In this document: positions 1-64,000 of the stretch, in pieces
Layout: every line of letters starts with the position of its first letter
Numbering within the stretch: position 1 is the stretch's first letter
NCBI RefSeq assembly: GCF_000015045.1
Contig: NC_008609.1
Location: 3,076,001-3,140,000, forward strand
Reading direction: 5' to 3'
Source of the DNA: Pelobacter propionicus DSM 2379
Lineage (GTDB): Bacteria > Desulfobacterota > Desulfuromonadia > Geobacterales > Pseudopelobacteraceae
Length of the DNA stretch: 64,000 nucleotides
Made by a program: the position numbers and the translations under genes
Notes under the pieces: generated by a model
The model's database searches: none
The model's input: only the letters and a program-made list of their open reading frames with translations
What the model was told of the DNA's origin: nothing

Positions 1-135
1 CACGAGAATGAAGCGCGGTGGATCAGTTACGGCCATGCGTCTCCAGCATGTCCTTCCCATTGCGTGGTTCAAGCGCAAGGGGTACGCGATTCGCTAGTTA
101 CCGACATCATTGATTTTTTCTTGACTCAGGAATAA
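1..135 (+). CDS. C-terminal end of an unidentified protein (partial)
   Basis: An open frame runs from the first base to a TAA at 133-135 and encodes 44 residues ending in DIIDFFLTQE. The start lies outside the window. The tail, with an internal His, several Cys and a final hydrophobic-acidic helix, resembles the end of an alpha/beta hydrolase, but this is only an impression from a short fragment. It could also be a chance open frame. Confidence 0.4.
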   Translation, partial: HENEARWISYGHASPACPSHCVVQAQGVRDSLVTDIIDFFLTQE

Positions 136-227
136 GCGAAGACTAACGTACCTCCCATTGCCCGCATCGATCAGGGTACAGTTCCCTGCAAACGGACTTG
201 GATACAACAAGAGGAGACAAAAGACCA

Positions 228-479
228 ATGACAACCGTATTAGCAAAAGACTTCAGAAAAAAGGCCCCTTCCGGGGCAGCCGCCCTGGAAATCGAATATG
301 ATCCGGCCAACGTCCAGGAGTTCGACACCCGCGGAAAATGCGCCACGAAATATCAGGAGACCTGGGGGCAGAAGGTGGACATCGAGATCGGGGGTGAACC
401 CTGCGTGCTGTACCTCGAACTCTTCAGTCGAACCGTTGCTCACGTCAATCTGAACAAGAATATCGTGAGGGACTGCTAG
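228..479 (+). CDS. Small conserved-type hypothetical protein (83 aa)
   Basis: I do not recognise the family. The frame is open from a TTG at 198, but the ATG at 228 is the better start because GAGGAG lies at 211-216. The product (MTTVLAKDFRKK...) is soluble and of mixed charge, with two Cys in the middle and one at the C-terminal end, and no signal peptide or membrane segment. It stands alone about 200 bp before the sensor kinase gene, with no obvious terminator between them. Confidence 0.55.
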   Translation: MTTVLAKDFRKKAPSGAAALEIEYDPANVQEFDTRGKCATKYQETWGQKVDIEIGGEPCVLYLELFSRTVAHVNLNKNIVRDC

Positions 480-673
480 TAACGCAGGCTCGGCAACCTT
501 ATCGATTCAGATTGGGAACGCGCAACGGGTAGGCGCCTGCCCATTGATATGAGACATGTCGCATGTCAAGGGCAGACGCCTCATCATGTAGTATCGCCGC
601 GGCTGATTGCGCCCCGATGGCTCGCCGGGCAAGAGATGCCAGGCAGCCGATTACATCGCACGTGAGGCCGCTG

Positions 674-3163
674 ATGCAGTTCAGACTCCCCACCTTCGGA
701 ATCCTGGCGAAGATTCTGTCCGCATTCCTGGTTATTGCGCTCATCCCGCTGCTGATCCTTGGCTACCTGGGCAACAGGAACTTGAGTAACACCGCGCTCC
801 AGGCGGCGCAGCAGGCCGAGCTGATGGGGAACGAGCATCTGCGCAGCACGAGGGACCTGGGCGCCATGTCCATTGCCGACAGCGTGCGGGCTCTTGACCG
901 CAAGGCAACGGAAGCCATCGAACTGCGCACCGTGGAGATCGCTTCACGTATCGCCGATTTCCTCCGGGAACGGGACAAGGACATCCTGACACTCTCCCTG
1001 ATCGTCCCCGATGCACAACTCTACCTGAACATCTACCGGGCGGCACAGCGGGGGGTGATCGTAACCGGTCCCGCCCGCGGCGGAGTTTCCGGCAGCAGGA
1101 CCATGCCGGTCAAGCCGACCAACCCTGAGAACCTTCAGCAATGGCGGCACACGCCACCCGTACAATTCCCGAAAGAGGCAAAGCCGCTCTACCGAGAGAT
1201 CAGCTTCATCGATCTGCAGGGGCAGGAGCGCATAAAGATCAGGGACGGCCGCATATCCGCCGACCTTGTGGATGTGAGCAAGCCGCAGAACACCTACTGC
1301 AGGGCCGAGCAGTATTTTCAACAGCTGAACAAGCTGAACAGGGGCGACATTTACGTTTCCGATGTGATCGGCGCCTACGTGCCGGGCTGGATCTACAACA
1401 CGGCGGAGGGAATCAGGGTCAGGCCGGGAAGCGCCCATGCAGGCCGGGAAAATCCCCAGGGGGAAAAATTCAGGGGGATCATACGTTGGGCCACCCCCTA
1501 TTTCGATGCTCGCGGCCAGAAAACCGGCTATGTCACTATGGCCCTCGACCACGTCCATGTCATGGAATTCACCGACCATATTGTTCCGACCGAGGAACGC
1601 TTCACGGCGCTGTCCGACGGCGGCTCGGGCAACTATGCCTTCATCTGGGACCACCGGGACCGGAGCATCGCCCATGCGCGGGATTTCTTCATCTGCGGCT
1701 ATGATCCCGACACAGGCCGAAAAATACCCGGCTGGCTGAGTCAGGAGACCTACGACGAATACAAGCGGAGCGGACTCTCCCTGGAGGCCTTCACCGAACT
1801 TCTCCCCCCATTCAGGAACTTCTCCCACCAGAAGCAGCCGGCGGCGGAACAGATCCGCAGAGGCCGGATTCCCCTGGATTGCCGGATACTGGATACCGCC
1901 CCCCAGTGCGAGGGGTGGCACGCGGGAACGGAAGACGGCGGCTCCGGCTCATTTGTCCTCCTCTGGAGCGGACTGTGGAAACTCACCACCCATGCGACGA
2001 TCCCCTACTATACCGGACAGTACGGGCAGAGCCGGCGCGGTTTCGGCTATGTAACCATCGGCGCCAATGTGGAAGACTTCCACAGGGATGCCACGATCAC
2101 CAAAGGAAAAATAAAGCAGCTGCTTGCCCGTTCAGGCCAGGAGATGGCACGAAAGAACGCCCGTGTGCAGGCATTCATCAACGAGAAGGCAGCCAGTAAC
2201 CGCAAGATCATGTCCTTGATCATGATCCTGGCCGGTTTTGGCGTCTCGGCAATGGCGGTGGCCTTAAGCCTCGGCATCACTAAGCCCTTGCGTTTGCTGA
2301 CCGACGGCGCCCGGGCCATGGGCAGGGGGAACCTGGAGCAAACCATTCCGGTAACATCCCAGGATGAAATCGGCCAGCTGGCGACGACCTTCAACGAGAT
2401 GGCCAGATCCATAGCCGAACTGGACAAGATGAAGTCGGACTTCGTCACCATCGCTTCCCACGAACTGCGGACTCCCATCCAGGCCATGCTGCTCAGCATC
2501 TCCGGCATCATGGAGGGATACTCGGGGACAATCGACGATGAAGTGCGGGAGGACCTGCAGGTGGCGCGACAGGGGATCGAGCGACTCATGCGCCTGGTGG
2601 AAAACCTGCTCAACCTGTCGCGCATCGAGGCGCGCAAGGTCGAGCTGCTGGTCAAACCGACAGCGGTGGACGAGGTCATCGACACCACTATCGCCGCGCT
2701 GGCCGACCTGGCCCGGGAGCATGGGCACGACGTCGCCATGAACCTGCAGTCCGGCTTACCGCTGCTGACCGTTGACAGGGACCGGATCACCCAGGTAATG
2801 ATCAACCTCTTGAGTAACGCCATCAAATACAACCCCGATGGCGGCGCTATCGAACTGGGCGGAGAGCTGGCGGGAGAAACCATCAGGCTGACGGTGGCCG
2901 ACACTGGCTACGGCGTGCCGCCCTGGGCAACCCAGGAGATTTTCAAGAAATTCTTCCAGGCGGACAGCATCATGTCCCACAAGGTTGGCGGCACCGGCCT
3001 TGGCCTGGCCATCAGCAAGGGGATCGTGGAAATGCATGGCGGAACCATCGAGTGCACAAGCCCGCTTGCCGCGGAACGGTTCCCCAACTTCTCCCTGGGG
3101 GGCGAGCGGAAGGGAGCGCTATTCGTGGTCACACTGCCCTTATCGGCGCCAAGAGAAGCATAA
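674..3163 (+). CDS. Membrane sensor histidine kinase with large periplasmic domain
   Basis: A frame of 829 aa, probably starting at ATG 674 (GTGAGG seven bases upstream); an upstream in-frame start at 563 would add 37 unlikely residues. The order is: a first transmembrane helix at about residues 8-28; a large extracytoplasmic region to about residue 510, probably Cache-like by size and position though not proven; a second membrane helix (LIMILAGFGVSAMAVALSL); a HAMP segment; a HisKA dimerisation domain with the phospho-accepting His in ASHELRTP near residue 596; and an HATPase_c domain with N-box NLLSNAIKYNPDGG and GTGLGLAISKG. It phosphorylates a partner regulator, plausibly the CheY-like protein encoded next. 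The signal sensed is unknown. Confidence 0.9.
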   Translation: MQFRLPTFGILAKILSAFLVIALIPLLILGYLGNRNLSNTALQAAQQAELMGNEHLRSTRDLGAMSIADSVRALDRKATEAIELRTVEIASRIADFLRERDKDILTLSLIVPDAQLYLNIYRAAQRGVIVTGPARGGVSGSRTMPVKPTNPENLQQWRHTPPVQFPKEAKPLYREISFIDLQGQERIKIRDGRISADLVDVSKPQNTYCRAEQYFQQLNKLNRGDIYVSDVIGAYVPGWIYNTAEGIRVRPGSAHAGRENPQGEKFRGIIRWATPYFDARGQKTGYVTMALDHVHVMEFTDHIVPTEERFTALSDGGSGNYAFIWDHRDRSIAHARDFFICGYDPDTGRKIPGWLSQETYDEYKRSGLSLEAFTELLPPFRNFSHQKQPAAEQIRRGRIPLDCRILDTAPQCEGWHAGTEDGGSGSFVLLWSGLWKLTTHATIPYYTGQYGQSRRGFGYVTIGANVEDFHRDATITKGKIKQLLARSGQEMARKNARVQAFINEKAASNRKIMSLIMILAGFGVSAMAVALSLGITKPLRLLTDGARAMGRGNLEQTIPVTSQDEIGQLATTFNEMARSIAELDKMKSDFVTIASHELRTPIQAMLLSISGIMEGYSGTIDDEVREDLQVARQGIERLMRLVENLLNLSRIEARKVELLVKPTAVDEVIDTTIAALADLAREHGHDVAMNLQSGLPLLTVDRDRITQVMINLLSNAIKYNPDGGAIELGGELAGETIRLTVADTGYGVPPWATQEIFKKFFQADSIMSHKVGGTGLGLAISKGIVEMHGGTIECTSPLAAERFPNFSLGGERKGALFVVTLPLSAPREA

Positions 3164-3237
3164 CGACGCCAATGCGTTGAACCTGCACCCCCTAAACCGG
3201 CAAAAACGGGACCAAACAAGAATCAATCAAAGACAAT

Positions 3238-3332
3238 AGAACGCGGATCACATCTGATGCAGGCGGATTCGCGCGGATCAAACAAAAGAATGAAAAGAAG
3301 ATACGTCATCCGCGTCATCCATGTTCTATTCA
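3238..3332. repeat. Intergenic CGCGGAT-rich repeat-like segment
   Basis: Between the kinase and the regulator gene the sequence carries several copies of CGCGGAT in direct orientation (3242-3290) and the complementary ATCCGCG near 3308-3316, so the block can fold on itself. It resembles dispersed intergenic repeats of this bacterial group, but only one copy of the block is seen in this window. Confidence 0.35.
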
Positions 3333-3401
3333 GTTCGGTTTTGCCCAGGTTTTGTAACGACTCGTATCACAAGAGACACACGGCACGGAAGGAACCTCTT
3401 C

Positions 3402-3773
3402 ATGGCAACTGAAACAATCCTGGTGGTTGATGACGAAGCATCAATCTCTTCGTATCTACAGAGAAAACTGACCAAACTCGGTTATTCGGTATCTGTCGCG
3501 GAAGACGGAGAGAAAGCGCTGGAATTGGCCTTTTCACTGCTTCCGGACATAATCCTCATGGACGTGAAGCTGCCGAGACTGACCGGCACCGAGGTCTGTC
3601 GAACACTGAAGGCCGACCAGCGGACCGCAACGATCCCGATCCTGCTGCTCTCCGCCAAGGCGCAGCCTGCCGAAATCCGGGAGGGGCTGGAAGCAGGCGC
3701 CGACAGATACCTGTGCAAGCCGGTAAGCTTTCCGGACATTCTGGCCGAACTCCGGGCGTTCGAAACCACCTGA
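3402..3773 (+). CDS. CheY-like single-domain response regulator
   Basis: The product is 123 aa and consists of one receiver domain. It begins MATETILVVDDEASI with the acidic pair DD, has the phospho-accepting Asp in DIILMDVKLP, the conserved Ser in LLLSAK and the Lys in YLCKPV. ATG 3402 is preferred over the frame opening at 3321 because GGAAGGAA lies just upstream. There is no output domain, so it acts by protein-protein contact or in a phosphorelay. It sits between two histidine kinase genes and probably links them. Confidence 0.9.
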   Translation: MATETILVVDDEASISSYLQRKLTKLGYSVSVAEDGEKALELAFSLLPDIILMDVKLPRLTGTEVCRTLKADQRTATIPILLLSAKAQPAEIREGLEAGADRYLCKPVSFPDILAELRAFETT

Positions 3774-3809
3774 CCCCACTCCACCACCAAGGCAACAGGA
3801 CGGATAGCG

Positions 3810-5537
3810 ATGAGCAATGACCAAACCGCACAGGATGAGAATCAGCGGCGCCTGACCCAGCAGTACATTTTCAGCCTTGAGGACATGCAGGAACAGGCGG
3901 AAGAACTGGTCCGGGAACGGACCGCCGAACTCAACCGGGCCAACCAGCATCTCAAGGAGGAGATCAGGGAGCGGCAGGAAGCGGCAGCGACGCTCAGGGC
4001 CATGGAAGTGCAGAAATCAGCGATCCTCGATGCCATCCCCCACGCGGTCTTAGGCCTGCGGGAGCGGGTTATCATCTTTGCCAATGACTCAACGGCCGAT
4101 GTATTCGGCTGGCTGCCGGAGGAACTGATCGGTGCCAGCACCAGGGTTCTCTACCGCGATAACGAGGAATTCGAGGAAATCAGCCGGAACATCAACCAGG
4201 TCCTGCTGGGACAACGCAGCTTCAGCAGGGAATATGTCTGCCGGAAGAAAGGCGGTACCGAATTCGCCTGCCGCCTGAGCGTGTCGCGCCCCCCCCACGA
4301 ATGGGACGGCAAGGAAGCAGTCATCGTTATCGAGGACATGGCCGAGCACAAACGCATCCAGGAGGAGCGGGAACTGCTCCAGGCTCAATTCCTCCAGGCG
4401 CAGAAAATGGAGGCCATCGGCACGCTGGCCGGTGGCATCGCCCACGACTTCAACAACATTCTCATGGGCATCCAGGGCTATGTCTCGCTCATGCTCCACG
4501 AGCAGGAACTCGATCCCCGGCACCGCAAGCGGCTGACGGGGATTGAGGAAATGGTGCGAAGCGCCACCAAGCTTACCGGCCAGCTGCTGGGCTTCGCCCG
4601 CGGCGGCAAGTATGACGTCAAGGCGTTGAACATCTGGGAGATCCTGACCAAGACCTGCGCCATGTTTCAACGCACCCGGCAGGAAATTGTCATCCAGAGG
4701 AAACAGGCTAACCAACCGGTCGTTGTCGACATCGACCAGACACAGATCGAGCAGGTGTTCCTGAACATTTTCGTCAATGCCGCTCAGGCCATGCCCGGCG
4801 GCGGTATCATGACCCTGCGCTGCGGTCATGCGCAAATATCCGAACAGGAAACCGTCCGCCTGGGCCTCCCCCCCGGACGCTATGCGTATGTGTCCATAGC
4901 GGACAACGGCATCGGCATGGACGAAGACACTCGGAAACGGGTCTTCGAGCCATTCTTCACAACCAGGGAAATGGGCGGCGGTACCGGCCTGGGCCTGGCA
5001 TCGGCCTATGGCATCATCAGAAATCACAACGGCGCAATCAACATTCACAGCAGCAAGGGCAAGGGGAGCACCTTTACCATCTATCTACCCGTCTCCACCG
5101 TAGAAGCGACGAGCATCACGGTTATGGAAGAGAGACCCGCTGCCGTGAATGGCGGATCGGAATCGATCCTGCTGGTCGATGACAACCCGTTGGTGCTGGA
5201 AATCGGCGAGGAAATGTTATGGCTTTTGGGCTACTCCGTTCTGACGGCCAGCGACGGCGGCGCGGCTCTTACCCTCTACCAGCGGCATCAGGAGCAGATT
5301 GGATTGGTCGTCCTCGACATGATCATGCCGGGACTCAGCGGCTATGACACCTATGCAGCCATGAAGAAAATCGACCCGAAGGTGGCTGTACTGCTTTCCA
5401 GCGGCTACAGCATCGACAGTCAGGCCGCTGAAATGCTCGAACTGGGTTGTAACGGTTTTCTCCAGAAACCGTTCACGGTTCAGGAGCTGTCTCAGATGGT
5501 GCGCTCCATACTTGACGGGCGGCACTGCCCGGGATGA
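3810..5537 (+). CDS. Hybrid histidine kinase with PAS and C-terminal receiver domain
   Basis: The 575-aa protein has no membrane segment. An N-terminal coiled coil (about residues 15-75, rich in Glu, Arg and Gln) leads into a PAS domain (about 75-180). The dimerisation segment carries [11 protein letters not shown], with His 212 the likely phosphorylation site; this variant is typical of PAS-hybrid kinases. The HATPase domain shows [14 protein letters not shown] and [14 protein letters not shown]. The C-terminal receiver domain (about 450-570) has LLVDDNPLV, phospho-Asp in VVLDMIMPG and Lys in LQKPF. Together with the two genes upstream it forms a cytosolic branch of a phosphorelay. Confidence 0.92.
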
Positions 5538-5584
5538 CCAGGAGACGGGACGGCCGTGTCCGGTTCCACGCTCAGCCCCCTTGC

Positions 5585-6409
5585 CTATTCGTAACGCCCC
5601 AGAGCCCGCTCGATCCGCGATATGAGCGTAATTTCCTTGATCGGCTTGGGGATGTAATCGAAAAACCCCATCCTGAAAACCCGCGCTTCGTCATCATCGG
5701 TCATCTTGTCGCTGATCAGAATGACCGGAATCGCTCTGAACTCGGGGATTGCCTTGAGAGAACTGAGCAGTGCGAACCCATCCAGCTTCGGCATCACCTT
5801 GTCGGTAAGAATGATCTGAGGCCTGCAGGCAATCGTCTCCCTGAAGCCTTCGATCCCATCCTTGGCGATTACGACGCGATATCCATGACTGTTGAGCATA
5901 TCTCTCAGGATTGTCTGGATAAGCACGTCATCGTCCACAACGAGAACCGTTGTCTGTTTGGACTCCTGAATGTTTTTTCCAAGATAGAATGTGCAGATAG
6001 CTTCATGGATCTCCCTGCGGCTTGCAACGCACGGCATGATCTGCACACCATGATTCGCTCCGAAATTGTGCAGTGTCTTCAAGTCGGTTGGGTCGGCAAC
6101 CGCCACAACCAGCACCTTGTCTTCGAGCTTGAGGGGGAAAACCACCTGCTCGAGCACAAACTCGACGGTAAATGTGTTCAGCAGCTCCTGACTGTAGGAG
6201 CCGTTCACCAGATTGGTGACCCGTCTCAGTTCGAACTGGCGCGCAAGAGCCTTGGCCAGTTCATCACCCGTAACAAGTCCCAAATCCTCGAGAGTCCATC
6301 CGAATCGCGTATTGTGCCGTTTTGCGATGGCGAGCAGCCTCGCCACGGCAACAGGAGTCAGTATCTGCTCTTCGATCAGGATATGACCAAGTTTTTTCCA
6401 CTGTTTCAT
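5585..6409 (-). CDS. Response regulator with N-terminal MshEN-type domain and C-terminal receiver
   Basis: The product is 274 aa from ATG 6409, with GGAGC just upstream; longer frames to 6778 are not credible. The N-terminal half matches the MshEN (type II secretion ATPase N-terminal) domain: LGHILIEEQIL, then FGWTLEDLGL..ELAKALARQ, then VVFPLKLEDK and VAVADPTDL. MshEN domains bind cyclic di-GMP in several proteins through an R/KxGxxLxxxGxxxxxxLxxxLxxQ pattern, close to what is seen here. The C-terminal half is a receiver domain with VLVVDDDVLIQ, Asp in IILTDKVMP and Lys in YIPKP. It faces the hybrid kinase gene tail to tail. Confidence 0.88.
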   Translation of the reverse strand: MKQWKKLGHILIEEQILTPVAVARLLAIAKRHNTRFGWTLEDLGLVTGDELAKALARQFELRRVTNLVNGSYSQELLNTFTVEFVLEQVVFPLKLEDKVLVVAVADPTDLKTLHNFGANHGVQIMPCVASRREIHEAICTFYLGKNIQESKQTTVLVVDDDVLIQTILRDMLNSHGYRVVIAKDGIEGFRETIACRPQIILTDKVMPKLDGFALLSSLKAIPEFRAIPVILISDKMTDDDEARVFRMGFFDYIPKPIKEITLISRIERALGRYE

Positions 6410-6890
6410 TGAAATGCTCCGCGTGTCCAGAGCCATGCAAGCTGAGATCGACTTAAAGATAGAATGAACCGAATTGCTGATAAAAACCAGCAGGGGATGC
6501 CTTGATGAGGAACGAAACCTGACCGGCAGTACACCATAGAATTTCGAGGAAAAACCGTCAAGCCGGTAATCACCAGAAGGTGACGCTATACGAGAGGCAT
6601 CGCGTAGCCTTGGTGCAGCACACCCAGCGCCAGATATCCGGGTTGGAGTTGAGACGAAAGGGATCGCCGTACAGCAGGCGGAAGTCATCTCCGTTTTCGC
6701 GCGGTGGCACAGGAACGTGCGTCGCCCAAACGAGAGCGACCATGTCACACTTGATACGCATAACCCGATCAGATACATCGTTTTTTGTTCGCGGAACAGC
6801 GCATCGCCGCATGGACCGCGACTGAAAAATATGCTAAGACTGGGTTTTCGAAATTCCAGTCATCCCAACAGACACGAGGAGTAACCCACG
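6410..6890. other. Divergent intergenic region, no gene seen
   Basis: This 480-bp stretch separates the leftward MshEN-REC gene from the rightward TPP-enzyme gene and must hold both promoters. A weak open frame at 6580-6825 has no Shine-Dalgarno and an unlikely composition. I see no riboswitch, terminator or repeat that I can support. Confidence 0.4.
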
Positions 6891-8615
6891 GTGCAGACAA
6901 TGACGGGTGCAGAAATAATGGTCAAGAGCCTGGAGGACCTGGGGGTCAGCCGCATCTTCGGGTACACGGGCGCCGCCATCCTTCCGGTTTTCCACGCCAT
7001 GGGCAAGAGTTCCCTGGCCATCAACGTCAATGCCAATGAGCAGTCCTGCGCCTTCAGCGCAGCCGGTTATTCGCGTGCCAGCGACAAGGTGGGAGTAGCG
7101 GTGGTCACCTCGGGGCCGGCCATCACCAACACCCTCACGGCCGTGGCCGACTCCTTCGCCGATTCCATCCCGCTCCTGGTCTTCGCCGGCCAGGTGCAGC
7201 AGAGCCGGCTGGACACCGACGAGTTCCAGCATATCAACGTCAAGGACGTATTCGCCAGGGCAGCCAAGAAGGTCATCCAGATCACCGACATCAGCGACAT
7301 CGAGGAGACGGTCAAGGACGCCTACTTCTTCGCCAAGACGGGCAAGCCGGGACCGGTGGTGATCGACTTCCCCCTGGACTCCCAGCGCAGGACCGGAGTC
7401 TACCGCGGCATCGACATCGACCTATTCCGCTACAAGTACGACCAGGAGTCCCACCTGGGCATCAACCAGTGCCAGCAGTTCTTCGACCTGCTGCAGCGCT
7501 CCCAACGGCCGCTGCTCTACATCGGCGGCGGGCTCAACTCCCGGGCCGCCAGCGACAGGATCCGCGAATTCAACCGCATGTTCAACATCCCCTCCATCAA
7601 CAGCCTGATGGGCAAGGGGATCCTGGACGAGTCCCTGGACACCTCCCTGGGCATGCTCGGCATGTACGGCACCCCCTATGCCAATATGGCCATCCAGCGC
7701 ACCGACCTGTTCGTCGCTTTCGGTGTGCGCTGGAACGACCGGGTGGTGCAGAAAGTGGGAGAATCGGGGCTAACCGCAGAGATCGCCTACATCGACATCA
7801 ACGCAAAGAAGATGCAGGAGGTCAGGGTCACCCGCAACCCCAAGTTCTCATTCATCGGCGATGCCCGCACGGTGCTGGAGGATCTGGTGGAGTACGCCCG
7901 TGATCACCAGGTGACCCTGGACATCGCCCCCTGGCAGGAAGAGGCGGCCAAGCTGAAGCGCAGCTATCCCCTCACCTGCAACCGCGAGGCCCGCATGATC
8001 CAGGCCGCCGAGGTCATGGACCTGCTGTCGCAGCGACTGACCGACACGACCATCATCACCACCGGCGTGGGCAACCACCAGATGCTTGCGGCCCAGTACC
8101 TCAAGACCGCCCAGCCGCGATCATTTCTGACCTCCGGCGCCTTCGGCACCATGGGCTTTTCCCTGCCGGTCTCCATCGGTGCGCACTTCGCCAACCCGGA
8201 AGCGCGGGTCATCGCCATCGACGGCGACAGCAGCATCAAGATGAACATGGGGGAGTTGCACACCATCGGCTCCCTGGATATCCCGATCAAGGTGCTCCTG
8301 ATCAACAACCACGCCGACGGCATGGTCAGGTCCATCCAGGACGCGCTCTACGACGGCCAGCACACCGCCTCGGAGCGTGACTTCGACGCCAACTTCGCCC
8401 ACATCGCCCGGGAATGCGGCTTCGGCTGGTGCCGAAAGGTTCTCAGCCGTCCCTACCTGGAGGATGCCCTGGATGAGTTTCTGGCCGCCGACGGCCCCTG
8501 CTTCCTGGAGATCGTCACCGACCGGGAGGAGACCATCTATCCGCTGATCCCCCAGGGCAAGGGGTACAAGGACATGATCCTGGGACCCTACATAAGCAAA
8601 CGGGAGGAAGCGTGA
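6891..8615 (+). CDS. Thiamine-pyrophosphate enzyme, acetolactate synthase large-subunit-like
   Basis: The 574-aa product starts at GTG 6891 behind GAGGAG. It has the three-domain TPP enzyme layout: an N-terminal pyrimidine-binding domain with the catalytic Glu in NANEQS, a central domain, and a C-terminal PP domain with DGDSS...LLINNHADGMV, which matches the acetolactate synthase GDG...NN cofactor motif and the following GMVRxxQ. No small regulatory subunit gene is nearby, so it may be a catabolic or unlinked enzyme that decarboxylates pyruvate or another 2-oxoacid. The stop codon overlaps the start of the next gene, indicating an operon. Confidence 0.85.
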   Translation: MQTMTGAEIMVKSLEDLGVSRIFGYTGAAILPVFHAMGKSSLAINVNANEQSCAFSAAGYSRASDKVGVAVVTSGPAITNTLTAVADSFADSIPLLVFAGQVQQSRLDTDEFQHINVKDVFARAAKKVIQITDISDIEETVKDAYFFAKTGKPGPVVIDFPLDSQRRTGVYRGIDIDLFRYKYDQESHLGINQCQQFFDLLQRSQRPLLYIGGGLNSRAASDRIREFNRMFNIPSINSLMGKGILDESLDTSLGMLGMYGTPYANMAIQRTDLFVAFGVRWNDRVVQKVGESGLTAEIAYIDINAKKMQEVRVTRNPKFSFIGDARTVLEDLVEYARDHQVTLDIAPWQEEAAKLKRSYPLTCNREARMIQAAEVMDLLSQRLTDTTIITTGVGNHQMLAAQYLKTAQPRSFLTSGAFGTMGFSLPVSIGAHFANPEARVIAIDGDSSIKMNMGELHTIGSLDIPIKVLLINNHADGMVRSIQDALYDGQHTASERDFDANFAHIARECGFGWCRKVLSRPYLEDALDEFLAADGPCFLEIVTDREETIYPLIPQGKGYKDMILGPYISKREEA

Positions 8616-9220
8616 CCTCCACCACCCGCGTGCACCTCATCCGCCACGGCCAGGTGGTAGGGCATGATCAGCCGCGCTACAACGGCCAGACCGACGTGGC
8701 CCTGACCGAACTGGGCATCAGCCAGTACCAGCGCCTGGCGGAGCGCCTGGCAGACAGACGGATCAGCGCCTGCTACACCAGCGACCTGTCGCGCTGCGTT
8801 ATCGGTGCGAACATCATCTGCGCCAGGTTCGGCATCCAGCCGGTCAGCTGCAGCCAGCTGCGGGAGTTGCATATCGGCATCTGGGAAGGACTGAGCTGGG
8901 ACGAGATCAACCAGCGCTGGCCACAAGAGTGGCAGGACAGGATGGCGGACCTGGTCAACTACCGGGTACCCCAGGGGGAGAACCTGCTGGATGTGCAGGC
9001 GCGCGTCATGCCGCTTATGGCCGAGATAGTTGAGCGGCACCGGGGAGAGGAACTGCTGGTGGTGGCACATGGCGGCGTCAACCGTATTATCCTGCTCAAC
9101 GCCATCGGCGCGCCACTGAGCGGGATGTTCAACATCGAGCAGAACTTCGGCTGCCACAACATCATCGACTACTATGGCGACGGACTGTCCACAGTGAAAC
9201 TGCTGAACGCACAGGAGTAG
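8612..9220 (+). CDS. Histidine phosphatase family protein (phosphoglycerate mutase-like)
   Basis: The 202-aa protein has the branch-1 histidine phosphatase signature HLIRHGQV at its N-terminus (phospho-His) and the second catalytic His in VVAHGGVNRI. An acid residue in the ELHIGIWEG segment is the likely proton donor. The size fits alpha-ribazole phosphatase or small phosphoglycerate mutase-like enzymes; the substrate cannot be read from sequence. GTG 8612 overlaps the end of the TPP-enzyme gene by four bases, so the two are translationally coupled. Confidence 0.85.
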   Translation: MTSTTRVHLIRHGQVVGHDQPRYNGQTDVALTELGISQYQRLAERLADRRISACYTSDLSRCVIGANIICARFGIQPVSCSQLRELHIGIWEGLSWDEINQRWPQEWQDRMADLVNYRVPQGENLLDVQARVMPLMAEIVERHRGEELLVVAHGGVNRIILLNAIGAPLSGMFNIEQNFGCHNIIDYYGDGLSTVKLLNAQE

Positions 9221-9224
9221 GGAC

Positions 9225-9563
9225 ATGGCGGGAAGATCGCGGGGCCCCAGAACGGTGAAGCTCCCCAGCGCAGCGGAGGCAGACGCCCTTTTACGGCGCA
9301 TGCGGGGCGAGGTGGAGAACAACAGCAACTACCGCACGAAATCGCTGAAGATCCATGGCCCGGTCTGCGCCAGGTGCGGTCGCCAGTTCGACGCCGCCAG
9401 CATCAATCAATTGACCGTGCACCACCGGGACGGCAACCACCACAACAACCCTCCCGACGGAAGCAACTGGGAGAATCTCTGCAACCACTGCCACGACGAC
9501 GAGCATTCGCGCGGACTCCTGGGCGACTACCTGGAATCGGCGGAAAAGCCGCACACGCGCTAG
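9225..9563 (+). CDS. HNH nuclease, YajD-like
   Basis: The 112-aa product carries a zinc-stabilised HNH fold: CARCGRQF, then LTVHHRDGNHHNNP, then NWENLCNHCHDDEH. These supply four Cys and the two metal-binding His of the ββα-metal motif. The start lies four bases after the phosphatase stop, with AGGAG inside that gene's end. Its TAG stop (9561-9563) overlaps by two bases the stop of the convergent gene through the palindrome CTAG. YajD-family proteins are small stand-alone HNH nucleases of unclear role. Confidence 0.85.
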   Translation: MAGRSRGPRTVKLPSAAEADALLRRMRGEVENNSNYRTKSLKIHGPVCARCGRQFDAASINQLTVHHRDGNHHNNPPDGSNWENLCNHCHDDEHSRGLLGDYLESAEKPHTR

Positions 9564-10177
9564 AATTCAAGGTTAAGCTCGCTGCTGTAGCACTTCCTGT
9601 TTCGCGACAGGAAGGGAATCGTGCAGAGCCGGGGAGTACCGATGGTCACGCGGAACTCCTTCATGAAAGAAAAACTCTTCCTCCGCTCTTCAGGCAGCGC
9701 CGATACGACCACAGCCTCGGCCATGGGCTCCACATCGCACTCGGCCATCTCGATCTCCCCGATCCGTTCCGGCGCCTGGGAGGCACCGCGCAACAGCGGC
9801 ATCCGCAGGGTCATCTGCCGCCCGATCCTGATAACCTGCGGCGCCTGCAGGCTAAAGGCGGGCAGGAAGAGCAGGCTGGGAGAATCAGCCCCCGCCCCTT
9901 CCCGCAGGATGTTGCCGCTGAATCGCGCAAACTCCCCCCGTGTCCCGACCGTCACCCCGGCGGACTGGAAGGAGAACGGCGCCACCCAGAAAGGAAGGAA
10001 CAGGTCACCGTTTCCGGCGGCATGGAGCATGGAGCGCGGTTTGGTCTCCCTGCCGCACAACTCCGCCGCGCAGCGGCAGAGCCGGCAATAATAGACCACC
10101 TCCCGGGGTGTTGCCTGGAGAGGGGCTGAACAGCCGGGACACGTGAGCGGCAAAATCATGAGATCGTGGTCAGCCAC
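9560..10177 (-). CDS. Zinc-ribbon protein of unknown function (third gene of zinc-ribbon operon)
   Basis: The 205-aa product starts at GTG 10177, with GAGGAGG upstream, and overlaps the preceding gene. A zinc ribbon lies at the N-terminus (CPGCSAPL...YYCRLCRCAAELC). The rest is a beta-rich domain with phrases such as FLPFWVAPFSF and LFLPAFSL, which recur in the two genes upstream (PFWLV, LPFWRL). No membrane helix is seen. I do not recognise the family. The three genes look like paralogues built on the same plan and probably act together. Confidence 0.7.
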   Translation of the reverse strand: MADHDLMILPLTCPGCSAPLQATPREVVYYCRLCRCAAELCGRETKPRSMLHAAGNGDLFLPFWVAPFSFQSAGVTVGTRGEFARFSGNILREGAGADSPSLLFLPAFSLQAPQVIRIGRQMTLRMPLLRGASQAPERIGEIEMAECDVEPMAEAVVVSALPEERRKSFSFMKEFRVTIGTPRLCTIPFLSRNRKCYSSELNLEF

Positions 10178-11144
10178 ATTTCACCTCCTCTCCCCGCTCC
10201 AGCCACCCCGCGAAATAGCACAGGAGCCGCTGGGGAGCCAGGCTGCCCAGGGTCCGCCGCACCATGGCTGCGCAGATGGCTGTTGCCGCCGTACCCACCA
10301 GGGGGTGGATGCTCCAGGCATAGGCGACAAAAGCCAGCAGGGCCAGGGGGGAGAACAGCCGCACCCTAACCGCTCCCGGGAAACGTCCCTTGAACAGCGA
10401 TCCGTTGATCCCGTCCACCACAACCGGATAGATACGGTCATGGTGTTCGAACTCCAGACGCCAGACCGGATAGTAAACCAGGGAGAGACGCTCCCGGGCC
10501 AGGCGGATTCGCACGTCCTGCCGCAGCACCCCCTGCCCCCCTCCCTGGCCGCGGGCCGTAGCCAGTGCCTCGTCCCGCACCTGGCCGGCCTGCTTGACGG
10601 CATCGACCACTACTCCCCGACTGGACATTTCCTCGAAGTTCACCCCCCGCAAGGGCAGGACCGCCGCGGCCAAGGCCACCCCCGTGAGGCCGAAGCCCTT
10701 CAGGCTGGCTGCCGGCGTGCTGTAGTCCACATGCCGGCTGACCACCTCCAGTTCCCTGACCGGCTGCCCCATCACCCGCCTGCTGCGCCTGACGCCATCC
10801 TCGTCAACACCCTCCTCCTGGACCGCGTTTTCCTTTTCCGTGAGCCGCCAGCCGCAGGCGACACCGGTCAATCTCCAGAACGGAAGGAAGTAGAGCTGTC
10901 CAGAGCCATACGTTATGGAGCCGGCGAACCCCCTGTCGATGCGCTCGTCGGCCAGGAATTTCCTGGCGCTGCTGCGCGCCTCCCCCTCATCCAGACGCTC
11001 AGGGATGACGAAACGAGTTATCCCCGCCTCACCGCTGATGGCCAGGCAGGCCTTGCAGGCCGGGCAGAGCGCGGTGCGGGCACCCTCGTTGAAATCCAGG
11101 GGGGAGCCGCACTCCGGACAGATGATGGCGACCGTGGCGCTCAT
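10170..11144 (-). CDS. Zinc-ribbon membrane protein of unknown function (second gene of operon)
   Basis: The product is 324 aa from ATG 11144, whose ATG overlaps the TGA of the upstream gene. An N-terminal zinc ribbon (CPECGSPL...ALCPACKACL) is followed by a soluble region of about 200 residues containing LYFLPFWRLTGVAC. A C-terminal hydrophobic part (about 260-310: SPLALLAFVAYAW, VGTAATAICAAMV) predicts one or two membrane helices. The function is unknown. The layout matches the first gene of the operon, suggesting duplication and divergence. Confidence 0.7.
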   Translation of the reverse strand: MSATVAIICPECGSPLDFNEGARTALCPACKACLAISGEAGITRFVIPERLDEGEARSSARKFLADERIDRGFAGSITYGSGQLYFLPFWRLTGVACGWRLTEKENAVQEEGVDEDGVRRSRRVMGQPVRELEVVSRHVDYSTPAASLKGFGLTGVALAAAVLPLRGVNFEEMSSRGVVVDAVKQAGQVRDEALATARGQGGGQGVLRQDVRIRLARERLSLVYYPVWRLEFEHHDRIYPVVVDGINGSLFKGRFPGAVRVRLFSPLALLAFVAYAWSIHPLVGTAATAICAAMVRRTLGSLAPQRLLCYFAGWLERGEEVKCG

Positions 11145-11869
11145 GGAGAAGCCTCGGCCGAAACCATCCGCCGGCCAAGCAGCCAGGCAGCCACCAGCAC
11201 GAGGGCGAATACCGCTCCCCTGATCAGGTGCTGGTGGATAGTCACGGCCGCCACCAGCAGCAGCGCCCCGTAGACGGCAAGAAAGCGGATGCGCGTGAGC
11301 GGAAGCGTCGTTGATTCCAGGGGGGGCAGAGCATCGGCGTACAGCTTCCAATCGGCCACCACAACGGTGCAACGGTAGCCGACGCCATCAACCCTGTACT
11401 CCAGCAGTTGCAGCGGGAGATGGACCAGCGAAACCCAGCCATCACCGGGAGAGATCCGGGCCGCCTCCAGAACCCGCTCCAGCGGCTGGTCGGGCGCCAC
11501 ATATGACGAGTTGTCGGTCAGGGGAACCAGGTCGCACCCCGGCAGGCTGACGCTCTCCAACAGCGGGGCATCAAGGGCAGCGGCGGGCCGGAAGAGCGTT
11601 CCGCCATCCTTCGTTCGTACCAGCCAGAAGGGGCAGACAACCGTACTGCACTGGCCGCGCTGGACAGCGGAGCGATGCCCCCCCTGCTCCAGGTGGTCGG
11701 TCAAAACGCTCCAGGCAGAACGTTCGTCAGCCCGGATATCGGCCAGGTACTCTGCCACACGCCTGCCTCCCGCCACCGCGAAGGTCGAGCGGCAGTAGGA
11801 ACAGGAATAGAAACGGGTCTCGGATTGCAGCACCTGGCGGGCGCCGCAACGGGGGCAGATAACGTTCAT
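11141..11869 (-). CDS. Zinc-ribbon membrane protein of unknown function (first gene of operon)
   Basis: The 242-aa product begins with a treble-clef or ribbon CPRCGAR...FYSCSYCRSTF. It then has a soluble domain containing VVCPFWLVRTKDG and ends with two adjacent hydrophobic segments (FLAVYGALLLVAAVTI and IRGAVFALVLVAAWLL), so it is anchored to the membrane by its C-terminus with the ribbon in the cytoplasm. It leads a leftward three-gene operon in which every junction overlaps. I cannot name the family. Confidence 0.7.
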   Translation of the reverse strand: MNVICPRCGARQVLQSETRFYSCSYCRSTFAVAGGRRVAEYLADIRADERSAWSVLTDHLEQGGHRSAVQRGQCSTVVCPFWLVRTKDGGTLFRPAAALDAPLLESVSLPGCDLVPLTDNSSYVAPDQPLERVLEAARISPGDGWVSLVHLPLQLLEYRVDGVGYRCTVVVADWKLYADALPPLESTTLPLTRIRFLAVYGALLLVAAVTIHQHLIRGAVFALVLVAAWLLGRRMVSAEASP

Positions 11870-12113
11870 CGTTCACTCCCCGGGCCGGCCATAGCAAAAC
11901 CGGCCGGAAGCAGGCAAGAATCATTCATAGGATATTACCCCACACAGGGGGAAACTACCGCCTGAAAGCATTCAGGAAAATAGACCATGCATTGATACCA
12001 AACCTGCATGCGGCAAAACAACCTCAAAAAGAGTCCCGAGCCCATTTGCCGCAAGGCGCGCAACTCACCCCCCTCAAGAACGACAAAAAAGATAATTTTT
12101 ATCCAAAATCAGT

Positions 12114-12142
12114 TTGACAATGAGCAAAGCTTATCCTATAGT
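12114..12142 (+). promoter_or_regulatory. Sigma70-type promoter of the flavodiiron gene
   Basis: TTGACA at 12114-12119 and TATAGT at 12137-12142 are separated by exactly 17 bases. Transcription would begin near 12149, giving a leader of about 120 bases before the flavodiiron start at 12271. The rest of the 400-bp gap (11870-12270) also holds the leftward promoter of the zinc-ribbon operon, which I could not place. Confidence 0.7.
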
Positions 12143-12270
12143 CCACCCCATGAAACGCACCGCTCGCCATTGGCGAGCAACGAGAGCGGATATACGTTGA
12201 CACAAACAATGCACCCGAGCCATACGCATTGCACATTCCGAGACACATCACAACCTGACAAGGAGGACAT

Positions 12271-13485
12271 ATGAAGCCTGTCGAACTGAAAAAGGACATC
12301 TACTGGGTTGGCGCAATTGACTGGTCGGTACGCGATTTTCATGGCTATGAGACGCCGCGCGGCACCTCCTACAACAACTATCTGATCATGGATGAGGAAA
12401 TCACCCTGATCGATACGGTGAAATACGACTTCTCCGACATCACCATCAAACAGATCAAAAATATCGTCGACCCTGCCAGGATAAAACACATAGTCATCAA
12501 TCACATCGAAAACGACCACGTCACCAGCATCGATGACATCATGGCACTGACTCCCGATGCGACCATCCATATATCGGCACGCGGCAAGAAGGGGCTGGAC
12601 CGTTTCTTCGACACCTCCCGCTGGAAATTCAACATCGTCAAGACCGGCGACACGCTCAAGATCGGCAAGCACTCACTGGTCTTCATCGAAACCCCCATGC
12701 TGCACTGGCCCGACTCCATGGTCTCCTTCTGCCCGGAGGCAAACATTCTCTTCAGCCAGGATGCTTTCGGCCAGCACGTGGCCTCCTCGGCCCGCTTCGA
12801 CGACGAATTCGACGAGTGCGTCTCCCCGGCCGTGCTGGACGATGCGGTCATCGACTACTACGCCAACATCCTGATGCCCTTCGGCAAGCTGATCCTGGAA
12901 AAGGTCGGCGACCTTCAGAAACTGGGCATCCAGCCCGAGATCATTGCACCGGACCACGGCGTCATCTGGCGCAAGAATCCCCAGCGGGTCCTGGACTCCT
13001 ATGTGGCCATGGCAACCAGCAAGGCCGACCTCCGCGCCCTGATCGTCTACGACACCATGTGGAAGAGCACCGAAATAATGTCCAACCCCATCGCCGACGG
13101 CATCCGCAGCGAAGGGGTCGACTGCCGGGTCCTGAAACTGCGCGCCACCCCCATGAACGTGGTCATCAAGGAGTTCTGGAAAGCCCGCGGCACCCTCTTC
13201 GGTTCCCCCACCCTCAACAACATCCTCTACCCCAGCGTGGCGGAATGCCTGACCCACCTGCGCGGCCTGCGTCCCACCAACCGCCTGGTGGGCGCCTTCG
13301 GCAGCTACGGTTGGGGCGGCGGCGCGGTGAAGGAGGCCTACGAGGTCTTCGCCAAGATGGGCCTTGAGCCCTTTGAACCGGGCTTGCAGTTCGTCTTCAA
13401 ACCCTCGGTCGAGGACGAGGAGAAGTGCTACGAGTTCGGCCAGAACTTCGCGAAGAGGCTCAAGGAGTACCACAGCGGTTTCTAA
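12271..13485 (+). CDS. FprA-family A-type flavoprotein (flavodiiron protein)
   Basis: The 404-aa product has an N-terminal metallo-beta-lactamase-like domain with the diiron motif HIENDH (HxExDH) and later His and Asp ligands (including APDHGVIW). A C-terminal flavodoxin domain (about residues 255-400) has FMN-loop phrases such as IVYDTMWKSTE and GSPTLNN. Such proteins reduce oxygen to water or nitric oxide to nitrous oxide and protect anaerobes. There is no fused rubredoxin or reductase, so an external electron donor is needed. A strong Shine-Dalgarno (AAGGAGG) precedes ATG 12271, and it is monocistronic with its own promoter and terminator. Confidence 0.92.
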   Translation: MKPVELKKDIYWVGAIDWSVRDFHGYETPRGTSYNNYLIMDEEITLIDTVKYDFSDITIKQIKNIVDPARIKHIVINHIENDHVTSIDDIMALTPDATIHISARGKKGLDRFFDTSRWKFNIVKTGDTLKIGKHSLVFIETPMLHWPDSMVSFCPEANILFSQDAFGQHVASSARFDDEFDECVSPAVLDDAVIDYYANILMPFGKLILEKVGDLQKLGIQPEIIAPDHGVIWRKNPQRVLDSYVAMATSKADLRALIVYDTMWKSTEIMSNPIADGIRSEGVDCRVLKLRATPMNVVIKEFWKARGTLFGSPTLNNILYPSVAECLTHLRGLRPTNRLVGAFGSYGWGGGAVKEAYEVFAKMGLEPFEPGLQFVFKPSVEDEEKCYEFGQNFAKRLKEYHSGF

Positions 13486-13507
13486 CGCGCCCGATTGAAA
13501 CGGCACG

Positions 13508-13546
13508 AAAAATGGCGTCCGCACTTTATGTGCGGGCGCCATTTTC
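13508..13546 (+). terminator. Terminator of the flavodiiron gene
   Basis: AAAATGGCG-TCCGCAC, a five-base loop, then GTGCGGG-CGCCATTTT form a long hairpin with A and T tails on both sides, 23 bases after the stop codon. The symmetry suggests it can work in both directions. Confidence 0.8.
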
Positions 13547-13793
13547 ATGTGACCGTATGCGGCACATCAGGTGCCGCGCTCCCCGCCTCAACTCTTCCCA
13601 GCGATGAACCTGAGCAGATTCACCATCCTGCCGAAACCATTGATGGCTACGCGTAACGCCATGAAGCGCCTCCTCCCCACCCTCGTATCCGGTCAGCGTC
13701 ATGCGAAAACCGCCGCATGCCGTGATTCCGTTACCGCCTGAAATCAATAGAGCACAATGCCGATTCGTCAAGGCGCGGGCTTCATCGAGACAC

Positions 13794-13831
13794 AAAGGCC
13801 GGAATCCATGGGTACACGGAGACCGGCCTTT
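13794..13831 (-). terminator. Hairpin downstream of the DUF3108-type gene
   Basis: AAAGGCCGG (13794-13802) pairs with CCGGCCTTT (13823-13831), about 80 bases beyond the stop of the leftward gene at 13911. There is no long T run, so termination is likely but not certain. The rest of 13547-13910 shows no convincing gene. Confidence 0.5.
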
Positions 13832-13910
13832 GAGCTTCTCTGTCCCACCGGTTACCCCGGTGCGGCCAAACCTGACCAATGAGGGTACATCCTTGCCAGA
13901 GGGAGCGGGA

Positions 13911-14675
13911 TCACCTCTTCTCCGGCCAGTAGGAGCCCCCCACCAGTATCGCCGTGACACTCCCCAGCCGCACCTTTGATTTCATCTGCACCGGTATGCG
14001 CCGGTCATCGTCGGTCAGCCAGATGAACATGTCTCCGCTCCGGTTGAATATGCCCGGCGTCTTCAGCAGAGGCTTGATCACGATCGTCCTGAAGCGCCCC
14101 AGGGGCGTGGAGATCTCTTCCCGCCGCAACACCTGCACCTCGGTGTTCCAGGTCTTCTCGCAGTCGAAGATTTCGATAAACCGAGATTCTCCAACCTGGA
14201 GCGGAATCATGCGCAGATGGAAAAAACCGGAGAGCAGGTCATGGGTCTGGGGGGGGATCTGCTGGAGCGTCTCCTTCTTCTTCAGAAAATCCCTGCTGAC
14301 GACCTCATGCTTTTGCCGGTCGAAACGCGCATCCCTGTGGCGCCGCGCCCACCCCTCCCTGATACGCTCGCTGTACAGGCGCGACGGCCCGAACAGCTGG
14401 GGAGGGGTGGCTGGAGCCAGAATGGATTCCACACGATCGTCCACCGGGAACAACAGCTTCAACCATGTGGCGGAACGGACGGTGGAGACGATATGCACCT
14501 CATGGCCGGACCTGGTCACCTCCTGCACCGCAGCCCCGGCCGGGATACTGGCATAGCGTATCTCGAATTCGAGCCGCTCGGGAACGGGGAAAGCCCCCAC
14601 AGTGGAGGAGAGCACCAACAGCACGACGGAAACGACGACTGTCATGGCCACAACCATAGTGCATCTAGCCGGCAT
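13911..14675 (-). CDS. DUF3108-type exported protein
   Basis: The 254-aa product starts at ATG 14675, seven bases after AAGGAG. A hydrophobic leader (VVAMTVVVSVVLLVLSSTVGAF) is a signal peptide or anchor. The mature part resembles the DUF3108 family: EFEIRYASIPAGAAVQEV near the start, a central VVSRDFLKKK segment and a C-terminal DDDRRIPVQMKSKVRLGSVTAIL, a typical ending in which a lipid-binding-like beta structure is completed. It probably acts in the periplasm. Function is unknown for the family. Confidence 0.75.
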   Translation of the reverse strand: MPARCTMVVAMTVVVSVVLLVLSSTVGAFPVPERLEFEIRYASIPAGAAVQEVTRSGHEVHIVSTVRSATWLKLLFPVDDRVESILAPATPPQLFGPSRLYSERIREGWARRHRDARFDRQKHEVVSRDFLKKKETLQQIPPQTHDLLSGFFHLRMIPLQVGESRFIEIFDCEKTWNTEVQVLRREEISTPLGRFRTIVIKPLLKTPGIFNRSGDMFIWLTDDDRRIPVQMKSKVRLGSVTAILVGGSYWPEKR

Positions 14676-14715
14676 CAGCCTGCTCCTTGTCACTGTCCGA
14701 TCCTGCCGACGTGCA

Positions 14716-15090
14716 CTATGCCTGGCCAGCCGCCGCTGAATTCTCGAAGGAGGCGCGCGCCTTGTGAAGCTCCTCAACTTCCCGCAGCTTGTCGCCCAGC
14801 CAGGCGTGAAAGACCTTGGCGTTCTCGTAGCTCATCACCACACCGGTATCGATGAAGCGCACCATGCTATTCGGCAGATCCTCCGGCTCAACACCGGTCT
14901 CGCGTCCGATGGCGCCCTGGGGGGTAATCTCGTGGCTGATGGATTCAGGCAGAGGCTGACGCTCAAGGTAGAAATTGATCACCATTTCTCCGCGCGGAGA
15001 GAAGCCTCCCTGGGCGCCGTTGACATAGGTGGGGTTGTAGCCGTAGTTGAAAACATACTTGAAGGTGAGTTCGGGTTTCTTGTTACTCAT
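14716..15090 (-). CDS. Hypothetical protein, possibly DUF3467-like (124 aa)
   Basis: The product begins MSNKKPELTFKYVFNYGYNP. It has a beta-rich core (GEMVINFYLERQPLP) and ends with VVMSYENAKVFHAWLGDKL, similar in layout to DUF3467 proteins, where a beta-sandwich ends in a ..SPxHAKxFL.. helix. It lacks a signal peptide. It lies 41 bases upstream of the DUF3108-type gene on the same strand, so both may be one transcript. The family assignment is tentative. Confidence 0.6.
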   Translation of the reverse strand: MSNKKPELTFKYVFNYGYNPTYVNGAQGGFSPRGEMVINFYLERQPLPESISHEITPQGAIGRETGVEPEDLPNSMVRFIDTGVVMSYENAKVFHAWLGDKLREVEELHKARASFENSAAAGQA

Positions 15091-15150
15091 GCTTGATCTC
15101 CTCGCAACGGATTGTTAGTGACGGTCTGAAGCGTGCGTCCCCACCTTCAC

Positions 15151-15178
15151 TTATCATAATCCGGGGCAATCATGATAA
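15151..15178. promoter_or_regulatory. Inverted repeat TTATCAT...ATGATAA between divergent genes
   Basis: TTATCAT at 15151-15157 and ATGATAA at 15172-15178 form a symmetric pair with 21 bases between centres, a spacing of about two helical turns, in the gap between the leftward 124-aa gene and the rightward HhH gene. It could be an operator; no regulator can be assigned. Confidence 0.35.
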
Positions 15179-15301
15179 TAAATTCGTATCGCTCGCCAGG
15201 ACAACAAAGGCGCCATGCGAGGCAGCCGCATTGACAAGCTGTCCGACGCCTGATAGAAAGATGAACAAGGCTTCATCACTCAGAATAAGAGGAGGAATTT
15301 C

Positions 15302-15706
15302 ATGAAAAGAAACATCACCGGATCCATCCTGTCAGCAGCGGCCCTCCTACTGTCCACCAGTCTCGCCCTCGCCGCGGATGTCACCGTCACGCCCCCCGAC
15401 GTCAAGGGGGCGGCAACCTCAACGGTTGAGAGCACCAAGGCGCGCGCAAAAACAGCCGTATCCACCACAAAGGCAAAGACAAAGGCTGCCACCGAAGCCG
15501 CGAAACCGGCCCAGGTAGACATCAACAGCGCCACCCAAGCCGAACTGCGGGAGATTCCCGGGGTGGGCGATACCTATGCCGCCAAGATCATCGCCGGCCG
15601 CCCCTATGCCAACAAGTCCCAGCTCAAGACGCGTAACATCCTGCCAGCTCCGGTCTATGAAACGGTCAAATACAAACTCGTCGCCAAAAAGCCAGCCAAG
15701 AAGTAA
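15302..15706 (+). CDS. Exported helix-hairpin-helix protein, ComEA-like
   Basis: The 134-aa product has a signal peptide (ITGSILSAAALLLSTSLALA, cut near residue 25). A long Lys/Ala/Thr-rich linker (about 45-68) follows, then a helix-hairpin-helix domain: VDINSATQAELREIPGVGDTYAAKII. A basic tail (KKPAKK) ends it. ComEA-type HhH proteins bind double-stranded DNA in the periplasm; here the linker replaces the membrane anchor. GAGGAGG lies upstream of ATG 15302, and the gene stands alone with its own terminator. Confidence 0.85.
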   Translation: MKRNITGSILSAAALLLSTSLALAADVTVTPPDVKGAATSTVESTKARAKTAVSTTKAKTKAATEAAKPAQVDINSATQAELREIPGVGDTYAAKIIAGRPYANKSQLKTRNILPAPVYETVKYKLVAKKPAKK

Positions 15707-15732
15707 ATAGTATCTCCTAAAACGGGGGGTGA

Positions 15733-15772
15733 CACGAAAGGGGCGTCCGGCAACGGGCGCCCTTTTTTCGTG
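15733..15772 (+). terminator. Terminator of the HhH gene
   Basis: A GC-rich stem GGGGCGTCCG/CGGGCGCCC is followed by TTTTTT; the flanks CACGAAA and TTTCGTG extend the pairing. Confidence 0.85.
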
Positions 15773-15892
15773 CCGGCATACAGGTCCGGCGGTTCTTTCC
15801 GCTCTGTTCCGGTGGGCAAGCCCCCCATAAATCTTGACTTTAGCATATGAGATCAGTATTCTGGCTGTTTTAAGAGCAGACAAGGAGCTGTA

Positions 15893-17323
15893 ATGAAACC
15901 ACTTTTTCTAAACCCCCCTACCTTTGATGACTTCGACGGCGGTGCTGGCGCGCGCTATCAGGCCTCTCGCGAGGTGACATCATTCTGGTATCCCACCTGG
16001 CTCTGCTTCCCGGCGGCCATGATCGAGGGGAGCCGCGTGGTTGACGCCCCGGTACAGAAATTCGACCTGGAAAAGTGCCTGGAAATAGCCAGGGATTTCG
16101 ACATGGTGGTGATGTACACTTCCACCCCGACCCTGATGATCGACATTGCGACCGCACGGCGCATCAAGGAAGTAAAACCGGACGTGATAACCGTGCTGAC
16201 CGGACCGCACGTCACCATCTTGCCCGAAGAATCCCTGCGCGCCGGCAAGGGCGCCATCGACATTGTCTGCCGCGGAGAATTCGACTACTCCACCAAGGAA
16301 CTGTGCGAGGGGCGCCCTTGGGACAGGGTGGACGGCATTAGCTTCCTGCGGGACGGCAAGGCAGTCCACACCCCCGACCGTCCCATGATCGAGGACTTGG
16401 ACGCGCTCCCCTTCGTTGCCCCTGTCTACCGCCGCGACCTGCCGATCAGCGAATACGTGATACCCCACTTCAAGAATCCCTACGTATCCATTTACTCCAG
16501 TCGCGGCTGCCCCTCCAAGTGCATTTACTGCCTCTGGCCCCAGACCTTTTCGGGCCAGCGCATGCGCACCCGCTCAGCGCGGAACGTCTACGAGGAGATC
16601 AAGTGGATCACCGAGAACATACCCGAGATGCGGGAACTCTCCTTCGATGACGACACCTTCACCGCCAACCGAGAGCACGCCCGGGAGGTTGCCCGCCTAA
16701 TCAAGCCGCTGGGTATATCCTGGACCATCAACGCCCGCGCCAATACCGATTACGAGACGCTCAGGGTTATGCGCGAATGCGGCTTGCGCCATGTGGTGGT
16801 CGGTTTCGAGAGCGGCAACGCCCAGATACTCAAGAATATCAAGAAGGGGGTCAGCAAGGAGCAGGCCATCCAGTTCGTGAAGGATTGCAAGAAGCTGGGG
16901 CTTTCCATTCACGGCGCCTTCATTATGGGATTACCCGGGGAAACCAGGGAAACCATCGCTGAAACCATCAACTATGCCAAGCAACTGGACTTGAACTCGA
17001 TCCAGGCCTCCCTGGCCTCCCCCTACCCCGGCACTGAGTTCTACACCATGTGCAAGGAGCAAGGCTGGATCGCCTCGGACAACTTCCTGGACGACAGCGG
17101 CCACCAGAAGTGCGTAATCAACTACCCCCACCTTTCCAATGCCGAAATATTCAACTCGGTGGAGGAGTTTTACGATAAATTCTACTTCCGCCCCAAATAC
17201 ATCCTGCGCAGCATCGGCAAGATGATCGTTGACGGCGAGGAGCGCCGGAAGCTGCTCAAGGAAGGGAAACAGTACCTGCAGTACATGCGCAAGCGTAAAG
17301 AGTCCCGCTGCGACTGCAAATAG
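15893..17323 (+). CDS. hpnJ: Hopanoid biosynthesis-associated radical SAM protein HpnJ
   Basis: The 476-aa product has an N-terminal B12-binding-like domain (about 1-150, with PLFLNPPTFDDFDGGAGARY and TGPHVTILPEE). A radical SAM core follows, whose cluster motif CPSKCIYC (CxxxCxxC) lies near residue 206. Phrases such as FDDDTFTANREHAREV, NARANTDYE, HVVVGFESGN and GAFIMGLPGET are typical of HpnJ-type enzymes, which modify the hopanoid side chain. The next gene, hpnK, is its usual partner. The squalene-hopene cyclase and other hpn genes are not in this window. Confidence 0.9.
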   Translation: MKPLFLNPPTFDDFDGGAGARYQASREVTSFWYPTWLCFPAAMIEGSRVVDAPVQKFDLEKCLEIARDFDMVVMYTSTPTLMIDIATARRIKEVKPDVITVLTGPHVTILPEESLRAGKGAIDIVCRGEFDYSTKELCEGRPWDRVDGISFLRDGKAVHTPDRPMIEDLDALPFVAPVYRRDLPISEYVIPHFKNPYVSIYSSRGCPSKCIYCLWPQTFSGQRMRTRSARNVYEEIKWITENIPEMRELSFDDDTFTANREHAREVARLIKPLGISWTINARANTDYETLRVMRECGLRHVVVGFESGNAQILKNIKKGVSKEQAIQFVKDCKKLGLSIHGAFIMGLPGETRETIAETINYAKQLDLNSIQASLASPYPGTEFYTMCKEQGWIASDNFLDDSGHQKCVINYPHLSNAEIFNSVEEFYDKFYFRPKYILRSIGKMIVDGEERRKLLKEGKQYLQYMRKRKESRCDCK

Positions 17324-17345
17324 CGGTCGACCGCGCCTTGAAACA

Positions 17346-18212
17346 ATGAAGCAACTCATTATCACCTCAGACGATTTCGGCCTCTCGGACGGAGTCAACC
17401 GCGCGGTCGAACAGGCCTGGCGCAACGGAATACTAACCAGCGCCTCGATCATGGCGGGGGGAGAGGCCTTTGACGGGGCGCTGGATGTTAGTCGTCGCAA
17501 TCCCGGCCTGCAGGTGGGCCTGCACCTGACCCTGGTGCAAGGGCGTTCGGTGCTACCGGCTGACGCCATACCGGGCCTGGTGGATGAGCGGGGATACTTT
17601 CCCGACAACCCGGTGGCCGCCGGCATGCGCTACTACTTCGACAGGGGATTGCGCAACCAGCTCAAGCGGGAGATCGAGGCCCAGCTTGCCCGGGCCAGGG
17701 ACGCCGGGATTGCGCTGTCGCACATCGATGGTCACCTCAACATTCATCTACACCCCACGGTGTTCTCCCTGCTGACCGAACTGATGCCGCGCTACGCCAT
17801 CGCCAGCATTCGCCTCTCCCGGGAACGCCTGACCCATAACCTGCGCTTCAACCGGGAGCGTCTGGCAGGAAAAGCGATGGAACGCCTCATCTTCGGATCC
17901 TTGGCCCGTCATGCCCGACCAACGCTCGACCGGATGGGGATACGCTATGCCGCGGAAGTCAAGGGGGTACTCAACTCGGGGCGCATGACCGAGGGGTATA
18001 TCCTGGCCATCCTCGACGGGCTGAACCGGGGACTGACCGAGATCTATTTTCACCCCGGCTGCCTGCCGGATGCGGAAATCACCCGCCGCATGCCCGATTA
18101 CCGGCATCAGGAGGAGTTGGCCGCCCTCATGAGTCCACGGGTACGACAGAAACTCACCGACCTGGAAATTGAACTGACAAGCTACCGGGGAGACAGAAAA
18201 TATCATGCTTAA
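17346..18212 (+). CDS. hpnK: Hopanoid biosynthesis-associated protein HpnK (YdjC/ChbG-like deacetylase)
   Basis: The 288-aa product begins MKQLIITSDDFGLSDGVNRA, the YdjC-family opening that supplies metal-binding Asp residues. HLTLVQG, SHIDGHLNIHLHP and IYFHPGC give the remaining His ligands. The fold is a TIM-barrel-like carbohydrate deacetylase. It follows hpnJ by 22 bases, and the pair is a known hopanoid-associated unit, so it probably deacetylates a glycosylated hopanoid intermediate. It overlaps the next gene by eight bases. Confidence 0.9.
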   Translation: MKQLIITSDDFGLSDGVNRAVEQAWRNGILTSASIMAGGEAFDGALDVSRRNPGLQVGLHLTLVQGRSVLPADAIPGLVDERGYFPDNPVAAGMRYYFDRGLRNQLKREIEAQLARARDAGIALSHIDGHLNIHLHPTVFSLLTELMPRYAIASIRLSRERLTHNLRFNRERLAGKAMERLIFGSLARHARPTLDRMGIRYAAEVKGVLNSGRMTEGYILAILDGLNRGLTEIYFHPGCLPDAEITRRMPDYRHQEELAALMSPRVRQKLTDLEIELTSYRGDRKYHA

Positions 18213-18645
18213 GACGATCGTTGTCATGCTGTTGGCCATAACCGCCGGAACCATCGGCGACATCCTGCTGACCAAGGGGATGCGGGAAATCGGGGATCTC
18301 TCGGCTATGAACCTGAGAGGCATCATCAATGCTTCACTGCAGGCATTGACCAGCCCCAAGCTCATACTCGGCACCACCATGCTGGCCGTTTTCTTCTTCC
18401 TCTGGCTGGCCGTTCTCTCCTGGGAGGACCTCTCCATAGCCCTCCCCATGCAGGCGCTGAACTATGTTCTGGTGGCGATCCTGGCCAAGTACCTGCTGCA
18501 TGAGCAGGTGTCACCACTGCGCTGGACGGGAATCATCCTGGTATGCATCGGCGTCATGCTGATCACCTCTTCCAGTACCAGCGAAGAGCGGCAGAACAAG
18601 GCTAACATCGAGGTTCCCCAGACGGATTCTACTCACGGAGGCTGA
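18205..18645 (+). CDS. Small EamA/EmrE-like membrane transporter
   Basis: The 146-aa product has four hydrophobic segments in the pattern of a half-size drug/metabolite transporter: IVVMLLAITAGTIGDILL, LGTTMLAVFFFLWLAVL, ALNYVLVAILAKYLL, and WTGIILVCIGVMLITSS. It resembles the EamA half-domain proteins next to lipid and sugar-lipid genes. The overlap with hpnK suggests movement of a hopanoid or precursor across the inner membrane; this is inference. The tail after residue 125 is hydrophilic. Confidence 0.8.
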   Translation: MLKTIVVMLLAITAGTIGDILLTKGMREIGDLSAMNLRGIINASLQALTSPKLILGTTMLAVFFFLWLAVLSWEDLSIALPMQALNYVLVAILAKYLLHEQVSPLRWTGIILVCIGVMLITSSSTSEERQNKANIEVPQTDSTHGG

Positions 18646-18648
18646 AAC

Positions 18649-19461
18649 ATGCTGATAAACAAAAAAATCGGTTTCATCGGCGGCGGCAACATGGCCGAAG
18701 CCATCATAAAGGGACTCCTCGCCGATTCTTTCCGGGCGGACGCCATCATGGTTGCCGAGCCACAGGAACAGCGCAGAAAATCCCTCTCCTCCACCTACGG
18801 CATCGGGACCAGTGACAGCGGATCCGCCGTGGCCGGCCAAGCCGATATCGTCATCCTGGCCATAAAACCCCAGATGGCCGCCGGGGTGCTGAGCGATCTG
18901 GAACCGGCAATCCCGGCGGACAAACTGGTCATCTCCATCATGGCCGGAATCCCCACTACCTACATTGAGGAATCACTTGCCAGCGGCGTGCGGGTGGTTC
19001 GGGTCATGCCCAACACGGCGGCACTGATCCAGGCGGCAGCCAGCGCCATCTGCCCGGGGAGAAAAGCGGACGACAGCGATCTTGCCACCGCGACCGAGAT
19101 TTTCTCCCGCGTCGGAGCGGTGGTCACCACCACGGAAAAACTTATGGACGCGGTCACCGGGTTGTCCGGCAGTGGGCCGGCCTATGTTTTCAGTTTTATC
19201 GAGGCACTCTCCGATGCCGGCGTCAAGAACGGTCTGGCGCGGGACGTGTCGCTGAAACTGGCCGTACAGACCGTGCTGGGGGCCGCACGCATGGTGGACG
19301 AGACCGGAGATCACCCGGCCCTGCTGAGGGAAAAGGTAACCTCGCCCGGCGGCACGACCATCGCAGGCCTGCACACCCTGGAAAACGGCCGCTTCCACGG
19401 CCTGGTCATGGATGCCGTGGACAGCGCCTGCGCCAAATCCCGGGAACTGGCCGGAAAGTAG
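18649..19461 (+). CDS. proC: Pyrroline-5-carboxylate reductase
   Basis: The 270-aa product has the N-terminal Rossmann motif IGFIGGGNMAEAI and the C-terminal dimerisation domain with VTGLSGSGPAYVFSFIEAL, and ends with the signature VTSPGGTTIAGL. It makes proline from pyrroline-5-carboxylate with NAD(P)H in the cytoplasm. Length and motifs are normal. It lies three bases after the transporter gene, so proline synthesis is carried on the hopanoid transcript. No terminator was found after it. Confidence 0.95.
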   Translation: MLINKKIGFIGGGNMAEAIIKGLLADSFRADAIMVAEPQEQRRKSLSSTYGIGTSDSGSAVAGQADIVILAIKPQMAAGVLSDLEPAIPADKLVISIMAGIPTTYIEESLASGVRVVRVMPNTAALIQAAASAICPGRKADDSDLATATEIFSRVGAVVTTTEKLMDAVTGLSGSGPAYVFSFIEALSDAGVKNGLARDVSLKLAVQTVLGAARMVDETGDHPALLREKVTSPGGTTIAGLHTLENGRFHGLVMDAVDSACAKSRELAGK

Positions 19462-19719
19462 CTCCGACACCATTTGACCTGATTCGCAGATGTTGCTGTC
19501 GTTTCAAGACAGTATCTACCCTGGTCCGTCGTTGTTCCCAGCGTGATAACGCTGAATGCAGCCGCCGCCCCCGACCTGTGGGGTGAATTTACGGCTGCAG
19601 CGCAACGGGGCGTGGAACAACGGGATCGGGGGATACGCTGAAACAAAGAACAGCGTCACCTGCCGAATGTAGTTCATTACATGCAATCAGCATGACATAG
19701 TCCACGTGGAGGTATCCCA

Positions 19720-20559
19720 ATGTTTGAGGTTTTGAGCAACGAAGCTCTCACCCCCGTGCTTCACCGCATGGTTATCAGGGCCCCGCGGGTAGCTGCGGTC
19801 CGCAAACCGGGGCAATTCGTGATCATCCGTGCTGCCGAGGGCGAAGAGCGCATTCCCCTGACCATCGCCGACGCCGACGCGGAAGCCGGCACCATAACCC
19901 TTTTTATTCAGGCGGTGGGTGCATCCACCCGCTTTATCGTCTCCGTTCCCGTCGGCGGTTCGCTGCGCGACGTAGCCGGTCCACTGGGCATGCCGACCCA
20001 CATCGAAAAGTGGGGACGCGTCGCCTGCGTTGGGGGCGGAGTGGGGACTGCCGTTCTCTATCCGCTGGCCAAGGCCCTGGCCCAAGCGGGAAACGATGTG
20101 ACCACCATCATCGGCGGACGCAGCGCATCCCTGATCATCCTCAAAGACGAACTGGCCTCCTTCTCCAAACAGCTCCTGGTCACCACCGAGGACGGCAGCA
20201 TGGGACGCAAGGGATTCGTCACCATGGAACTTTCCGACATGATGGCTGACCCGGCCACCTGTCCCCAGGCTGTCTTCGCCATTGGTCCGGTTCCCATGAT
20301 GCGGGCAGTGGCCGAACTCACCCGCCCTCAGGCCATACCGACCATTGTCAGCCTCAACCCGATCATGATCGACGGCACCGGCATGTGCGGCGGCTGCCGG
20401 GTGCTAGTGGACGGTGAAACCCGCTTTGCCTGCGTCAATGGTCCCGAGTTTGACGCCCACAAGGTAGATTTCGCCAACCTGATCGATCGTCTCGGCACCT
20501 ACCGTGAACATGAGGCCGCATCCGCAGAGTGCCGGCTGAAACAGGAGGTGAAGCCATGA
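19720..20559 (+). CDS. nfnA: Electron-bifurcating transhydrogenase small subunit NfnA-like
   Basis: The 279-aa product has a ferredoxin reductase-type FAD domain (RAPRVAAVRKPGQFVIIRA), an NAD-binding domain (VACVGGGVGTAVLYPLAKAL) and a C-terminal [2Fe-2S] site (GMCGGCRV...FACVNGPEFD). Size and order match the NfnA subunit, which binds NAD(H) and the bifurcating partner FAD. It overlaps the large-subunit gene through ATGA. The same proteins are often annotated sulfide dehydrogenase or dihydroorotate dehydrogenase electron-transfer subunits, an alternative name rather than a different fold. Confidence 0.85.
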   Translation: MFEVLSNEALTPVLHRMVIRAPRVAAVRKPGQFVIIRAAEGEERIPLTIADADAEAGTITLFIQAVGASTRFIVSVPVGGSLRDVAGPLGMPTHIEKWGRVACVGGGVGTAVLYPLAKALAQAGNDVTTIIGGRSASLIILKDELASFSKQLLVTTEDGSMGRKGFVTMELSDMMADPATCPQAVFAIGPVPMMRAVAELTRPQAIPTIVSLNPIMIDGTGMCGGCRVLVDGETRFACVNGPEFDAHKVDFANLIDRLGTYREHEAASAECRLKQEVKP

Positions 20560-21965
20560 CAGCCGATATGACCATCAAGGAGCGACTGGCCATCAAGCGG
20601 GTCCATATGTCCGAGCGGGATGCCGGGGAGCGGAGCAGGGCCTTTGTCGAGGTAAACCAGGGGCTCTCCCTGGAGGACGCTATCCGCGAAGCCCAGCGCT
20701 GCCTGCAGTGCAAGACGCGTCCCTGCGTGGCGGGATGCCCGGTCAGCGTTTCCATCCCTGAATTCATCGCCAAACTGGCCGACAACGACCTGGTGGCAGC
20801 TGCCCGCATCCTGCGCGGCGACAATGCGCTTCCCGCAGTCTGTGGCCGGGTCTGCCCCCAGGAAACCCAGTGCGAGGAGAAGTGCGTCTGCGGGATCAAG
20901 GGAGATCCGGTCGCCATCGGCTATCTGGAGAGGTTCGTCGCCGACTGGGCCATGGAACACTCCGACCAGCTGGAACAAGAGATACTGCCCCCGCCCACCG
21001 GCAAGCGGGTCGCCGTTGTCGGCAGCGGCCCCGCCGGCTTGACCGCGGCCGGAGAACTGGCCCGTGCCGGACATGACGTGACCATCTTCGAGGCACTGCA
21101 CGACACCGGCGGCGTCCTGCGCTACGGCATCCCCGAGTTCCGTCTGCCCAACGACATCATCGACGCGGAAGTCAATTGCCTGCGTACCCTGGGCGTCAAG
21201 ATCGAGCTCAACGTCATCATCGGCAAGACCCTGACCCTGCCCCAGTTGCAGGCCGAATTCGACGCCCTCTTCATCGCCAATGGCGCCGGCCTGCCGGTGA
21301 TGCTCAACATTCCCGGCGAAAACCTGAAGGGGGTCTATGCGGCCAACGAATACCTGACCAGGGTCAACCTGATGGGAGCGGGGCGTTCCCAAGATGCCGC
21401 CACGCCGATCATTAAGGGAAAGAACGTTACGGTCATCGGCGGCGGCAACACGGCCATGGATTGCGTACGCACCGCCAAGCGCCTGGGCGCCGAGCGGGCC
21501 ATGATCGTCTACCGTCGCACCGAAGCGGAAATGCCGGCCCGTGCCGAGGAGATCAAGCACGCCAAGGAGGAGGGGGTGGAGTTCCTGCTACTCACCGCTC
21601 CAGTGGCCATCCTCGATGAAAACGGCTGGGTCGCGAAACTTTCCTGTCAGCATATGGAGTTGGGGGAACCGGATGATTCGGGTCGGCGCAGACCGGTTCC
21701 GGTGGACGGCGCCTATTTCGACCTGCCGGCCGACGTGGTGGTCAACGCCATCGGCACCCGGGCCAACCCGCTGCTGACCGCCACCGCCCCTGATTTGAAG
21801 CTGAACCGCTGGGGCAACATCCAGACCGATGAAAACGGCTTGACCAGTCTTGAAGGTGTCTTCGCGGGCGGAGATATCGTCAGGGGGGGGGCCACGGTGA
21901 TCCTCGCCATGGGTGACGGGAAGCAGGCCGCGGCGGCGATAAACCGCTATCTGGCATCAAAATAG
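20556..21965 (+). CDS. nfnB: Electron-bifurcating transhydrogenase large subunit NfnB-like (GltD-type)
   Basis: The 469-aa product starts at ATG 20556 behind AGGAGGTG. Its N-terminus has two cysteine groups for [4Fe-4S] clusters (CLQCKTRPCVAGCP and CGRVCPQETQCEEKC). It then has a first dinucleotide fold (VAVVGSGPAGLTAAGEL) and a second (VTVIGGGNTAMDCVRTAKRL). This is the glutamate synthase small-subunit fold. With NfnA it couples NADPH oxidation to NAD and ferredoxin reduction, or the reverse. No glutamate synthase large subunit is nearby, which favours Nfn. A run of nine G near 21892 lies in the coding region. Confidence 0.88.
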   Translation: MTADMTIKERLAIKRVHMSERDAGERSRAFVEVNQGLSLEDAIREAQRCLQCKTRPCVAGCPVSVSIPEFIAKLADNDLVAAARILRGDNALPAVCGRVCPQETQCEEKCVCGIKGDPVAIGYLERFVADWAMEHSDQLEQEILPPPTGKRVAVVGSGPAGLTAAGELARAGHDVTIFEALHDTGGVLRYGIPEFRLPNDIIDAEVNCLRTLGVKIELNVIIGKTLTLPQLQAEFDALFIANGAGLPVMLNIPGENLKGVYAANEYLTRVNLMGAGRSQDAATPIIKGKNVTVIGGGNTAMDCVRTAKRLGAERAMIVYRRTEAEMPARAEEIKHAKEEGVEFLLLTAPVAILDENGWVAKLSCQHMELGEPDDSGRRRPVPVDGAYFDLPADVVVNAIGTRANPLLTATAPDLKLNRWGNIQTDENGLTSLEGVFAGGDIVRGGATVILAMGDGKQAAAAINRYLASK

Positions 21966-22006
21966 CGCCACAAAAACAAAAACAGCATTTTATCCGCTTG
22001 ATCTAC

Positions 22007-22038
22007 ACGGGACTGCCGCAGGGCATGTCCCGTTTTTT
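22007..22038 (+). terminator. Terminator of nfnAB
   Basis: ACGGGAC at 22007-22013 pairs with GTCCCGT at 22027-22033, followed by five T. It lies 42 bases after the stop of the large-subunit gene. Confidence 0.85.
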
Positions 22039-22079
22039 ATGCGCGGGCATCTATGGGAGGAGGCGTGAGGGGCATTTGG

Positions 22080-22358
22080 TCAGAATTCGAAATCAAGAAA
22101 CTGCAGGGCGACCTTGGATGCATCCAGGCGGGCAACCCTGGCGGGATACTGGCCGGGGCATACCTTGGGGTCACTGCAGAGCATCAGGCCGCACCTGTCT
22201 CCAAGATGAATCTGGGACGGGAACGACTCATCGCACTGAACCAGCACGCCGGAAATGGATATATTCTCCAGCTTGCAGGTATAGCTGTTGCCATCAAAAA
22301 CCAACAGGCAGCGGTCATTGCAAGCTACTCTCGTTCCGCGGCGAACTACATTCTGCAT
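22080..22358 (-). CDS. PilZ-domain protein
   Basis: The 92-aa product starts at ATG 22358, because GGAGG lies seven bases upstream, inside an alternative ATG at 22370. The sequence shows the two PilZ signature parts for cyclic di-GMP: RRGTR (RxxxR) near the N-terminus and ENISISGV (D/NxSxxG) about 22 residues later, followed by a short beta-barrel. There is no other domain, so it would act as a stand-alone c-di-GMP adaptor. It lies between convergent nfnAB and a small Cys-rich gene. Confidence 0.85.
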   Translation of the reverse strand: MQNVVRRGTRVACNDRCLLVFDGNSYTCKLENISISGVLVQCDESFPSQIHLGDRCGLMLCSDPKVCPGQYPARVARLDASKVALQFLDFEF

Positions 22359-22483
22359 GTGAGCCTCCATTCAAAAGCCGTCCAATTCACGCACTATTTT
22401 TAATACTGTAGCACATTTCGAGCAATTGAGTCATCCACCCGCGCAGCCAGAAGTATCGCCCAAATTCCCCTACTGATGGACAT

Positions 22484-22684
22484 TCAGCCAGCTTTATCGT
22501 TTGTGGCTATGGGCTCAGCATCAAGGGCATTGAGGTGGTTATAGAGTTCGATCTGCTCAGCCAGGGAGAGCTTGCGCCGACAGCAGGCATCACGGTTCAG
22601 ACAGAGACGGCAGCGGTCATCCGAACACCACTGACAGAACGTGCAATCGGGACAGGGATGTTTTTTCGTCGTCTGGTTATCCAT
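22484..22684 (-). CDS. Small cysteine-rich protein (66 aa)
   Basis: The product carries nine Cys in two close groups (CPDCTFCQWC and CRLCLNRDACC), likely to bind zinc or an iron-sulfur cluster, followed by a helical tail. AGGAGG lies eight bases before ATG 22684, which supports a real gene. I do not recognise the family. It precedes the PilZ gene on the same strand with a gap of 125 bases. Confidence 0.65.
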   Translation of the reverse strand: MDNQTTKKHPCPDCTFCQWCSDDRCRLCLNRDACCRRKLSLAEQIELYNHLNALDAEPIATNDKAG

Positions 22685-23020
22685 CAGTAGTCCTCCTTCA
22701 GTTTGGCCATCCCCCGCCAGAATCCGCGCAACCGCTCTCCCCCTTTCGGCATTACACGAAAAGAGTGAGGATCACAGACATGTTTTCTTTTTAAAAAACC
22801 AATTGCGCCACACTCACTAGCGGTTCAACAACCCCATGACCTATCTCTATCAGTTTTACGCTTGACAACTATAAAACAATATTCTAATGTTTTTAAAACG
22901 TTCTGTTACAATTATTATTTATTGACTAATATCAGCAATAATGATAATTTGCGCGTTTTCTTTTGGTCTCGAACCAAACACAACATAACACACCTTTATT
23001 TAGTACAACAGGATACCATC
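22685..23020 (+). promoter_or_regulatory. AT-rich promoter region upstream of the IclR-type gene
   Basis: This 336-bp gap is much richer in A and T than its surroundings. Candidate promoter parts are TTGACA at 22862 and, closer to the gene, TTGACT (22922-22927) with GATAAT (22943-22948) at a short 15-base spacing. The frame from TTG 22862 is open into the regulator, but no Shine-Dalgarno supports it. Confidence 0.4.
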
Positions 23021-23803
23021 ATGGCAAGAAAAGAAAAAACGGAATACCTCATCCAAGCTGTCTCCCATGCATTGGATCTTCTGGAGCAATTCCACGGCGA
23101 TGTGGACGAACTGGGTGTCACCGAACTCAGCAAGCGACTCAAGCTCCACAAGAACAACGTTTTCAGGCTACTGGCAACCCTTGAATCGCGCGGCTACATT
23201 GAGCAGAACAAGGTGACCGAGAACTATCGCCTGGGGCTCAAGACGCTGGAACTGGGACAGACTTTCATCCGTCAAATGGGACTCTTGCGTCAATCCAAAC
23301 CAATATTGGAATCACTGGTCAGGGAATGCAACGAGACAACCTACGTAGCGATCCTCAAGGACTTCAACATCATCTATCTGGATGCCGTCGAAACGAGCAT
23401 GACGGTGCGGGTCGTTCCCCGAGTCGGTTCATGGCTGCCAGCCTACTGCACCGCCGCCGGCAAAATCCAGATCGCCCACATGAGCGACGAGGAACTTGAG
23501 AATTACCTCGACTCACACGAACTCAAGGCATTTACCAACAATACCATCACCAACCGTGAGACCCTCAAGAAGCAGCTCAAACAGGTTGCCGAGCAGGGCT
23601 ACGCCATCGACGACGAGGAACTGGATATCGGCGTCAAATGCGTAAGCGCGCCCATACGCGATTACACCCGCCGCATCATCGGGGCGGTCAGCATCTCCGG
23701 CCCTTCCATGCGTTTTGACACGGATCGCATGGAGAAGGAACTGATCCCGCTGACCCTGAAGGCATCCGAAGAGATCTCGGCCAAACTCGGTTTCCAGAAA
23801 TAG
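23021..23803 (+). CDS. IclR-family transcriptional regulator
   Basis: The 260-aa product starts at ATG 23021. A winged helix-turn-helix (about residues 10-70) shows VTELSKRLKLHKNNVFRLLATLESRGYIEQN. The C-terminal effector-binding GAF-like domain shows TTYVAILKDFNIIYLD, PRVGSWLPAYCTAAGKIQIAHM, and DIGVKCVSAPIRDYTRRIIGAVSISGPS. IclR proteins repress or activate small-molecule catabolism genes in response to a ligand. No target gene is adjacent, and the ligand cannot be inferred. The Shine-Dalgarno is weak (AGGA). Confidence 0.92.
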   Translation: MARKEKTEYLIQAVSHALDLLEQFHGDVDELGVTELSKRLKLHKNNVFRLLATLESRGYIEQNKVTENYRLGLKTLELGQTFIRQMGLLRQSKPILESLVRECNETTYVAILKDFNIIYLDAVETSMTVRVVPRVGSWLPAYCTAAGKIQIAHMSDEELENYLDSHELKAFTNNTITNRETLKKQLKQVAEQGYAIDDEELDIGVKCVSAPIRDYTRRIIGAVSISGPSMRFDTDRMEKELIPLTLKASEEISAKLGFQK

Positions 23804-23829
23804 GCTCAGAGGAAAGCAGATATACGGAG

Positions 23830-23855
23830 AGGCGGCCCCAGGGTCGCCTTTTTCG
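23830..23855 (+). terminator. Terminator after the IclR gene
   Basis: AGGCGGCC pairs with GGTCGCCT around a CCAG loop and is followed by a T run, 27 bases after the stop. Confidence 0.8.
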
Positions 23856-23925
23856 TTTACCAACGGATACAATGCGCCCCACACCAGCGAACAGTCATGG
23901 CAATCAGCCACAGGAGTGTATGCAG

Positions 23926-24117
23926 ATGCTGACCTACAGAGTCATAGAACTCAGCACGGTTACCGAAGAAACCATCCAGGATACGCTGAATGAACTGACA
24001 GCCCAGGGATGGAACTACGACGGTATGCAGTTCGCCATGCGCGACGCCAGCCGTCGCCCGGCAATGGCCTTCCTCCTCTTCACCCGCGACGAACCGGGCG
24101 AGAGTGACCCGTCATGA
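23926..24117 (+). CDS. Small protein, DUF4177-like (63 aa)
   Basis: The product MLTYRVIELSTVTEE... has a short alpha/beta pattern with LNELTAQGWNYDGMQFAM, which resembles DUF4177. AGGAG at 23912-23916 fits ATG 23926; ATG 23920 is also possible. Its stop overlaps the polA start through ATGA, so it is translationally coupled to polA. The function is unknown. Confidence 0.65.
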   Translation: MLTYRVIELSTVTEETIQDTLNELTAQGWNYDGMQFAMRDASRRPAMAFLLFTRDEPGESDPS

Positions 24118-26795
24118 GTCACGACGATACGCTCTACCTGGTCGACGGCTCGTCCTATATCTACCGGGCCTACTACGCCATCCGCCACCTCTCCTCCCCC
24201 ACGGGGCACCCCACCAACACCATCTATGGATTCACCCAGATGCTGCTGAAGCTCCTCAAGGAGCACCAGCCGAGACATGTGGCAGTGGTTTTCGATGTGG
24301 GGAGAGAAACATTCCGCACCGAACTGTACCCCGACTACAAGGCCAACCGCGCCGCATTGCCCGATGACCTGCGGGTTCAGATGGGGCCGATCCGCGACCT
24401 GGTGCGCGCCTTCAACATCCCGGCCCTGGAACTGGCCGGCTTCGAGGCCGACGACATCATCGGCTGCCTGGCCGCCCGCTTCAGCGCCACCGGCGGCAGG
24501 GTGGTGATAGTCACCGGCGACAAGGATCTGATGCAGATCGTCACCGAAAGGGTGACCCTGCTGGACACCATGAAGGAGAAGCGCTCCGCCATCACCGACG
24601 TTATCGAGCGCTTCGGCGTGGAACCGCGCCTGGTAACGGACATCCTTGGCCTGGCCGGCGACGCGTCGGACAACATTCCCGGCGTGCCGGGCATCGGCGA
24701 GAAGACCGCCATGAAACTGATCAGAGAGTATGGTTCCCTGGACCAACTGCTTGAACGCGCCTCCGAGGTCAAAGGAAAGAACGGCGAGAAGCTACGCGAG
24801 TTCCGCGACCAGGCCCTGCTGTCGCGCCGACTGGCCACCATCAGATGCGACGTACCGATCCAGGTGGAACTGGAGGAGTTAGCCAGCCAGGAGCCGGACC
24901 GGGAGGCGCTGAACACCCTCTTCCGCCTGTACGGGTTCACCACCCTGATCAAGGAACTGACCGGTCGTTCCACCCTCTCCAGCGAAGGTTACTGCACGGT
25001 CACAGCCCAGGAGGAGTTGGAGGAACTCGTCCATGCCCTGGAGAGGTCCGAAGAGTTCGCCATCGACCTGGAGACCACCAGCCTGGATCCCCGGGACGCG
25101 GAGATCGTCGGCCTCTCCTTCTCCTTCAGGGACCACCAGGCCTGGTATATCCCGGTGGGGCACACAAGCGATGCCGGCCTCCAGCCGGGCCAACTCCCCC
25201 GCGACCTGGTGCTGGAGCGACTGCGCCCGCAGCTGGAGAGCCCATCTCCCACCAAGATCGGCCAGAACATAAAGTTCGACATGCAGGTGCTGGCCACCAA
25301 CGGCGTCTCACTGAGCGGCATCCGCTTCGACACCATGCTGGCCTCCTATGTGCTCAACCCCTCCCGCCAGGGGCACGGACTTGACGCCCTGGCCCTGGAG
25401 CACCTGGGCCACCGCATGATCAGCTACGCGGAAGTAACCGGCAGCGGCAAGACGCAGAAAAACTTCTCCCAGGTGGAGATCGAAACAGCCTCGCGCTACG
25501 CCTGCGAGGATGCCGACGCAACCTGGCTCCTGCATCGAAAGTTCTCCCCGCTGCTGGCCGAGAACGGGGTTGAGGAGTTGTTCCATCGCATCGAGATGCC
25601 GCTGGTACCCATCCTGGCCGGGATGGAGAACCATGGCGTGCTGCTGGACATTCGACTGCTGGCGGATCTTTCACGCGATTTTTCCAGCCGCATGGCAACA
25701 CTGGAGGGGCGCATATTCCAGCTGGCGGGCACAACCTTCAACCTTAACTCCCCCAAGCAGCTGGGCGAAGTACTCTTCGAGCGCCTGCAGCTGAAGACCG
25801 GCAAGAAGACCAAGGGCAAGACCGGCTGGTCCACGGACAACGAGGTGCTCAGTTCCCTGGCCGAGGAGCACGAGATCGCCCGCCTGATCCTGGACTACCG
25901 CGGCCTGTCCAAACTGAAATCAACCTACAGCGACGCCCTGCCGCGCCTGGTGCATCCCCGCACCGGACGGGTACACACCTCCTACAACCAGACCGTCACC
26001 AGCACCGGCCGCCTCTCCTCATCAGACCCCAACCTGCAGAACATCCCCATCCGCAGCGACGAGGGGCGCATGATCCGGCACGCCTTCATCGCCCCGCCCG
26101 GGCATGTGATCATCTCTGCTGACTACTCCCAGATCGAGCTGCGCGTACTGGCCCACCTGTCCGGCGATCCGGTCTTCTGTCAGGCCTTCGAGCACGACGA
26201 GGACATCCACACCCGCACCGCCAGCGAGGTTTTCGGCCTGTTCCCCGAGATGGTCACAGCCGAGATGCGCCGCCAGGCCAAGACCATCAACTTCGGCATC
26301 ATCTACGGCCAGGGTTCCTTCAGCCTGGCCAGGCAGCTGGGCATCGCCCGCAAAACCGCCGAAGAGTTCATCAGCGCCTACAAGGAGCGCCATGCAAAGG
26401 CGGTTGGCTTCCTGGACGACTGCATCCGCCAGGCGGAGGAGCAGGGGTTCGTCACCACCATCCTGGGGCGGCGACTGCCCATTGCGGACATCACCAGCAC
26501 GAACGGCAACATCCGCGCCTTTGCCCAGCGCAACGCCATCAACTACCCGATCCAAGGTTCGGCGGCCGACATCATCAAGAGCGCCATGATCCGGGTGGAC
26601 GGCCGCATCCGCAGCGAGGGGCTCAAGAGCCGCCTGATCATGCAGGTTCACGACGAACTGGTCTTCGAGGTTCGGGAAGATGAGCTGCTGGCCATGGAGC
26701 TCTTGGTGGAGGAGGAAATGTCACGGGCGGTGGAATTGCGCATCCCGCTCAAGGTTGACATCAGCCACGGCGTTAACTGGAGCGAGGCGCACTGA
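24114..26795 (+). CDS. polA: DNA polymerase I
   Basis: The 893-aa product has all three domains. The 5' nuclease (about 1-290) shows YLVDGSSYIYRAYYA, VVFDVGRETFR and FEADDIIGCLA. The 3'-5' exonuclease (about 300-490) keeps its metal ligands in FAIDLETTSLD, NIKFDM and CEDADATW, so proofreading is expected. The polymerase domain shows SADYSQIELRVLAHLSGD, RRQAKTINFGIIYGQG and MQVHDELVFEV. It removes RNA primers and fills gaps in repair. ATG 24114 overlaps the preceding small gene. Confidence 0.97.
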   Translation: MSHDDTLYLVDGSSYIYRAYYAIRHLSSPTGHPTNTIYGFTQMLLKLLKEHQPRHVAVVFDVGRETFRTELYPDYKANRAALPDDLRVQMGPIRDLVRAFNIPALELAGFEADDIIGCLAARFSATGGRVVIVTGDKDLMQIVTERVTLLDTMKEKRSAITDVIERFGVEPRLVTDILGLAGDASDNIPGVPGIGEKTAMKLIREYGSLDQLLERASEVKGKNGEKLREFRDQALLSRRLATIRCDVPIQVELEELASQEPDREALNTLFRLYGFTTLIKELTGRSTLSSEGYCTVTAQEELEELVHALERSEEFAIDLETTSLDPRDAEIVGLSFSFRDHQAWYIPVGHTSDAGLQPGQLPRDLVLERLRPQLESPSPTKIGQNIKFDMQVLATNGVSLSGIRFDTMLASYVLNPSRQGHGLDALALEHLGHRMISYAEVTGSGKTQKNFSQVEIETASRYACEDADATWLLHRKFSPLLAENGVEELFHRIEMPLVPILAGMENHGVLLDIRLLADLSRDFSSRMATLEGRIFQLAGTTFNLNSPKQLGEVLFERLQLKTGKKTKGKTGWSTDNEVLSSLAEEHEIARLILDYRGLSKLKSTYSDALPRLVHPRTGRVHTSYNQTVTSTGRLSSSDPNLQNIPIRSDEGRMIRHAFIAPPGHVIISADYSQIELRVLAHLSGDPVFCQAFEHDEDIHTRTASEVFGLFPEMVTAEMRRQAKTINFGIIYGQGSFSLARQLGIARKTAEEFISAYKERHAKAVGFLDDCIRQAEEQGFVTTILGRRLPIADITSTNGNIRAFAQRNAINYPIQGSAADIIKSAMIRVDGRIRSEGLKSRLIMQVHDELVFEVREDELLAMELLVEEEMSRAVELRIPLKVDISHGVNWSEAH

Positions 26796-26857
26796 CTCGT
26801 GCCCTGGCTGTATGCCCCGCCCTCCTACCTTCTTCCCGTCACCACATCCCACAAACA

Positions 26858-26896
26858 GCCGCCGGGGAATGGCCGTACGGCCGTTTCCCGGCGGCT
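26858..26896. terminator. Long GC-rich hairpin after polA
   Basis: GCCGCCGGGGAA and TTTCCCGGCGGC enclose the further palindrome GGCCGTACGGCC. It lies 63 bases after the polA stop, but no T run follows on the plus strand. Termination or transcript protection is likely. Confidence 0.5.
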
Positions 26897-27075
26897 CCGT
26901 TGCTCCGCACTATCTTAGCCCTGCGCAACGCCCTCCCACCAGCATCCCCTCTTTACACGGACTTTTTCACCCCTTTTCCTGTCATGGCGTAGCGCTGTGG
27001 TAAACTCTCTGTACGGTTTCTGGTCGAAAATGTCCCCTCAACATTCCCCCTGCGGGTCCAGTGAAGGAGAGCGCC

Positions 27076-27798
27076 ATGAGAACGGAAGAACGGATCGTCA
27101 ACGAGGTCGCCGCGGCGCTGGAGCGGGAAACCAGCGTCAACCTGCACCGTTTTCCCCTGCAGCTCGGCTTTAGCGATGGAATCCTGACCATGGAGGGAGA
27201 GGTGGACCAGATCATGGCTAAGAAGAGGGCGCTGGAGGTGGCTGCCGCGGTGCCCGGAGTGGCGTGGATCGTGGACCGGGTCCGCCTCGCCCCTGCCTCG
27301 GCCATGGAGGACGGGGAAATCCGTGAGCACGTCTGCACCGCCCTGCTGGCGGATAACCAGCTTGCCTCCTGCGCCATCTGGGCCATGGTCAAGGGAAAGC
27401 CGGAAGTCATCCGCGAGACAGACCAGGCCATCGGCAGTATCGACGTGGAGGTAAGGGACGGGGTGGTGGTGCTGAATGGCGCCGTGACCAGCCTCTCCGC
27501 AAAACGGCTAGCCGGCGTACTGGCATGGTGGGTCCCGGGAAGCAGGGATGTGATCAACGGCCTGGATGTATCCCCCTCCCAGGAGGACAATGACGATGAG
27601 GTAGTGGACGCCGTCCGCCTGGCACTGGAGAAGGATCCCTTCGTCAATGCCAGCCAGATCAGGGTCAGCTGCGCGCACTACACCGTCACCCTTGAAGGGC
27701 TGGTCAGGAACGAAACCGAGCGGCGGATGGCCGAGGCTGATGCCTGGTACGTCTTCCGGGTCGACCGGGTCACAAACCTGCTGCGGGTCGAGACGTAG
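27076..27798 (+). CDS. Triple BON-domain protein
   Basis: The 240-aa product starts at ATG 27076, with AAGGAG upstream. It contains three BON-type repeats: residues about 5-70 (ILTMEGEVDQ..KKRALEVAAAVPGV), about 85-165 (DVEVRDGVVVLNGAVTSLSAKR) and about 175-240 (VTLEGLVRNETERRMAEADAW..RVDRVTNLL). BON domains bind membranes or outer-membrane-linked partners and occur in stress proteins such as OsmY. No signal peptide is seen, so this version is probably cytoplasmic or membrane-associated from inside. Confidence 0.8.
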   Translation: MRTEERIVNEVAAALERETSVNLHRFPLQLGFSDGILTMEGEVDQIMAKKRALEVAAAVPGVAWIVDRVRLAPASAMEDGEIREHVCTALLADNQLASCAIWAMVKGKPEVIRETDQAIGSIDVEVRDGVVVLNGAVTSLSAKRLAGVLAWWVPGSRDVINGLDVSPSQEDNDDEVVDAVRLALEKDPFVNASQIRVSCAHYTVTLEGLVRNETERRMAEADAWYVFRVDRVTNLLRVET

Positions 27799-27847
27799 CC
27801 CTGTCGAGACTCCGGAGTCGCCAGGTAGTTATTCAACATCTTCGTCA

Positions 27848-27885
27848 CAACGCCCCCACACCTGCTGGCAGGTGCGGGGGCGTTG
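27848..27885. terminator. Strong symmetric hairpin after the BON gene
   Basis: CAACGCCCCC-ACACCTGC and AGGTGC-GGGGGCGTTG pair almost completely around a short loop. It lies between convergent genes and probably terminates both transcripts, although the T run is absent. Confidence 0.6.
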
Positions 27886-27965
27886 CCACCCGTAGCAACG
27901 ACATGCCCGGCTTGACCGCCCTCACCTCCGGTCTGTCGTCGGCCCGGCCGCCTTCCCGGTCTGTT

Positions 27966-28454
27966 TCAGCGCTTGTACCCGATGCGCCGCAGCAGATCCC
28001 GCCGCTCCCGTCGATCCGCATCAGTTTCCACCCCCTTGGGCGGGAAACCGTCAATGACCCCCAGCACGCCCCACCCCTGCAGGGTTGACGCGACAATGAC
28101 CTGGAGCGGGTTTGCCGTTGCGCAGTAGATCCGGCAGACCTCGGGGCAGTTCTTGATCTGGTTGAGAACATTGATGGGATAGGCGTCACGCAGCAGAATG
28201 CAGAAGACATGGCCGGCGCCGATTGCCTTCAGCACGGTCACGCCTCCCTTGACCAGACTGTCATCATTTCCATCGGTCCTGATCAGACAGGGTTCGGACG
28301 CCTCGGTGAAGGCGATGCCAAAACGGGCCTGCGGCACGGTGGTGGCGACGATCTCATACAGATCCTCGGCCGTCTTTATGAAGTGGCTCTGTCCGAGGAT
28401 GATGTTGCACCCCTCGGGATACTCGATCTTGACGGCATGCATTTCAAGGTTCAT
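27966..28454 (-). CDS. Adenosine-specific kinase family protein (PF04008-like)
   Basis: The 162-aa product starts at ATG 28454 behind AAGGGGG. Its whole length matches the small 'adenosine specific kinase' family: NIILGQSHFIKTAEDLYE, FGIAFTEASEPCLIRTDGND, GAGHVFCILLRDAYPINVLNQIK, RIYCATANPLQVIVA and GVLGVIDGFPPKGVE. The family name comes from structural annotation and its biochemical role is not firmly known. The gene is 82 bases from the pcm gene on the same strand. Confidence 0.8.
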   Translation of the reverse strand: MNLEMHAVKIEYPEGCNIILGQSHFIKTAEDLYEIVATTVPQARFGIAFTEASEPCLIRTDGNDDSLVKGGVTVLKAIGAGHVFCILLRDAYPINVLNQIKNCPEVCRIYCATANPLQVIVASTLQGWGVLGVIDGFPPKGVETDADRRERRDLLRRIGYKR

Positions 28455-28536
28455 GGGATACCCCCTTCTATGGATGTGCTTCTGGGTTGGCGGTTTACGA
28501 CCTGACAATCAGCTTATGGCTTGAGGGGCTGTCCGC

Positions 28537-29196
28537 TCACCACCCCTCTGCCCCCACCAGGGGAACGAAACGAACTCCACAGAGTTCTTCGCTGCGATAG
28601 TCATCTTCCCCCTGCCGGCGAACACGGATGAGATTCTGCAGAAATGACGATGCACCCACCGGAATGACCAGCCGCCCCCCCACGACAAGCTGCCGGAGGA
28701 GCGGCTTCGGTACAGCGGGCGCCCCGGCCGTGACAACGATGGCATCGTAGGGGGCATGCTCCGGCCACCCCAGGGTACCGTCCCCTTCAAAGACTTCAAC
28801 ATTGTTGTAGCCCAGGCTCTCCAGGCGCTGGCGTGCGCCGCGGGCCAACTCCTCCAGACGCTCCACGCTGTAGACGGTATGGACGATGCGGCTGAGCACA
28901 GCAGCGGCATAGCCCGAACCGGTGCCGATCTCCAGGACCCGGTCCGAACTCGACAATTCAAGCGCTTCGGTCATGTAAGCCACGATGTAGGGCTGCGAGA
29001 TGGTCTGCCCTCCGTCGATGGGCAGCGGATGGTCCTCGTAGGCCAGTTCCCGCATCCCCTGATCGACGAACGCCTCGCGGGGCACCTGACGCATGGCCGC
29101 CAGCACGGCGGGGTCACGGATTCCGCGCCCCATCAGCTGTTCGCTGATCATGATCTCGCGCCGGTACTCCTGATTTCTGAGAGAAGGACAATTCAT
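28537..29196 (-). CDS. pcm: Protein-L-isoaspartate O-methyltransferase
   Basis: The product is 219 aa from ATG 29196; an internal ATG at 29151 is an alternative start and neither has a strong Shine-Dalgarno. The AdoMet-binding motif VLEIGTGSGYAAAVL, the preceding ISQPYIVAYMTEAL and the later YDAIVVTAGAPAVP are diagnostic. The enzyme methylates isoaspartyl residues in ageing proteins so that they can be repaired. It lies divergent to the AdoMet synthetase gene that supplies its methyl donor. Confidence 0.92.
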   Translation of the reverse strand: MNCPSLRNQEYRREIMISEQLMGRGIRDPAVLAAMRQVPREAFVDQGMRELAYEDHPLPIDGGQTISQPYIVAYMTEALELSSSDRVLEIGTGSGYAAAVLSRIVHTVYSVERLEELARGARQRLESLGYNNVEVFEGDGTLGWPEHAPYDAIVVTAGAPAVPKPLLRQLVVGGRLVIPVGASSFLQNLIRVRRQGEDDYRSEELCGVRFVPLVGAEGW

Positions 29197-29624
29197 AGGA
29201 CAACGGTAGCGCATTACCGGCAATTAGCAATCGGGGGCGGCCGGTCCGCCACAACGGGGCAGTGATGGCGACCGCGGCGCCGTCTGATATACTCTGGCAC
29301 ATATCCCCGCCATGGAGAACGTCATGGTTTCTGGACACGGCCATGACCATTGACCGGAAAACAGAGGGCTGTCGATCCTGCTCTGCTCCCTGGCAAGCCT
29401 CGCCTGCGCCAACCTGCGACTGTTGCTGCGGCAGACCTGCACTTCCGGGACTCTCCGGTCAGGGGGATGAAACGCACTGCTCAACGTCGGGAAACCCCCT
29501 CCGTTTGGCGATCAGCGGCAGGATCAACCGGTTTGAAATACCAGGCTCCTCAAGCAAGATCATCAACAGGACAGAGTGGAAGCTGACCGGCACGACTACT
29601 CGCGCCGCATCGGGGAGACATACC
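29197..29624. other. Intergenic region upstream of AdoMet synthetase, no SAM riboswitch seen
   Basis: The 428-bp gap between pcm and the synthetase gene is open in one frame from 29262 but has no Shine-Dalgarno before 29610. I looked for SAM-I and other AdoMet riboswitch cores and found none. Confidence 0.4.
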
Positions 29625-30827
29625 ATGATCGTCGTCGAGATATTCAAGGGAAAATCCATCAGCGAACACCGGGTGGAGATCGTGGAACGGAAGGGAACCG
29701 GTCACCCGGACCAGATCTGCGACTCGGTCATGGAGGCGATCTCCATCGCCCTCAGCCGCGAGTACCTGGAGCGCTTCGGGACGATCCTGCACCACAACAT
29801 CGACAAGGGGCTCCTGGCTGCCGGGCGCACCGAGAAGCGCTTCGGCGGCGGCAGGGTCATCCGCCCCATGGAACTGATCATCGGCGATCGGGCCACCTTC
29901 ACGGCAGACGGACAGGAGATCGCCGTGGGAGACATCGCCGTGGCGGCAGCCAAGGAATGGATCAGCAAGAACCTGCGCTTCGTGGACCCGGAGCGGCACG
30001 TGCGCTACCGGGTCGCCCTGGCGCCCGGATCCGATGAGCTGGCAGACATCTTTGCGCGCCCCGGCCAGGTGAGGGTGGCCAACGACACCTCGGCGGCGGT
30101 GGGGTATTACCCCTTAAGTCCCACGGAAAAGGTCGTCATGGGGATGGAACGATACCTGAACAGCCCGGAGTTCAAGCAACGCTTCCCCCAGAGTGGCGAG
30201 GACATCAAGGTGATGGGTGCGCGCTCGGGGAGGGATCTGGATCTGACCGTGGCCATGCCGCTCCTGGCTGGCCAGGTTCGCTCGGAAGGGGAATATTTCG
30301 ACATTAAGGCGGCCATACGGGCGGAAATGGAGGAGGTCGCGGAGAGGTTCGCCGGCTTCAGGCGCATCAGGGTGCGTTACAACACCCTGGATGTGGTGGG
30401 ACGGGGGCTGGGAGGGGCCTACCTGAGCCTCTTGGGCACGTCGGCCGAGGACGCCGACTCGGGGCAGGTGGGGCGGGGTAATCGCGTCAACGGCCTGATT
30501 TCCCTGAACAGGCCCATGGGGACCGAGGCGGCTGCCGGGAAGAACCCGGTCAGCCACGTGGGAAAGATCTATAACGTGCTGGCCCATTGCATGGCGCGGG
30601 AGATCCACCAGAATATCGAGGGGGTCAAGGAGGTGTATGTCCTGCTGCTGAGCAGGATCGGCAGCCCCATCGACCAGCCCCAGTTGGCCACGGCCCAGTT
30701 GCTGCTGGAAAAGGGGCGGCGGATCAACGAGATCTCCAGGAGGGTGGAGGCTGTCTTTGAGCGGCAATTCGCGGAGATCGGCACCTTCTGTTCGGCCCTG
30801 GCGCGGGGGGAATACCCGATCAGTTAA
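29625..30827 (+). CDS. Archaeal-type S-adenosylmethionine synthetase
   Basis: The 400-aa product starts at ATG 29625, with GGGGAG upstream. It belongs to the archaeal methionine adenosyltransferase family (PF01941 type), not the bacterial MetK family: IVERKGTGHPDQICDSVMEAIS, LHHNIDKGLLAAG, ELIIGDRAT, GARSGRDLDLTVAMPLLA, and NGLISLNRPMGTEAAAGKNPVSHVGKIYN. It makes S-adenosylmethionine from ATP and methionine. Such genes are found in a minority of bacteria. Whether a bacterial metK is also present elsewhere cannot be seen here. Confidence 0.9.
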   Translation: MIVVEIFKGKSISEHRVEIVERKGTGHPDQICDSVMEAISIALSREYLERFGTILHHNIDKGLLAAGRTEKRFGGGRVIRPMELIIGDRATFTADGQEIAVGDIAVAAAKEWISKNLRFVDPERHVRYRVALAPGSDELADIFARPGQVRVANDTSAAVGYYPLSPTEKVVMGMERYLNSPEFKQRFPQSGEDIKVMGARSGRDLDLTVAMPLLAGQVRSEGEYFDIKAAIRAEMEEVAERFAGFRRIRVRYNTLDVVGRGLGGAYLSLLGTSAEDADSGQVGRGNRVNGLISLNRPMGTEAAAGKNPVSHVGKIYNVLAHCMAREIHQNIEGVKEVYVLLLSRIGSPIDQPQLATAQLLLEKGRRINEISRRVEAVFERQFAEIGTFCSALARGEYPIS

Positions 30828-30876
30828 GATACGCTTCAGCGGCGCCCCGCGTTCCGCTGCGGCCGGGCAGCGGGGA

Positions 30877-31587
30877 TCAGGCCAGGACCCCGCCTGTTTC
30901 GAAGCAGACGGTTTGGTCGGCGATGCGGGCAACCTGCTCCAGGTAGTGGGAGACCACCAGAATGCACAGGTTCTCTTTCAGGCCGATCAGCAACTCCTCG
31001 ATGACGGCGGTGGAAGCGCGGTCAAGGGAGGAGGTCGGCTCGTCCAGCAGCAGCACCTCGGGCTCCAGCACCAGGGCGCGCGCGATGCAGAGACGCTGCT
31101 GCTGCCCTCCCGACAGCGTGCGGGCATCATCTTTCAGCCGGTCCTTGACCTCGTTCCACAGATTGGCAACCGTCAGTACCTGTTCGAGCCGCTCCTCCAT
31201 GAACCGGCTGTTCTTCTCGCCCGCTATCTTCAGGGGAAAGAGGATGTTGCGGCGAATGCTCATGGGCAGCGGATTGGGCGTCTGAAACACCATCCCCACT
31301 TTTTTTCTCAACTCCGTCAGCGGCATGGAACTGGCGTACACGTCACGGAATACGCCTTGCAGCTTGATCACCACCGTCCCGGTCATCTCTGTTTCCGGAA
31401 TATTCTCCCAGAGCCGGTTGAGCGTCATCAGAAAGGTGGACTTGCCCACGCCCGAGGGGCCGGTGAGCGCCGTAATGGCATTGTCGGCACAGTCCAGGGA
31501 TACGTTGTTCAGCACCGTGCGGCCGCGATAGGAAAAACCGAGCCTCTTGACCCGGATCTTGGTGGTATCAGTCATTGCAGGTTTCAT
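30877..31587 (-). CDS. pstB: Phosphate ABC transporter ATP-binding protein
   Basis: The 236-aa product has Walker A GPSGVGKST, the ABC signature LSGGQQQR and Walker B VLLLDEPTSSLD, then the switch His in VVSHYLEQ. FQTPNPLPMSIRRNI is characteristic of PstB. Its ATG overlaps the pstA stop. It energises phosphate uptake by the PstCA channel. Confidence 0.92.
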   Translation of the reverse strand: MKPAMTDTTKIRVKRLGFSYRGRTVLNNVSLDCADNAITALTGPSGVGKSTFLMTLNRLWENIPETEMTGTVVIKLQGVFRDVYASSMPLTELRKKVGMVFQTPNPLPMSIRRNILFPLKIAGEKNSRFMEERLEQVLTVANLWNEVKDRLKDDARTLSGGQQQRLCIARALVLEPEVLLLDEPTSSLDRASTAVIEELLIGLKENLCILVVSHYLEQVARIADQTVCFETGGVLA

Positions 31588-32471
31588 GGCCTCCGGAATG
31601 CGACATGGCTCACACCCTTCCTGATGCCCAGGGCCAGCAGGAAGAGCAGGGCGCAGAGTAGCACAAGGATGATGGCGGCCCCGTATCCCCGTGAGAGTTC
31701 ATCGGGATCGGAGTACTGGGACGAAATATAGTAGATGTAAAACGGCAGCGCCTCATAGGGTGATAGCAGCGATCGGGGAAGGCCTGCCGAAGCCACGGCG
31801 CCGGTGAGCATGATCACCGCGGTGTCCTCGGCGCAGCGGCCAATGGCCAGGATAACGCCGCTCATGATCCCCGAAAAAGAGCGCGGCAGCAGCACCAGCG
31901 CGATGTTCTGCAACCTCGTGGCCCCCAGGGCCAGGGCCGTCAGGCGGGTCTCCCGGGGGATGCCCTCCAGAGCCGTCTGCGTCGTGCGGATGATGTAGGG
32001 CAGCACCAGGAAGGAGAGCGCCAGACTGGAAACGAGAATACAGGGCTTGATGGCATCGGAATAGTGCCGGTGAAGAAATACCGTCAGGGAAAAGCCGAAC
32101 AACCCGACGACGATCGACGGCATACCTGACAGGATATCGAAGACCAGGTTGAGCGCCGTGCGGGAGAAGACGCCAGCATACTCGGCAAGATAGATCCCGG
32201 TGGCGATTCCCACCGGGATGGCCCAGGCGATGGACAGGGTTACCAGAACGACGGTACCGGCAAGTGCCGGAAACAGCCCGTCGAACACCCGCTCCTTAAG
32301 CAGGAGCGCTCCCAGGGGAGAGGCTTCGCCAAACAGCAGGGAAAGAGTGATGGATTCGTGGCCGTTCCAGACCAGATAGCCTATGATCAGCAGCACGGAA
32401 GAGACAAGGAGCAGACCGGCTGCCCAAGAGAAGACGATGACCATACGTTCGGCGATACATACCTTTTTCAC
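31584..32471 (-). CDS. pstA: Phosphate ABC transporter permease PstA
   Basis: The 295-aa product has about six transmembrane helices and the binding-protein-dependent transport loop (ALALGATRLQNIALVLLPRSFSG..GVILAIGRCAEDTA). The N-terminus has the hydrophobic LLLVSSVLLIIGYLV. The gene overlaps both pstC and pstB by four bases. Confidence 0.92.
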   Translation of the reverse strand: MKKVCIAERMVIVFSWAAGLLLVSSVLLIIGYLVWNGHESITLSLLFGEASPLGALLLKERVFDGLFPALAGTVVLVTLSIAWAIPVGIATGIYLAEYAGVFSRTALNLVFDILSGMPSIVVGLFGFSLTVFLHRHYSDAIKPCILVSSLALSFLVLPYIIRTTQTALEGIPRETRLTALALGATRLQNIALVLLPRSFSGIMSGVILAIGRCAEDTAVIMLTGAVASAGLPRSLLSPYEALPFYIYYISSQYSDPDELSRGYGAAIILVLLCALLFLLALGIRKGVSHVAFRRP

Positions 32472-33328
32472 CGCTGCTCTCCCCCTGTGCGGCCCCAGGC
32501 GCGGACGGCAACCGTCACCAGCATGGTAAACAGGTAGAGCACCACGCCGCAGGTGAAGATCGACCTGAATTCGGGGCTTTCGTAATCGGCCGCGATCACC
32601 AGGGCGATGTGCGCCGTAAGGGTCCTGGCCGAATCCAACACCGATCCCGGCATGCGGATGGAATTGCCGGCAATCATCAGCGCGATCAGCGTATCGCCCA
32701 CCGCACGTCCCAGAGCGAGAATCACGCCCATCAGCATGCCGCTCCGCGCGGAGGGAAGCATGACATGGACCAGCTTCTGCACCCGGCTCGCCCCCAGTGC
32801 ATCGGCGGCATCCAGGTAGGAACGGGGTATCCTGTCAAAGCTGTCACAGAAGAAGAGGGTCATGGTGGGAGAGATCATGACCCCAAGCATCAGGGAGGCG
32901 GCCAGGATGCACATGCCCGACCCGTACTGAAACAGCTCACGCAGCACCGGAACAAGGAGGAAGATGCCGACGAACCCGTAAATAACCGTCGGGATCCCGG
33001 TCATCAGCTGGATCAGGCGTCGCAGCGCACCGCCGACCCCTTGCGGGGCGATGACCGTGACCAGGAAGGAACTGCCCAGGCTCAAGGGGAGGGAGAAGGC
33101 AACACTCAAAAGGGAGATCGCAGCAGTGGTTACGATCATGGGAAGGATTCCGTAGGAGCCCTGGAAGGGGTCCCAAGGCGTGAACAGCAGCTGCAGAAGT
33201 CCTCCTCCCCGCATGGCGGGAAGCCCCATGTACACCATGAAGGCCAGAATCACCAGGGTTATGGATGAGCTTGCCAGTGCGGAGAGGAGAAAAAACCTCT
33301 CCGCAAGCAGTTCCCTGATTTTTTTCAT
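32468..33328 (-). CDS. pstC: Phosphate ABC transporter permease PstC
   Basis: The 286-aa product has six predicted membrane helices and the permease coupling motif (DALGASRVQKLVHVMLPSARSGMLMGVILALGRAVGDT). GIPTVIYGFVGIFLLVP is typical of PstC. It overlaps pstS and pstA by four bases each, indicating one polycistronic message. Confidence 0.92.
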   Translation of the reverse strand: MKKIRELLAERFFLLSALASSSITLVILAFMVYMGLPAMRGGGLLQLLFTPWDPFQGSYGILPMIVTTAAISLLSVAFSLPLSLGSSFLVTVIAPQGVGGALRRLIQLMTGIPTVIYGFVGIFLLVPVLRELFQYGSGMCILAASLMLGVMISPTMTLFFCDSFDRIPRSYLDAADALGASRVQKLVHVMLPSARSGMLMGVILALGRAVGDTLIALMIAGNSIRMPGSVLDSARTLTAHIALVIAADYESPEFRSIFTCGVVLYLFTMLVTVAVRAWGRTGGEQR

Positions 33329-34158
33329 CGGACCGGGATAAATCCGTGTTTCCTGATGATCGCCTTCCCGGCTGAAGTACGCAGATAGTCGATGAATTTC
33401 TTCGTGATGCCGGAAGGTTCTCCCCTGGTATTGCTGTACAGTCCGCGGGAGATGCCATAGCTGCCGTCCTGCACGGTCCTGATCATCGGCGTGACGCCGT
33501 CAAGGCTGACCGCCGACACGGTCCGGTCGATATGCCCCACCGAAACATAGCCGATGCCATAGGGATCCTTTGCCACGGCCGATTTCATGGCGCCGTTTGA
33601 CACCACCACATTGGCAGCAGAAGAGATCTGCCCCTTGCCGAGCCCCTTCTCCCAGAACACTTCGCGGGTTCCGCTGGCCTCATCGCGGGTGTAGAGGTTG
33701 ATCCTGCGGTCAGTGCCACCCAGCTGTTTCCAGTTGTCTATCTTTCCGGAAAAGACCTCGGCAAGCTGGCCTTTTGTCAGTTTTGTGACGCGATTCTTGG
33801 GGTTCACCACCGGCGCCACACCGTCCACTGCCCACTGATAGACCCTGAGCTGATAGCGGGCGATTTCGTCCCCGGTCGGCTTTCTGCCGCTATTGCCGAT
33901 GTTGACCAGTCCCTCACCCACCTGCTTGATGCCCACACCGGAGCCTCCGCCGGCGATGCTGATCTGAATCTCGGGGTTCACGGTCATGATCTTCTGGGCG
34001 GCCTCCTTCATGACCGGGATGTGCGCGGTTCCCCCGGAGATCTTCAACTCCCCCCTTTCGTTCTTGAACGAATCGAGTTCTCCCGAAAAAACCGGAAGGG
34101 CGGACAGTACCAGGGCAGCCAGTGAAAGCGCCACGCGTACCAGGGCTGTTTTCTTCAT
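33325..34158 (-). CDS. pstS: Phosphate ABC transporter substrate-binding protein
   Basis: The 277-aa product has a signal peptide (LVRVALSLAALVLSALPVFS). It has the phosphate-binding fold with ISGGTAHIPVMKEAAQKI, ISIAGGGSGVGIKQVGEG, NIGNSGRKP and YTRDEASGTREVFWEKGLG. These lines match the PBP-like family of PstS proteins. AGGAGAG lies just before ATG 34158. It leads a leftward pstSCAB operon with no phoU at its end. No clear Pho box was identified upstream. Confidence 0.92.
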   Translation of the reverse strand: MKKTALVRVALSLAALVLSALPVFSGELDSFKNERGELKISGGTAHIPVMKEAAQKIMTVNPEIQISIAGGGSGVGIKQVGEGLVNIGNSGRKPTGDEIARYQLRVYQWAVDGVAPVVNPKNRVTKLTKGQLAEVFSGKIDNWKQLGGTDRRINLYTRDEASGTREVFWEKGLGKGQISSAANVVVSNGAMKSAVAKDPYGIGYVSVGHIDRTVSAVSLDGVTPMIRTVQDGSYGISRGLYSNTRGEPSGITKKFIDYLRTSAGKAIIRKHGFIPVR

Positions 34159-34309
34159 TCTCTCCTCCTTTGCGAAATGACTTGCGAAGGGGGGAGGCTA
34201 GCAAATACGCCATGCGATGTCAAACAGCTTCAAAACGGCACAACCGGTACCCGGGGTCAGCCCAATCCCGGATTCACCGGACGGGAGCTTCCCGCGCGAA
34301 GAGCGGCAA

Positions 34310-34338
34310 TTGACACATCACCCCCGTCATGGCAGAAT
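34310..34338 (+). promoter_or_regulatory. Promoter of a small transcript between pstS and rnk
   Basis: TTGACA at 34310-34315 is followed after 17 bases by CAGAAT at 34333-34338, a fair -10 match. Transcription would begin near 34345 and reach the terminator at 34502-34534, giving an RNA of about 190 bases. Confidence 0.5.
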
Positions 34339-34371
34339 GCACCAGATTCCACCTAGGGAGCCCCGACGTTT

Positions 34372-34479
34372 ATGAAACACAAAACCGTCTCAGGATCACG
34401 CAAAACCACCCGCATGCTTGAAATCAAGCCGGTGCGCGGCTATGCACGGACAGCATCCATGCCGGAGGGGCACGTCTAG
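34372..34479 (+). CDS. Possible 35-residue peptide gene
   Basis: ATG 34372 opens a frame ending at TAG 34477-34479. The product MKHKTVSGSRKTTRMLEIKP... is strongly basic and ends ASMPEGHV. AGGGAG lies 11 bases upstream, a little far. It is enclosed by a promoter and a terminator with nothing else between them, so either the peptide or the RNA itself is the product. I do not recognise it. Confidence 0.4.
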   Translation: MKHKTVSGSRKTTRMLEIKPVRGYARTASMPEGHV

Positions 34480-34501
34480 GTATCCTGAACCAGAGCACCT
34501 C

Positions 34502-34534
34502 AACCCCACCGGCCACAGCCGGTGGGGTTTTTTT
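34502..34534 (+). terminator. Terminator of the small transcript
   Basis: AACCCCACCGG pairs perfectly with CCGGTGGGGTT around CCACAG, followed by a run of T to 34534. It is a very strong intrinsic terminator placed before the rnk gene. Confidence 0.9.
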
Positions 34535-34715
34535 GTATCCTGAATACGGGGGCGACCGTACCGGCATTCACCCTGCCACCGCTCCACCCAGTTCGGTCAG
34601 GGAGGGTGCGCTCCATCCTCTCCGTTGCGCACTCAACTGAAAATACATACACGGACGACGCCATATCCGCCGACCAGGGCGGAACAACCACCATATACAG
34701 AAGGAGAGTTTTATC

Positions 34716-35144
34716 GTGAAAAAACACACCACACAGAGACAGATTTTCATTACTGATTTCGACATGCAGCGCCTGGAGGAGTTGATCGAGGGCGCGAAAG
34801 CCAGGGTATCCCGCGACAGCCGCAACATCGTGGAGCTCGAGCAGGAGTTGCACCGAGCGGACGTGGTGGCTCCCGACGGCATTCCGCCCGACGTGATCAC
34901 CATGAACTCGCGCGTCTGCCTTCAGGATATGGATTCCGGGGAAGAGCTGGTCTATACGCTGGTCTTTCCGGGGGACGCCAACCTGGAAAGCGGCAGGATT
35001 TCCGTGCTCGCGCCGGTTGGCACCGCCATGATCGGCTACCGCACCGGCGACCGCATCAGCTGGCCCGTTCCCGGAGGAACGAAAAAGCTGAAGGTCAAAA
35101 AGGTCCTCTACCAGCCTGAAGCGGCCGGCGACTTCCATCTCTAG
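34716..35144 (+). CDS. rnk: Rnk-type regulator of nucleoside diphosphate kinase (GreA-like C-terminal domain)
   Basis: The 142-aa product starts at GTG 34716 behind AGAAGGAGAG. A short N-terminal coiled-coil helix pair (ITDFDMQRLEELIEGAK) precedes the GreA/GreB C-terminal FKBP-like domain (DVITMNSRVCLQDMDSGEELVYTLVFP...ISVLAPVGTAMIGYRTGDRISWPVPGG). Rnk-family proteins bind RNA polymerase near the secondary channel. The ending KLKVKKVLYQPEA is usual. It stands alone, convergent with ppsA. Confidence 0.9.
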   Translation: MKKHTTQRQIFITDFDMQRLEELIEGAKARVSRDSRNIVELEQELHRADVVAPDGIPPDVITMNSRVCLQDMDSGEELVYTLVFPGDANLESGRISVLAPVGTAMIGYRTGDRISWPVPGGTKKLKVKKVLYQPEAAGDFHL

Positions 35145-35224
35145 CGGCGCCGGCATGCCACGGGCGGAGCAGGAGCACGAAAAGACGCTCCCCGACTCCG
35201 CCTATGGCAGCCCGGCATTTCCAT

Positions 35225-37642
35225 TCAGTTCGTCCGTTCCAGTTCCTTCTCCATCTCCAGCACCCTGAGGGTGATCTTCATGACCGAGTCCGGGTTGAGA
35301 GAGATGGAGTCGATCCCTTCCCTGACCAGGAAGGCGGCGAACTCGGGATAGTCGCTGGGAGCCTGGCCGCAGATACCGCTGTGGCGGTGATTGCGCCGGG
35401 CACCCTCGATCACCTTGGCCACTGAGCGCATCACCCCCGGGTCCCGCTCATCGAAGACATGGGCCACCAGGGCCGAATCCCGGTCCACCCCCAGGGTGAG
35501 CTGGGTCAGGTCGTTGGAGCCGATGGAGAAACCGTCGAAGAGCCTGCTGAATTCGTCGATCAGGATGACGTTGTTGGGGATTTCGCACATGACGTACACC
35601 ATGAGACCGTTCTCCCCCCGCGTGAGCCCGTTCTTCTCCATCTCGGCAAGAACCTTCTCCCCCTCCCCCACCGTACGACAGAAGGGGATCATGGGAATCA
35701 CGTTGACCAGCCCCATCTGGTCGCGGACCCGCTTCAGGGCCTGGCACTCCAGGGCGAACCCCTCCCGATAGCGCTCGTCGTAATAGCGCGAGGCGCCGCG
35801 GAAGCCGATCATGGGGTTCTCCTCCTCCGGCTCGAAAGCCCTGCCGCCGATCAGGCTGGCGTACTCGTTGCTTTTGAAATCGGAGAGCCGCACCACCACC
35901 GGCCTGGGGTAGAAGGGAGCGGCGATGGTGGCGATCCCGCCGGCCAGTTGCTCCACGAAATACTCTTCCCGCGGGCTGAACGCGGCGGTGAGACGCTCGA
36001 TCTCCCGGCGCTCCTCCTCGCCCGCGATCCGCTCGGGATGGACCAGCGCCATGGGGTGGATCTTGATGTAGGTGGTGATGATAAACTCCATGCGGGCCAG
36101 CCCGACGCCGTCATTGGGAATCCTGGCCAGGGCGAAGGCCTCATCCGGGTTACCCAGGTTCATCATGATCCTGGTGCGCGGCCGCTCCAAGTGGGCCAGG
36201 GAGATCCGCTCCACCCGGAAGGGGATCAGCCCCTCGTAGATCCTGCCCACCTCCCCCTCGGCGCAGCTCACCGTGATCTGCCGGCCGCTGTTGAGTCGCT
36301 GCGTGGCATTGCCGGTCCCCACGATGGAGGGGATGCCCAGTTCACGGCTGACAATGGCGGCATGACAGGTGCGACCGCCCCGGTTCGTGACCACCGCCGC
36401 CGCCTTCTTCATGACCGGTTCCCAGTCAGGCGTGGTGGTGTCGGCCACCAGGATCTCACCCGGCCTGAAGTCGGACAGGCCGCGCAGGTCGGTGATCACC
36501 CGGGCGACGCCCGATGCGATCTTCTCGCCCACGCTGGTGCCCGAGGCCAGCAGGGCGCCCTTCCCTGCCAGATGAAAAATCTCCAGGCAGTCCATGTCCT
36601 TCTGGGACTGGACCGTCTCCGGCCTGGCCTGGACGATGAAGAGCTGGCCCGTCTCCCCATCCTTGGCCCACTCGATGTCCATGGGGCTGTCCCTGCCAAG
36701 CCTGTCGGCGTAATACTCCTCGATGATCATGCCATAGCGGGCCAGCTCCAGGACCTCCGCGTCGCTGATGCAGAAGCGGTCGCGCTCATCCTCCGCCACC
36801 TCCACATTGCGGGTGAGTTCACCCGGCCTGTCGCCGCCGTAGACCATCCTGAGTCGCTTCTCACCCAGTTTCCTGCCGACGATGGGACGATAACCGGTGC
36901 GCAGGGTCGGCTTGAAAACGTAGAACTCGTCCGGGTTGACCGCCCCCTGAACCAGGTTCTCCCCCAGGCCGTAGGCACCGTTGATCAGCACCACATCCCG
37001 GAAGCCGGTTTCCGTATCGATGGTGAACATGACCCCGCTGGCCGCCAGGTCGGAGCGGACCATCTTCATCACGCCGATGGAGAGGGCCACCTGGAAGTGA
37101 TCGAACCCCTGGTCCAGGCGGTAGGAGATGGCCCGGTCGGTGAACAGGGAGGCGAAACAGCGGCGGCAGGCCTCCAGGAGCTGCTCACTGCCCCGGATAT
37201 TGAGGTAGGTTTCCTGCTGACCGGCAAAGGAGGCGGTGGGCAGGTCCTCCGCGGTGGCACTGCTGCGCACCGCCACATCCGTTTCCTCCCCGTACTGGTC
37301 GCACAGACGCCGATAGGCGGCGATGATCTCCGTTGCCACCTCTTCCGGCAGGGGCGCCCGGCAGACCAGTTCCCGCAGCCGCTCCCCCCGCCGTGCGAAA
37401 TCAGCTAGGTCGTTCCTGTCCATGCCGCCCAGGAGGCGCTCCATCTCGGGGAGGATGCCCGCCGAGGCCACCAGCCGCCGGTAGGCCTCGGCGGTCACGG
37501 CAAAGCCATTGGGAATCCTGACCCCGCGGGGGGCGAGCTGGCGGTACATCTCCCCCAGGGAGGCGTTCTTGCCCCCCACAAGAGCCACGTCATCGATGGA
37601 TAATTCCTCGAACCAGCGGATGTAGTCCTGTTGATCTACCAT
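35225..37642 (-). CDS. ppsA: Phosphoenolpyruvate synthase
   Basis: The 805-aa product has the N-terminal ATP-grasp domain (LVGGKNASLGEMYRQL; DVAVRSSATAEDLPTASFAGQQETYLN), the swivelling phosphohistidine domain with the catalytic His in GGRTCHAAIVSRELGIPSIVG, and the C-terminal PEP/pyruvate barrel with GSNDLTQLTLGVDRDS and the active-site Cys in SGICGQAPSD. It turns pyruvate and ATP into PEP, AMP and phosphate, a gluconeogenic step in organisms living on acetate or propionate. Length is normal. A 649-aa open frame on the opposite strand is only its shadow. Confidence 0.96.
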   Translation of the reverse strand: MVDQQDYIRWFEELSIDDVALVGGKNASLGEMYRQLAPRGVRIPNGFAVTAEAYRRLVASAGILPEMERLLGGMDRNDLADFARRGERLRELVCRAPLPEEVATEIIAAYRRLCDQYGEETDVAVRSSATAEDLPTASFAGQQETYLNIRGSEQLLEACRRCFASLFTDRAISYRLDQGFDHFQVALSIGVMKMVRSDLAASGVMFTIDTETGFRDVVLINGAYGLGENLVQGAVNPDEFYVFKPTLRTGYRPIVGRKLGEKRLRMVYGGDRPGELTRNVEVAEDERDRFCISDAEVLELARYGMIIEEYYADRLGRDSPMDIEWAKDGETGQLFIVQARPETVQSQKDMDCLEIFHLAGKGALLASGTSVGEKIASGVARVITDLRGLSDFRPGEILVADTTTPDWEPVMKKAAAVVTNRGGRTCHAAIVSRELGIPSIVGTGNATQRLNSGRQITVSCAEGEVGRIYEGLIPFRVERISLAHLERPRTRIMMNLGNPDEAFALARIPNDGVGLARMEFIITTYIKIHPMALVHPERIAGEEERREIERLTAAFSPREEYFVEQLAGGIATIAAPFYPRPVVVRLSDFKSNEYASLIGGRAFEPEEENPMIGFRGASRYYDERYREGFALECQALKRVRDQMGLVNVIPMIPFCRTVGEGEKVLAEMEKNGLTRGENGLMVYVMCEIPNNVILIDEFSRLFDGFSIGSNDLTQLTLGVDRDSALVAHVFDERDPGVMRSVAKVIEGARRNHRHSGICGQAPSDYPEFAAFLVREGIDSISLNPDSVMKITLRVLEMEKELERTN

Positions 37643-37905
37643 GTCCTTTCTCCCCGGGGTATACCCCTGACCGGCGCGGGCCCGCGCCGCTGGCGCCTCA
37701 CACCTCTTGTCCCTGCATCACACCTGTAAAAGAGTGTACCCGCGGGAGCGGAGTTCGCAACGGGGAGCACCTCTTTGGCAACGGACTGAACAAGCGGATA
37801 AAAGGGGATGTCAGACCACGAGGCTTTGAAAGCTGACCAGATAACGGTATGATTGCCACACACAAAAGGGACCCGGGACGACTATTCACCAGGGAGGCGA
37901 AAACA

Positions 37906-38979
37906 ATGACACCCCAGGGGCAGGCCAGCAGGGCCAAGGCACAGCAGCGGGCCGACCGGATACAGGCTTTCAGGAGCGAACTTGGACAGGTTGAAGCCGA
38001 GGGGGTGCTGCGCCTTGACGAGGATCAGCACACACGGCTGAGCGACTACCATACCAGGCTGCTGGGCGAGCTGGAAGCCCGCTTCGATATCGACACCAGC
38101 CCTACGGCCCGCCGCATGTCCGCCGGCATGCGCGTCGTCTCCTTCCTGGGTGCGCTGGCCCTGTCGGCGGCGGTATTTTTCTTCTTCTACCGCTTCTGGG
38201 GTTTCTTCTCCACGACTGCCCAGGTTGCCATCCTGGTGACCGCGCCGCTGGTGCTGCTGATGGGGGTGGAAGTCGCCGCCCGGTGCGAACGGACGCTCTA
38301 CTTCTGCTCACTGATCAGCCTGGTGACCTTTGCCGCCTTTGTGCTCGACCTGAGCATGCTGGGCCAGATCTACAGCATCACCCCCAGCCAAAACGCCTTC
38401 CTGGCCTGGGGTCTCCTGGCCCTGATCCTGGCCTATAGCTATCACCTGCGCCTGATCCTGGTGGCAGGGCTGCTCTCGCTCATGGGTTATCTGGCCGCCA
38501 CCATGGGGACCTGGTGCGGCCTGTACTGGCTCTCCTTCGGTGAGCGGCCGGAGAACTTCATCGCTGCGGGGCTCGCTATCTTTGCCGCGGGATTCCTTCC
38601 CCACCCTGGTCGCCAGGAGTTTCCGCCACTGCTGCGCACCTTCGGCCTGTTGGCGATCTTCATCGCCCTGCTGACCCTCTCCCACTGGGGCGCGGGCAGC
38701 TATCTGCCGTTTCCCCATGAGCAGATCGAAACCGGCTACCAGCTGGGCGGGTTCGCGCTGGCCGGGCTGGTGATCTGGCTCGGCATCGCCCGAAACTGGC
38801 CCGGCCTGGTCAACCTGGGCAGCAGCTTCTTCGTGATCTTCCTCTACACCAAATTCTTCGACTGGTGGTGGCAATGGATGCCCAAGTACCTGTTCTTCCT
38901 GCTGCTGGGGGGAGCAGCGGTGCTGCTCCTGATCCTGCTCAGGAAGATGCGCTCGCTGATTCGGGAGGTGACGCCATGA
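37906..38979 (+). CDS. DUF2157-type polytopic membrane protein
   Basis: The product is 357 aa from ATG 37906, which has GGGAGG upstream. The first 75 residues are soluble and helical. About ten hydrophobic segments follow, starting with VVSFLGALALSAAVFFFFYRFWGFF and ending with YLFFLLLGGAAVLLLILL. The N-terminal helix followed by a long polytopic part matches DUF2157 proteins of unknown function. It is followed directly by the DUF4824-type gene with an ATGA overlap, a pairing often seen. Confidence 0.8.
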   Translation: MTPQGQASRAKAQQRADRIQAFRSELGQVEAEGVLRLDEDQHTRLSDYHTRLLGELEARFDIDTSPTARRMSAGMRVVSFLGALALSAAVFFFFYRFWGFFSTTAQVAILVTAPLVLLMGVEVAARCERTLYFCSLISLVTFAAFVLDLSMLGQIYSITPSQNAFLAWGLLALILAYSYHLRLILVAGLLSLMGYLAATMGTWCGLYWLSFGERPENFIAAGLAIFAAGFLPHPGRQEFPPLLRTFGLLAIFIALLTLSHWGAGSYLPFPHEQIETGYQLGGFALAGLVIWLGIARNWPGLVNLGSSFFVIFLYTKFFDWWWQWMPKYLFFLLLGGAAVLLLILLRKMRSLIREVTP

Positions 38980-39857
38980 AGCAGAGCGGACTCCTGGCGG
39001 CCTTGGCCCTGGTCCTGATCACCAACGGCATCATCCTGGCGGGCGTACTCCACAACCGCCTGGGAGAGCCGGATGCACGGGTGGAACTGACCGAGCGCGA
39101 GCTGCGCCTGGAAGGACACAACCGGGAGAACAGCGCCGTCTCCCTGAGACTCACCCTGCAACGGCAGCACGACGACATCAACGGGCCGTTTCCCTGGCTT
39201 GAGCGCGGGAAACTGGAGCAGCTGGGATTCGACTGCCGGACGCCACCCGATGCGCAGGACGCCGGGCTGCGCTATGACCGGGCGCTCCCCCGCCGGGTCT
39301 GGCTGGTGCTGGAATACGAGGGGAAGGCCTGGCAGGCCTGGCGCAGCGAGGCCAAACGGCGTCTGGCGGAACTATCCCGCCGCGGCACAGAGGCGGGGGA
39401 AGGCTCCCGGCCCCGGAACTTCGAGGCGAAACGCCTCAGGTGGGAGAGTATGGCTGGATCGCGGCTGTTCGCTATCGACGCGGGCAATGATCCTGCCAGT
39501 CTGCGGCAACGCTATCCCGACCGGACGCACTGCATCATCACTCCGGCTCTGGTGCGGATCCAGCTGCTGCGCGCCCACGATCAGGAGCCACACCGTCCCG
39601 CCCGCCTGGCCGGATACGTGCAGCAACTCCTGACCGATTCCATCCAGGTTCCCCGTGACCGCCGGGGAGTGCTGACCTCTCTCGCTGCCTCCCGCCAGGA
39701 ATACTCTTTCAGCGGACAGTCGGAAAAGGTCTTCGCCCCGCGCTACCGGGTTACGCTGAACTACGGCAAACGGCATGAACCTTGGGTAACGGCCGTGCAG
39801 CCCCTCTCTCCGGCACGCTCCGCCGCACAGGGAGAGGAAGGAGCAACGAAGAAGTGA
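38976..39857 (+). CDS. DUF4824-type membrane-anchored protein
   Basis: The 293-aa product has an N-terminal membrane anchor or signal (LLAALALVLITNGIILAGVL). RVELTERELRLEGHNRENSAVSLRLTLQ follows, the recognisable opening of DUF4824 proteins. The rest is a large basic extracytoplasmic domain. The gene overlaps the polytopic partner upstream, so the two probably form a membrane complex. Function is unknown. Confidence 0.78.
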   Translation: MKQSGLLAALALVLITNGIILAGVLHNRLGEPDARVELTERELRLEGHNRENSAVSLRLTLQRQHDDINGPFPWLERGKLEQLGFDCRTPPDAQDAGLRYDRALPRRVWLVLEYEGKAWQAWRSEAKRRLAELSRRGTEAGEGSRPRNFEAKRLRWESMAGSRLFAIDAGNDPASLRQRYPDRTHCIITPALVRIQLLRAHDQEPHRPARLAGYVQQLLTDSIQVPRDRRGVLTSLAASRQEYSFSGQSEKVFAPRYRVTLNYGKRHEPWVTAVQPLSPARSAAQGEEGATKK

Positions 39858-39958
39858 CACCTTCAGCCCGGCCAGCAGCCAAGGCAACGGACCGGTCTGG
39901 CTCGAACCGGCCAGACGCAGATACCGTACACAAAGGGAGGGCGAAAGGAGAAGCGCTC

Positions 39959-41239
39959 ATGACAGCCGACCAGTATGACGTCATCATCATCGGCACCGGG
40001 CCGGCTGCCCTGGGGGCCGCGTTCCACCTCAGCGACAACAATCCCGCCATCTCCATCCTGATGATCGACAAGGAACCGGTCTGCTCCGGCGGGCTCCTGA
40101 ACGACTGCAAGCAGAACTACTCCTACCCCATCGGCTTTGCCGAGGAGTGCTGGACCAGGGAGGAGGCGGAACGCCTGCTCCCCCTGGTGGAGCGGAAACT
40201 CCAGCCGGTATTCAAAGAGAAGATGAACCTGGAGACCTACCGCAAGCGGGCGGAGCGGGTCGGGGTGGAGCTGTTCGACGTGCGCCAGGCCCACGTGGGG
40301 ACCGACCGGAGCAGGCTCCTGATCCGGCGGCTGATGGACGAGCTGGCCGACCGGGGTGTCCAGGTCATGCTCAGGCGCGAGGTCACCGACGTGCGGGAGG
40401 AGCGGGAAAGCGCCCTGATCACCCTGGACGACGGCCGAACCCCGCGCGCCGGAGCGGTGGTGGTGGCGCCAGGGAGGAAGGGGTTCGCCTTCCTGCAGCG
40501 GGTCATGGAGCAGCTGGGGGTGGAGTACGTGGACAACATCCTGGACGTGGGCATCAGGGTCGAGACCCGGCTGGAGAACTACCCCATCGTCCGGGACTAC
40601 TACGATCCCAAGTTTTACTTCCCCGACCGGGTGCGCACCTTCTGTACCAACTCCGGCCAGGCCCGGGTGGCGCTGGAGCGCTACGGGGAGTTCAGCCTGG
40701 TGAACGGCCATGCCCTCTCCTCGGAGAACAACGGCAACGGCTTGGTCAATTTCGCCCTGCTCAAGACCATCGGGCTCAAGGACCCGGTGCGCAGCGGCCA
40801 CCAGATGGCCCTCATCTTGGGGCGTCTGGCCAACGAGATCGGCGGCGGCAGACCGCTCATGCAGCGGGTGGGGGATTTCCGCATGGGGAAGCGCTCCACC
40901 GCCGAGACCTTCAACGACGACCTGTACTCCTTCCGTCCCACCTGTCCGGTGACCGCCGGCGACCTGGGGCTGGCGGTTCCGGCCAAGATCATGCGCCACA
41001 TCTGGGCGGCCATGAAGAAGCTGGACACCATCGTCCCCGGGGTTCTCCATCCCAGCACCATCATGTACTATCCCGAGATCAAGATGTACGCCAACAAGCC
41101 CGCTTTTCTGGATTCTCATTTCCGGGTCACCCCCCACATCTACATGGTGGGCGACGGCGCCGGAGTCTCCCGCGGCATCACCGGCGCCTGGGCCAGCGGC
41201 ATCAGGGCCGCCGAGGGAATTTTCGAAGGAAAAAGATGA
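39959..41239 (+). CDS. FAD-dependent oxidoreductase
   Basis: The product is 426 aa from ATG 39959 (AAGGAG upstream). It has an N-terminal dinucleotide fold YDVIIIGTGPAALGAAFHL, a cysteine-containing PVCSGGLLNDCKQNYSYPIG, a mid-segment VVVAPGRKGFAFLQRV and a C-terminal FAD site IYMVGDGAGVSRGITGAWASGIRAAE. The overall plan matches the FAD-dependent dehydrogenases often annotated as NAD(P)/FAD oxidoreductases of geranylgeranyl-reductase or HI0933-like type. The substrate is unknown. Confidence 0.8.
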   Translation: MTADQYDVIIIGTGPAALGAAFHLSDNNPAISILMIDKEPVCSGGLLNDCKQNYSYPIGFAEECWTREEAERLLPLVERKLQPVFKEKMNLETYRKRAERVGVELFDVRQAHVGTDRSRLLIRRLMDELADRGVQVMLRREVTDVREERESALITLDDGRTPRAGAVVVAPGRKGFAFLQRVMEQLGVEYVDNILDVGIRVETRLENYPIVRDYYDPKFYFPDRVRTFCTNSGQARVALERYGEFSLVNGHALSSENNGNGLVNFALLKTIGLKDPVRSGHQMALILGRLANEIGGGRPLMQRVGDFRMGKRSTAETFNDDLYSFRPTCPVTAGDLGLAVPAKIMRHIWAAMKKLDTIVPGVLHPSTIMYYPEIKMYANKPAFLDSHFRVTPHIYMVGDGAGVSRGITGAWASGIRAAEGIFEGKR

Positions 41240-41920
41240 CCACACGGCAATCGACTGGCCCTTCAGGTTTCTTAACTCGCCATGCCATGAATGTTGTGGT
41301 TTGGGTAAATTTGCTACATGGGTTTTTGGAGGGGCTTTGAGAGGCATTGCTTCGTTTATTTGAGCCGTTTTGTCAGCCTGGTATTGGTGTGAAGGCCCAG
41401 GCTTTTTTTGAGGGCATCATGGGCTACGGTGTTCTCAGGTCAGCATCTTTGAAGATATCGAACAATTCCAACTAAAAACGATAACTAATCCCTCTCTATT
41501 GGGGGCATGGTTTCGTCAAGCCCACCAAAAAACATCCCGCTGTTGTGATCAGTATCCCATAACCCACCATTTTTCTGATGTAATCTCTCCTTCTAACTGC
41601 TCGCTATTGTAATGTGACCCATCCCGGTGGCATAGGGCGATGACGGAAGATGCACCGAATCAAAAGAGAATATCAGTTCTTTAAAAGCACGGTATTTCGG
41701 GATTTTAACCTTTGTAATGTGTGGTTTGACGGCGCTCATCAGGCAATCGCACCAGTTGCTCAAACTGTGACTCATGCCACATTTTCATATGTCATTTGCT
41801 GTTACCGTAACAAACAACGATCAGTAAATTACAATAACGACCCAAAACGAACATATCCCCGATTATAAGGGGGCAGGAGTCAAGCCGGCAGAAGAAAATT
41901 CAGTGCGTAAAAACAATACA
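41240..41920. other. 680-bp intergenic region with one terminator, no convincing gene
   Basis: Apart from a hairpin at 41375-41409 and the palindrome GTTACCGTAAC near 41804, I see no supported feature. Short frames on either strand lack ribosome sites. Base composition changes here from the GC-rich core toward the AT-richer surface-protein region. The promoter of the riboswitch transcript must lie near the right end but could not be placed with confidence. Confidence 0.4.
41375..41409 (+). terminator. Terminator after the FAD oxidoreductase gene
   Basis: AGCCTGG (41375-41381) pairs with CCAGGCT (41397-41403), followed by a run of T. It lies about 140 bases past the stop codon. Confidence 0.7.
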
Positions 41921-42010
41921 ATTGATAGACGACAATACTAAACCATTCGCGAGAATGGGACGGAAAGCCTACAGGGTCTCACCGAGACAGCCGGGTCGCC
42001 GAAATATCCA
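41921..42010 (+). promoter_or_regulatory. GEMM-I riboswitch, predicted cyclic AMP-GMP (GEMM-Ib) type
   Basis: The conserved GEMM core is present: ACAATACTAAACC before the first stem, ATTC-GCGA-GAAT as the first hairpin with a GNRA loop, GGGACGGAAAGCC in the joining region, GTCTC-ACC-GAGAC as the second hairpin, and CAGCCGGGTCGCCGA as the 3' part. Aligned back from AAACC, the base corresponding to G20 of the Vibrio Vc2 aptamer is A. Known GEMM-I work links A20 to 3',3'-cGAMP selectivity or mixed selectivity and G20 to cyclic di-GMP. It is followed directly by an overlapping terminator. Confidence 0.85.
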
Positions 42011-42037
42011 ACTCAGATATTCGGCCCCGGCTTTTTT
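41989..42037 (+). terminator. Ligand-controlled terminator overlapping the first aptamer
   Basis: AGCCGGG (41989-41995) and GCCGAAATATC (41998-42008) pair with GATATTCGGC (42016-42025) and CCCGGCT (42026-42032), followed by six T. The 5' arm is the 3' conserved part of the GEMM aptamer, so aptamer and terminator cannot form together. Ligand binding should therefore allow read-through, making this an ON switch. Confidence 0.85.
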
Positions 42038-42177
42038 ATTGCCTGCGACACAATGTCGCGGCTCTTATGACAACAGCATACAGGAGGGTATGATGACGGG
42101 AATATGCTCAATAGAATCAAGTACTAAGAATATATCGCGTGATTCGGGAGGTGGTGGGAGAGCAGAAAGCAATATCA

Positions 42178-42276
42178 GTTGTACGCCTGAAAAAGGCAAA
42201 CCATTCGAAAGGATGGGGCGCAAAACCACTGGTCTAAATCCCGGAAATTCGGGACATGACAGCAGGGCTGCCGGGC
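42178..42276 (+). promoter_or_regulatory. GEMM-I riboswitch, predicted cyclic di-GMP type
   Basis: A second GEMM-I core is seen: AAAAAGGCAAACC, hairpin ATTC-GAAA-GGAT with a GNRA loop, GGGGCGCAAAACC, a second hairpin TCCCGGAAATTCGGGA, and ACAGCAGGGCTGCCGGGC at the 3' end. Aligned from AAACC, the base at the Vc2 G20 position is G, the cyclic di-GMP version. It sits 140 bases after the terminator of the first aptamer and before the secreted protein gene at 42339. Both aptamers are therefore on one leader. Confidence 0.85.
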
Positions 42277-42287
42277 TTAAGCAGTAC

Positions 42288-42330
42288 CTCCTTGTGAGGT
42301 GCGGTTTGCTCAGGCACAGACAACAAGGAG
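42288..42330 (+). promoter_or_regulatory. Candidate Shine-Dalgarno sequestering switch after the second aptamer
   Basis: CTCCTTGT at 42288-42295 is the exact complement of ACAAGGAG at 42323-42330, which is the ribosome site of the gene starting at 42339. The same segment can instead form the small hairpin ACCTC/GAGGT (42286-42300), which would free the ribosome site. No intrinsic terminator is seen here, so the second aptamer probably acts on translation. Confidence 0.6.
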
Positions 42331-42338
42331 AAATCTGC

Positions 42339-43391
42339 ATGAAATCAATTGGTTCAGTAGTTGCGGTGCGAAGGGCAGTAGGCACATCGAAATCAGGCTT
42401 CTTGCGGGCCACAGGACTATTGCGTGTTGGGGTTTTTGCATTTGTAGCAGCATGTACGCTTGTTTATCCGCTGAAGGCCCATGCGGCCCAGACAACCCTC
42501 GGATGGGCAGCCACTACGAGTTCAAATGTTTCCGGGTACAAGTTGTACTACGGCAACACCTCAGGTACGTACTCACAATCTGTGGATGTGGGAAACACGA
42601 CAAGTTATACTATGAGTAACCTGACTGCTGGAAAAACTTATTATTTTGCTGCTGTCGCCTATGATGTGTCTGGAAATCAAAGCGATTACTCCAACGAGGT
42701 GAGCAAAAGCATACCGCTGGTTCAATATACTGTAACCGCCAGTGCGGGAACTGGGGGCTCAATTTCCCCCTCCGGTTCGACTACCCTCAATTCCGGAGCA
42801 AGTAAGACGTATACCATTGTCCCTGCTACAGGTTACAAGATAGCTGATGTGAAAGTCGACGGTACATCAGTCGGTGCGGTCAGTACCTACACATTTGGCA
42901 ACGTAACCGCGAGCCATACCATTTCCGCCACCTTCTCGGCACAGGTAACTACCATAACCCCTCACTGGAACGATGCGACAACCAAGAATACGACCATGCT
43001 CACCGCTAGTCCTAAATACATGGTATGGAGCCCTGTTGTGGCCGATGCAACGGCAAAGGTGACGAGCTTGAGGGTGAATATAGGTCTTTACGGCCAAGCA
43101 ACTCAGGTCAGGCTGGCACTTTATGACAAAAGCGGTAAAAAAATGACCGAGGGGACCGGTACTGTTTCAGCGGCAGGATATAAATCCATAACCGTTCCAT
43201 TAGTGAGTGTTACCAAGGGCAATACCTATTTCATAGCAATACAGGCAGCTTCCAGCATGCTCAAAAAATTCAACTGCGGTGCTTCCACAGGAGGATATGC
43301 GGCTAAGAATACATACTCAAATGGGTTTCCAAGCAGTCTGCCCAAAGGGTGGAGTGATTATTTGGTCACTTCTGGAATGTTTGTACAGTAA
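42339..43391 (+). CDS. Secreted protein with fibronectin type III and bacterial repeat domains
   Basis: The 350-aa product starts at ATG 42339 behind AAGGAG. It has a long signal peptide (basic N-region, then LLRVGVFAFVAACTLVYPLKAHA). Residues about 50-130 form a fibronectin type III domain (LGWAATTSSNVSGYKLYYGN...YFAAVAYDVSGNQSDYSNEV). About 135-205 is an InlB/Listeria-type bacterial repeat (YTVTASAGTGGSISPSG...ITPHW follows). The C-terminal 140 residues form a beta-sandwich (VTSLRVNIGLYGQATQVRLALYDKSGKKM) of unknown type. It is probably an adhesin or matrix protein controlled by the tandem riboswitches. Confidence 0.85.
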   Translation: MKSIGSVVAVRRAVGTSKSGFLRATGLLRVGVFAFVAACTLVYPLKAHAAQTTLGWAATTSSNVSGYKLYYGNTSGTYSQSVDVGNTTSYTMSNLTAGKTYYFAAVAYDVSGNQSDYSNEVSKSIPLVQYTVTASAGTGGSISPSGSTTLNSGASKTYTIVPATGYKIADVKVDGTSVGAVSTYTFGNVTASHTISATFSAQVTTITPHWNDATTKNTTMLTASPKYMVWSPVVADATAKVTSLRVNIGLYGQATQVRLALYDKSGKKMTEGTGTVSAAGYKSITVPLVSVTKGNTYFIAIQAASSMLKKFNCGASTGGYAAKNTYSNGFPSSLPKGWSDYLVTSGMFVQ

Positions 43392-43501
43392 GCAAAGCGG
43401 ATTGCCGATAGGTAGTCAGGAGATTGTGTTACATGCGGTTGGCGAGGTTCAGGCCTCTTGGCAGACGGAAAGCCCAAACAAGATTAACGAGGAGTATTGC
43501 T

Positions 43502-45124
43502 ATGAAAATCAATGACTTTATAAGGAAAACACGGACACTGTTTTTTACGCTGACTTTGGTGTGCGGTGTCATGTCATCCGGGTGGGCAGCAACCTACTAC
43601 GTGGATTCCGTAAGCGGAAACGACGCCAATACGGGCACAGAGGCTGCGCCCTGGAAATCGCTGACCAAAGTGAATTCGACTGCTTTTAAATCAGGCGACT
43701 ATATCTATTTCAAATGCGGGCAAACATGGAGTGCCGCCTTAATTCCAGTATCAGGTTCCAGCGCCGGTTATGTTACATATGGATCGTACGGAAGTGGCGC
43801 CAAACCGGTAATAAGAAACTTTAATGCAACTGGCAAGATGTACGTTAAGCTTCAAGGTGTAAAATTAAGTTCCACCACAGCAGATTACCCTCTGTATATC
43901 AATAAATCCTCGTATATATGGGTTGAAAACTGTGAAATATATGCCGAAAGCGGATCGACTGCCTATGCTGCGGCAAGAATCTACATGGACTCACACCACA
44001 ACAAGATAGTTAACTGCGTTATTGAACATAGAAATTTTAATAGGCAAAATGATGCTCTCAATCTGAAATATAACGCAAACTATAATTTGATCGAAGGCAA
44101 CAAGATCGGGACAGCAACACACTATGCACTTACTTTAGAAGGTTCAAGTTCCGCCTATCCTGGTTATGTATGTAGTTACAATGTTATAAGAAAAAATACC
44201 ATAAATAACCCTGAAGGTGCAGTAGTTGAACTTCAGTCAAACGCAAATCGCAATGTGTTTGAGAACAATACGGTAACAGGCGGAAAGAATACTTCTTTTT
44301 GCGCCAACCAGCCCCGTTCCTTTAAAAGCGTGTCACAATATAACATTATTAGGGGGAATGTAATTTACGATAATCTTGAATCGGCTGGATCCGGCATCTC
44401 TTCACAGGCTTATCAGTATAATACCGATCCGGCCAACAATGTCGTGGGTAACCGCATTTATAACAATATTATTAAAGGCATATACGCTAGTCCTATTATT
44501 CTCGACAATTATGAGCCCACTGTGTGCAAGGTGGCGGATAACGTGTTCAAAAACAACATCATCAGTGGCAATGGTGTGTCGAATGGTCTTCAACTTATTG
44601 TGACAGCGAACAGCAATATTACGGATAATTATTTTCAAAATAACCTTTTTTACAAATACGGCACAACCAATGTCTTGAAAGTAAAGGGTGTGTCGTATAG
44701 CGTCGCTTCAATACAATCAACCTCCAGCACTTACTTTTCAGGTAATATCCAGAAAGAACCAGCTATAGGTACCGACAACAACCTGCTTTCCGGTTCACCG
44801 TGCATCGATGCAGGCGGATTTTTGACAACAGTGACAAGTTCAAGTGGTTCTGGCAACATAATATCTCTTGCAGATGTCAAATATTTCAGCGATGGATTTG
44901 GTGTTGCTGAAGGTGACAAAATAATGGTTGGTAATGCTTTGGCAACCATTACATCTATAGACTATTCAACAAACAAGGTTGTTCTTAAGGACCCAATTTC
45001 ATGGCAGCAGGGAGCATCGGTGAGCCTTCCTTTTGCTGGTACCAAGCCTGATATTGGAGCTTTTGAAGTCGCTGATCTGTCTTCTACTATTTTGCCTCCA
45101 GTAAACTTAAAAGTTGTTGAATAG
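43502..45124 (+). CDS. Secreted right-handed beta-helix protein
   Basis: The product is 540 aa from ATG 43502 (CGAGGAG upstream). It has a signal peptide (LFFTLTLVCGVMSSGWA) followed by TYYVDSVSGNDANTGTEAAPWKSL, the usual opening of secreted pectate-lyase-like beta-helix proteins. About 250 residues of short repeats rich in N, V and I (NVIRKNTINNPEGAVVEL, NVFENNTVTGG, NIIRGNVIYDN) follow. It ends with SPCIDAGG and GTKPDIGAFEV, typical of the family. It is probably a polysaccharide lyase or adhesin at the cell surface. It follows the riboswitch-controlled gene by 110 bases and likely shares its transcript. Confidence 0.85.
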   Translation: MKINDFIRKTRTLFFTLTLVCGVMSSGWAATYYVDSVSGNDANTGTEAAPWKSLTKVNSTAFKSGDYIYFKCGQTWSAALIPVSGSSAGYVTYGSYGSGAKPVIRNFNATGKMYVKLQGVKLSSTTADYPLYINKSSYIWVENCEIYAESGSTAYAAARIYMDSHHNKIVNCVIEHRNFNRQNDALNLKYNANYNLIEGNKIGTATHYALTLEGSSSAYPGYVCSYNVIRKNTINNPEGAVVELQSNANRNVFENNTVTGGKNTSFCANQPRSFKSVSQYNIIRGNVIYDNLESAGSGISSQAYQYNTDPANNVVGNRIYNNIIKGIYASPIILDNYEPTVCKVADNVFKNNIISGNGVSNGLQLIVTANSNITDNYFQNNLFYKYGTTNVLKVKGVSYSVASIQSTSSTYFSGNIQKEPAIGTDNNLLSGSPCIDAGGFLTTVTSSSGSGNIISLADVKYFSDGFGVAEGDKIMVGNALATITSIDYSTNKVVLKDPISWQQGASVSLPFAGTKPDIGAFEVADLSSTILPPVNLKVVE

Positions 45125-45160
45125 CAGATGACTATTAGTTGAGTATATCTTGTTTGATGT

Positions 45161-45190
45161 AGAAAAGGGGAATACAAATTCCCCTTTTCT
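45161..45190 (+). terminator. Terminator of the surface-protein operon
   Basis: AGAAAAGGGGAAT and ATTCCCCTTTTCT form a perfect hairpin 36 bases after the beta-helix stop. Confidence 0.85.
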
Positions 45191-45312
45191 ATCAGCCCTT
45201 TGCAAGCAATAGAGCAGCAATGCGTATCAAGATAATCAGAAAACCCGTGTCAGTAAGCATCCCCCGGCACAGCCGGGGGCTTTCAAAACCGTGAACCGCT
45301 CAAAGCGGGTTT

Positions 45313-45419
45313 TCAAAAGATTAACTGACCACCAGTGGTGGTCACCCTTCGGCCAATAACGTCAATTGAATCCAAACGTTTGTCTTCGTCTTCCTGGCTC
45401 CTGATGTATTTGGCAATCG
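45313..45419 (-). pseudogene. tnpA: C-terminal fragment of IS200-type TnpA
   Basis: Read leftward after the insertion point, this fragment encodes TIAKYIRSQEDEDKRLDSID..., the usual C-terminal helix of Y1 transposases, ending at TGA 45315-45313. Joined at the 4-base duplication to the other fragment (51526-51166), it restores DEE-TIAKYIR in frame and a 155-aa protein of normal family length. Confidence 0.85.
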
Positions 45420-45423
45420 TTTC
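45420..45423. repeat. Target-site duplication TTTC, left copy
   Basis: TTTC here is repeated at 51166-51169 on the other side of the 5.7-kb transposon. Removing the transposon and one copy restores the tnpA frame. Confidence 0.75.
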
Positions 45424-45568
45424 TGAGAGTAAACACGATAATCGAGGGAGGTTCAGACTTGCTAATTGAGGGATCATTGCAGGCCCTGACCTGACGATCA
45501 TGGATGCTGGATGGGCAGCGGTTGAGCCCTGCATAACAGTAGGTTCATCCGCCGCCCCCAGGTTTTTC

Positions 45569-45817
45569 CTACCTCAGTTGCCGCATGAGCTCCCTTGCCT
45601 TCTTCCGGCTGTAACCGATGTCCTCCCTCGATACGTCATACAGATAGACCGGATAGTTAAACCCTGTCTTGATGAGCAGTCCTCCGTTCCAGTCAGTGAT
45701 CATGGTGATGCTTCTAATATTCCGACGGTAGCGGAACCATGTCGTATTTTCCTCCGTGATCTCCACATCGAGCGTTTCCAGCCGTCTTTTCTGGGGGTTA
45801 TACACAGTGCATTCCAT
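45569..45817 (-). CDS. Small transposon protein (82 aa)
   Basis: ATG 45817 has GGGAGG eight bases upstream and lies 19 bases after the ATPase stop. The product (MECTVYNPQKRRLETLDVEI...) has a beta-rich beginning and a basic helical end (YSRKKARELMRQLR) that could bind DNA. I do not recognise the family. Its place as the last gene of the transposon suggests an accessory role. Confidence 0.65.
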   Translation of the reverse strand: MECTVYNPQKRRLETLDVEITEENTTWFRYRRNIRSITMITDWNGGLLIKTGFNYPVYLYDVSREDIGYSRKKARELMRQLR

Positions 45818-45836
45818 ATCCACCTCCCGGGCTATT

Positions 45837-46667
45837 TCAGGAACGGCGCGGCTGACGCACGGGAGGAGTGAATAGGTCGAAGTAGAGGGGTTCGTCGATG
45901 CGCGGGAGGTTGCGCTCGGCGGCGGCGGTGAGCAGTTCCGCCGCCATGTGTGTGAGCACCCGCAGGTTTCCGTGTGCATGGGTTGCCAGGGTTTGGATCA
46001 GCTCCGGTGCGATCAACTGGGGCGCCCCGGCTTTCTGCAGGACGTAGTCCAGGTAGGAAGCCAGCTCCTGCGGGGTGAGCGCGGAGAGTTCCAGGCGGGC
46101 GCGGATGCGACTGCCCAAGGGTAGGAGTTCCGGGGTGCGGAAGCGCTGGGGGAGCCGGGCGTCGCCGCACAGCACGGTGAAGAGCAGGCTCTGGGAGTCG
46201 AAGCTCGCGCTTTGCAGGAGCCTCAGTTCGGTCAGGCACTCGGAGCTGACCTCCTGAGCCTCATCGACCAGGAGCAGCGGGCGCAAGAGAGTCGCTGCAC
46301 AGTGTGCGCGCCAGCGCTCACGCAGCGCCTTGAATCCGCCATACCGGTTGGCGGGATTGAGCTGAACGCCGAATAGCTCTCCAAGCTCGCGATAGAAATC
46401 GGCGACCTTGCTTTGGGGGCGCTCCATCACCCCCACTACGATGTCGGGCAGTTGTCCCAGGCGGGCGCCAAGCCACTGCAGGGTCTTCGATTTGCCGTAG
46501 CCCGGCTCACCGGTGATCAGGGAGAACCCGCCCTGGGAGACCAGGGACTCCAGGCGCCGGGCAAAGAGTTCGGCGCCCGGCAGCGGCCAGAGCGCCTCCA
46601 CGGGAAGCGCCGGCACGAACGGGTTGTACTTGAGCCCGTAGAGGGCCAGGAGAGTCTTATCGTTCAT
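45837..46667 (-). CDS. AAA ATPase of the ExeA/TniB/TnsC type
   Basis: The 276-aa product begins LLALYGLKYNPFVPALPVEALW, the usual ExeA-like opening. It has Walker A GEPGYGKSKT, Walker B LLLVDEAQEV and a sensor region SLLFTVLCGD. Such ATPases choose or prepare the target for DDE transposases. The gene overlaps the transposase end by 11 bases. Confidence 0.88.
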   Translation of the reverse strand: MNDKTLLALYGLKYNPFVPALPVEALWPLPGAELFARRLESLVSQGGFSLITGEPGYGKSKTLQWLGARLGQLPDIVVGVMERPQSKVADFYRELGELFGVQLNPANRYGGFKALRERWRAHCAATLLRPLLLVDEAQEVSSECLTELRLLQSASFDSQSLLFTVLCGDARLPQRFRTPELLPLGSRIRARLELSALTPQELASYLDYVLQKAGAPQLIAPELIQTLATHAHGNLRVLTHMAAELLTAAAERNLPRIDEPLYFDLFTPPVRQPRRS

Positions 46668-48111
46668 CGGGACCCTCCTTCACGGCAAGATAGGCCGGTG
46701 GAAGCCCGGTGGCGGCGTAATCCGCCAGCCACTTGCGAAGCAGTGCGGGCATCTCCTCGGGTGAGGCGTTCGCCTGGGCCGACTGCGCCGCAACCGGTTC
46801 CAGAGTGCGGCGCTGACCGGAGGCGTTTTTCTCCTTGTCCTGGGGGAGCAGCCGGGCCAAGGGATTGCAGCTGTCGGGATCCACTAGAACCATCCGGCTT
46901 ACGTCCCAACCGGCATGGCGTAACGTCAGGCGGGGGAGATGCCTGAACCGCGACGGGACCTCGAAGCGCACCCCCTCGACCGTCACGGTTGCATCGCTTT
47001 TGCGCTGGGTGCGCGTAACCTGGCGGGTGAAGGCGAGATTCAAGGAGTCCATGTCGGGAGCCGAGCGGGAGACCTCCGGTCCGGCGAGCAGGCGCTCGAT
47101 CGGAGCGCAGCCGATCTCGCTGTGGGTACGGCGGTGATAGTCCTGTTCGACCCACGCCTGGGTGGTGCGGTTGAGGAACTCCAGCCGCAAGGGGCTCACC
47201 CCGCGCAAAAGCTCCATGAGACGTCCCTCAAGCTGCGCCCAGAACACCTCCTGTTTCCCGTTCATATAGGGCGAGTAAGGAAGGGTTGTGTCGTGGCTCA
47301 CCCCGAGTCGGGCCAGCCCCTCCCGGGTTTCCTCCGCCAGCATCGCGCTTCCATTATCGGTCATCAGAGCCCTGGGAAGCCCACGTTTCAGCATCGCCTG
47401 CGTGAGAGCATGCGCGAGGTTCTGGGCGCTTTCCGCCAGATACCACTGCAGATGGCAGCAGAGCCTGCTCCGGTCGTCCAGAACCGCGCACACCAGGGGC
47501 GTCTGCCAGCCCCCCTCCTCGTCCAGCACCTTGAGGCTTCCCTGGTGGAAGTCGAGGTGCCACAGGGCGTGCACGTGGCTCGCCTCATAGCCGCGAATCT
47601 CACGGCTTTCGCGGCGCCGGACGGCGCGGCGTTGTCCTTCGGTCGGGTTCGCGGGCTCGCGCCTTTTCTGCCACCCCTTCTCCCGCATTCGGCGAAGCAC
47701 GCTCTGGTAGCTCGGCAAGGCTCCCATCTGGGGCTTTTGGGCCACTTCGGCGGCAAGGTTGTCGTAGTGCAGTTGCACCGTCCAGCGAGGATACCTGGCA
47801 TACTGCACTTCCAGGGCGCTCAAGAGCGCCTCGGACAGCGCAATCTGACACCCGGCGTCCGAACGCGCCTTGCGACTCAGCGCAGCGATCGGGTCCGCGG
47901 CGTCCTTCGCCTGGTAGTACCAGCGTTCGAGCGTGGAAAAACCAAGTCGTATAGACTTCTCCGGGAGCAGGGGATGCCGGTACACCCTCTCGCTCAATTC
48001 CCGGATCTTTCCCTGCAACTCCCCGCTCGCGGCAGGGCTCGCCAATAGCGGTCCGATCACCTGCAGCCGAAACCTGGCCCAGCGCTGCTTCGGGACTACA
48101 TTCTTCTTCAT
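46657..48111 (-). CDS. DDE transposase (integrase core, TnsB/TniA-like)
   Basis: The 484-aa product starts at ATG 48111. An N-terminal helical DNA-binding part (about 1-170) precedes an rve catalytic core with Asp in HALWHLDFHQG, Asp in RALMTDNGSAM and Glu in YMNGKQEVFWAQLE, the DDE set. A C-terminal beta-barrel (VTVEGVRFEVPSRFRHLP) follows, as in Mu/TnsB enzymes. An IS21 element lies immediately upstream of the ATG. Without it the start would sit behind AAGGAG and directly after the stop of the preceding ORF. With the IS in place the gene has lost its ribosome site and promoter. Confidence 0.88.
   Translation of the reverse strand: MKKNVVPKQRWARFRLQVIGPLLASPAASGELQGKIRELSERVYRHPLLPEKSIRLGFSTLERWYYQAKDAADPIAALSRKARSDAGCQIALSEALLSALEVQYARYPRWTVQLHYDNLAAEVAQKPQMGALPSYQSVLRRMREKGWQKRREPANPTEGQRRAVRRRESREIRGYEASHVHALWHLDFHQGSLKVLDEEGGWQTPLVCAVLDDRSRLCCHLQWYLAESAQNLAHALTQAMLKRGLPRALMTDNGSAMLAEETREGLARLGVSHDTTLPYSPYMNGKQEVFWAQLEGRLMELLRGVSPLRLEFLNRTTQAWVEQDYHRRTHSEIGCAPIERLLAGPEVSRSAPDMDSLNLAFTRQVTRTQRKSDATVTVEGVRFEVPSRFRHLPRLTLRHAGWDVSRMVLVDPDSCNPLARLLPQDKEKNASGQRRTLEPVAAQSAQANASPEEMPALLRKWLADYAATGLPPAYLAVKEGPDER
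48107..48111. repeat. IS21 target-site duplication TTCAT, left copy
   Basis: TTCAT at 48107-48111 is repeated at 50305-50309, directly flanking the element ends. Confidence 0.85.
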
Positions 48112-48206
48112 TGTCAATGGTAGTGCAATAATGTCCCAAAAGCGGTAACGAAAAGTGTACCGCCCTGGAAGCCGTGGTATCCCTTCTGGAGAAAGGAGGG
48201 GTGCCC

Positions 48207-50230
<2,024 letters not shown>

Positions 50231-50309
50231 GGAACTTCTCTAACCAGCAGGGTGGTACACTTTTCAATTCCCGAAACTGGTACACTTTTGCGTCCCCATT
50301 GACATTCAT

Positions 50310-50465
50310 TTAAGGCTCCTTTCCGGCCGCCATCCAGGCGTCTCCACTGTGGAGCACCTTCGGGTCAGCCAAGAGCCGCCTTATAAACCATTCCGAGCCC
50401 GATGCGAATCCGCCATCTTTTGCGCGGACCCTTACGACAGTCCAGCTCCCTCGCCGATCCTGTTC
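50310..50465 (-). CDS. Possible small transposon ORF upstream of the DDE transposase
   Basis: A frame reading ...RGSWTVVRVRAKDGG and ending AWMAAGKEP stops at TAA 50312-50310. In the sequence before the IS21 insertion this TAA would directly touch the transposase ATG, and its last codons contain the AAGGAG ribosome site. Such tight coupling argues for a real gene. The start is uncertain; the frame is open up to about 50531 and overlaps the end of the zinc-ribbon gene. I do not recognise the product. Confidence 0.4.
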   Translation of the reverse strand, partial: EQDRRGSWTVVRVRAKDGGFASGSEWFIRRLLADPKVLHSGDAWMAAGKEP

Positions 50466-50937
50466 AAAAGCCGCATCCCGCAAGCAGTCGCAGACAGCGC
50501 ACCAACGCCGTTTCCGGGCCGTCGCGGCCAAGCCCCAGGCGCTCCAGCACCCCCAACGGAATCGCTTCCGCCGCCACTGGAGGGATCAGGAGACCGCGCA
50601 ATCTTTGCCAGGTTGAGGTATGCGGGAAGGTCGAGCGAAAAAACGCCAGCCAGCGTCTGAAAGTCGAGAGGGTGACGCCGAAGAGGTCCATGATCTTGCG
50701 GGCGCTGTAACCCTTTTCCCGCTGTTGGCGAAGGGCTGTGGCGACAACGATCACCCCGCCCCAATAAACACGCCGGCCCAGGAAGAGCACCGATGGCGGC
50801 AAGGTCCGTCGTCGGCAACCTTCACGACCGCAGCAAAGACTATGGCGTATGAAGAATGTTTCGAACAGGTTGGCGGGGCCGCCACGGGGTTTGCGCACAT
50901 AGGCGCCTCGGTGCAGCGGTCCCGAACAGTAGGGCAA
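50464..50937 (-). CDS. Zinc-ribbon/helix-turn-helix protein of the transposon
   Basis: The frame opens at a TTG (50937) and gives 157 aa; the true start is uncertain and no ATG is available. A zinc ribbon is suggested by PYCSGPLHRGAYVRKPRGGP and HSLCCGREGCRRRTLPPSV, followed by VYWGGVIVVATALRQQREKGYSARKIMDLFGVTLSTFRRW, which looks like a helix-turn-helix. The layout (zinc ribbon, FLGRRVYW, HTH) resembles DUF6431-like and ISL3-type N-terminal regions. As the first gene of the transposon it may recognise DNA ends or a target, a role played by TniQ in Tn5053-like elements; this is inference. Confidence 0.55.
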   Translation of the reverse strand: MPYCSGPLHRGAYVRKPRGGPANLFETFFIRHSLCCGREGCRRRTLPPSVLFLGRRVYWGGVIVVATALRQQREKGYSARKIMDLFGVTLSTFRRWLAFFRSTFPHTSTWQRLRGLLIPPVAAEAIPLGVLERLGLGRDGPETALVRCLRLLAGCGF

Positions 50938-51049
50938 CCAAGGGAGCGCACCCCCTCGGCAAGGTCGACGTCGATGTTATAAAGGAGGGAAAAAAGCTTC
51001 TGACGCTGAATAATTTCTGGTAGCATGACTCCTGCCTGATTCCTGCTGG

Positions 51050-51104
51050 GCAAGGAGGAGCCCCCGTCGATTCCGCCAAGAAAAGTGAGGGGGCTTCTCC
51101 ATCT
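51050..51104. repeat. Imperfect inverted repeat near the transposon end
   Basis: GGAGGAGCCCCC near 51053 pairs with GGGGGCTTCTCC near 51091, with a 26-base loop. It lies just inside the right end of the DDE transposon and could be a terminator that shields its genes from outside transcription. Confidence 0.5.
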
Positions 51105-51133
51105 TTTCCTCACATTTCTCGTCTATTTCTCGC

Positions 51134-51526
51134 CTAATTTCCATCAATTTTTCTGATCAGCCTCATTTCCTCGTCAGCACCAACGGTTGATACGAAGTAA
51201 CCACGTGCCCAAAAGTGCATGCCAGTATAGTTCTTCTTCTGACCAAGATACATTCGGGCAATATGGATGGCACTCTTGCCCTTGATGAAGCCAATCACCT
51301 GTGCAACAGAGTATTTCGGTGGGATCGATATCAATATGTGAATATGGTCAGGTTGAAGGTGACCCTCCTGTATTTTGCACTCTTTCTGTCTCGCAAGACA
51401 GTGCAACAAGTCAGCAAGATGTTTCCGAATCCGCCCGTACAACACCTTACGGCGACATTTGGGAACCCATACGATGTGATACTTGCAATCCCATTTCGAG
51501 TGACATAAACTTTGAGCGTCGTCCAT
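51134..51526 (-). pseudogene. tnpA: N-terminal part of IS200-type TnpA, cut by transposon insertion
   Basis: ATG 51526 (behind AGGAGG) opens a Y1 transposase: KYHIVWVPKCRRKVLYGR, the HUH motif in QPDHIHILISIP, and the catalytic Tyr in ARGYFVSTVGADEE. After DEE the frame passes at 51165 into transposon sequence and ends MRLIRKIDGN at 51134. The missing C-terminus is found at 45419-45313. Loss of the C-terminal helix should inactivate it. Confidence 0.88.
51166..51169. repeat. Target-site duplication TTTC, right copy
   Basis: It matches 45420-45423 and marks the insertion point of the DDE transposon in tnpA. Confidence 0.75.
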
Positions 51527-51721
51527 GAAGCCTCCTTTTTCGTGCACTTTGAGCGGTTCACGTTAGGGAGGCTTCGCCATATTTCAGGAACTGTCAAACT
51601 ATGGGGGTCCCCCGGCACAGCCGGGGGATTACTCAGATGAATTTAATCCGGGAAGCAACACCGCGACAGCACGATGGGCTACGTTACGGTTGACGGTTAC
51701 GCGTAAGAACCTAGCCGGAAG

Positions 51722-52867
51722 TCACTGAGTGTAACTATAATTTAACATGCTCAGTGCGTAGAACATCCAGGCTTGAGACCATCGCATGTATGGAATACTA
51801 TTTGTATAAAACCTTGTTTTTTGATAATAGAAATATCCTGAATTGTCTTGCATGTTGTTAATAGCCCAATCTGCAATTTTACCTGCTAATTCGATGCTAT
51901 TAGTGTTGTAAGGCATTAATTTTAGCAGTGTTACAATCCCCTGTGCAGAACAATGGATATCAATAGGATAAAGTGAATTGTGATAGTATTTGGGGCACCA
52001 ATTCTCTAGCCAAAAGGTCTTTAGATAATAATTATAGGCACCTTTTAATTCTCTCTCCCAACAATAATCATCAGTGTATTCCATCCACTTACAAAGAGAA
52101 ACAAGGTTAAAACCTGTATGGAAGTTGTCAATGAACTTTCTGTTTTCCGCATATGTCCAAGAATAGTCCTTTTGTAGTGCTCTGATGGCATATATCATAG
52201 CTTTTTTAGACTTATCATATAGAGCTCTTTCTCTATTAATCTGGTACACTCTGGCTAATGCTGTAGCACCTAACATGCTAACGTTATAAACCTTACCTCT
52301 GCTTCCCGGCATGTATTGAAAACAAAGTGAATCTGGATCTTCAAAAAGAATCAGATTGTCCAGGTAAAAATTACATCCACTTACTGCTAAATCAAAATAT
52401 TTATGGTCACCTGTTGCTTTGTAGTAGTCCAATAAGGCATTGACAACAAAAACAGTAACAACTAAGTTAGGCGTACTCTTTGGCGTTAGAAATTTTCTGG
52501 ACTGCCAATCAAAATTATATCCCCAGCAGACATTGTTATAACCTGGAGAAGACAACTTCATAAGTATATCTATTAGTGATTTGGCTTCGTCGTACTGGCC
52601 TGAATAAACTAAACCGGAAACGAAGAGCGCTAAGCCCTTTGGGTTATAACCCTTTGGAACTAAAGTGAGTTTTCTTAAATTCAATGGAAAACGTTTGAAA
52701 AACTGTATCCAGATCAGCCGCAATATGTAAGAATAGTGAAAAGGTGCACTATCGACAATTCTGGAATTAAGGCCGTCAAAGTTATCCCAACCTTGATAAC
52801 CCATTGCCTTGCAATAGCGGCTAAGTGAGTCAAGGGCTTTCCTTGTTTTTTCCTCTTGGGTGCTCAT
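51722..52867 (-). CDS. VpsJ-like polysaccharide biosynthesis protein (toroid fold predicted)
   Basis: The 381-aa product starts at ATG 52867, just after the glycosyltransferase gene. Repeated helix pairs with aromatic-rich turns (NVCWGYNFDWQSRKF, NALLDYYKATGDHKYFDLAV, WTYAENRKFIDNFHTGFNLVSLCKWMEY, DIHCSAQGIVTLL, YFYYQKTRFYTNSIPYMRWSQAWMFYAL) suggest an alpha/alpha toroid like those of glycosidases and epimerases. Similar proteins in exopolysaccharide clusters are called VpsJ. It may hydrolyse or modify the growing glycan. Its DNA is AT-rich. Confidence 0.65.
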   Translation of the reverse strand: MSTQEEKTRKALDSLSRYCKAMGYQGWDNFDGLNSRIVDSAPFHYSYILRLIWIQFFKRFPLNLRKLTLVPKGYNPKGLALFVSGLVYSGQYDEAKSLIDILMKLSSPGYNNVCWGYNFDWQSRKFLTPKSTPNLVVTVFVVNALLDYYKATGDHKYFDLAVSGCNFYLDNLILFEDPDSLCFQYMPGSRGKVYNVSMLGATALARVYQINRERALYDKSKKAMIYAIRALQKDYSWTYAENRKFIDNFHTGFNLVSLCKWMEYTDDYCWERELKGAYNYYLKTFWLENWCPKYYHNSLYPIDIHCSAQGIVTLLKLMPYNTNSIELAGKIADWAINNMQDNSGYFYYQKTRFYTNSIPYMRWSQAWMFYALSMLNYSYTQ

Positions 52868-52889
52868 ATCATTTCGCTCGTGTACTGAA

Positions 52890-53954
52890 TTATGCCAGCA
52901 GTTCAAGCAAATAATTTTCCAACCTCTTTACGACATTTCTAATTTCACATTTTTGTACTGCTAGCGCCCTGTTATTGATCATTATACGATTCCAGATTTT
53001 CTTGTTCTCGAATAAAAATTTAACTTTACATGCAAAGTCAGCTGGATCGCTTGTTTCTACAAGAAAACCATTCTCTCCATCTTTCATGAGGTCAGGTATT
53101 CCTCCAACTGGTCTTGTCACAATTGACAAACCAGCTCCCATTCCCTCTATTATACATATAGGCAGTCCTTCACCATGTTTTGTTGGAAAGATCATGATAC
53201 CACACATATTTAATAAATCCCATTTGGCCTGATTATCAATCCATCCGGTAAAGGTGACAATGGAATCAAGGTTGTGTTGGGTTACGTACTGCCGCAATTC
53301 AGGCATTTGTTCGCCATCTCCAGCCATGTATAATTTTACAGCAGGAAATTCGTGTGCCAAAATGGAAGCTGTTATTATGGCTTCAAGCCCTCCTTTGTCC
53401 TTAGTAAATCTTGAAAGAAAGAGAAGTTTAAAAATGTCATTATTGTTTGTGAGTGTATTTTGCTCGAATACCGTTGTTTCAAGGCTAATACTACTAGGGG
53501 AAAAACCCCACCGAACAAGGCAGTTTTTAAATTGGCTGGCAAGGACCAATGCCTTATCAAAGTTGAATACAAACCTAAATACATATTTACCATATGAGCT
53601 TATAATGTGCTCAAAACTAGGATCCCATCCGTGGAATAGTACAAGTGTTTTCTTATTGAGTAATCTCTTGGAAATCAAATGGTATATTCCATCCCTGATT
53701 ACAGCCTTGGCATCAAGTGACGGGTTAAGAAAAACTAGGTCATAATCAGGAATTATCTTCAATAACAAAAACAAGTCTTTTAATGTTTTATAGGCCCCGG
53801 CAAGCCACGTGCAATTTTTACCTGATTTTCCAGTGTGATATAAATCAATATCAACTGCTGTGGAATTAAAATGCTTACTGACAAGAGAGTAATAGTAAGT
53901 TACTCCACCTTTTTCATGGAATGAGGGGCAAAGTATGAGTACCTTGAAATTCAT
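52890..53954 (-). CDS. Glycosyltransferase family 4 protein
   Basis: The 354-aa product has a GT-B fold: N-terminal ILCPSFHEKGGVTYYY, then the donor-binding C-terminal domain with LLFLSRFTKDKGGLEAII, LYMAGDGEQMPELR and FTGWIDNQAKWDLL. The E-x7-E pattern lies in FPTKHGEGLPICIIEGMGAGL. It transfers a sugar from a nucleotide sugar to a lipid-linked acceptor in the cytoplasm. AT-rich like its neighbours. Confidence 0.9.
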   Translation of the reverse strand: MNFKVLILCPSFHEKGGVTYYYSLVSKHFNSTAVDIDLYHTGKSGKNCTWLAGAYKTLKDLFLLLKIIPDYDLVFLNPSLDAKAVIRDGIYHLISKRLLNKKTLVLFHGWDPSFEHIISSYGKYVFRFVFNFDKALVLASQFKNCLVRWGFSPSSISLETTVFEQNTLTNNNDIFKLLFLSRFTKDKGGLEAIITASILAHEFPAVKLYMAGDGEQMPELRQYVTQHNLDSIVTFTGWIDNQAKWDLLNMCGIMIFPTKHGEGLPICIIEGMGAGLSIVTRPVGGIPDLMKDGENGFLVETSDPADFACKVKFLFENKKIWNRIMINNRALAVQKCEIRNVVKRLENYLLELLA

Positions 53955-54101
53955 TGTTTTATATCCATACGCAGCAGTGATCGGTTAAAAAATTGCAGTT
54001 GATGTGCCGTTCTTTGCAAACCCTATGAATTTTAGTAGTTGCCACCTTTTTACTTGACAGACGGGGAAAAACGCGGGTAGCTAGCTTCGTAACTATTTAA
54101 T

Positions 54102-54619
54102 ATGATTGGAGTTGCGATGCTGTGCCATATACACCCCTTCTATAGAAGGGCGGTGCCACTTGCGTTGAAGCTGTTGGTCAAACCGGCGATTGATGAGTTG
54201 CCCTCCATACCACCACAAAAGGCACAGGGGAATAAACCGATGACGTTTACATTTGAGCACCATCTCAAGGTCCTTATCTATCTTCATCTCCAGGAGTACG
54301 AATCAGGCCGGGAACTTCTGCAGGTCCTTGAGTAGGATGAGTTTGCCAAGGCCCATGCTGCCTCTCACGAATGAGTCAAGCGCAGAACAATTCGAGGCTA
54401 TGAACACACAGATCTCTGGAACAGCTGGTTCAGATGTACGAGCGGCTGCAGGCAAAAGCGAAAAACCTGGTACCCGGTCAGTATGCTGATCTCGGCACGC
54501 TGATTGCGGTGGATGGTTCACTGATTGACGCCGTCCCCACCATGGAGTTTGCTGACTATCGCAAAGGGGGCAATAAAAATCCATACTATGGATATGGCTT
54601 TACTCGGGCTAAATGTTAA
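54102..54619 (+). pseudogene. Decayed transposase fragment (IS4-like)
   Basis: Plus-strand pieces IHPFYRRAVPLALKLLVKPAIDEL and MTFTFEHHLKVLIYLHLQEYESGRELLQVLE, then (in another frame, after a stop where Glu is expected) YERLQAKAKNLVPGQYADLGTLIAVDGSLIDAVP, resemble the N-terminal half of an IS4-type transposase including its first catalytic Asp (AVDGSLID). Stops and frameshifts break the gene. The rest is missing where the next IS begins, at 54619. Confidence 0.75.
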
Positions 54620-56176
54620 CTCAACTTTCGCAGTTGATGATTTACCCGTAACCGCTTGATAGAGCATGTATTTATGCTCATTACTGAGTCAAAAGTAACA
54701 ATCGCTCTCTGAAAATAGCTGGTAGTGTCTCAACAAATCGCTCAATCAGTTGCTTCACCTGTTCTTTGCACAACCCGATAACGCTGTTCAAGGTTTCTTC
54801 CAGTAACTTGAGCAACAATGCCAATGCTTCTGTATAGACAATCTGCCGCATTTCGTCGCAGACAGCGTGAAACAGACTTCCGAGTGTCCGGGGATCGGCA
54901 TTCTCCCGTTTTGCCAGCTCCAGCATGATGTAGCGGCAGCAGACCAGTGTGGCATGGGCAATCAGGGCGTCGAAGGATCGGCTCTGGAACTCCTTTGCCA
55001 GATTCAGAAACGACTTGGCCATTTTGAAAAACACCTCTATGTCCCAGCGACGCCGATAGAGTTTGATAATCTCTTCGGCGGTCAAGGTCGTGTCGGTGGA
55101 AAGAAGCGCCAGCCATCTCTTCGAATTCCGGTCGCGGACGAACACTATCTTTGCCGGCACGGGAATGCCCTGATCGGCTGAGCCTATGGTCACCAGTACT
55201 TCGGCCAGCACCTTGGCACGACCGCATCGTTTGCGGACGGATTTGTACAGCTCTTTCAGGGAAAGCGGCCATCCTTGCATCTCATAAGTGACCTTTCCCG
55301 TGTCCTTGAGCATGCAGACGGTGTGCATACCCAAAGCCTTTATCCGTCTTATGGTGGCAGGAAAGGCGAACCAACTGTCGAGGAGCAGAGGCTGGGCCTT
55401 GGTCCCTGCCGTCATGACTAAGGAAACCATATCCACCAGCACATCGGTGGATTTCCTCATGCTTTCCTGGCGGCGCTTGTAGCCGTTGGTCCGTTTGTCG
55501 ATTCCGTCGTGCATCGGAGCAAGACGGTTCTTTTCTTTCGCCGAACTGAGCATCGAGAGCGCCATGGGGACAAAGCTGTTACCATCGGACCACCCCAGGG
55601 TGAGCATCCGGAACCCGCGCATAAAACGGCCGGTATTGTGGTCATGCACCCGAGCCAGGAGTTCAACACACTTGCTGCGGTCGCGACTGTACAGGGTGTC
55701 ATCAGCGATCAGCACTTTGGTTGTTGTCTCATCAGTCAGGGGAAGCAATCGCTGGACAATGACCCGCGCGCTGAGCAGAAGCAGAAAACGGCGCCAGTTG
55801 GCAGTAATCGAGTTCAGCAACCGGTATACCGTGTCTTTGCCGATACCTTCCGGAGTATCTGCGCTCTCGATCAGCCGGAAAAGGTTCTTGCCGGTAAAGG
55901 CAAGAGCAAGCATGAACTGGAATAAGGTGTCGAGGCAAACACCCTTTTCTTTCCTGATGTTGCTTTGCCGAAGAAACAGGCCGAGGCCCTGATTATGAAA
56001 GAACGAATGAATCCGGTTTTCTACAGCGGCAACTCCTGCTACAATCTGCTGCATAGCGTCGTCTCTCTGTGTTGGTGGATTTGTTGGGGAACAAAGCCAT
56101 TTTAATCCAGATTACGACGCTATACTATTAATAATTACAATATTTTGCGTATTTATACCAACTGCGAAAGTTGAGT
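54619..56176 (-). mobile_element. IS4-family insertion sequence (1558 bp)
   Basis: The 17-base perfect inverted repeats ACTCAACTTTCGCAGTT stand at 54619-54635 and, reversed, at 56160-56176. They enclose one transposase gene. No clear target duplication is visible, and the decayed transposase on the left does not continue on the right, so adjacent DNA was probably deleted. Confidence 0.88.
54681..56054 (-). CDS. IS4-family transposase
   Basis: The 457-aa product shows the first Asp in KVLIADDTLYSRDRSKCVE, the second Asp in PLLLDSWFAFPATIRRIK and the IS4 signature Y-x2-R-x3-E-x6-K in LYRRRWDIEVFFKMAKSFL. The frame is complete, so the element may be able to move. Confidence 0.92.
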   Translation of the reverse strand: MQQIVAGVAAVENRIHSFFHNQGLGLFLRQSNIRKEKGVCLDTLFQFMLALAFTGKNLFRLIESADTPEGIGKDTVYRLLNSITANWRRFLLLLSARVIVQRLLPLTDETTTKVLIADDTLYSRDRSKCVELLARVHDHNTGRFMRGFRMLTLGWSDGNSFVPMALSMLSSAKEKNRLAPMHDGIDKRTNGYKRRQESMRKSTDVLVDMVSLVMTAGTKAQPLLLDSWFAFPATIRRIKALGMHTVCMLKDTGKVTYEMQGWPLSLKELYKSVRKRCGRAKVLAEVLVTIGSADQGIPVPAKIVFVRDRNSKRWLALLSTDTTLTAEEIIKLYRRRWDIEVFFKMAKSFLNLAKEFQSRSFDALIAHATLVCCRYIMLELAKRENADPRTLGSLFHAVCDEMRQIVYTEALALLLKLLEETLNSVIGLCKEQVKQLIERFVETLPAIFRERLLLLTQ

Positions 56177-56213
56177 AATTAACAGGAATTGTGTAACCAT
56201 GTTCTGAATGACA

Positions 56214-57716
56214 TCAAGCTCTCATGCTTGCGGTAAGAACGGATAAAGTTGATTTGATATCAGACTTGCTGGTCTCGTTCGTTGCAATAAGTAAATATAT
56301 ATATATAAGTGGGTATAGCATAGCAATCAGTATGTGCAATGGTAAAAAAGCGCTCCTGCTTAAGGCGATCCATGATAAAGTGGCAGGAATCATTCCGCAA
56401 AATGCTATTCTTACTAATGAAATAATTGGAAATTGCCACGGAAATATCCGCTTTGTGGCAATAATAATCATTGAAAGGTAGATTGTGTATGCTACTAGCG
56501 TGCCGGCAGCTGCTCCAATAATTCCATAAAAAGGTACGAGGATGATATTCAAAATGACGTTGAATATGCCTGCTGCAATAACAATATACATAAGTGATCT
56601 TGTCTTTTCCATTGCCATGATGCCTAATTTATATTTATAAATAATTCCGGCAACAAGTACGCTCAATGAAACATAGGGAACTAATGATGCACCACTCTGG
56701 TACTTTGCTGAAACCATAAAAGAGAATATAGTATCAGAATAAACGCATAAGAAAAAAATGCAAGGTACTATAAGTATTAAAAACAATCTCACTTCGCATG
56801 CAATAAACCCTTTTAAGGCATCTGCGCCTTCCTGGGCATATATTTTCATTGCCAAAGGCTCTTCCATCATATAAAACAAATGCACTAACATAAAAAGAGA
56901 GTTCCAAGTTATATTGTAACAAGCAGAATATACACCAACAGCATGACTGCCGAGTAAATACTTAATAATATATCTGTCTGAAAAATCAAGAAGCCATAAA
57001 CCAACTATGCTTATTGTAAGTGGAGCACCGTATTTGAAAAATCGACTTATTATATTGATATTTAATTTAGAGGAGATGTTGAAGTTGCTTGAAAGCGCTG
57101 TATTCCATAAGAAAGGCAGTATTGCAACAACAACCATTAGCTCACCCAAAAGAATAGACTCAATTCCCAACTTAAGTTTATAAATTAGCACCAAAGATAG
57201 TATGAAGGAAAAAACATTTCTAGAAACTATAAAAATGGTGTGTAGATTAATTCTTCTTTCCATCCTTAGTGTGTTTCGCAATACGTTTCCCGTTGGTGTA
57301 AAAGCAAACAACACAATGCCAATCTGGAGAAGCCGCTTTAATTCGCTATCCAATTGCATCATCTTTAGCAAAAGAAGCATTGGTATGGTTGTGAGAGCTG
57401 CAAGTAATACGTTAGCCTTTATAATACTTGTCAGCATTTCACTCAATGACTGGGTCTTTATGTATTCGTTATAATAGCGGGTTAATGATGCGCCAATCCA
57501 ATTGCTACAACGGTCTAGTAAGTTTAAAGCGGCTTTAGCTATGTATAGATTACCATATGCAGATGGATCAAACAACTTAGTGTATATTGGCACAGAAATG
57601 AAGGCCAATATCGCAGGTAGTATTACTTGCGGAACGTACCTAGTTAAATCTTTTATTATCTTGTCATGAAAGGTCATAATATATGTTTGAAACATTACAG
57701 TGATAGATAATAGCAT
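56214..57716 (-). CDS. Oligosaccharide flippase (Wzx/MATE-like polysaccharide transporter)
   Basis: The frame gives 500 aa from ATG 57716; starts at 57695 or 57677 (MTFHDKIIKDLTRYVP) are equally possible because no Shine-Dalgarno is clear. About 12-14 hydrophobic segments include VPQVILPAILAFISVPIYTKLF at the N-terminus and YAVGVYSAC-like packing motifs in the middle, typical of the polysaccharide transport superfamily. It moves lipid-linked glycan units to the periplasmic face. GC content is low, suggesting transfer. Confidence 0.85.
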   Translation of the reverse strand: MLLSITVMFQTYIMTFHDKIIKDLTRYVPQVILPAILAFISVPIYTKLFDPSAYGNLYIAKAALNLLDRCSNWIGASLTRYYNEYIKTQSLSEMLTSIIKANVLLAALTTIPMLLLLKMMQLDSELKRLLQIGIVLFAFTPTGNVLRNTLRMERRINLHTIFIVSRNVFSFILSLVLIYKLKLGIESILLGELMVVVAILPFLWNTALSSNFNISSKLNINIISRFFKYGAPLTISIVGLWLLDFSDRYIIKYLLGSHAVGVYSACYNITWNSLFMLVHLFYMMEEPLAMKIYAQEGADALKGFIACEVRLFLILIVPCIFFLCVYSDTIFSFMVSAKYQSGASLVPYVSLSVLVAGIIYKYKLGIMAMEKTRSLMYIVIAAGIFNVILNIILVPFYGIIGAAAGTLVAYTIYLSMIIIATKRIFPWQFPIISLVRIAFCGMIPATLSWIALSRSAFLPLHILIAMLYPLIYIYLLIATNETSKSDIKSTLSVLTASMRA

Positions 57717-57746
57717 TACAAAAACAACAAAAAGGAAAAACTACTT

Positions 57747-58790
57747 TCAAACTAACTCCAGTATTTTGTCAACGATTACTTTCAGTGCTGGACGGGGATT
57801 GTGGTCGGGTGAACTCGGCCTTTCCCATTTTTGAATAAGAACTTTATTAGTTATATCATCTGCTGTTTCCAGGAGCGTGAGTCTGCCAGTACTCGCTAAA
57901 TACTTGTCAACAGCTCCAATTTCGCCTTTGAATATACTATATACTGGTACTCCCAAGGCTGCCGCCTCGCGGTTCATCGTGCCACCACCACTGATGACGA
58001 GATCCGAATGCCAGATAAGATTCAGGCCGTCCAGCACCCTGTCCGGAATCACCATTTTAGCTTCGCCAATCAAGGCTGGCCATGTTTTACCGATGTGTGC
58101 TGCCTGGCTGCTGTTTCTGGGTAATACGACCATACGAAGATTGTCGATGCCCGAGAGCCAGTTGACTGTGGCATAAAACAGATCGTCACTCTTAGGATTG
58201 TGATAGTGGGCCTCACTTGCGGGGGGGCGGATGGTGACTACGATTTCCTTTTCAAGTATACCCAATTCCGACAGTATACCCGTTTGTGGTTTGAACGTGG
58301 GAACGTAGACATCTTCCTTTATTCCAGGATATGTGCTTATGCGGGAGGTATTCCGCCAGTGCAAGCCCGCGGGAATAGTCTCGGGAACCATTATCCAATC
58401 TGAGCTTAAGAAAGATGGCATTTTGTTGGAAAACTCATAATCGGCGAGTTGAAGTGCGGGTATATGAAGAATTTTTGCTGCGAGTAGCTGGGAGCGGGAT
58501 CCATGGGCAATTGCCAGGGAGGGGAGGGGTCTAGCCAATGTGTTCCTCATTTGCAGAGCCCGTATCACGGCTCCCACTACCTTGAGCGCCTTGTGCTTTC
58601 CGTAGTGTCGTCCGATTCGTGTGTAAGGAAGGCCATACAGGTCAGCAAGTCCGCACACTTGGAAACAGTCGCGGGCGGTAATAACAACCCGGTACCCATG
58701 CTTTTCCAGTTCTTCAATTATTGGTTTGAAGAACGGGACATGGGGGGAGTTCTCCAAATCGACCCACAGTATTCTGCTATTTACGCTCAT
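57747..58790 (-). CDS. DUF354-type protein, probable glycosyltransferase-like
   Basis: The product is 347 aa from ATG 58790, with GAGGAA upstream. The start MSVNSRILWVDLENSPHVPFFKPIIEELEKHGY and later VTIRPPASEAHYH, LVISGGGTMNREAAALGVPVYSIFKG and GAVDKYL are the DUF354 pattern, a GT-B fold related to UDP-GlcNAc 2-epimerase. Enzymes of this type occur in many exopolysaccharide clusters but the reaction is not known. Confidence 0.85.
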   Translation of the reverse strand: MSVNSRILWVDLENSPHVPFFKPIIEELEKHGYRVVITARDCFQVCGLADLYGLPYTRIGRHYGKHKALKVVGAVIRALQMRNTLARPLPSLAIAHGSRSQLLAAKILHIPALQLADYEFSNKMPSFLSSDWIMVPETIPAGLHWRNTSRISTYPGIKEDVYVPTFKPQTGILSELGILEKEIVVTIRPPASEAHYHNPKSDDLFYATVNWLSGIDNLRMVVLPRNSSQAAHIGKTWPALIGEAKMVIPDRVLDGLNLIWHSDLVISGGGTMNREAAALGVPVYSIFKGEIGAVDKYLASTGRLTLLETADDITNKVLIQKWERPSSPDHNPRPALKVIVDKILELV

Positions 58791-58879
58791 GGTCTTCGTT
58801 CCTCGTTGTCGAAATGGTCTAATGGCGTCGAAATCGAACGACCCTGGTGAGTTGGATCTGTTCAGTAGTGCTGTCCGCA

Positions 58880-59446
58880 TTAGTCATTCATTTTTTCGAG
58901 CCACTCTTCTCTCCAGAAGAAAAAACAACTGCGGTCGCAGGCTCCAAAGTCCTTGGTCCCTTGGCACATCACTCCGTCCAGAATGACTATCCCTTTGCAT
59001 TTTTTGACACGATAATCCCGCTCATCAAGGAATTTCTCCACCCGTTTCAGAACTCTCTGTCTGGTACCGCAGTATGGCCACATTTCCTCCATAAAAGAGC
59101 AACCGTTGAGTTGGTGCCAGTTGTTTAATGTTTGCCTGATTTCCAGCCATGATTTGACGCGCACACTATCACCTGGCTGCAGGGGGGGGGGGGCAATGGC
59201 TGCAGCTTCTTTTGCTCCCGAGGAAAGGCTGTTTTTCCAGTCTGCGAGAAACTTGCAGAGGAAGTAATAACGCCTCTTTAGAATTCGTTTAACTCTTTGC
59301 CGGGTCTGCCAGATGATTTCAAATAAGCTCAGTTTCTCTACAATATCGGGCAGAGAAAAAATCTGGCAAGGATACTGATTGTGTGCGCTCCGAGGAAACT
59401 CGGTATCCTGTTTGACGTTTGTGGAATTACGATGTGTCTTCAGCAT
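58880..59446 (-). CDS. Conserved cysteine-containing protein of glycan clusters, with poly-C tract
   Basis: The 188-aa product starts at ATG 59446 (GGAG upstream). The C-terminal 100 residues carry a pattern I recognise from proteins of unknown function in surface-polysaccharide and other clusters: GDSVRVKSWLEIRQTLNNWHQLNG, FMEEMWPYCGTRQRVLKRVEKF, GVMCQGTKDFGACDRSCFFFWREEWLEK. The Cys set suggests metal or cluster binding. A run of 12 C on the coding strand (59182-59193) encodes part of APPPL in mid-gene and could switch the frame on and off. Confidence 0.65.
   Translation of the reverse strand: MLKTHRNSTNVKQDTEFPRSAHNQYPCQIFSLPDIVEKLSLFEIIWQTRQRVKRILKRRYYFLCKFLADWKNSLSSGAKEAAAIAPPPLQPGDSVRVKSWLEIRQTLNNWHQLNGCSFMEEMWPYCGTRQRVLKRVEKFLDERDYRVKKCKGIVILDGVMCQGTKDFGACDRSCFFFWREEWLEKMND
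59182..59193 (-). repeat. 12-nt homopolymeric C tract inside a coding sequence
   Basis: The plus strand shows 12 consecutive G, so the leftward coding strand has 12 C. At this length the frame of the 188-aa protein is open. Gain or loss of one base would cut off the conserved C-terminal domain. Confidence 0.8.
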
Positions 59447-59498
59447 GGTAAACTCCGGCGAGAAACAGTGGGGTATTTTAGTTCAGCTCGGATACTGC

Positions 59499-60611
59499 TC
59501 ACAGGTAGTTGTAAAAAAAAGAGCCAAGATGAATGAGCACGCTGTCAGGTATGTAGGGGCATATCTTCTTGGTGAGTTTGTACTGAACGGAAAGCTCCTT
59601 TGATTCGTAGTCATCGCTTTCTTGATGGGGGCAATAACAATGGGTTATGTCGATGATCTTGGTCCCCCAATGTTTTTTGAACTCCATAAGAGTGGTGTTG
59701 TTTGGTGATGTCGCACCAAAATCAAAAATAGAGTAGCCCTCTCTATGAGCTGCCTTGATTCCTTCCCAGAAAAGAAAATGATTGGGACTTACGTCGCGGC
59801 AGCCGGCATCCCAGGCAAGAAATTCGGCGGAGACCCGGTCCCGGTATTTGAACAGAATCAGACCGGACAGGATGTGCTGTTGTCGCTTGGCAAGCAGCAC
59901 CGACATTTTTCCGGTTGCACCGAATTCTTGCCAGAGTGAGATGAAGAAACGGTATGGCTGCGGAGGGAAGCCGAGACGTTTTCTGGTTTTGACGAACAGC
60001 TGGAAAAAAAGATTAAGGTCCATTTCGTCCTGACCGACAACGAGTCGTAGATCACTGTTTTCAGCCCGTGAAATCCTTTGTCTGACACAGGTGCGATGGA
60101 AGGAGCGGAACAGTTCCTCCTGGCTTTTATCCAAATCAATGTAATGATTTTTTAAAAATTTGTGACGGCTGATCCGCTTGTCATCCAGCAATGGAAACGC
60201 ATCAAGGCTTCGTACTTCAATCGATGTGATCCTCTTTTGCTGTTGCAGGCTAACTGCCGCATCGATGAGAGCAGACAGGTCTTCGCCGGATGAAACAAGC
60301 GGATCACACAGTGTCGCGTGGGGGATGCTGACCAGACGATGTCCTGACAGCTTGCCTTTTCTCTCGAACAGAGGCAGAGCGGCCTTCAGGGCTGTTCCGC
60401 TCTGATCCTCAAGCGCCAGATAGTAGCCTTTCATGTTTGCAAAACTGTCCTCAAGCACTCTTTTCCAGCTGGATGTGTGAGAGATCTTTCCAAAGGGGTG
60501 CTTTTCTACAAAACTGTCCCACCTTGGGTCAGTGAGCGGGTCAAGGAGAAAAACTCCCCTTGCAGCCACCTTCTTCTCATTCTGTTTTGCCGCAACGGAG
60601 TTCGCGCTCAT
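59499..60611 (-). CDS. FemAB/GNAT-like acyl- or aminoacyltransferase
   Basis: The 370-aa product has the double-GNAT layout of FemAB proteins: WDSFVEKHPFGKISHTSSWKRVLEDSF in the first half and LAKRQQHILSGLILFKYRDRVSAEFLAWD plus YSIFDFGATSPNNTTLMEFKKHWG in the second. Such proteins in exopolysaccharide clusters are thought to modify sugars or peptides with an acyl or amino acid group. It overlaps the deacetylase-like gene by four bases. Confidence 0.8.
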   Translation of the reverse strand: MSANSVAAKQNEKKVAARGVFLLDPLTDPRWDSFVEKHPFGKISHTSSWKRVLEDSFANMKGYYLALEDQSGTALKAALPLFERKGKLSGHRLVSIPHATLCDPLVSSGEDLSALIDAAVSLQQQKRITSIEVRSLDAFPLLDDKRISRHKFLKNHYIDLDKSQEELFRSFHRTCVRQRISRAENSDLRLVVGQDEMDLNLFFQLFVKTRKRLGFPPQPYRFFISLWQEFGATGKMSVLLAKRQQHILSGLILFKYRDRVSAEFLAWDAGCRDVSPNHFLFWEGIKAAHREGYSIFDFGATSPNNTTLMEFKKHWGTKIIDITHCYCPHQESDDYESKELSVQYKLTKKICPYIPDSVLIHLGSFFYNYL

Positions 60612-61552
60612 TGCCGTTCACGCCTCTCTTTATGGGATTTTTCAGTCCAGAAACTGGCAAGATCCCGCGGTAATACATGCCAACAGCAATTTCCGTAGCG
60701 AGTTTTGACGTATTCCAGAAACTCTATGTAGTAGTCTACGGAATAGCTGCTGCAATTCTTCGCCTTGTTTGTAAAATCCATGTAATCAGGGTGGGTGTTC
60801 ACGAGTGCCATGCCACCATGCTCGAATATCCAGTCCAGTTTTCTCTTCCAGATATCTATCGATTTTTCCTTGAAGAGCACAAAAAGAGTAAAATCCTGAG
60901 GAAGCGTATAGGGCAACTCCACATACCCCTTGTTGTTATCGCTATGGTGTGCCGAAACCCAAAACGGAAAGATCGTTCGCACACCATCCGGTTGAGGTTC
61001 AAAAGGGTCTGTGTCAAATGTAGAGGCGTCATATGCTATATCCAGTCCATGAAGCCATTCCAAGTTGTGGTGCATGGATGGAGAGCGAAATCCAACAGAC
61101 CCCCACTTTTTGAGATATGTGTTGATTATTCCTGCCTGATAATCGAAATCCCCCCTTGATTTATACAAGCTCCTGTCATGCCAAAGACCGTGTATTCCTA
61201 CCTCAAAGCCGTCTTTTTCCAGCAGATTGCGCAGTTCGTGCGATACCTTGTTTGTTATGACAAAGTTGAATGACGAACGAAACCCCAAGCACTTTTCGAT
61301 TTCGGCAAGTTCTCCGCATTTATCCTGGCCTGTCACGGTATCTACATCGTGGGTCAGCACCAAGGCAAAGTGACTCTCTTCAGGCCACCCGCTCCAGGTT
61401 GCGGGAGTTCTTGCTGCATCTCTGTCAATGGGCCACGTATTTCTGTATACCCACTTTTTCAACAGAGTTACCCGACTTCTGATCATGATCTGCAGTGATC
61501 TCGGAATATATGGCTTTATCTGATAGTATGAGTTCACGAGTCTCTGGTTCAT
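60608..61552 (-). CDS. Polysaccharide deacetylase-like protein
   Basis: The 314-aa product has the NodB-type motifs FALVLTHDVDTV (catalytic Asp and metal Asp), VGIHGLWHDRSLY (metal His residues), GFRSPSMHHNLEWL and ALVNTHPDYMDF. It lacks an obvious signal peptide, so it may act on lipid-linked precursors inside the cell. It overlaps both neighbours by four bases. Confidence 0.82.
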   Translation of the reverse strand: MNQRLVNSYYQIKPYIPRSLQIMIRSRVTLLKKWVYRNTWPIDRDAARTPATWSGWPEESHFALVLTHDVDTVTGQDKCGELAEIEKCLGFRSSFNFVITNKVSHELRNLLEKDGFEVGIHGLWHDRSLYKSRGDFDYQAGIINTYLKKWGSVGFRSPSMHHNLEWLHGLDIAYDASTFDTDPFEPQPDGVRTIFPFWVSAHHSDNNKGYVELPYTLPQDFTLFVLFKEKSIDIWKRKLDWIFEHGGMALVNTHPDYMDFTNKAKNCSSYSVDYYIEFLEYVKTRYGNCCWHVLPRDLASFWTEKSHKERRERQ

Positions 61553-61845
61553 CCCGAGCCCCTTTCGCCATACCTGCCTGAATCTGAAGAAAATGGACTG
61601 CCAGGAAACAGTTTCCGCTCAACAAAATCTGTTACCCTGGTTATGGAGTCCAGATTCTCCGGAGTGAGTTCTTCATCGTTGACCCTGATGGAAAACTCAT
61701 CTTCGAGGAACGATACCAACTGCATTACCCCCGTTGAATCGATAAATCCCTCTTCGAGAAAAGAGCTGTCATTCGTCAAGCCACGGTCTTCCCCAAAAAG
61801 AAAATTATCGATTATGAATGCTCTGATTTTTTCGCTTTCGCGCAT
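61549..61845 (-). CDS. Acyl carrier protein
   Basis: The 98-aa acidic helical protein carries the phosphopantetheine Ser in EEGFIDSTGVMQLVSFLEDEF, where the usual DSL is DST. It probably holds an acyl or aminoacyl group activated by the AMP-forming ligase at the window end and hands it to a transferase of the cluster. Confidence 0.88.
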   Translation of the reverse strand: MRESEKIRAFIIDNFLFGEDRGLTNDSSFLEEGFIDSTGVMQLVSFLEDEFSIRVNDEELTPENLDSITRVTDFVERKLFPGSPFSSDSGRYGERGSG

Positions 61846-61880
61846 TGGACTGTCGCCTCCCTGCAGGTCGTATCAGGTAG

Positions 61881-62879
61881 TCAAGCTGTGTATGAAAGTA
61901 TACCATTTTCCATCACTAGCGCTGAAAGATGGAGGTAACGCGTGGTGGCGCGTTTTGTGTCGATATCTTTATAAATAATTTCAATGTGTTGCTCTGGCAT
62001 GCCGAGTGCGTTGGCAATGTCCCCGGCTGGAACGGAATTGTTCTTGCCAAATAGACAGAGATCCATCTGATCATAGGGGAGCGTAAAAAAGAATTCATCC
62101 TGCCCCTGCTCCAGAGAATAGGTATCCGTGGTCGGTTTCCGCTGCCTGATCTCTTCCGGTATGCCGAAGTATTCTGCAAGCTGGTAAACCTGTGACTTGT
62201 ACAGGTGCGCAATCGGTTTTATGTCAGCAGCTCCGTCACCAAGTTTTACAAAAAATCCCTGATCATACTCCAGACGGTTCGGTGTGCCCGCAACGGCGTA
62301 GTTCAGACGATCGGCATGGTAGTACTCCAGCATTTTTCGTATGCGTTGTTTAAAGTTTGTCGCGGCGACAATTTCCAGATAAGGCTCAAGGGACAGGCGT
62401 TTCTTGATAACCGCCCCTTCTTTGGGCTGGGCAACAATATAAAATGATGCATAGGAATGTTGCTTCAGAGCGTTTGATATTACTATTTTGGATTTCCACC
62501 CCCTGCCGTATTCGGGTATTACCCGGCAAACAGCTGAATCGTACTTTTGATAGAACCCAACTACCTCAAGTATGTTGGTAATCTCTTCCGTAACTGTCTC
62601 TATGCCGAGATAGCCAGCCACCATCTTGCCAAGATGCAAGGAATCTCCGGACGAATTTCGCTCAGGCATCAGTAACCCCAGAACCCTGTCCTGCCCCAGG
62701 GCCTTCACGGCAAGCGCCGCTGTGACGCTGCTGTCGATTCCGCCGGAGAGCCCAACGACCAGGCCGCGCCTTTTTATCTGGCCCAGCATCATCTCACGAA
62801 TTTCGCGACTGATCCTCGACGCTTCATTGTCCGGGTTCAGGCGCAATGCCTCACGCAAATGGTGCACCGTTCCATTCAT
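61881..62879 (-). CDS. NAD synthetase-like enzyme (NadE family) in a glycan cluster
   Basis: The product is 332 aa from ATG 62879, with GGAGGACCG upstream. The PP-loop GLSGGIDSSVTAALAVKAL, LGLLMPERNSS, GTPNRLEYDQGFFVKLGDGAADIKPIAHLYK and PTTDTYSLEQGQDEFFFTLPYDQMD match ammonia-dependent NadE. It lacks a glutaminase domain. Because it lies within an exopolysaccharide operon beside an ACP gene, it may amidate another carboxyl group; ordinary NAD synthesis remains possible. Confidence 0.85.
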   Translation of the reverse strand: MNGTVHHLREALRLNPDNEASRISREIREMMLGQIKRRGLVVGLSGGIDSSVTAALAVKALGQDRVLGLLMPERNSSGDSLHLGKMVAGYLGIETVTEEITNILEVVGFYQKYDSAVCRVIPEYGRGWKSKIVISNALKQHSYASFYIVAQPKEGAVIKKRLSLEPYLEIVAATNFKQRIRKMLEYYHADRLNYAVAGTPNRLEYDQGFFVKLGDGAADIKPIAHLYKSQVYQLAEYFGIPEEIRQRKPTTDTYSLEQGQDEFFFTLPYDQMDLCLFGKNNSVPAGDIANALGMPEQHIEIIYKDIDTKRATTRYLHLSALVMENGILSYTA

Positions 62880-62943
62880 CGGTCCTCCTCTCCGTTCCGT
62901 GTTTGGGGAACTGCACTAACAATGGCTTTTAAACCCGCATCAA

Positions 62944-63462
62944 TCACAATTTCGGCCTATGCGGCCCGGATTCATCGTTGTACTTTCTCAGACCAAACAG
63001 AAAATGCCGGTAATCCACATTGCCGTCATGTATCAGTGGATGTGTTATCTGTGCCAAAGGAGCACAGGGCGAGTGCCCATACAGGATTCCGGGAGGCACA
63101 TTTTTGGTTACGACGCTTCCGGCAGTTACCACTGCTCCTTCCCCGATCGTCACGTCATTTAAAATGATACAGCCGGGACCGATGTACACATTCTTCTCTA
63201 TAACCACTTTTCCTGATTTTTCCGCAGACCTGTATCCTCCCAGATAAAAATGAGAAAATATGGTACACCTGAGGCCTATTATGACATTATCCTTAATAAT
63301 TACATTTTCGGGATGGAGCTCATCTATATACACATACTGGCTTATCCAGACGTTGGAACCGATCTGAACACCCCGCTTTCTGTGCAGCCAGGGACGCAGC
63401 GAATACCCGCCTGGAGCAATCATGGCAAGCTTGCCGAGCAATCGCTTCTGAAGTGCCATCAT
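62944..63462 (-). CDS. Acyltransferase with left-handed beta-helix fold (WcaF/LbH type)
   Basis: The 172-aa product shows hexapeptide repeats: VQIGSNVWISQYVYIDELHPENVIIKDNVIIGLRCTIFSH and VVIEKNVYIGPGCIILNDVTIGEGAVVTAGSVVTKNVPPGILYGHSP, ending with the usual proline turn. It is related to sugar O-acetyltransferases. It has GGAGA before ATG 63462 and follows the ligase gene. Confidence 0.88.
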   Translation of the reverse strand: MMALQKRLLGKLAMIAPGGYSLRPWLHRKRGVQIGSNVWISQYVYIDELHPENVIIKDNVIIGLRCTIFSHFYLGGYRSAEKSGKVVIEKNVYIGPGCIILNDVTIGEGAVVTAGSVVTKNVPPGILYGHSPCAPLAQITHPLIHDGNVDYRHFLFGLRKYNDESGPHRPKL

Positions 63463-63532
63463 TTTAATTCTCCATTAAAATACAGCCTCACATGCGTTCA
63501 TTTCCCCGAAACAGGTGACGTATCCGGTGGTA

Positions 63533-64000
63533 TCAAGGGGAATTGAGCAGCTCTCGACAGCCGGAACGGTTTATTTTGCCGTTTGCGCTCTTGGGCAGCG
63601 CATTGACCAACCTGATTTCTGATGGAATCTTGTGTTTGGGGAGTATTGTCTGGCATCGTGCCAGAACGTTTTTCCCATCCGTTTTCCCTTCAATGGGAGC
63701 CGCGATTGCCACGAGCTTTGCTCCCAACAACGGATCATCAACTCCGAGTACGGCCGCTTCCATAACCAGTTCGGTTGCCATGAGAGCATCTTCGATCTCC
63801 TGGAGGCTTATCCGGTGTCCCCCCACTTTCAGGAGGTCGTTCTTGCGTCCGGTTACAAACAGGTATCCCTCTTCGTCCATGAATCCCATATCGCCGGTAT
63901 GGTATCCGTTTTCATCCAGGACTTCGGAGGTGCTCTTGCTGTCCATCCAGTATCCCAGCATGATATTGGGACCCTGGGCAACAAGTTCTCCTGGGACCCC
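63533..64000 (-). CDS. AMP-dependent synthetase/ligase (partial, C-terminal 155 aa)
   Basis: The frame runs to the end of the window without a start, so the N-terminal two thirds are missing. What is seen is the adenylate-forming core end and the C-terminal domain: ELVAQGPNIMLGYW, YHTGDMGFMDEEGYLFVTGRKNDLLKVGGHRISLQEIE and the catalytic Lys in LPKSANGKINRSG. It activates a carboxylic acid, probably for loading onto the acyl carrier protein of the cluster. Confidence 0.92.
   Translation of the reverse strand, partial: GVPGELVAQGPNIMLGYWMDSKSTSEVLDENGYHTGDMGFMDEEGYLFVTGRKNDLLKVGGHRISLQEIEDALMATELVMEAAVLGVDDPLLGAKLVAIAAPIEGKTDGKNVLARCQTILPKHKIPSEIRLVNALPKSANGKINRSGCRELLNSP

Follow-up and report, generated by a model that had tools for sequence, protein, structure and literature searches.

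A conserved leader in Pelobacter propionicus with two GEMM-I aptamers, predicted to sense 3',3'-cGAMP and cyclic di-GMP

It is unclear how Geobacter relatives keep their cGAMP and c-di-GMP signals apart, because the two nucleotides vary inversely in level and are both read by one aptamer fold (PMC12285248, PMC6456294). With a leader that is conserved and predicted to read both, this separation can be tested on a single RNA. A candidate is found in Pelobacter propionicus DSM 2379, where an initial annotation placed two GEMM-I aptamers ahead of one secreted-protein operon. The window analysed here is the whole 64,000-nt stretch of contig NC_008609.1 from 3076001 to 3140000 in the 4,241,119-base genome, and all coordinates below refer to it unless another contig or locus is named.

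Two GEMM-I aptamers with different bases at position 20

A cmscan search against all of Rfam 15 found exactly two RF01051 matches in the window and no other Rfam family. Aptamer 1 (41927-42003) scored 43.0 bits (E 4.4e-05) and aptamer 2 (42185-42275) scored 80.4 bits (E 3.3e-14), both above the gathering score of 35 bits. Together with the Pfam matches of both downstream genes (Table 1), this confirms the proposed arrangement, and "secreted-protein operon" is a fair label for the fn3 and beta-helix genes. The span first given for the leader and gene start (41921-42339) is correct within 1 to 2 bases; the fn3 start codon is ATG (42339-42341).

Table 1. Features of the tandem GEMM-I leader and the genes that follow it (window coordinates).
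Feature	Position	Strand	Basis
Aptamer 1, GEMM-Ib (cGAMP-type)	41922..42008	+	RF01051 match; A20-type model R2
P1 of aptamer 1, GAUA/UAUC	41924-41927 with 42005-42008	+	Part of aptamer 1
A20-C21-U22 of aptamer 1	41937..41939	+	cmscan alignment; A20 = 41937, ligand-contacting base
Intrinsic terminator, stem GCCGGGUCGCCGAAAUAUC / GAUAUUCGGCCCCGGC then U6	41990..42037	+	-22.4 kcal/mol hairpin; TTTTTT
Aptamer 2, G20 (c-di-GMP-type)	42185..42276	+	RF01051 80.4 bits; R1 106.6 bits
P1 of aptamer 2, GCCU/GGGC	42185-42188 with 42273-42276	+	Part of aptamer 2
G20-G21-C22 of aptamer 2	42195..42197	+	cmscan alignment; G20 = 42195, C92 = 42271
Hairpin H1 (anti-anti-Shine-Dalgarno)	42269..42316	+	-23.2 kcal/mol; contains P1 3' strand, encloses anti-SD
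Anti-Shine-Dalgarno (anti-SD) CUCCUUGU	42288..42295	+	Complementary to 42323-42330; covariation in homologs
Shine-Dalgarno (SD) region ACAAGGAG	42323..42330	+	Sequence; 8 nt spacing from ATG 42339
Secreted protein of 350 aa; fn3 domain after an N terminus resembling a signal peptide	42339..43391	+	Pfam PF00041, E 1.7e-06; ORF
Second gene, secreted right-handed beta-helix protein	43499..45124	+	Pfam PF13229, E 1.7e-12

The structure-based alignment places A in the first aptamer and G in the second at the Vc2 G20 equivalent, as had been read from a shared motif. In aptamer 1, C21 is paired with G46 (41963), A47 is at 41964 and C92 at 41999, so that with A20 all GEMM-Ib sequence criteria are met. 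The swap from G21-C46 to C21-G46 is a compensated change. The solved cGAMP riboswitch carries the equivalent bases A14, C15-G40, A41 and C75 (PMC6274999). All of them are present in aptamer 1, which identifies the aligned position-20 base as the ligand-contacting one; the opposite outcome would have refuted the initial proposal. Aptamer 2 has G20, A47 and C92, the sequence criteria for c-di-GMP-I, together with C46, a GAAA tetraloop and a receptor-like internal loop. Covariance model R2, built on A20 aptamers, scored aptamer 1 at 113.5 bits and the non-A20 aptamers that it picked up at no more than 57 bits. Aptamer 1 belongs to a sharply conserved ACU/GGAAAGCC class. A20-C21-U22 is invariant in all 19 A20 aptamers aligned, as are G20 and G21 in the aptamers of the aptamer-2 type (13/13).

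It has been reported that the A20G change alone flips Gmet_0970 from cGAMP to c-di-GMP (PMC6456294) and that natural A and G aptamers differ in ligand as predicted (PMC9481103). Two points limit the ligand assignment: cGAMP switches are able to bind c-di-GMP as well, and position 20 contributes to selectivity, according to published work, without being an absolute filter (PMC9262584). The assignment of A20 to cGAMP and G20 to c-di-GMP, and the predicted joint control of the surface-protein gene by the two nucleotides, thus find support in the sequence, in published position-20 work (PMC6456294, PMC9481103) and in ten-genome conservation. There are no binding data; judged by sequence, the leader should quite probably sense cGAMP and cyclic di-GMP with two related RNA switches.

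Conservation of the mixed pair and the host background

The search set consisted of 141 genomes of the order. In a BLASTN search the leader was recovered near full length in G059 and G063 (73-74%) and for most of its length in G023 (72%). Covariance model R1, for the aptamer-2 type, found 13 copies scoring at least 81.8 bits; the next best match reached 61.9 bits, and matches of 62 bits and below were left out of this type. In ten of the 13 copies the same leader also contains an A20 aptamer, or two of them, at a distance of 72-177 nt upstream (G000, the host, with G020, G023, G024, G025, G026, G054, G059, G063 and G119; two A20 aptamers in G054, G059 and G063). The order is always the same, with A20 first and G20 adjoining the start codon. 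No A20 aptamer was found upstream of aptamer 2 in the fetched stretches of G001, G085 and the second G054 copy (L060, 500 nt upstream only). The genes after the conserved leaders begin like that of the window, with a signal peptide and a fibronectin-III-like domain; this was judged by eye, Pfam having been run on the window protein only. A scan of the genome contigs with the window protein returned no Geobacterales relatives and distant ones only, including one in Desulfoferrobacter (L097).

Different predicted ligand classes thus occur in one leader and are conserved in 10 genomes, as expected of a two-ligand tandem, with a single transcript and selective binding being inferred. With its recurrence in nine other genomes the arrangement has the appearance of a real element of RNA control with two inputs, binding data being absent. 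The finding, a prediction from sequence, is real and stronger than the window alone could show, because order, the two expression platforms and target gene are conserved together. In eight near-complete genomes (seven single-contig), our own count of tandem pairs gave about 13 A/A, 3 A/G, 2 G/G and 0 G/A.

Two relatives bear on how the pair arose. In Desulfoferrobacter suflitae (L097), outside the order, a related fn3 gene is preceded by one G20 aptamer (83.0 bits) and by no A20 aptamer. G064 (L107) has three A20 modules followed by a decayed aptamer 2 with C20, in which the SD-sequestering sequence is intact. Both fit the inference that the G20-fn3 unit is the older part and that cGAMP modules joined it on the upstream side. 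In the decayed copy (L107:1514-1605, G064:C90) the P1 5' strand is altered; here the c-di-GMP input seems to have been lost naturally.

A further candidate arrangement was rejected. In genus g21 (L053-L058) UAU/GGC-variant aptamers follow an A20 aptamer at a distance of about 700 nt; in L054, the one locus checked, an ORF of 144 aa that by eye is hemerythrin-like separates them, so these loci were not counted as one leader. A second kind of mixed tandem is found in G059 (L106:1045-1120 and 1201-1279, contig C63), where an A20 aptamer is followed by RF03167 (c-di-GMP-I-GGC variant) before another fn3-type gene.

The host genome has 16 RF01051 matches. A20-C21-U22 is present in five of its aptamers, which group tightly; two of these, L011/L013, make up an A20/A20 tandem, and the window pair is the only A20/G20 tandem. 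Aligned by hand, several G20 aptamers (L003, L006, L009, L010) have U for C at the Vc2 C92 equivalent, so there may be more variation in ligand preference. An RF03168 match (c-di-GMP-I-UAU variant; L016, contig positions 2448396-2448471) has U20 and U92 and may bind a ligand other than these two cyclic dinucleotides. The host also encodes a GacA-type Hypr GGDEF protein, a REC-GGDEF adjoining hisS with the diagnostic Ser at the Hypr position (GHLVGS...GGDEY). Its best solved-structure match is 6d9m, the Geobacter metallireducens GacA domain (2.1e-63). By sequence, a cGAMP synthase gene is present, its enzyme activity being inferred. About 25 other host GGDEF domains carry the canonical aspartate, so both messengers are plausible in the cell. 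A further GGDEF domain (L091, contig positions 513090-513560) has Thr at the Hypr position and is possibly another altered cyclase.

Predicted outputs of the two modules

The intrinsic terminator overlaps the 3' part of aptamer 1. In folding of the growing transcript, the aptamer fold gives way to the terminator once the RNA passes about position 42025. Aptamer 1 thereby also meets the structural criterion for GEMM-Ib, an intrinsic terminator that excludes the aptamer fold (ON-switch design). In the ten leaders a G+C-rich hairpin followed by a T run closes every A20 module and reuses the 3' strands of the aptamer (weak in G025). No such G+C-rich hairpin with a T tail follows the G20 modules in the ten leaders. 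Published GEMM-Ib switches with this terminator design are ON switches (PMC6456294), and cGAMP at aptamer 1 should switch transcription ON, its binding being inferred.

The G20 module carries a different platform. For RNAs that stop short of the SD, H1 was predicted in 12 of 12 homologs, with a mean z of -2.56 versus dinucleotide shuffles. For the SD/anti-SD helix and P1 in the 12 homologs, five pairs are changed on both sides versus 1.5 expected (0/500 shuffles as high), and 88% of cells are paired versus 34-48% when slid by 1-3 columns. For the sequestering helix alone, 86/96 cells are paired by our own count, with the register of G020 corrected by hand; the maximum in 5000 shuffles was 85. 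The Desulfoferrobacter copy contributes another compensated SD-helix pair (AGCACC/GGUGCU). The anti-SD/SD helix, backed by these compensatory changes, fits a predicted SD-sequestering platform whose response to ligand is inferred.

H1 shares strands with P1 and also with the SD helix, and P1 is compatible with the SD helix. At co-transcriptional lengths the window RNA folds into H1 and leaves the SD free when it ends at 42330; when it reaches 42341, P1 has formed and the SD is sequestered. In equilibrium folding the SD stayed mostly paired in most homologs whether P1 was imposed or prevented, with no clear ligand effect, and the sign of the output was judged from strand sharing and growing-transcript folding instead. 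By these models a ligand that holds P1 should favour sequestration, and we regard it as likely that c-di-GMP blocks translation through aptamer 2, the direction being inferred. With the SD mostly paired at equilibrium with or without P1, such an OFF effect would have to arise kinetically or from small differences in energy.

A two-input reading, its rivals and known systems

We read the leader (41922-42341) as a two-input RNA gate, cGAMP AND NOT c-di-GMP, acting on transcription and then on translation, with a probability of roughly 0.58. The parts computed here are both aptamers, the A20/G20 split, both platforms, their conservation and the cGAMP synthase gene. Transcription from a promoter upstream of 41922 would make aptamer 1. 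Bound 3',3'-cGAMP would hold its P1/P3 strands and block the overlapping terminator, and RNA polymerase would read on. Aptamer 2, on what is inferred to be the same RNA, would sense c-di-GMP; binding, likewise inferred, would hold its P1 and prevent H1, leaving the anti-SD free to pair with the SD, and translation of the fn3 surface protein would be blocked. The gate requires both the mixed-ligand reading, in which we have good confidence, and the OFF sign of the second step, an inference that is somewhat less secure. We see even chances for the wider claim of a conserved gate that distinguishes the two sister messengers on one leader. In it, sequence variants of a single aptamer fold would act one after the other, the first reading cGAMP to turn transcription ON and the second reading c-di-GMP to turn translation OFF, and surface protein would be made only at high cGAMP and low c-di-GMP. 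If true, it would be a natural device that uses one aptamer fold twice, differing at key ligand-contact positions, with two outputs.

The second step could have the opposite sign, c-di-GMP turning translation ON, which would make an AND gate of both nucleotides. An activating ligand would be useful where the SD is sequestered by default, as in the folded leaders of most homologs, and many GEMM-I switches are generally known to be ON switches. P1 and the sequestering helix are compatible, however, and it is the SD-freeing H1 that shares a strand with P1; a stabilised P1 favours sequestration, not release, and we consider the AND gate unlikely. Both aptamers could also answer one nucleotide in the cell, aptamer 1 being promiscuous or aptamer 2 binding cGAMP, so that the pair merely sharpens the dose response as in same-ligand tandems. 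The two fall in one Rfam family, position 20 is not a hard filter (PMC9262584), and same-ligand doublets are the commonest tandem type (PMC9481103 and the A/A pairs counted here). Against this stand the different outputs of the two modules and the fact that A20 and G20 are each invariant at their own place in ten leaders. In addition, the tested pgcA member of the ACU/GGAAAGCC class favours cGAMP about 1200-fold (PMC6456294). We therefore hold a single-nucleotide reading to be improbable.

Least probable in our estimate are two independent controls, in which a second promoter between the modules would give RNAs with aptamer 2 only and the two nucleotides would act on different RNAs. The spacer of about 180 nt is long enough for a promoter, and a weak promoter-like match (ATGACA-16-TATGAT, 42067-42094) could yield such transcripts, which would count against the gate. 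The match is within chance, however (three promoter-like matches versus 1.7 plus or minus 1.6 expected), and the spacer is poorly conserved and shrinks to 72-79 nt in G119 and G020. An AGGAGG-like site with ATGATG (42089-42094) also opens a reading frame (42085-42340) that crosses aptamer 2 in the same phase as the fn3 gene. This upstream ORF from ATG 42089/42092 was set aside: its SD is good, but the spacer is not conserved in relatives.

Compared with cGAMP-and-NOT-c-di-GMP control as proposed here, known systems share single parts. The GEMM-Ib cGAMP riboswitches Gmet_0970 and GSU1761 (pgcA) resemble aptamer 1 in A20, C21-G46, A47, C92, the terminator overlapping the 3' strand and the ON design; here a G20 aptamer with a translational platform comes after in the same leader. 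Vc2-type c-di-GMP-I riboswitches (RF01051) resemble aptamer 2 in G20, A47, C92, the GAAA tetraloop and the 80-bit match, whereas aptamer 2 has a cGAMP-type module ahead and an SD-sequestering platform conserved with the fn3 gene. G. sulfurreducens has 17 GEMM-I riboswitches, several in tandem, the tandem ones labelled GEMM-Ib (PMC6456294, PMC8835794). Same-ligand tandems (Geobacter A/A, e.g., the GSU2885 omcAHG leader, and the triple c-di-GMP-I of Bacillus thuringiensis) likewise have at least two GEMM-I aptamers serially on one leader, but those described respond to one ligand, whereas the two aptamers of this leader differ in output and in the ligand-contacting base. Two-ligand gates with Boolean logic on one leader are also known (AdoCbl/c-di-GMP-I and AdoCbl/c-AMP-GMP in Desulfobacca acetoxidans, guanine/PRPP, SAM-I/AdoCbl). 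Those combine different aptamer families; the predicted inputs here are sister cyclic dinucleotides, each with its own variant of a shared fold. In G. bemidjiensis the same kind of target gene, encoding fn3 surface proteins (Gbem_1796/1798/1799), has been noted to be under GEMM control; in the parts of that 2010 paper available to us, A20 aptamers are not split from G20 aptamers and no mixed pair is described (PMC2996986).

The initial annotation knew of no described mixed pair on one leader, and this still holds for the main tandem-riboswitch survey (PMC9481103) and the other literature examined; an earlier mention in tables of the two 2015 founding papers (Kellenberger 2015, Nelson 2015) is possible. 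The individual parts are already known; no description of a mixed pair with two outputs was found in this literature. The survey treats 347 c-di-GMP-I doublets as a same-ligand group, its two-ligand gate table has AdoCbl/c-di-GMP-I and AdoCbl/c-AMP-GMP without a cGAMP/c-di-GMP pair, and in its Desulfobacca case A and G aptamers lie in separate clusters (PMC9481103). The conserved leader suggests that surveys pooling GEMM-I doublets by family may hide a mixed-ligand class. Just 3' of the operon (45500-50250) lie transposase and ATPase-like genes, by eye Mu/Tn7-like and IS21-like pairs.
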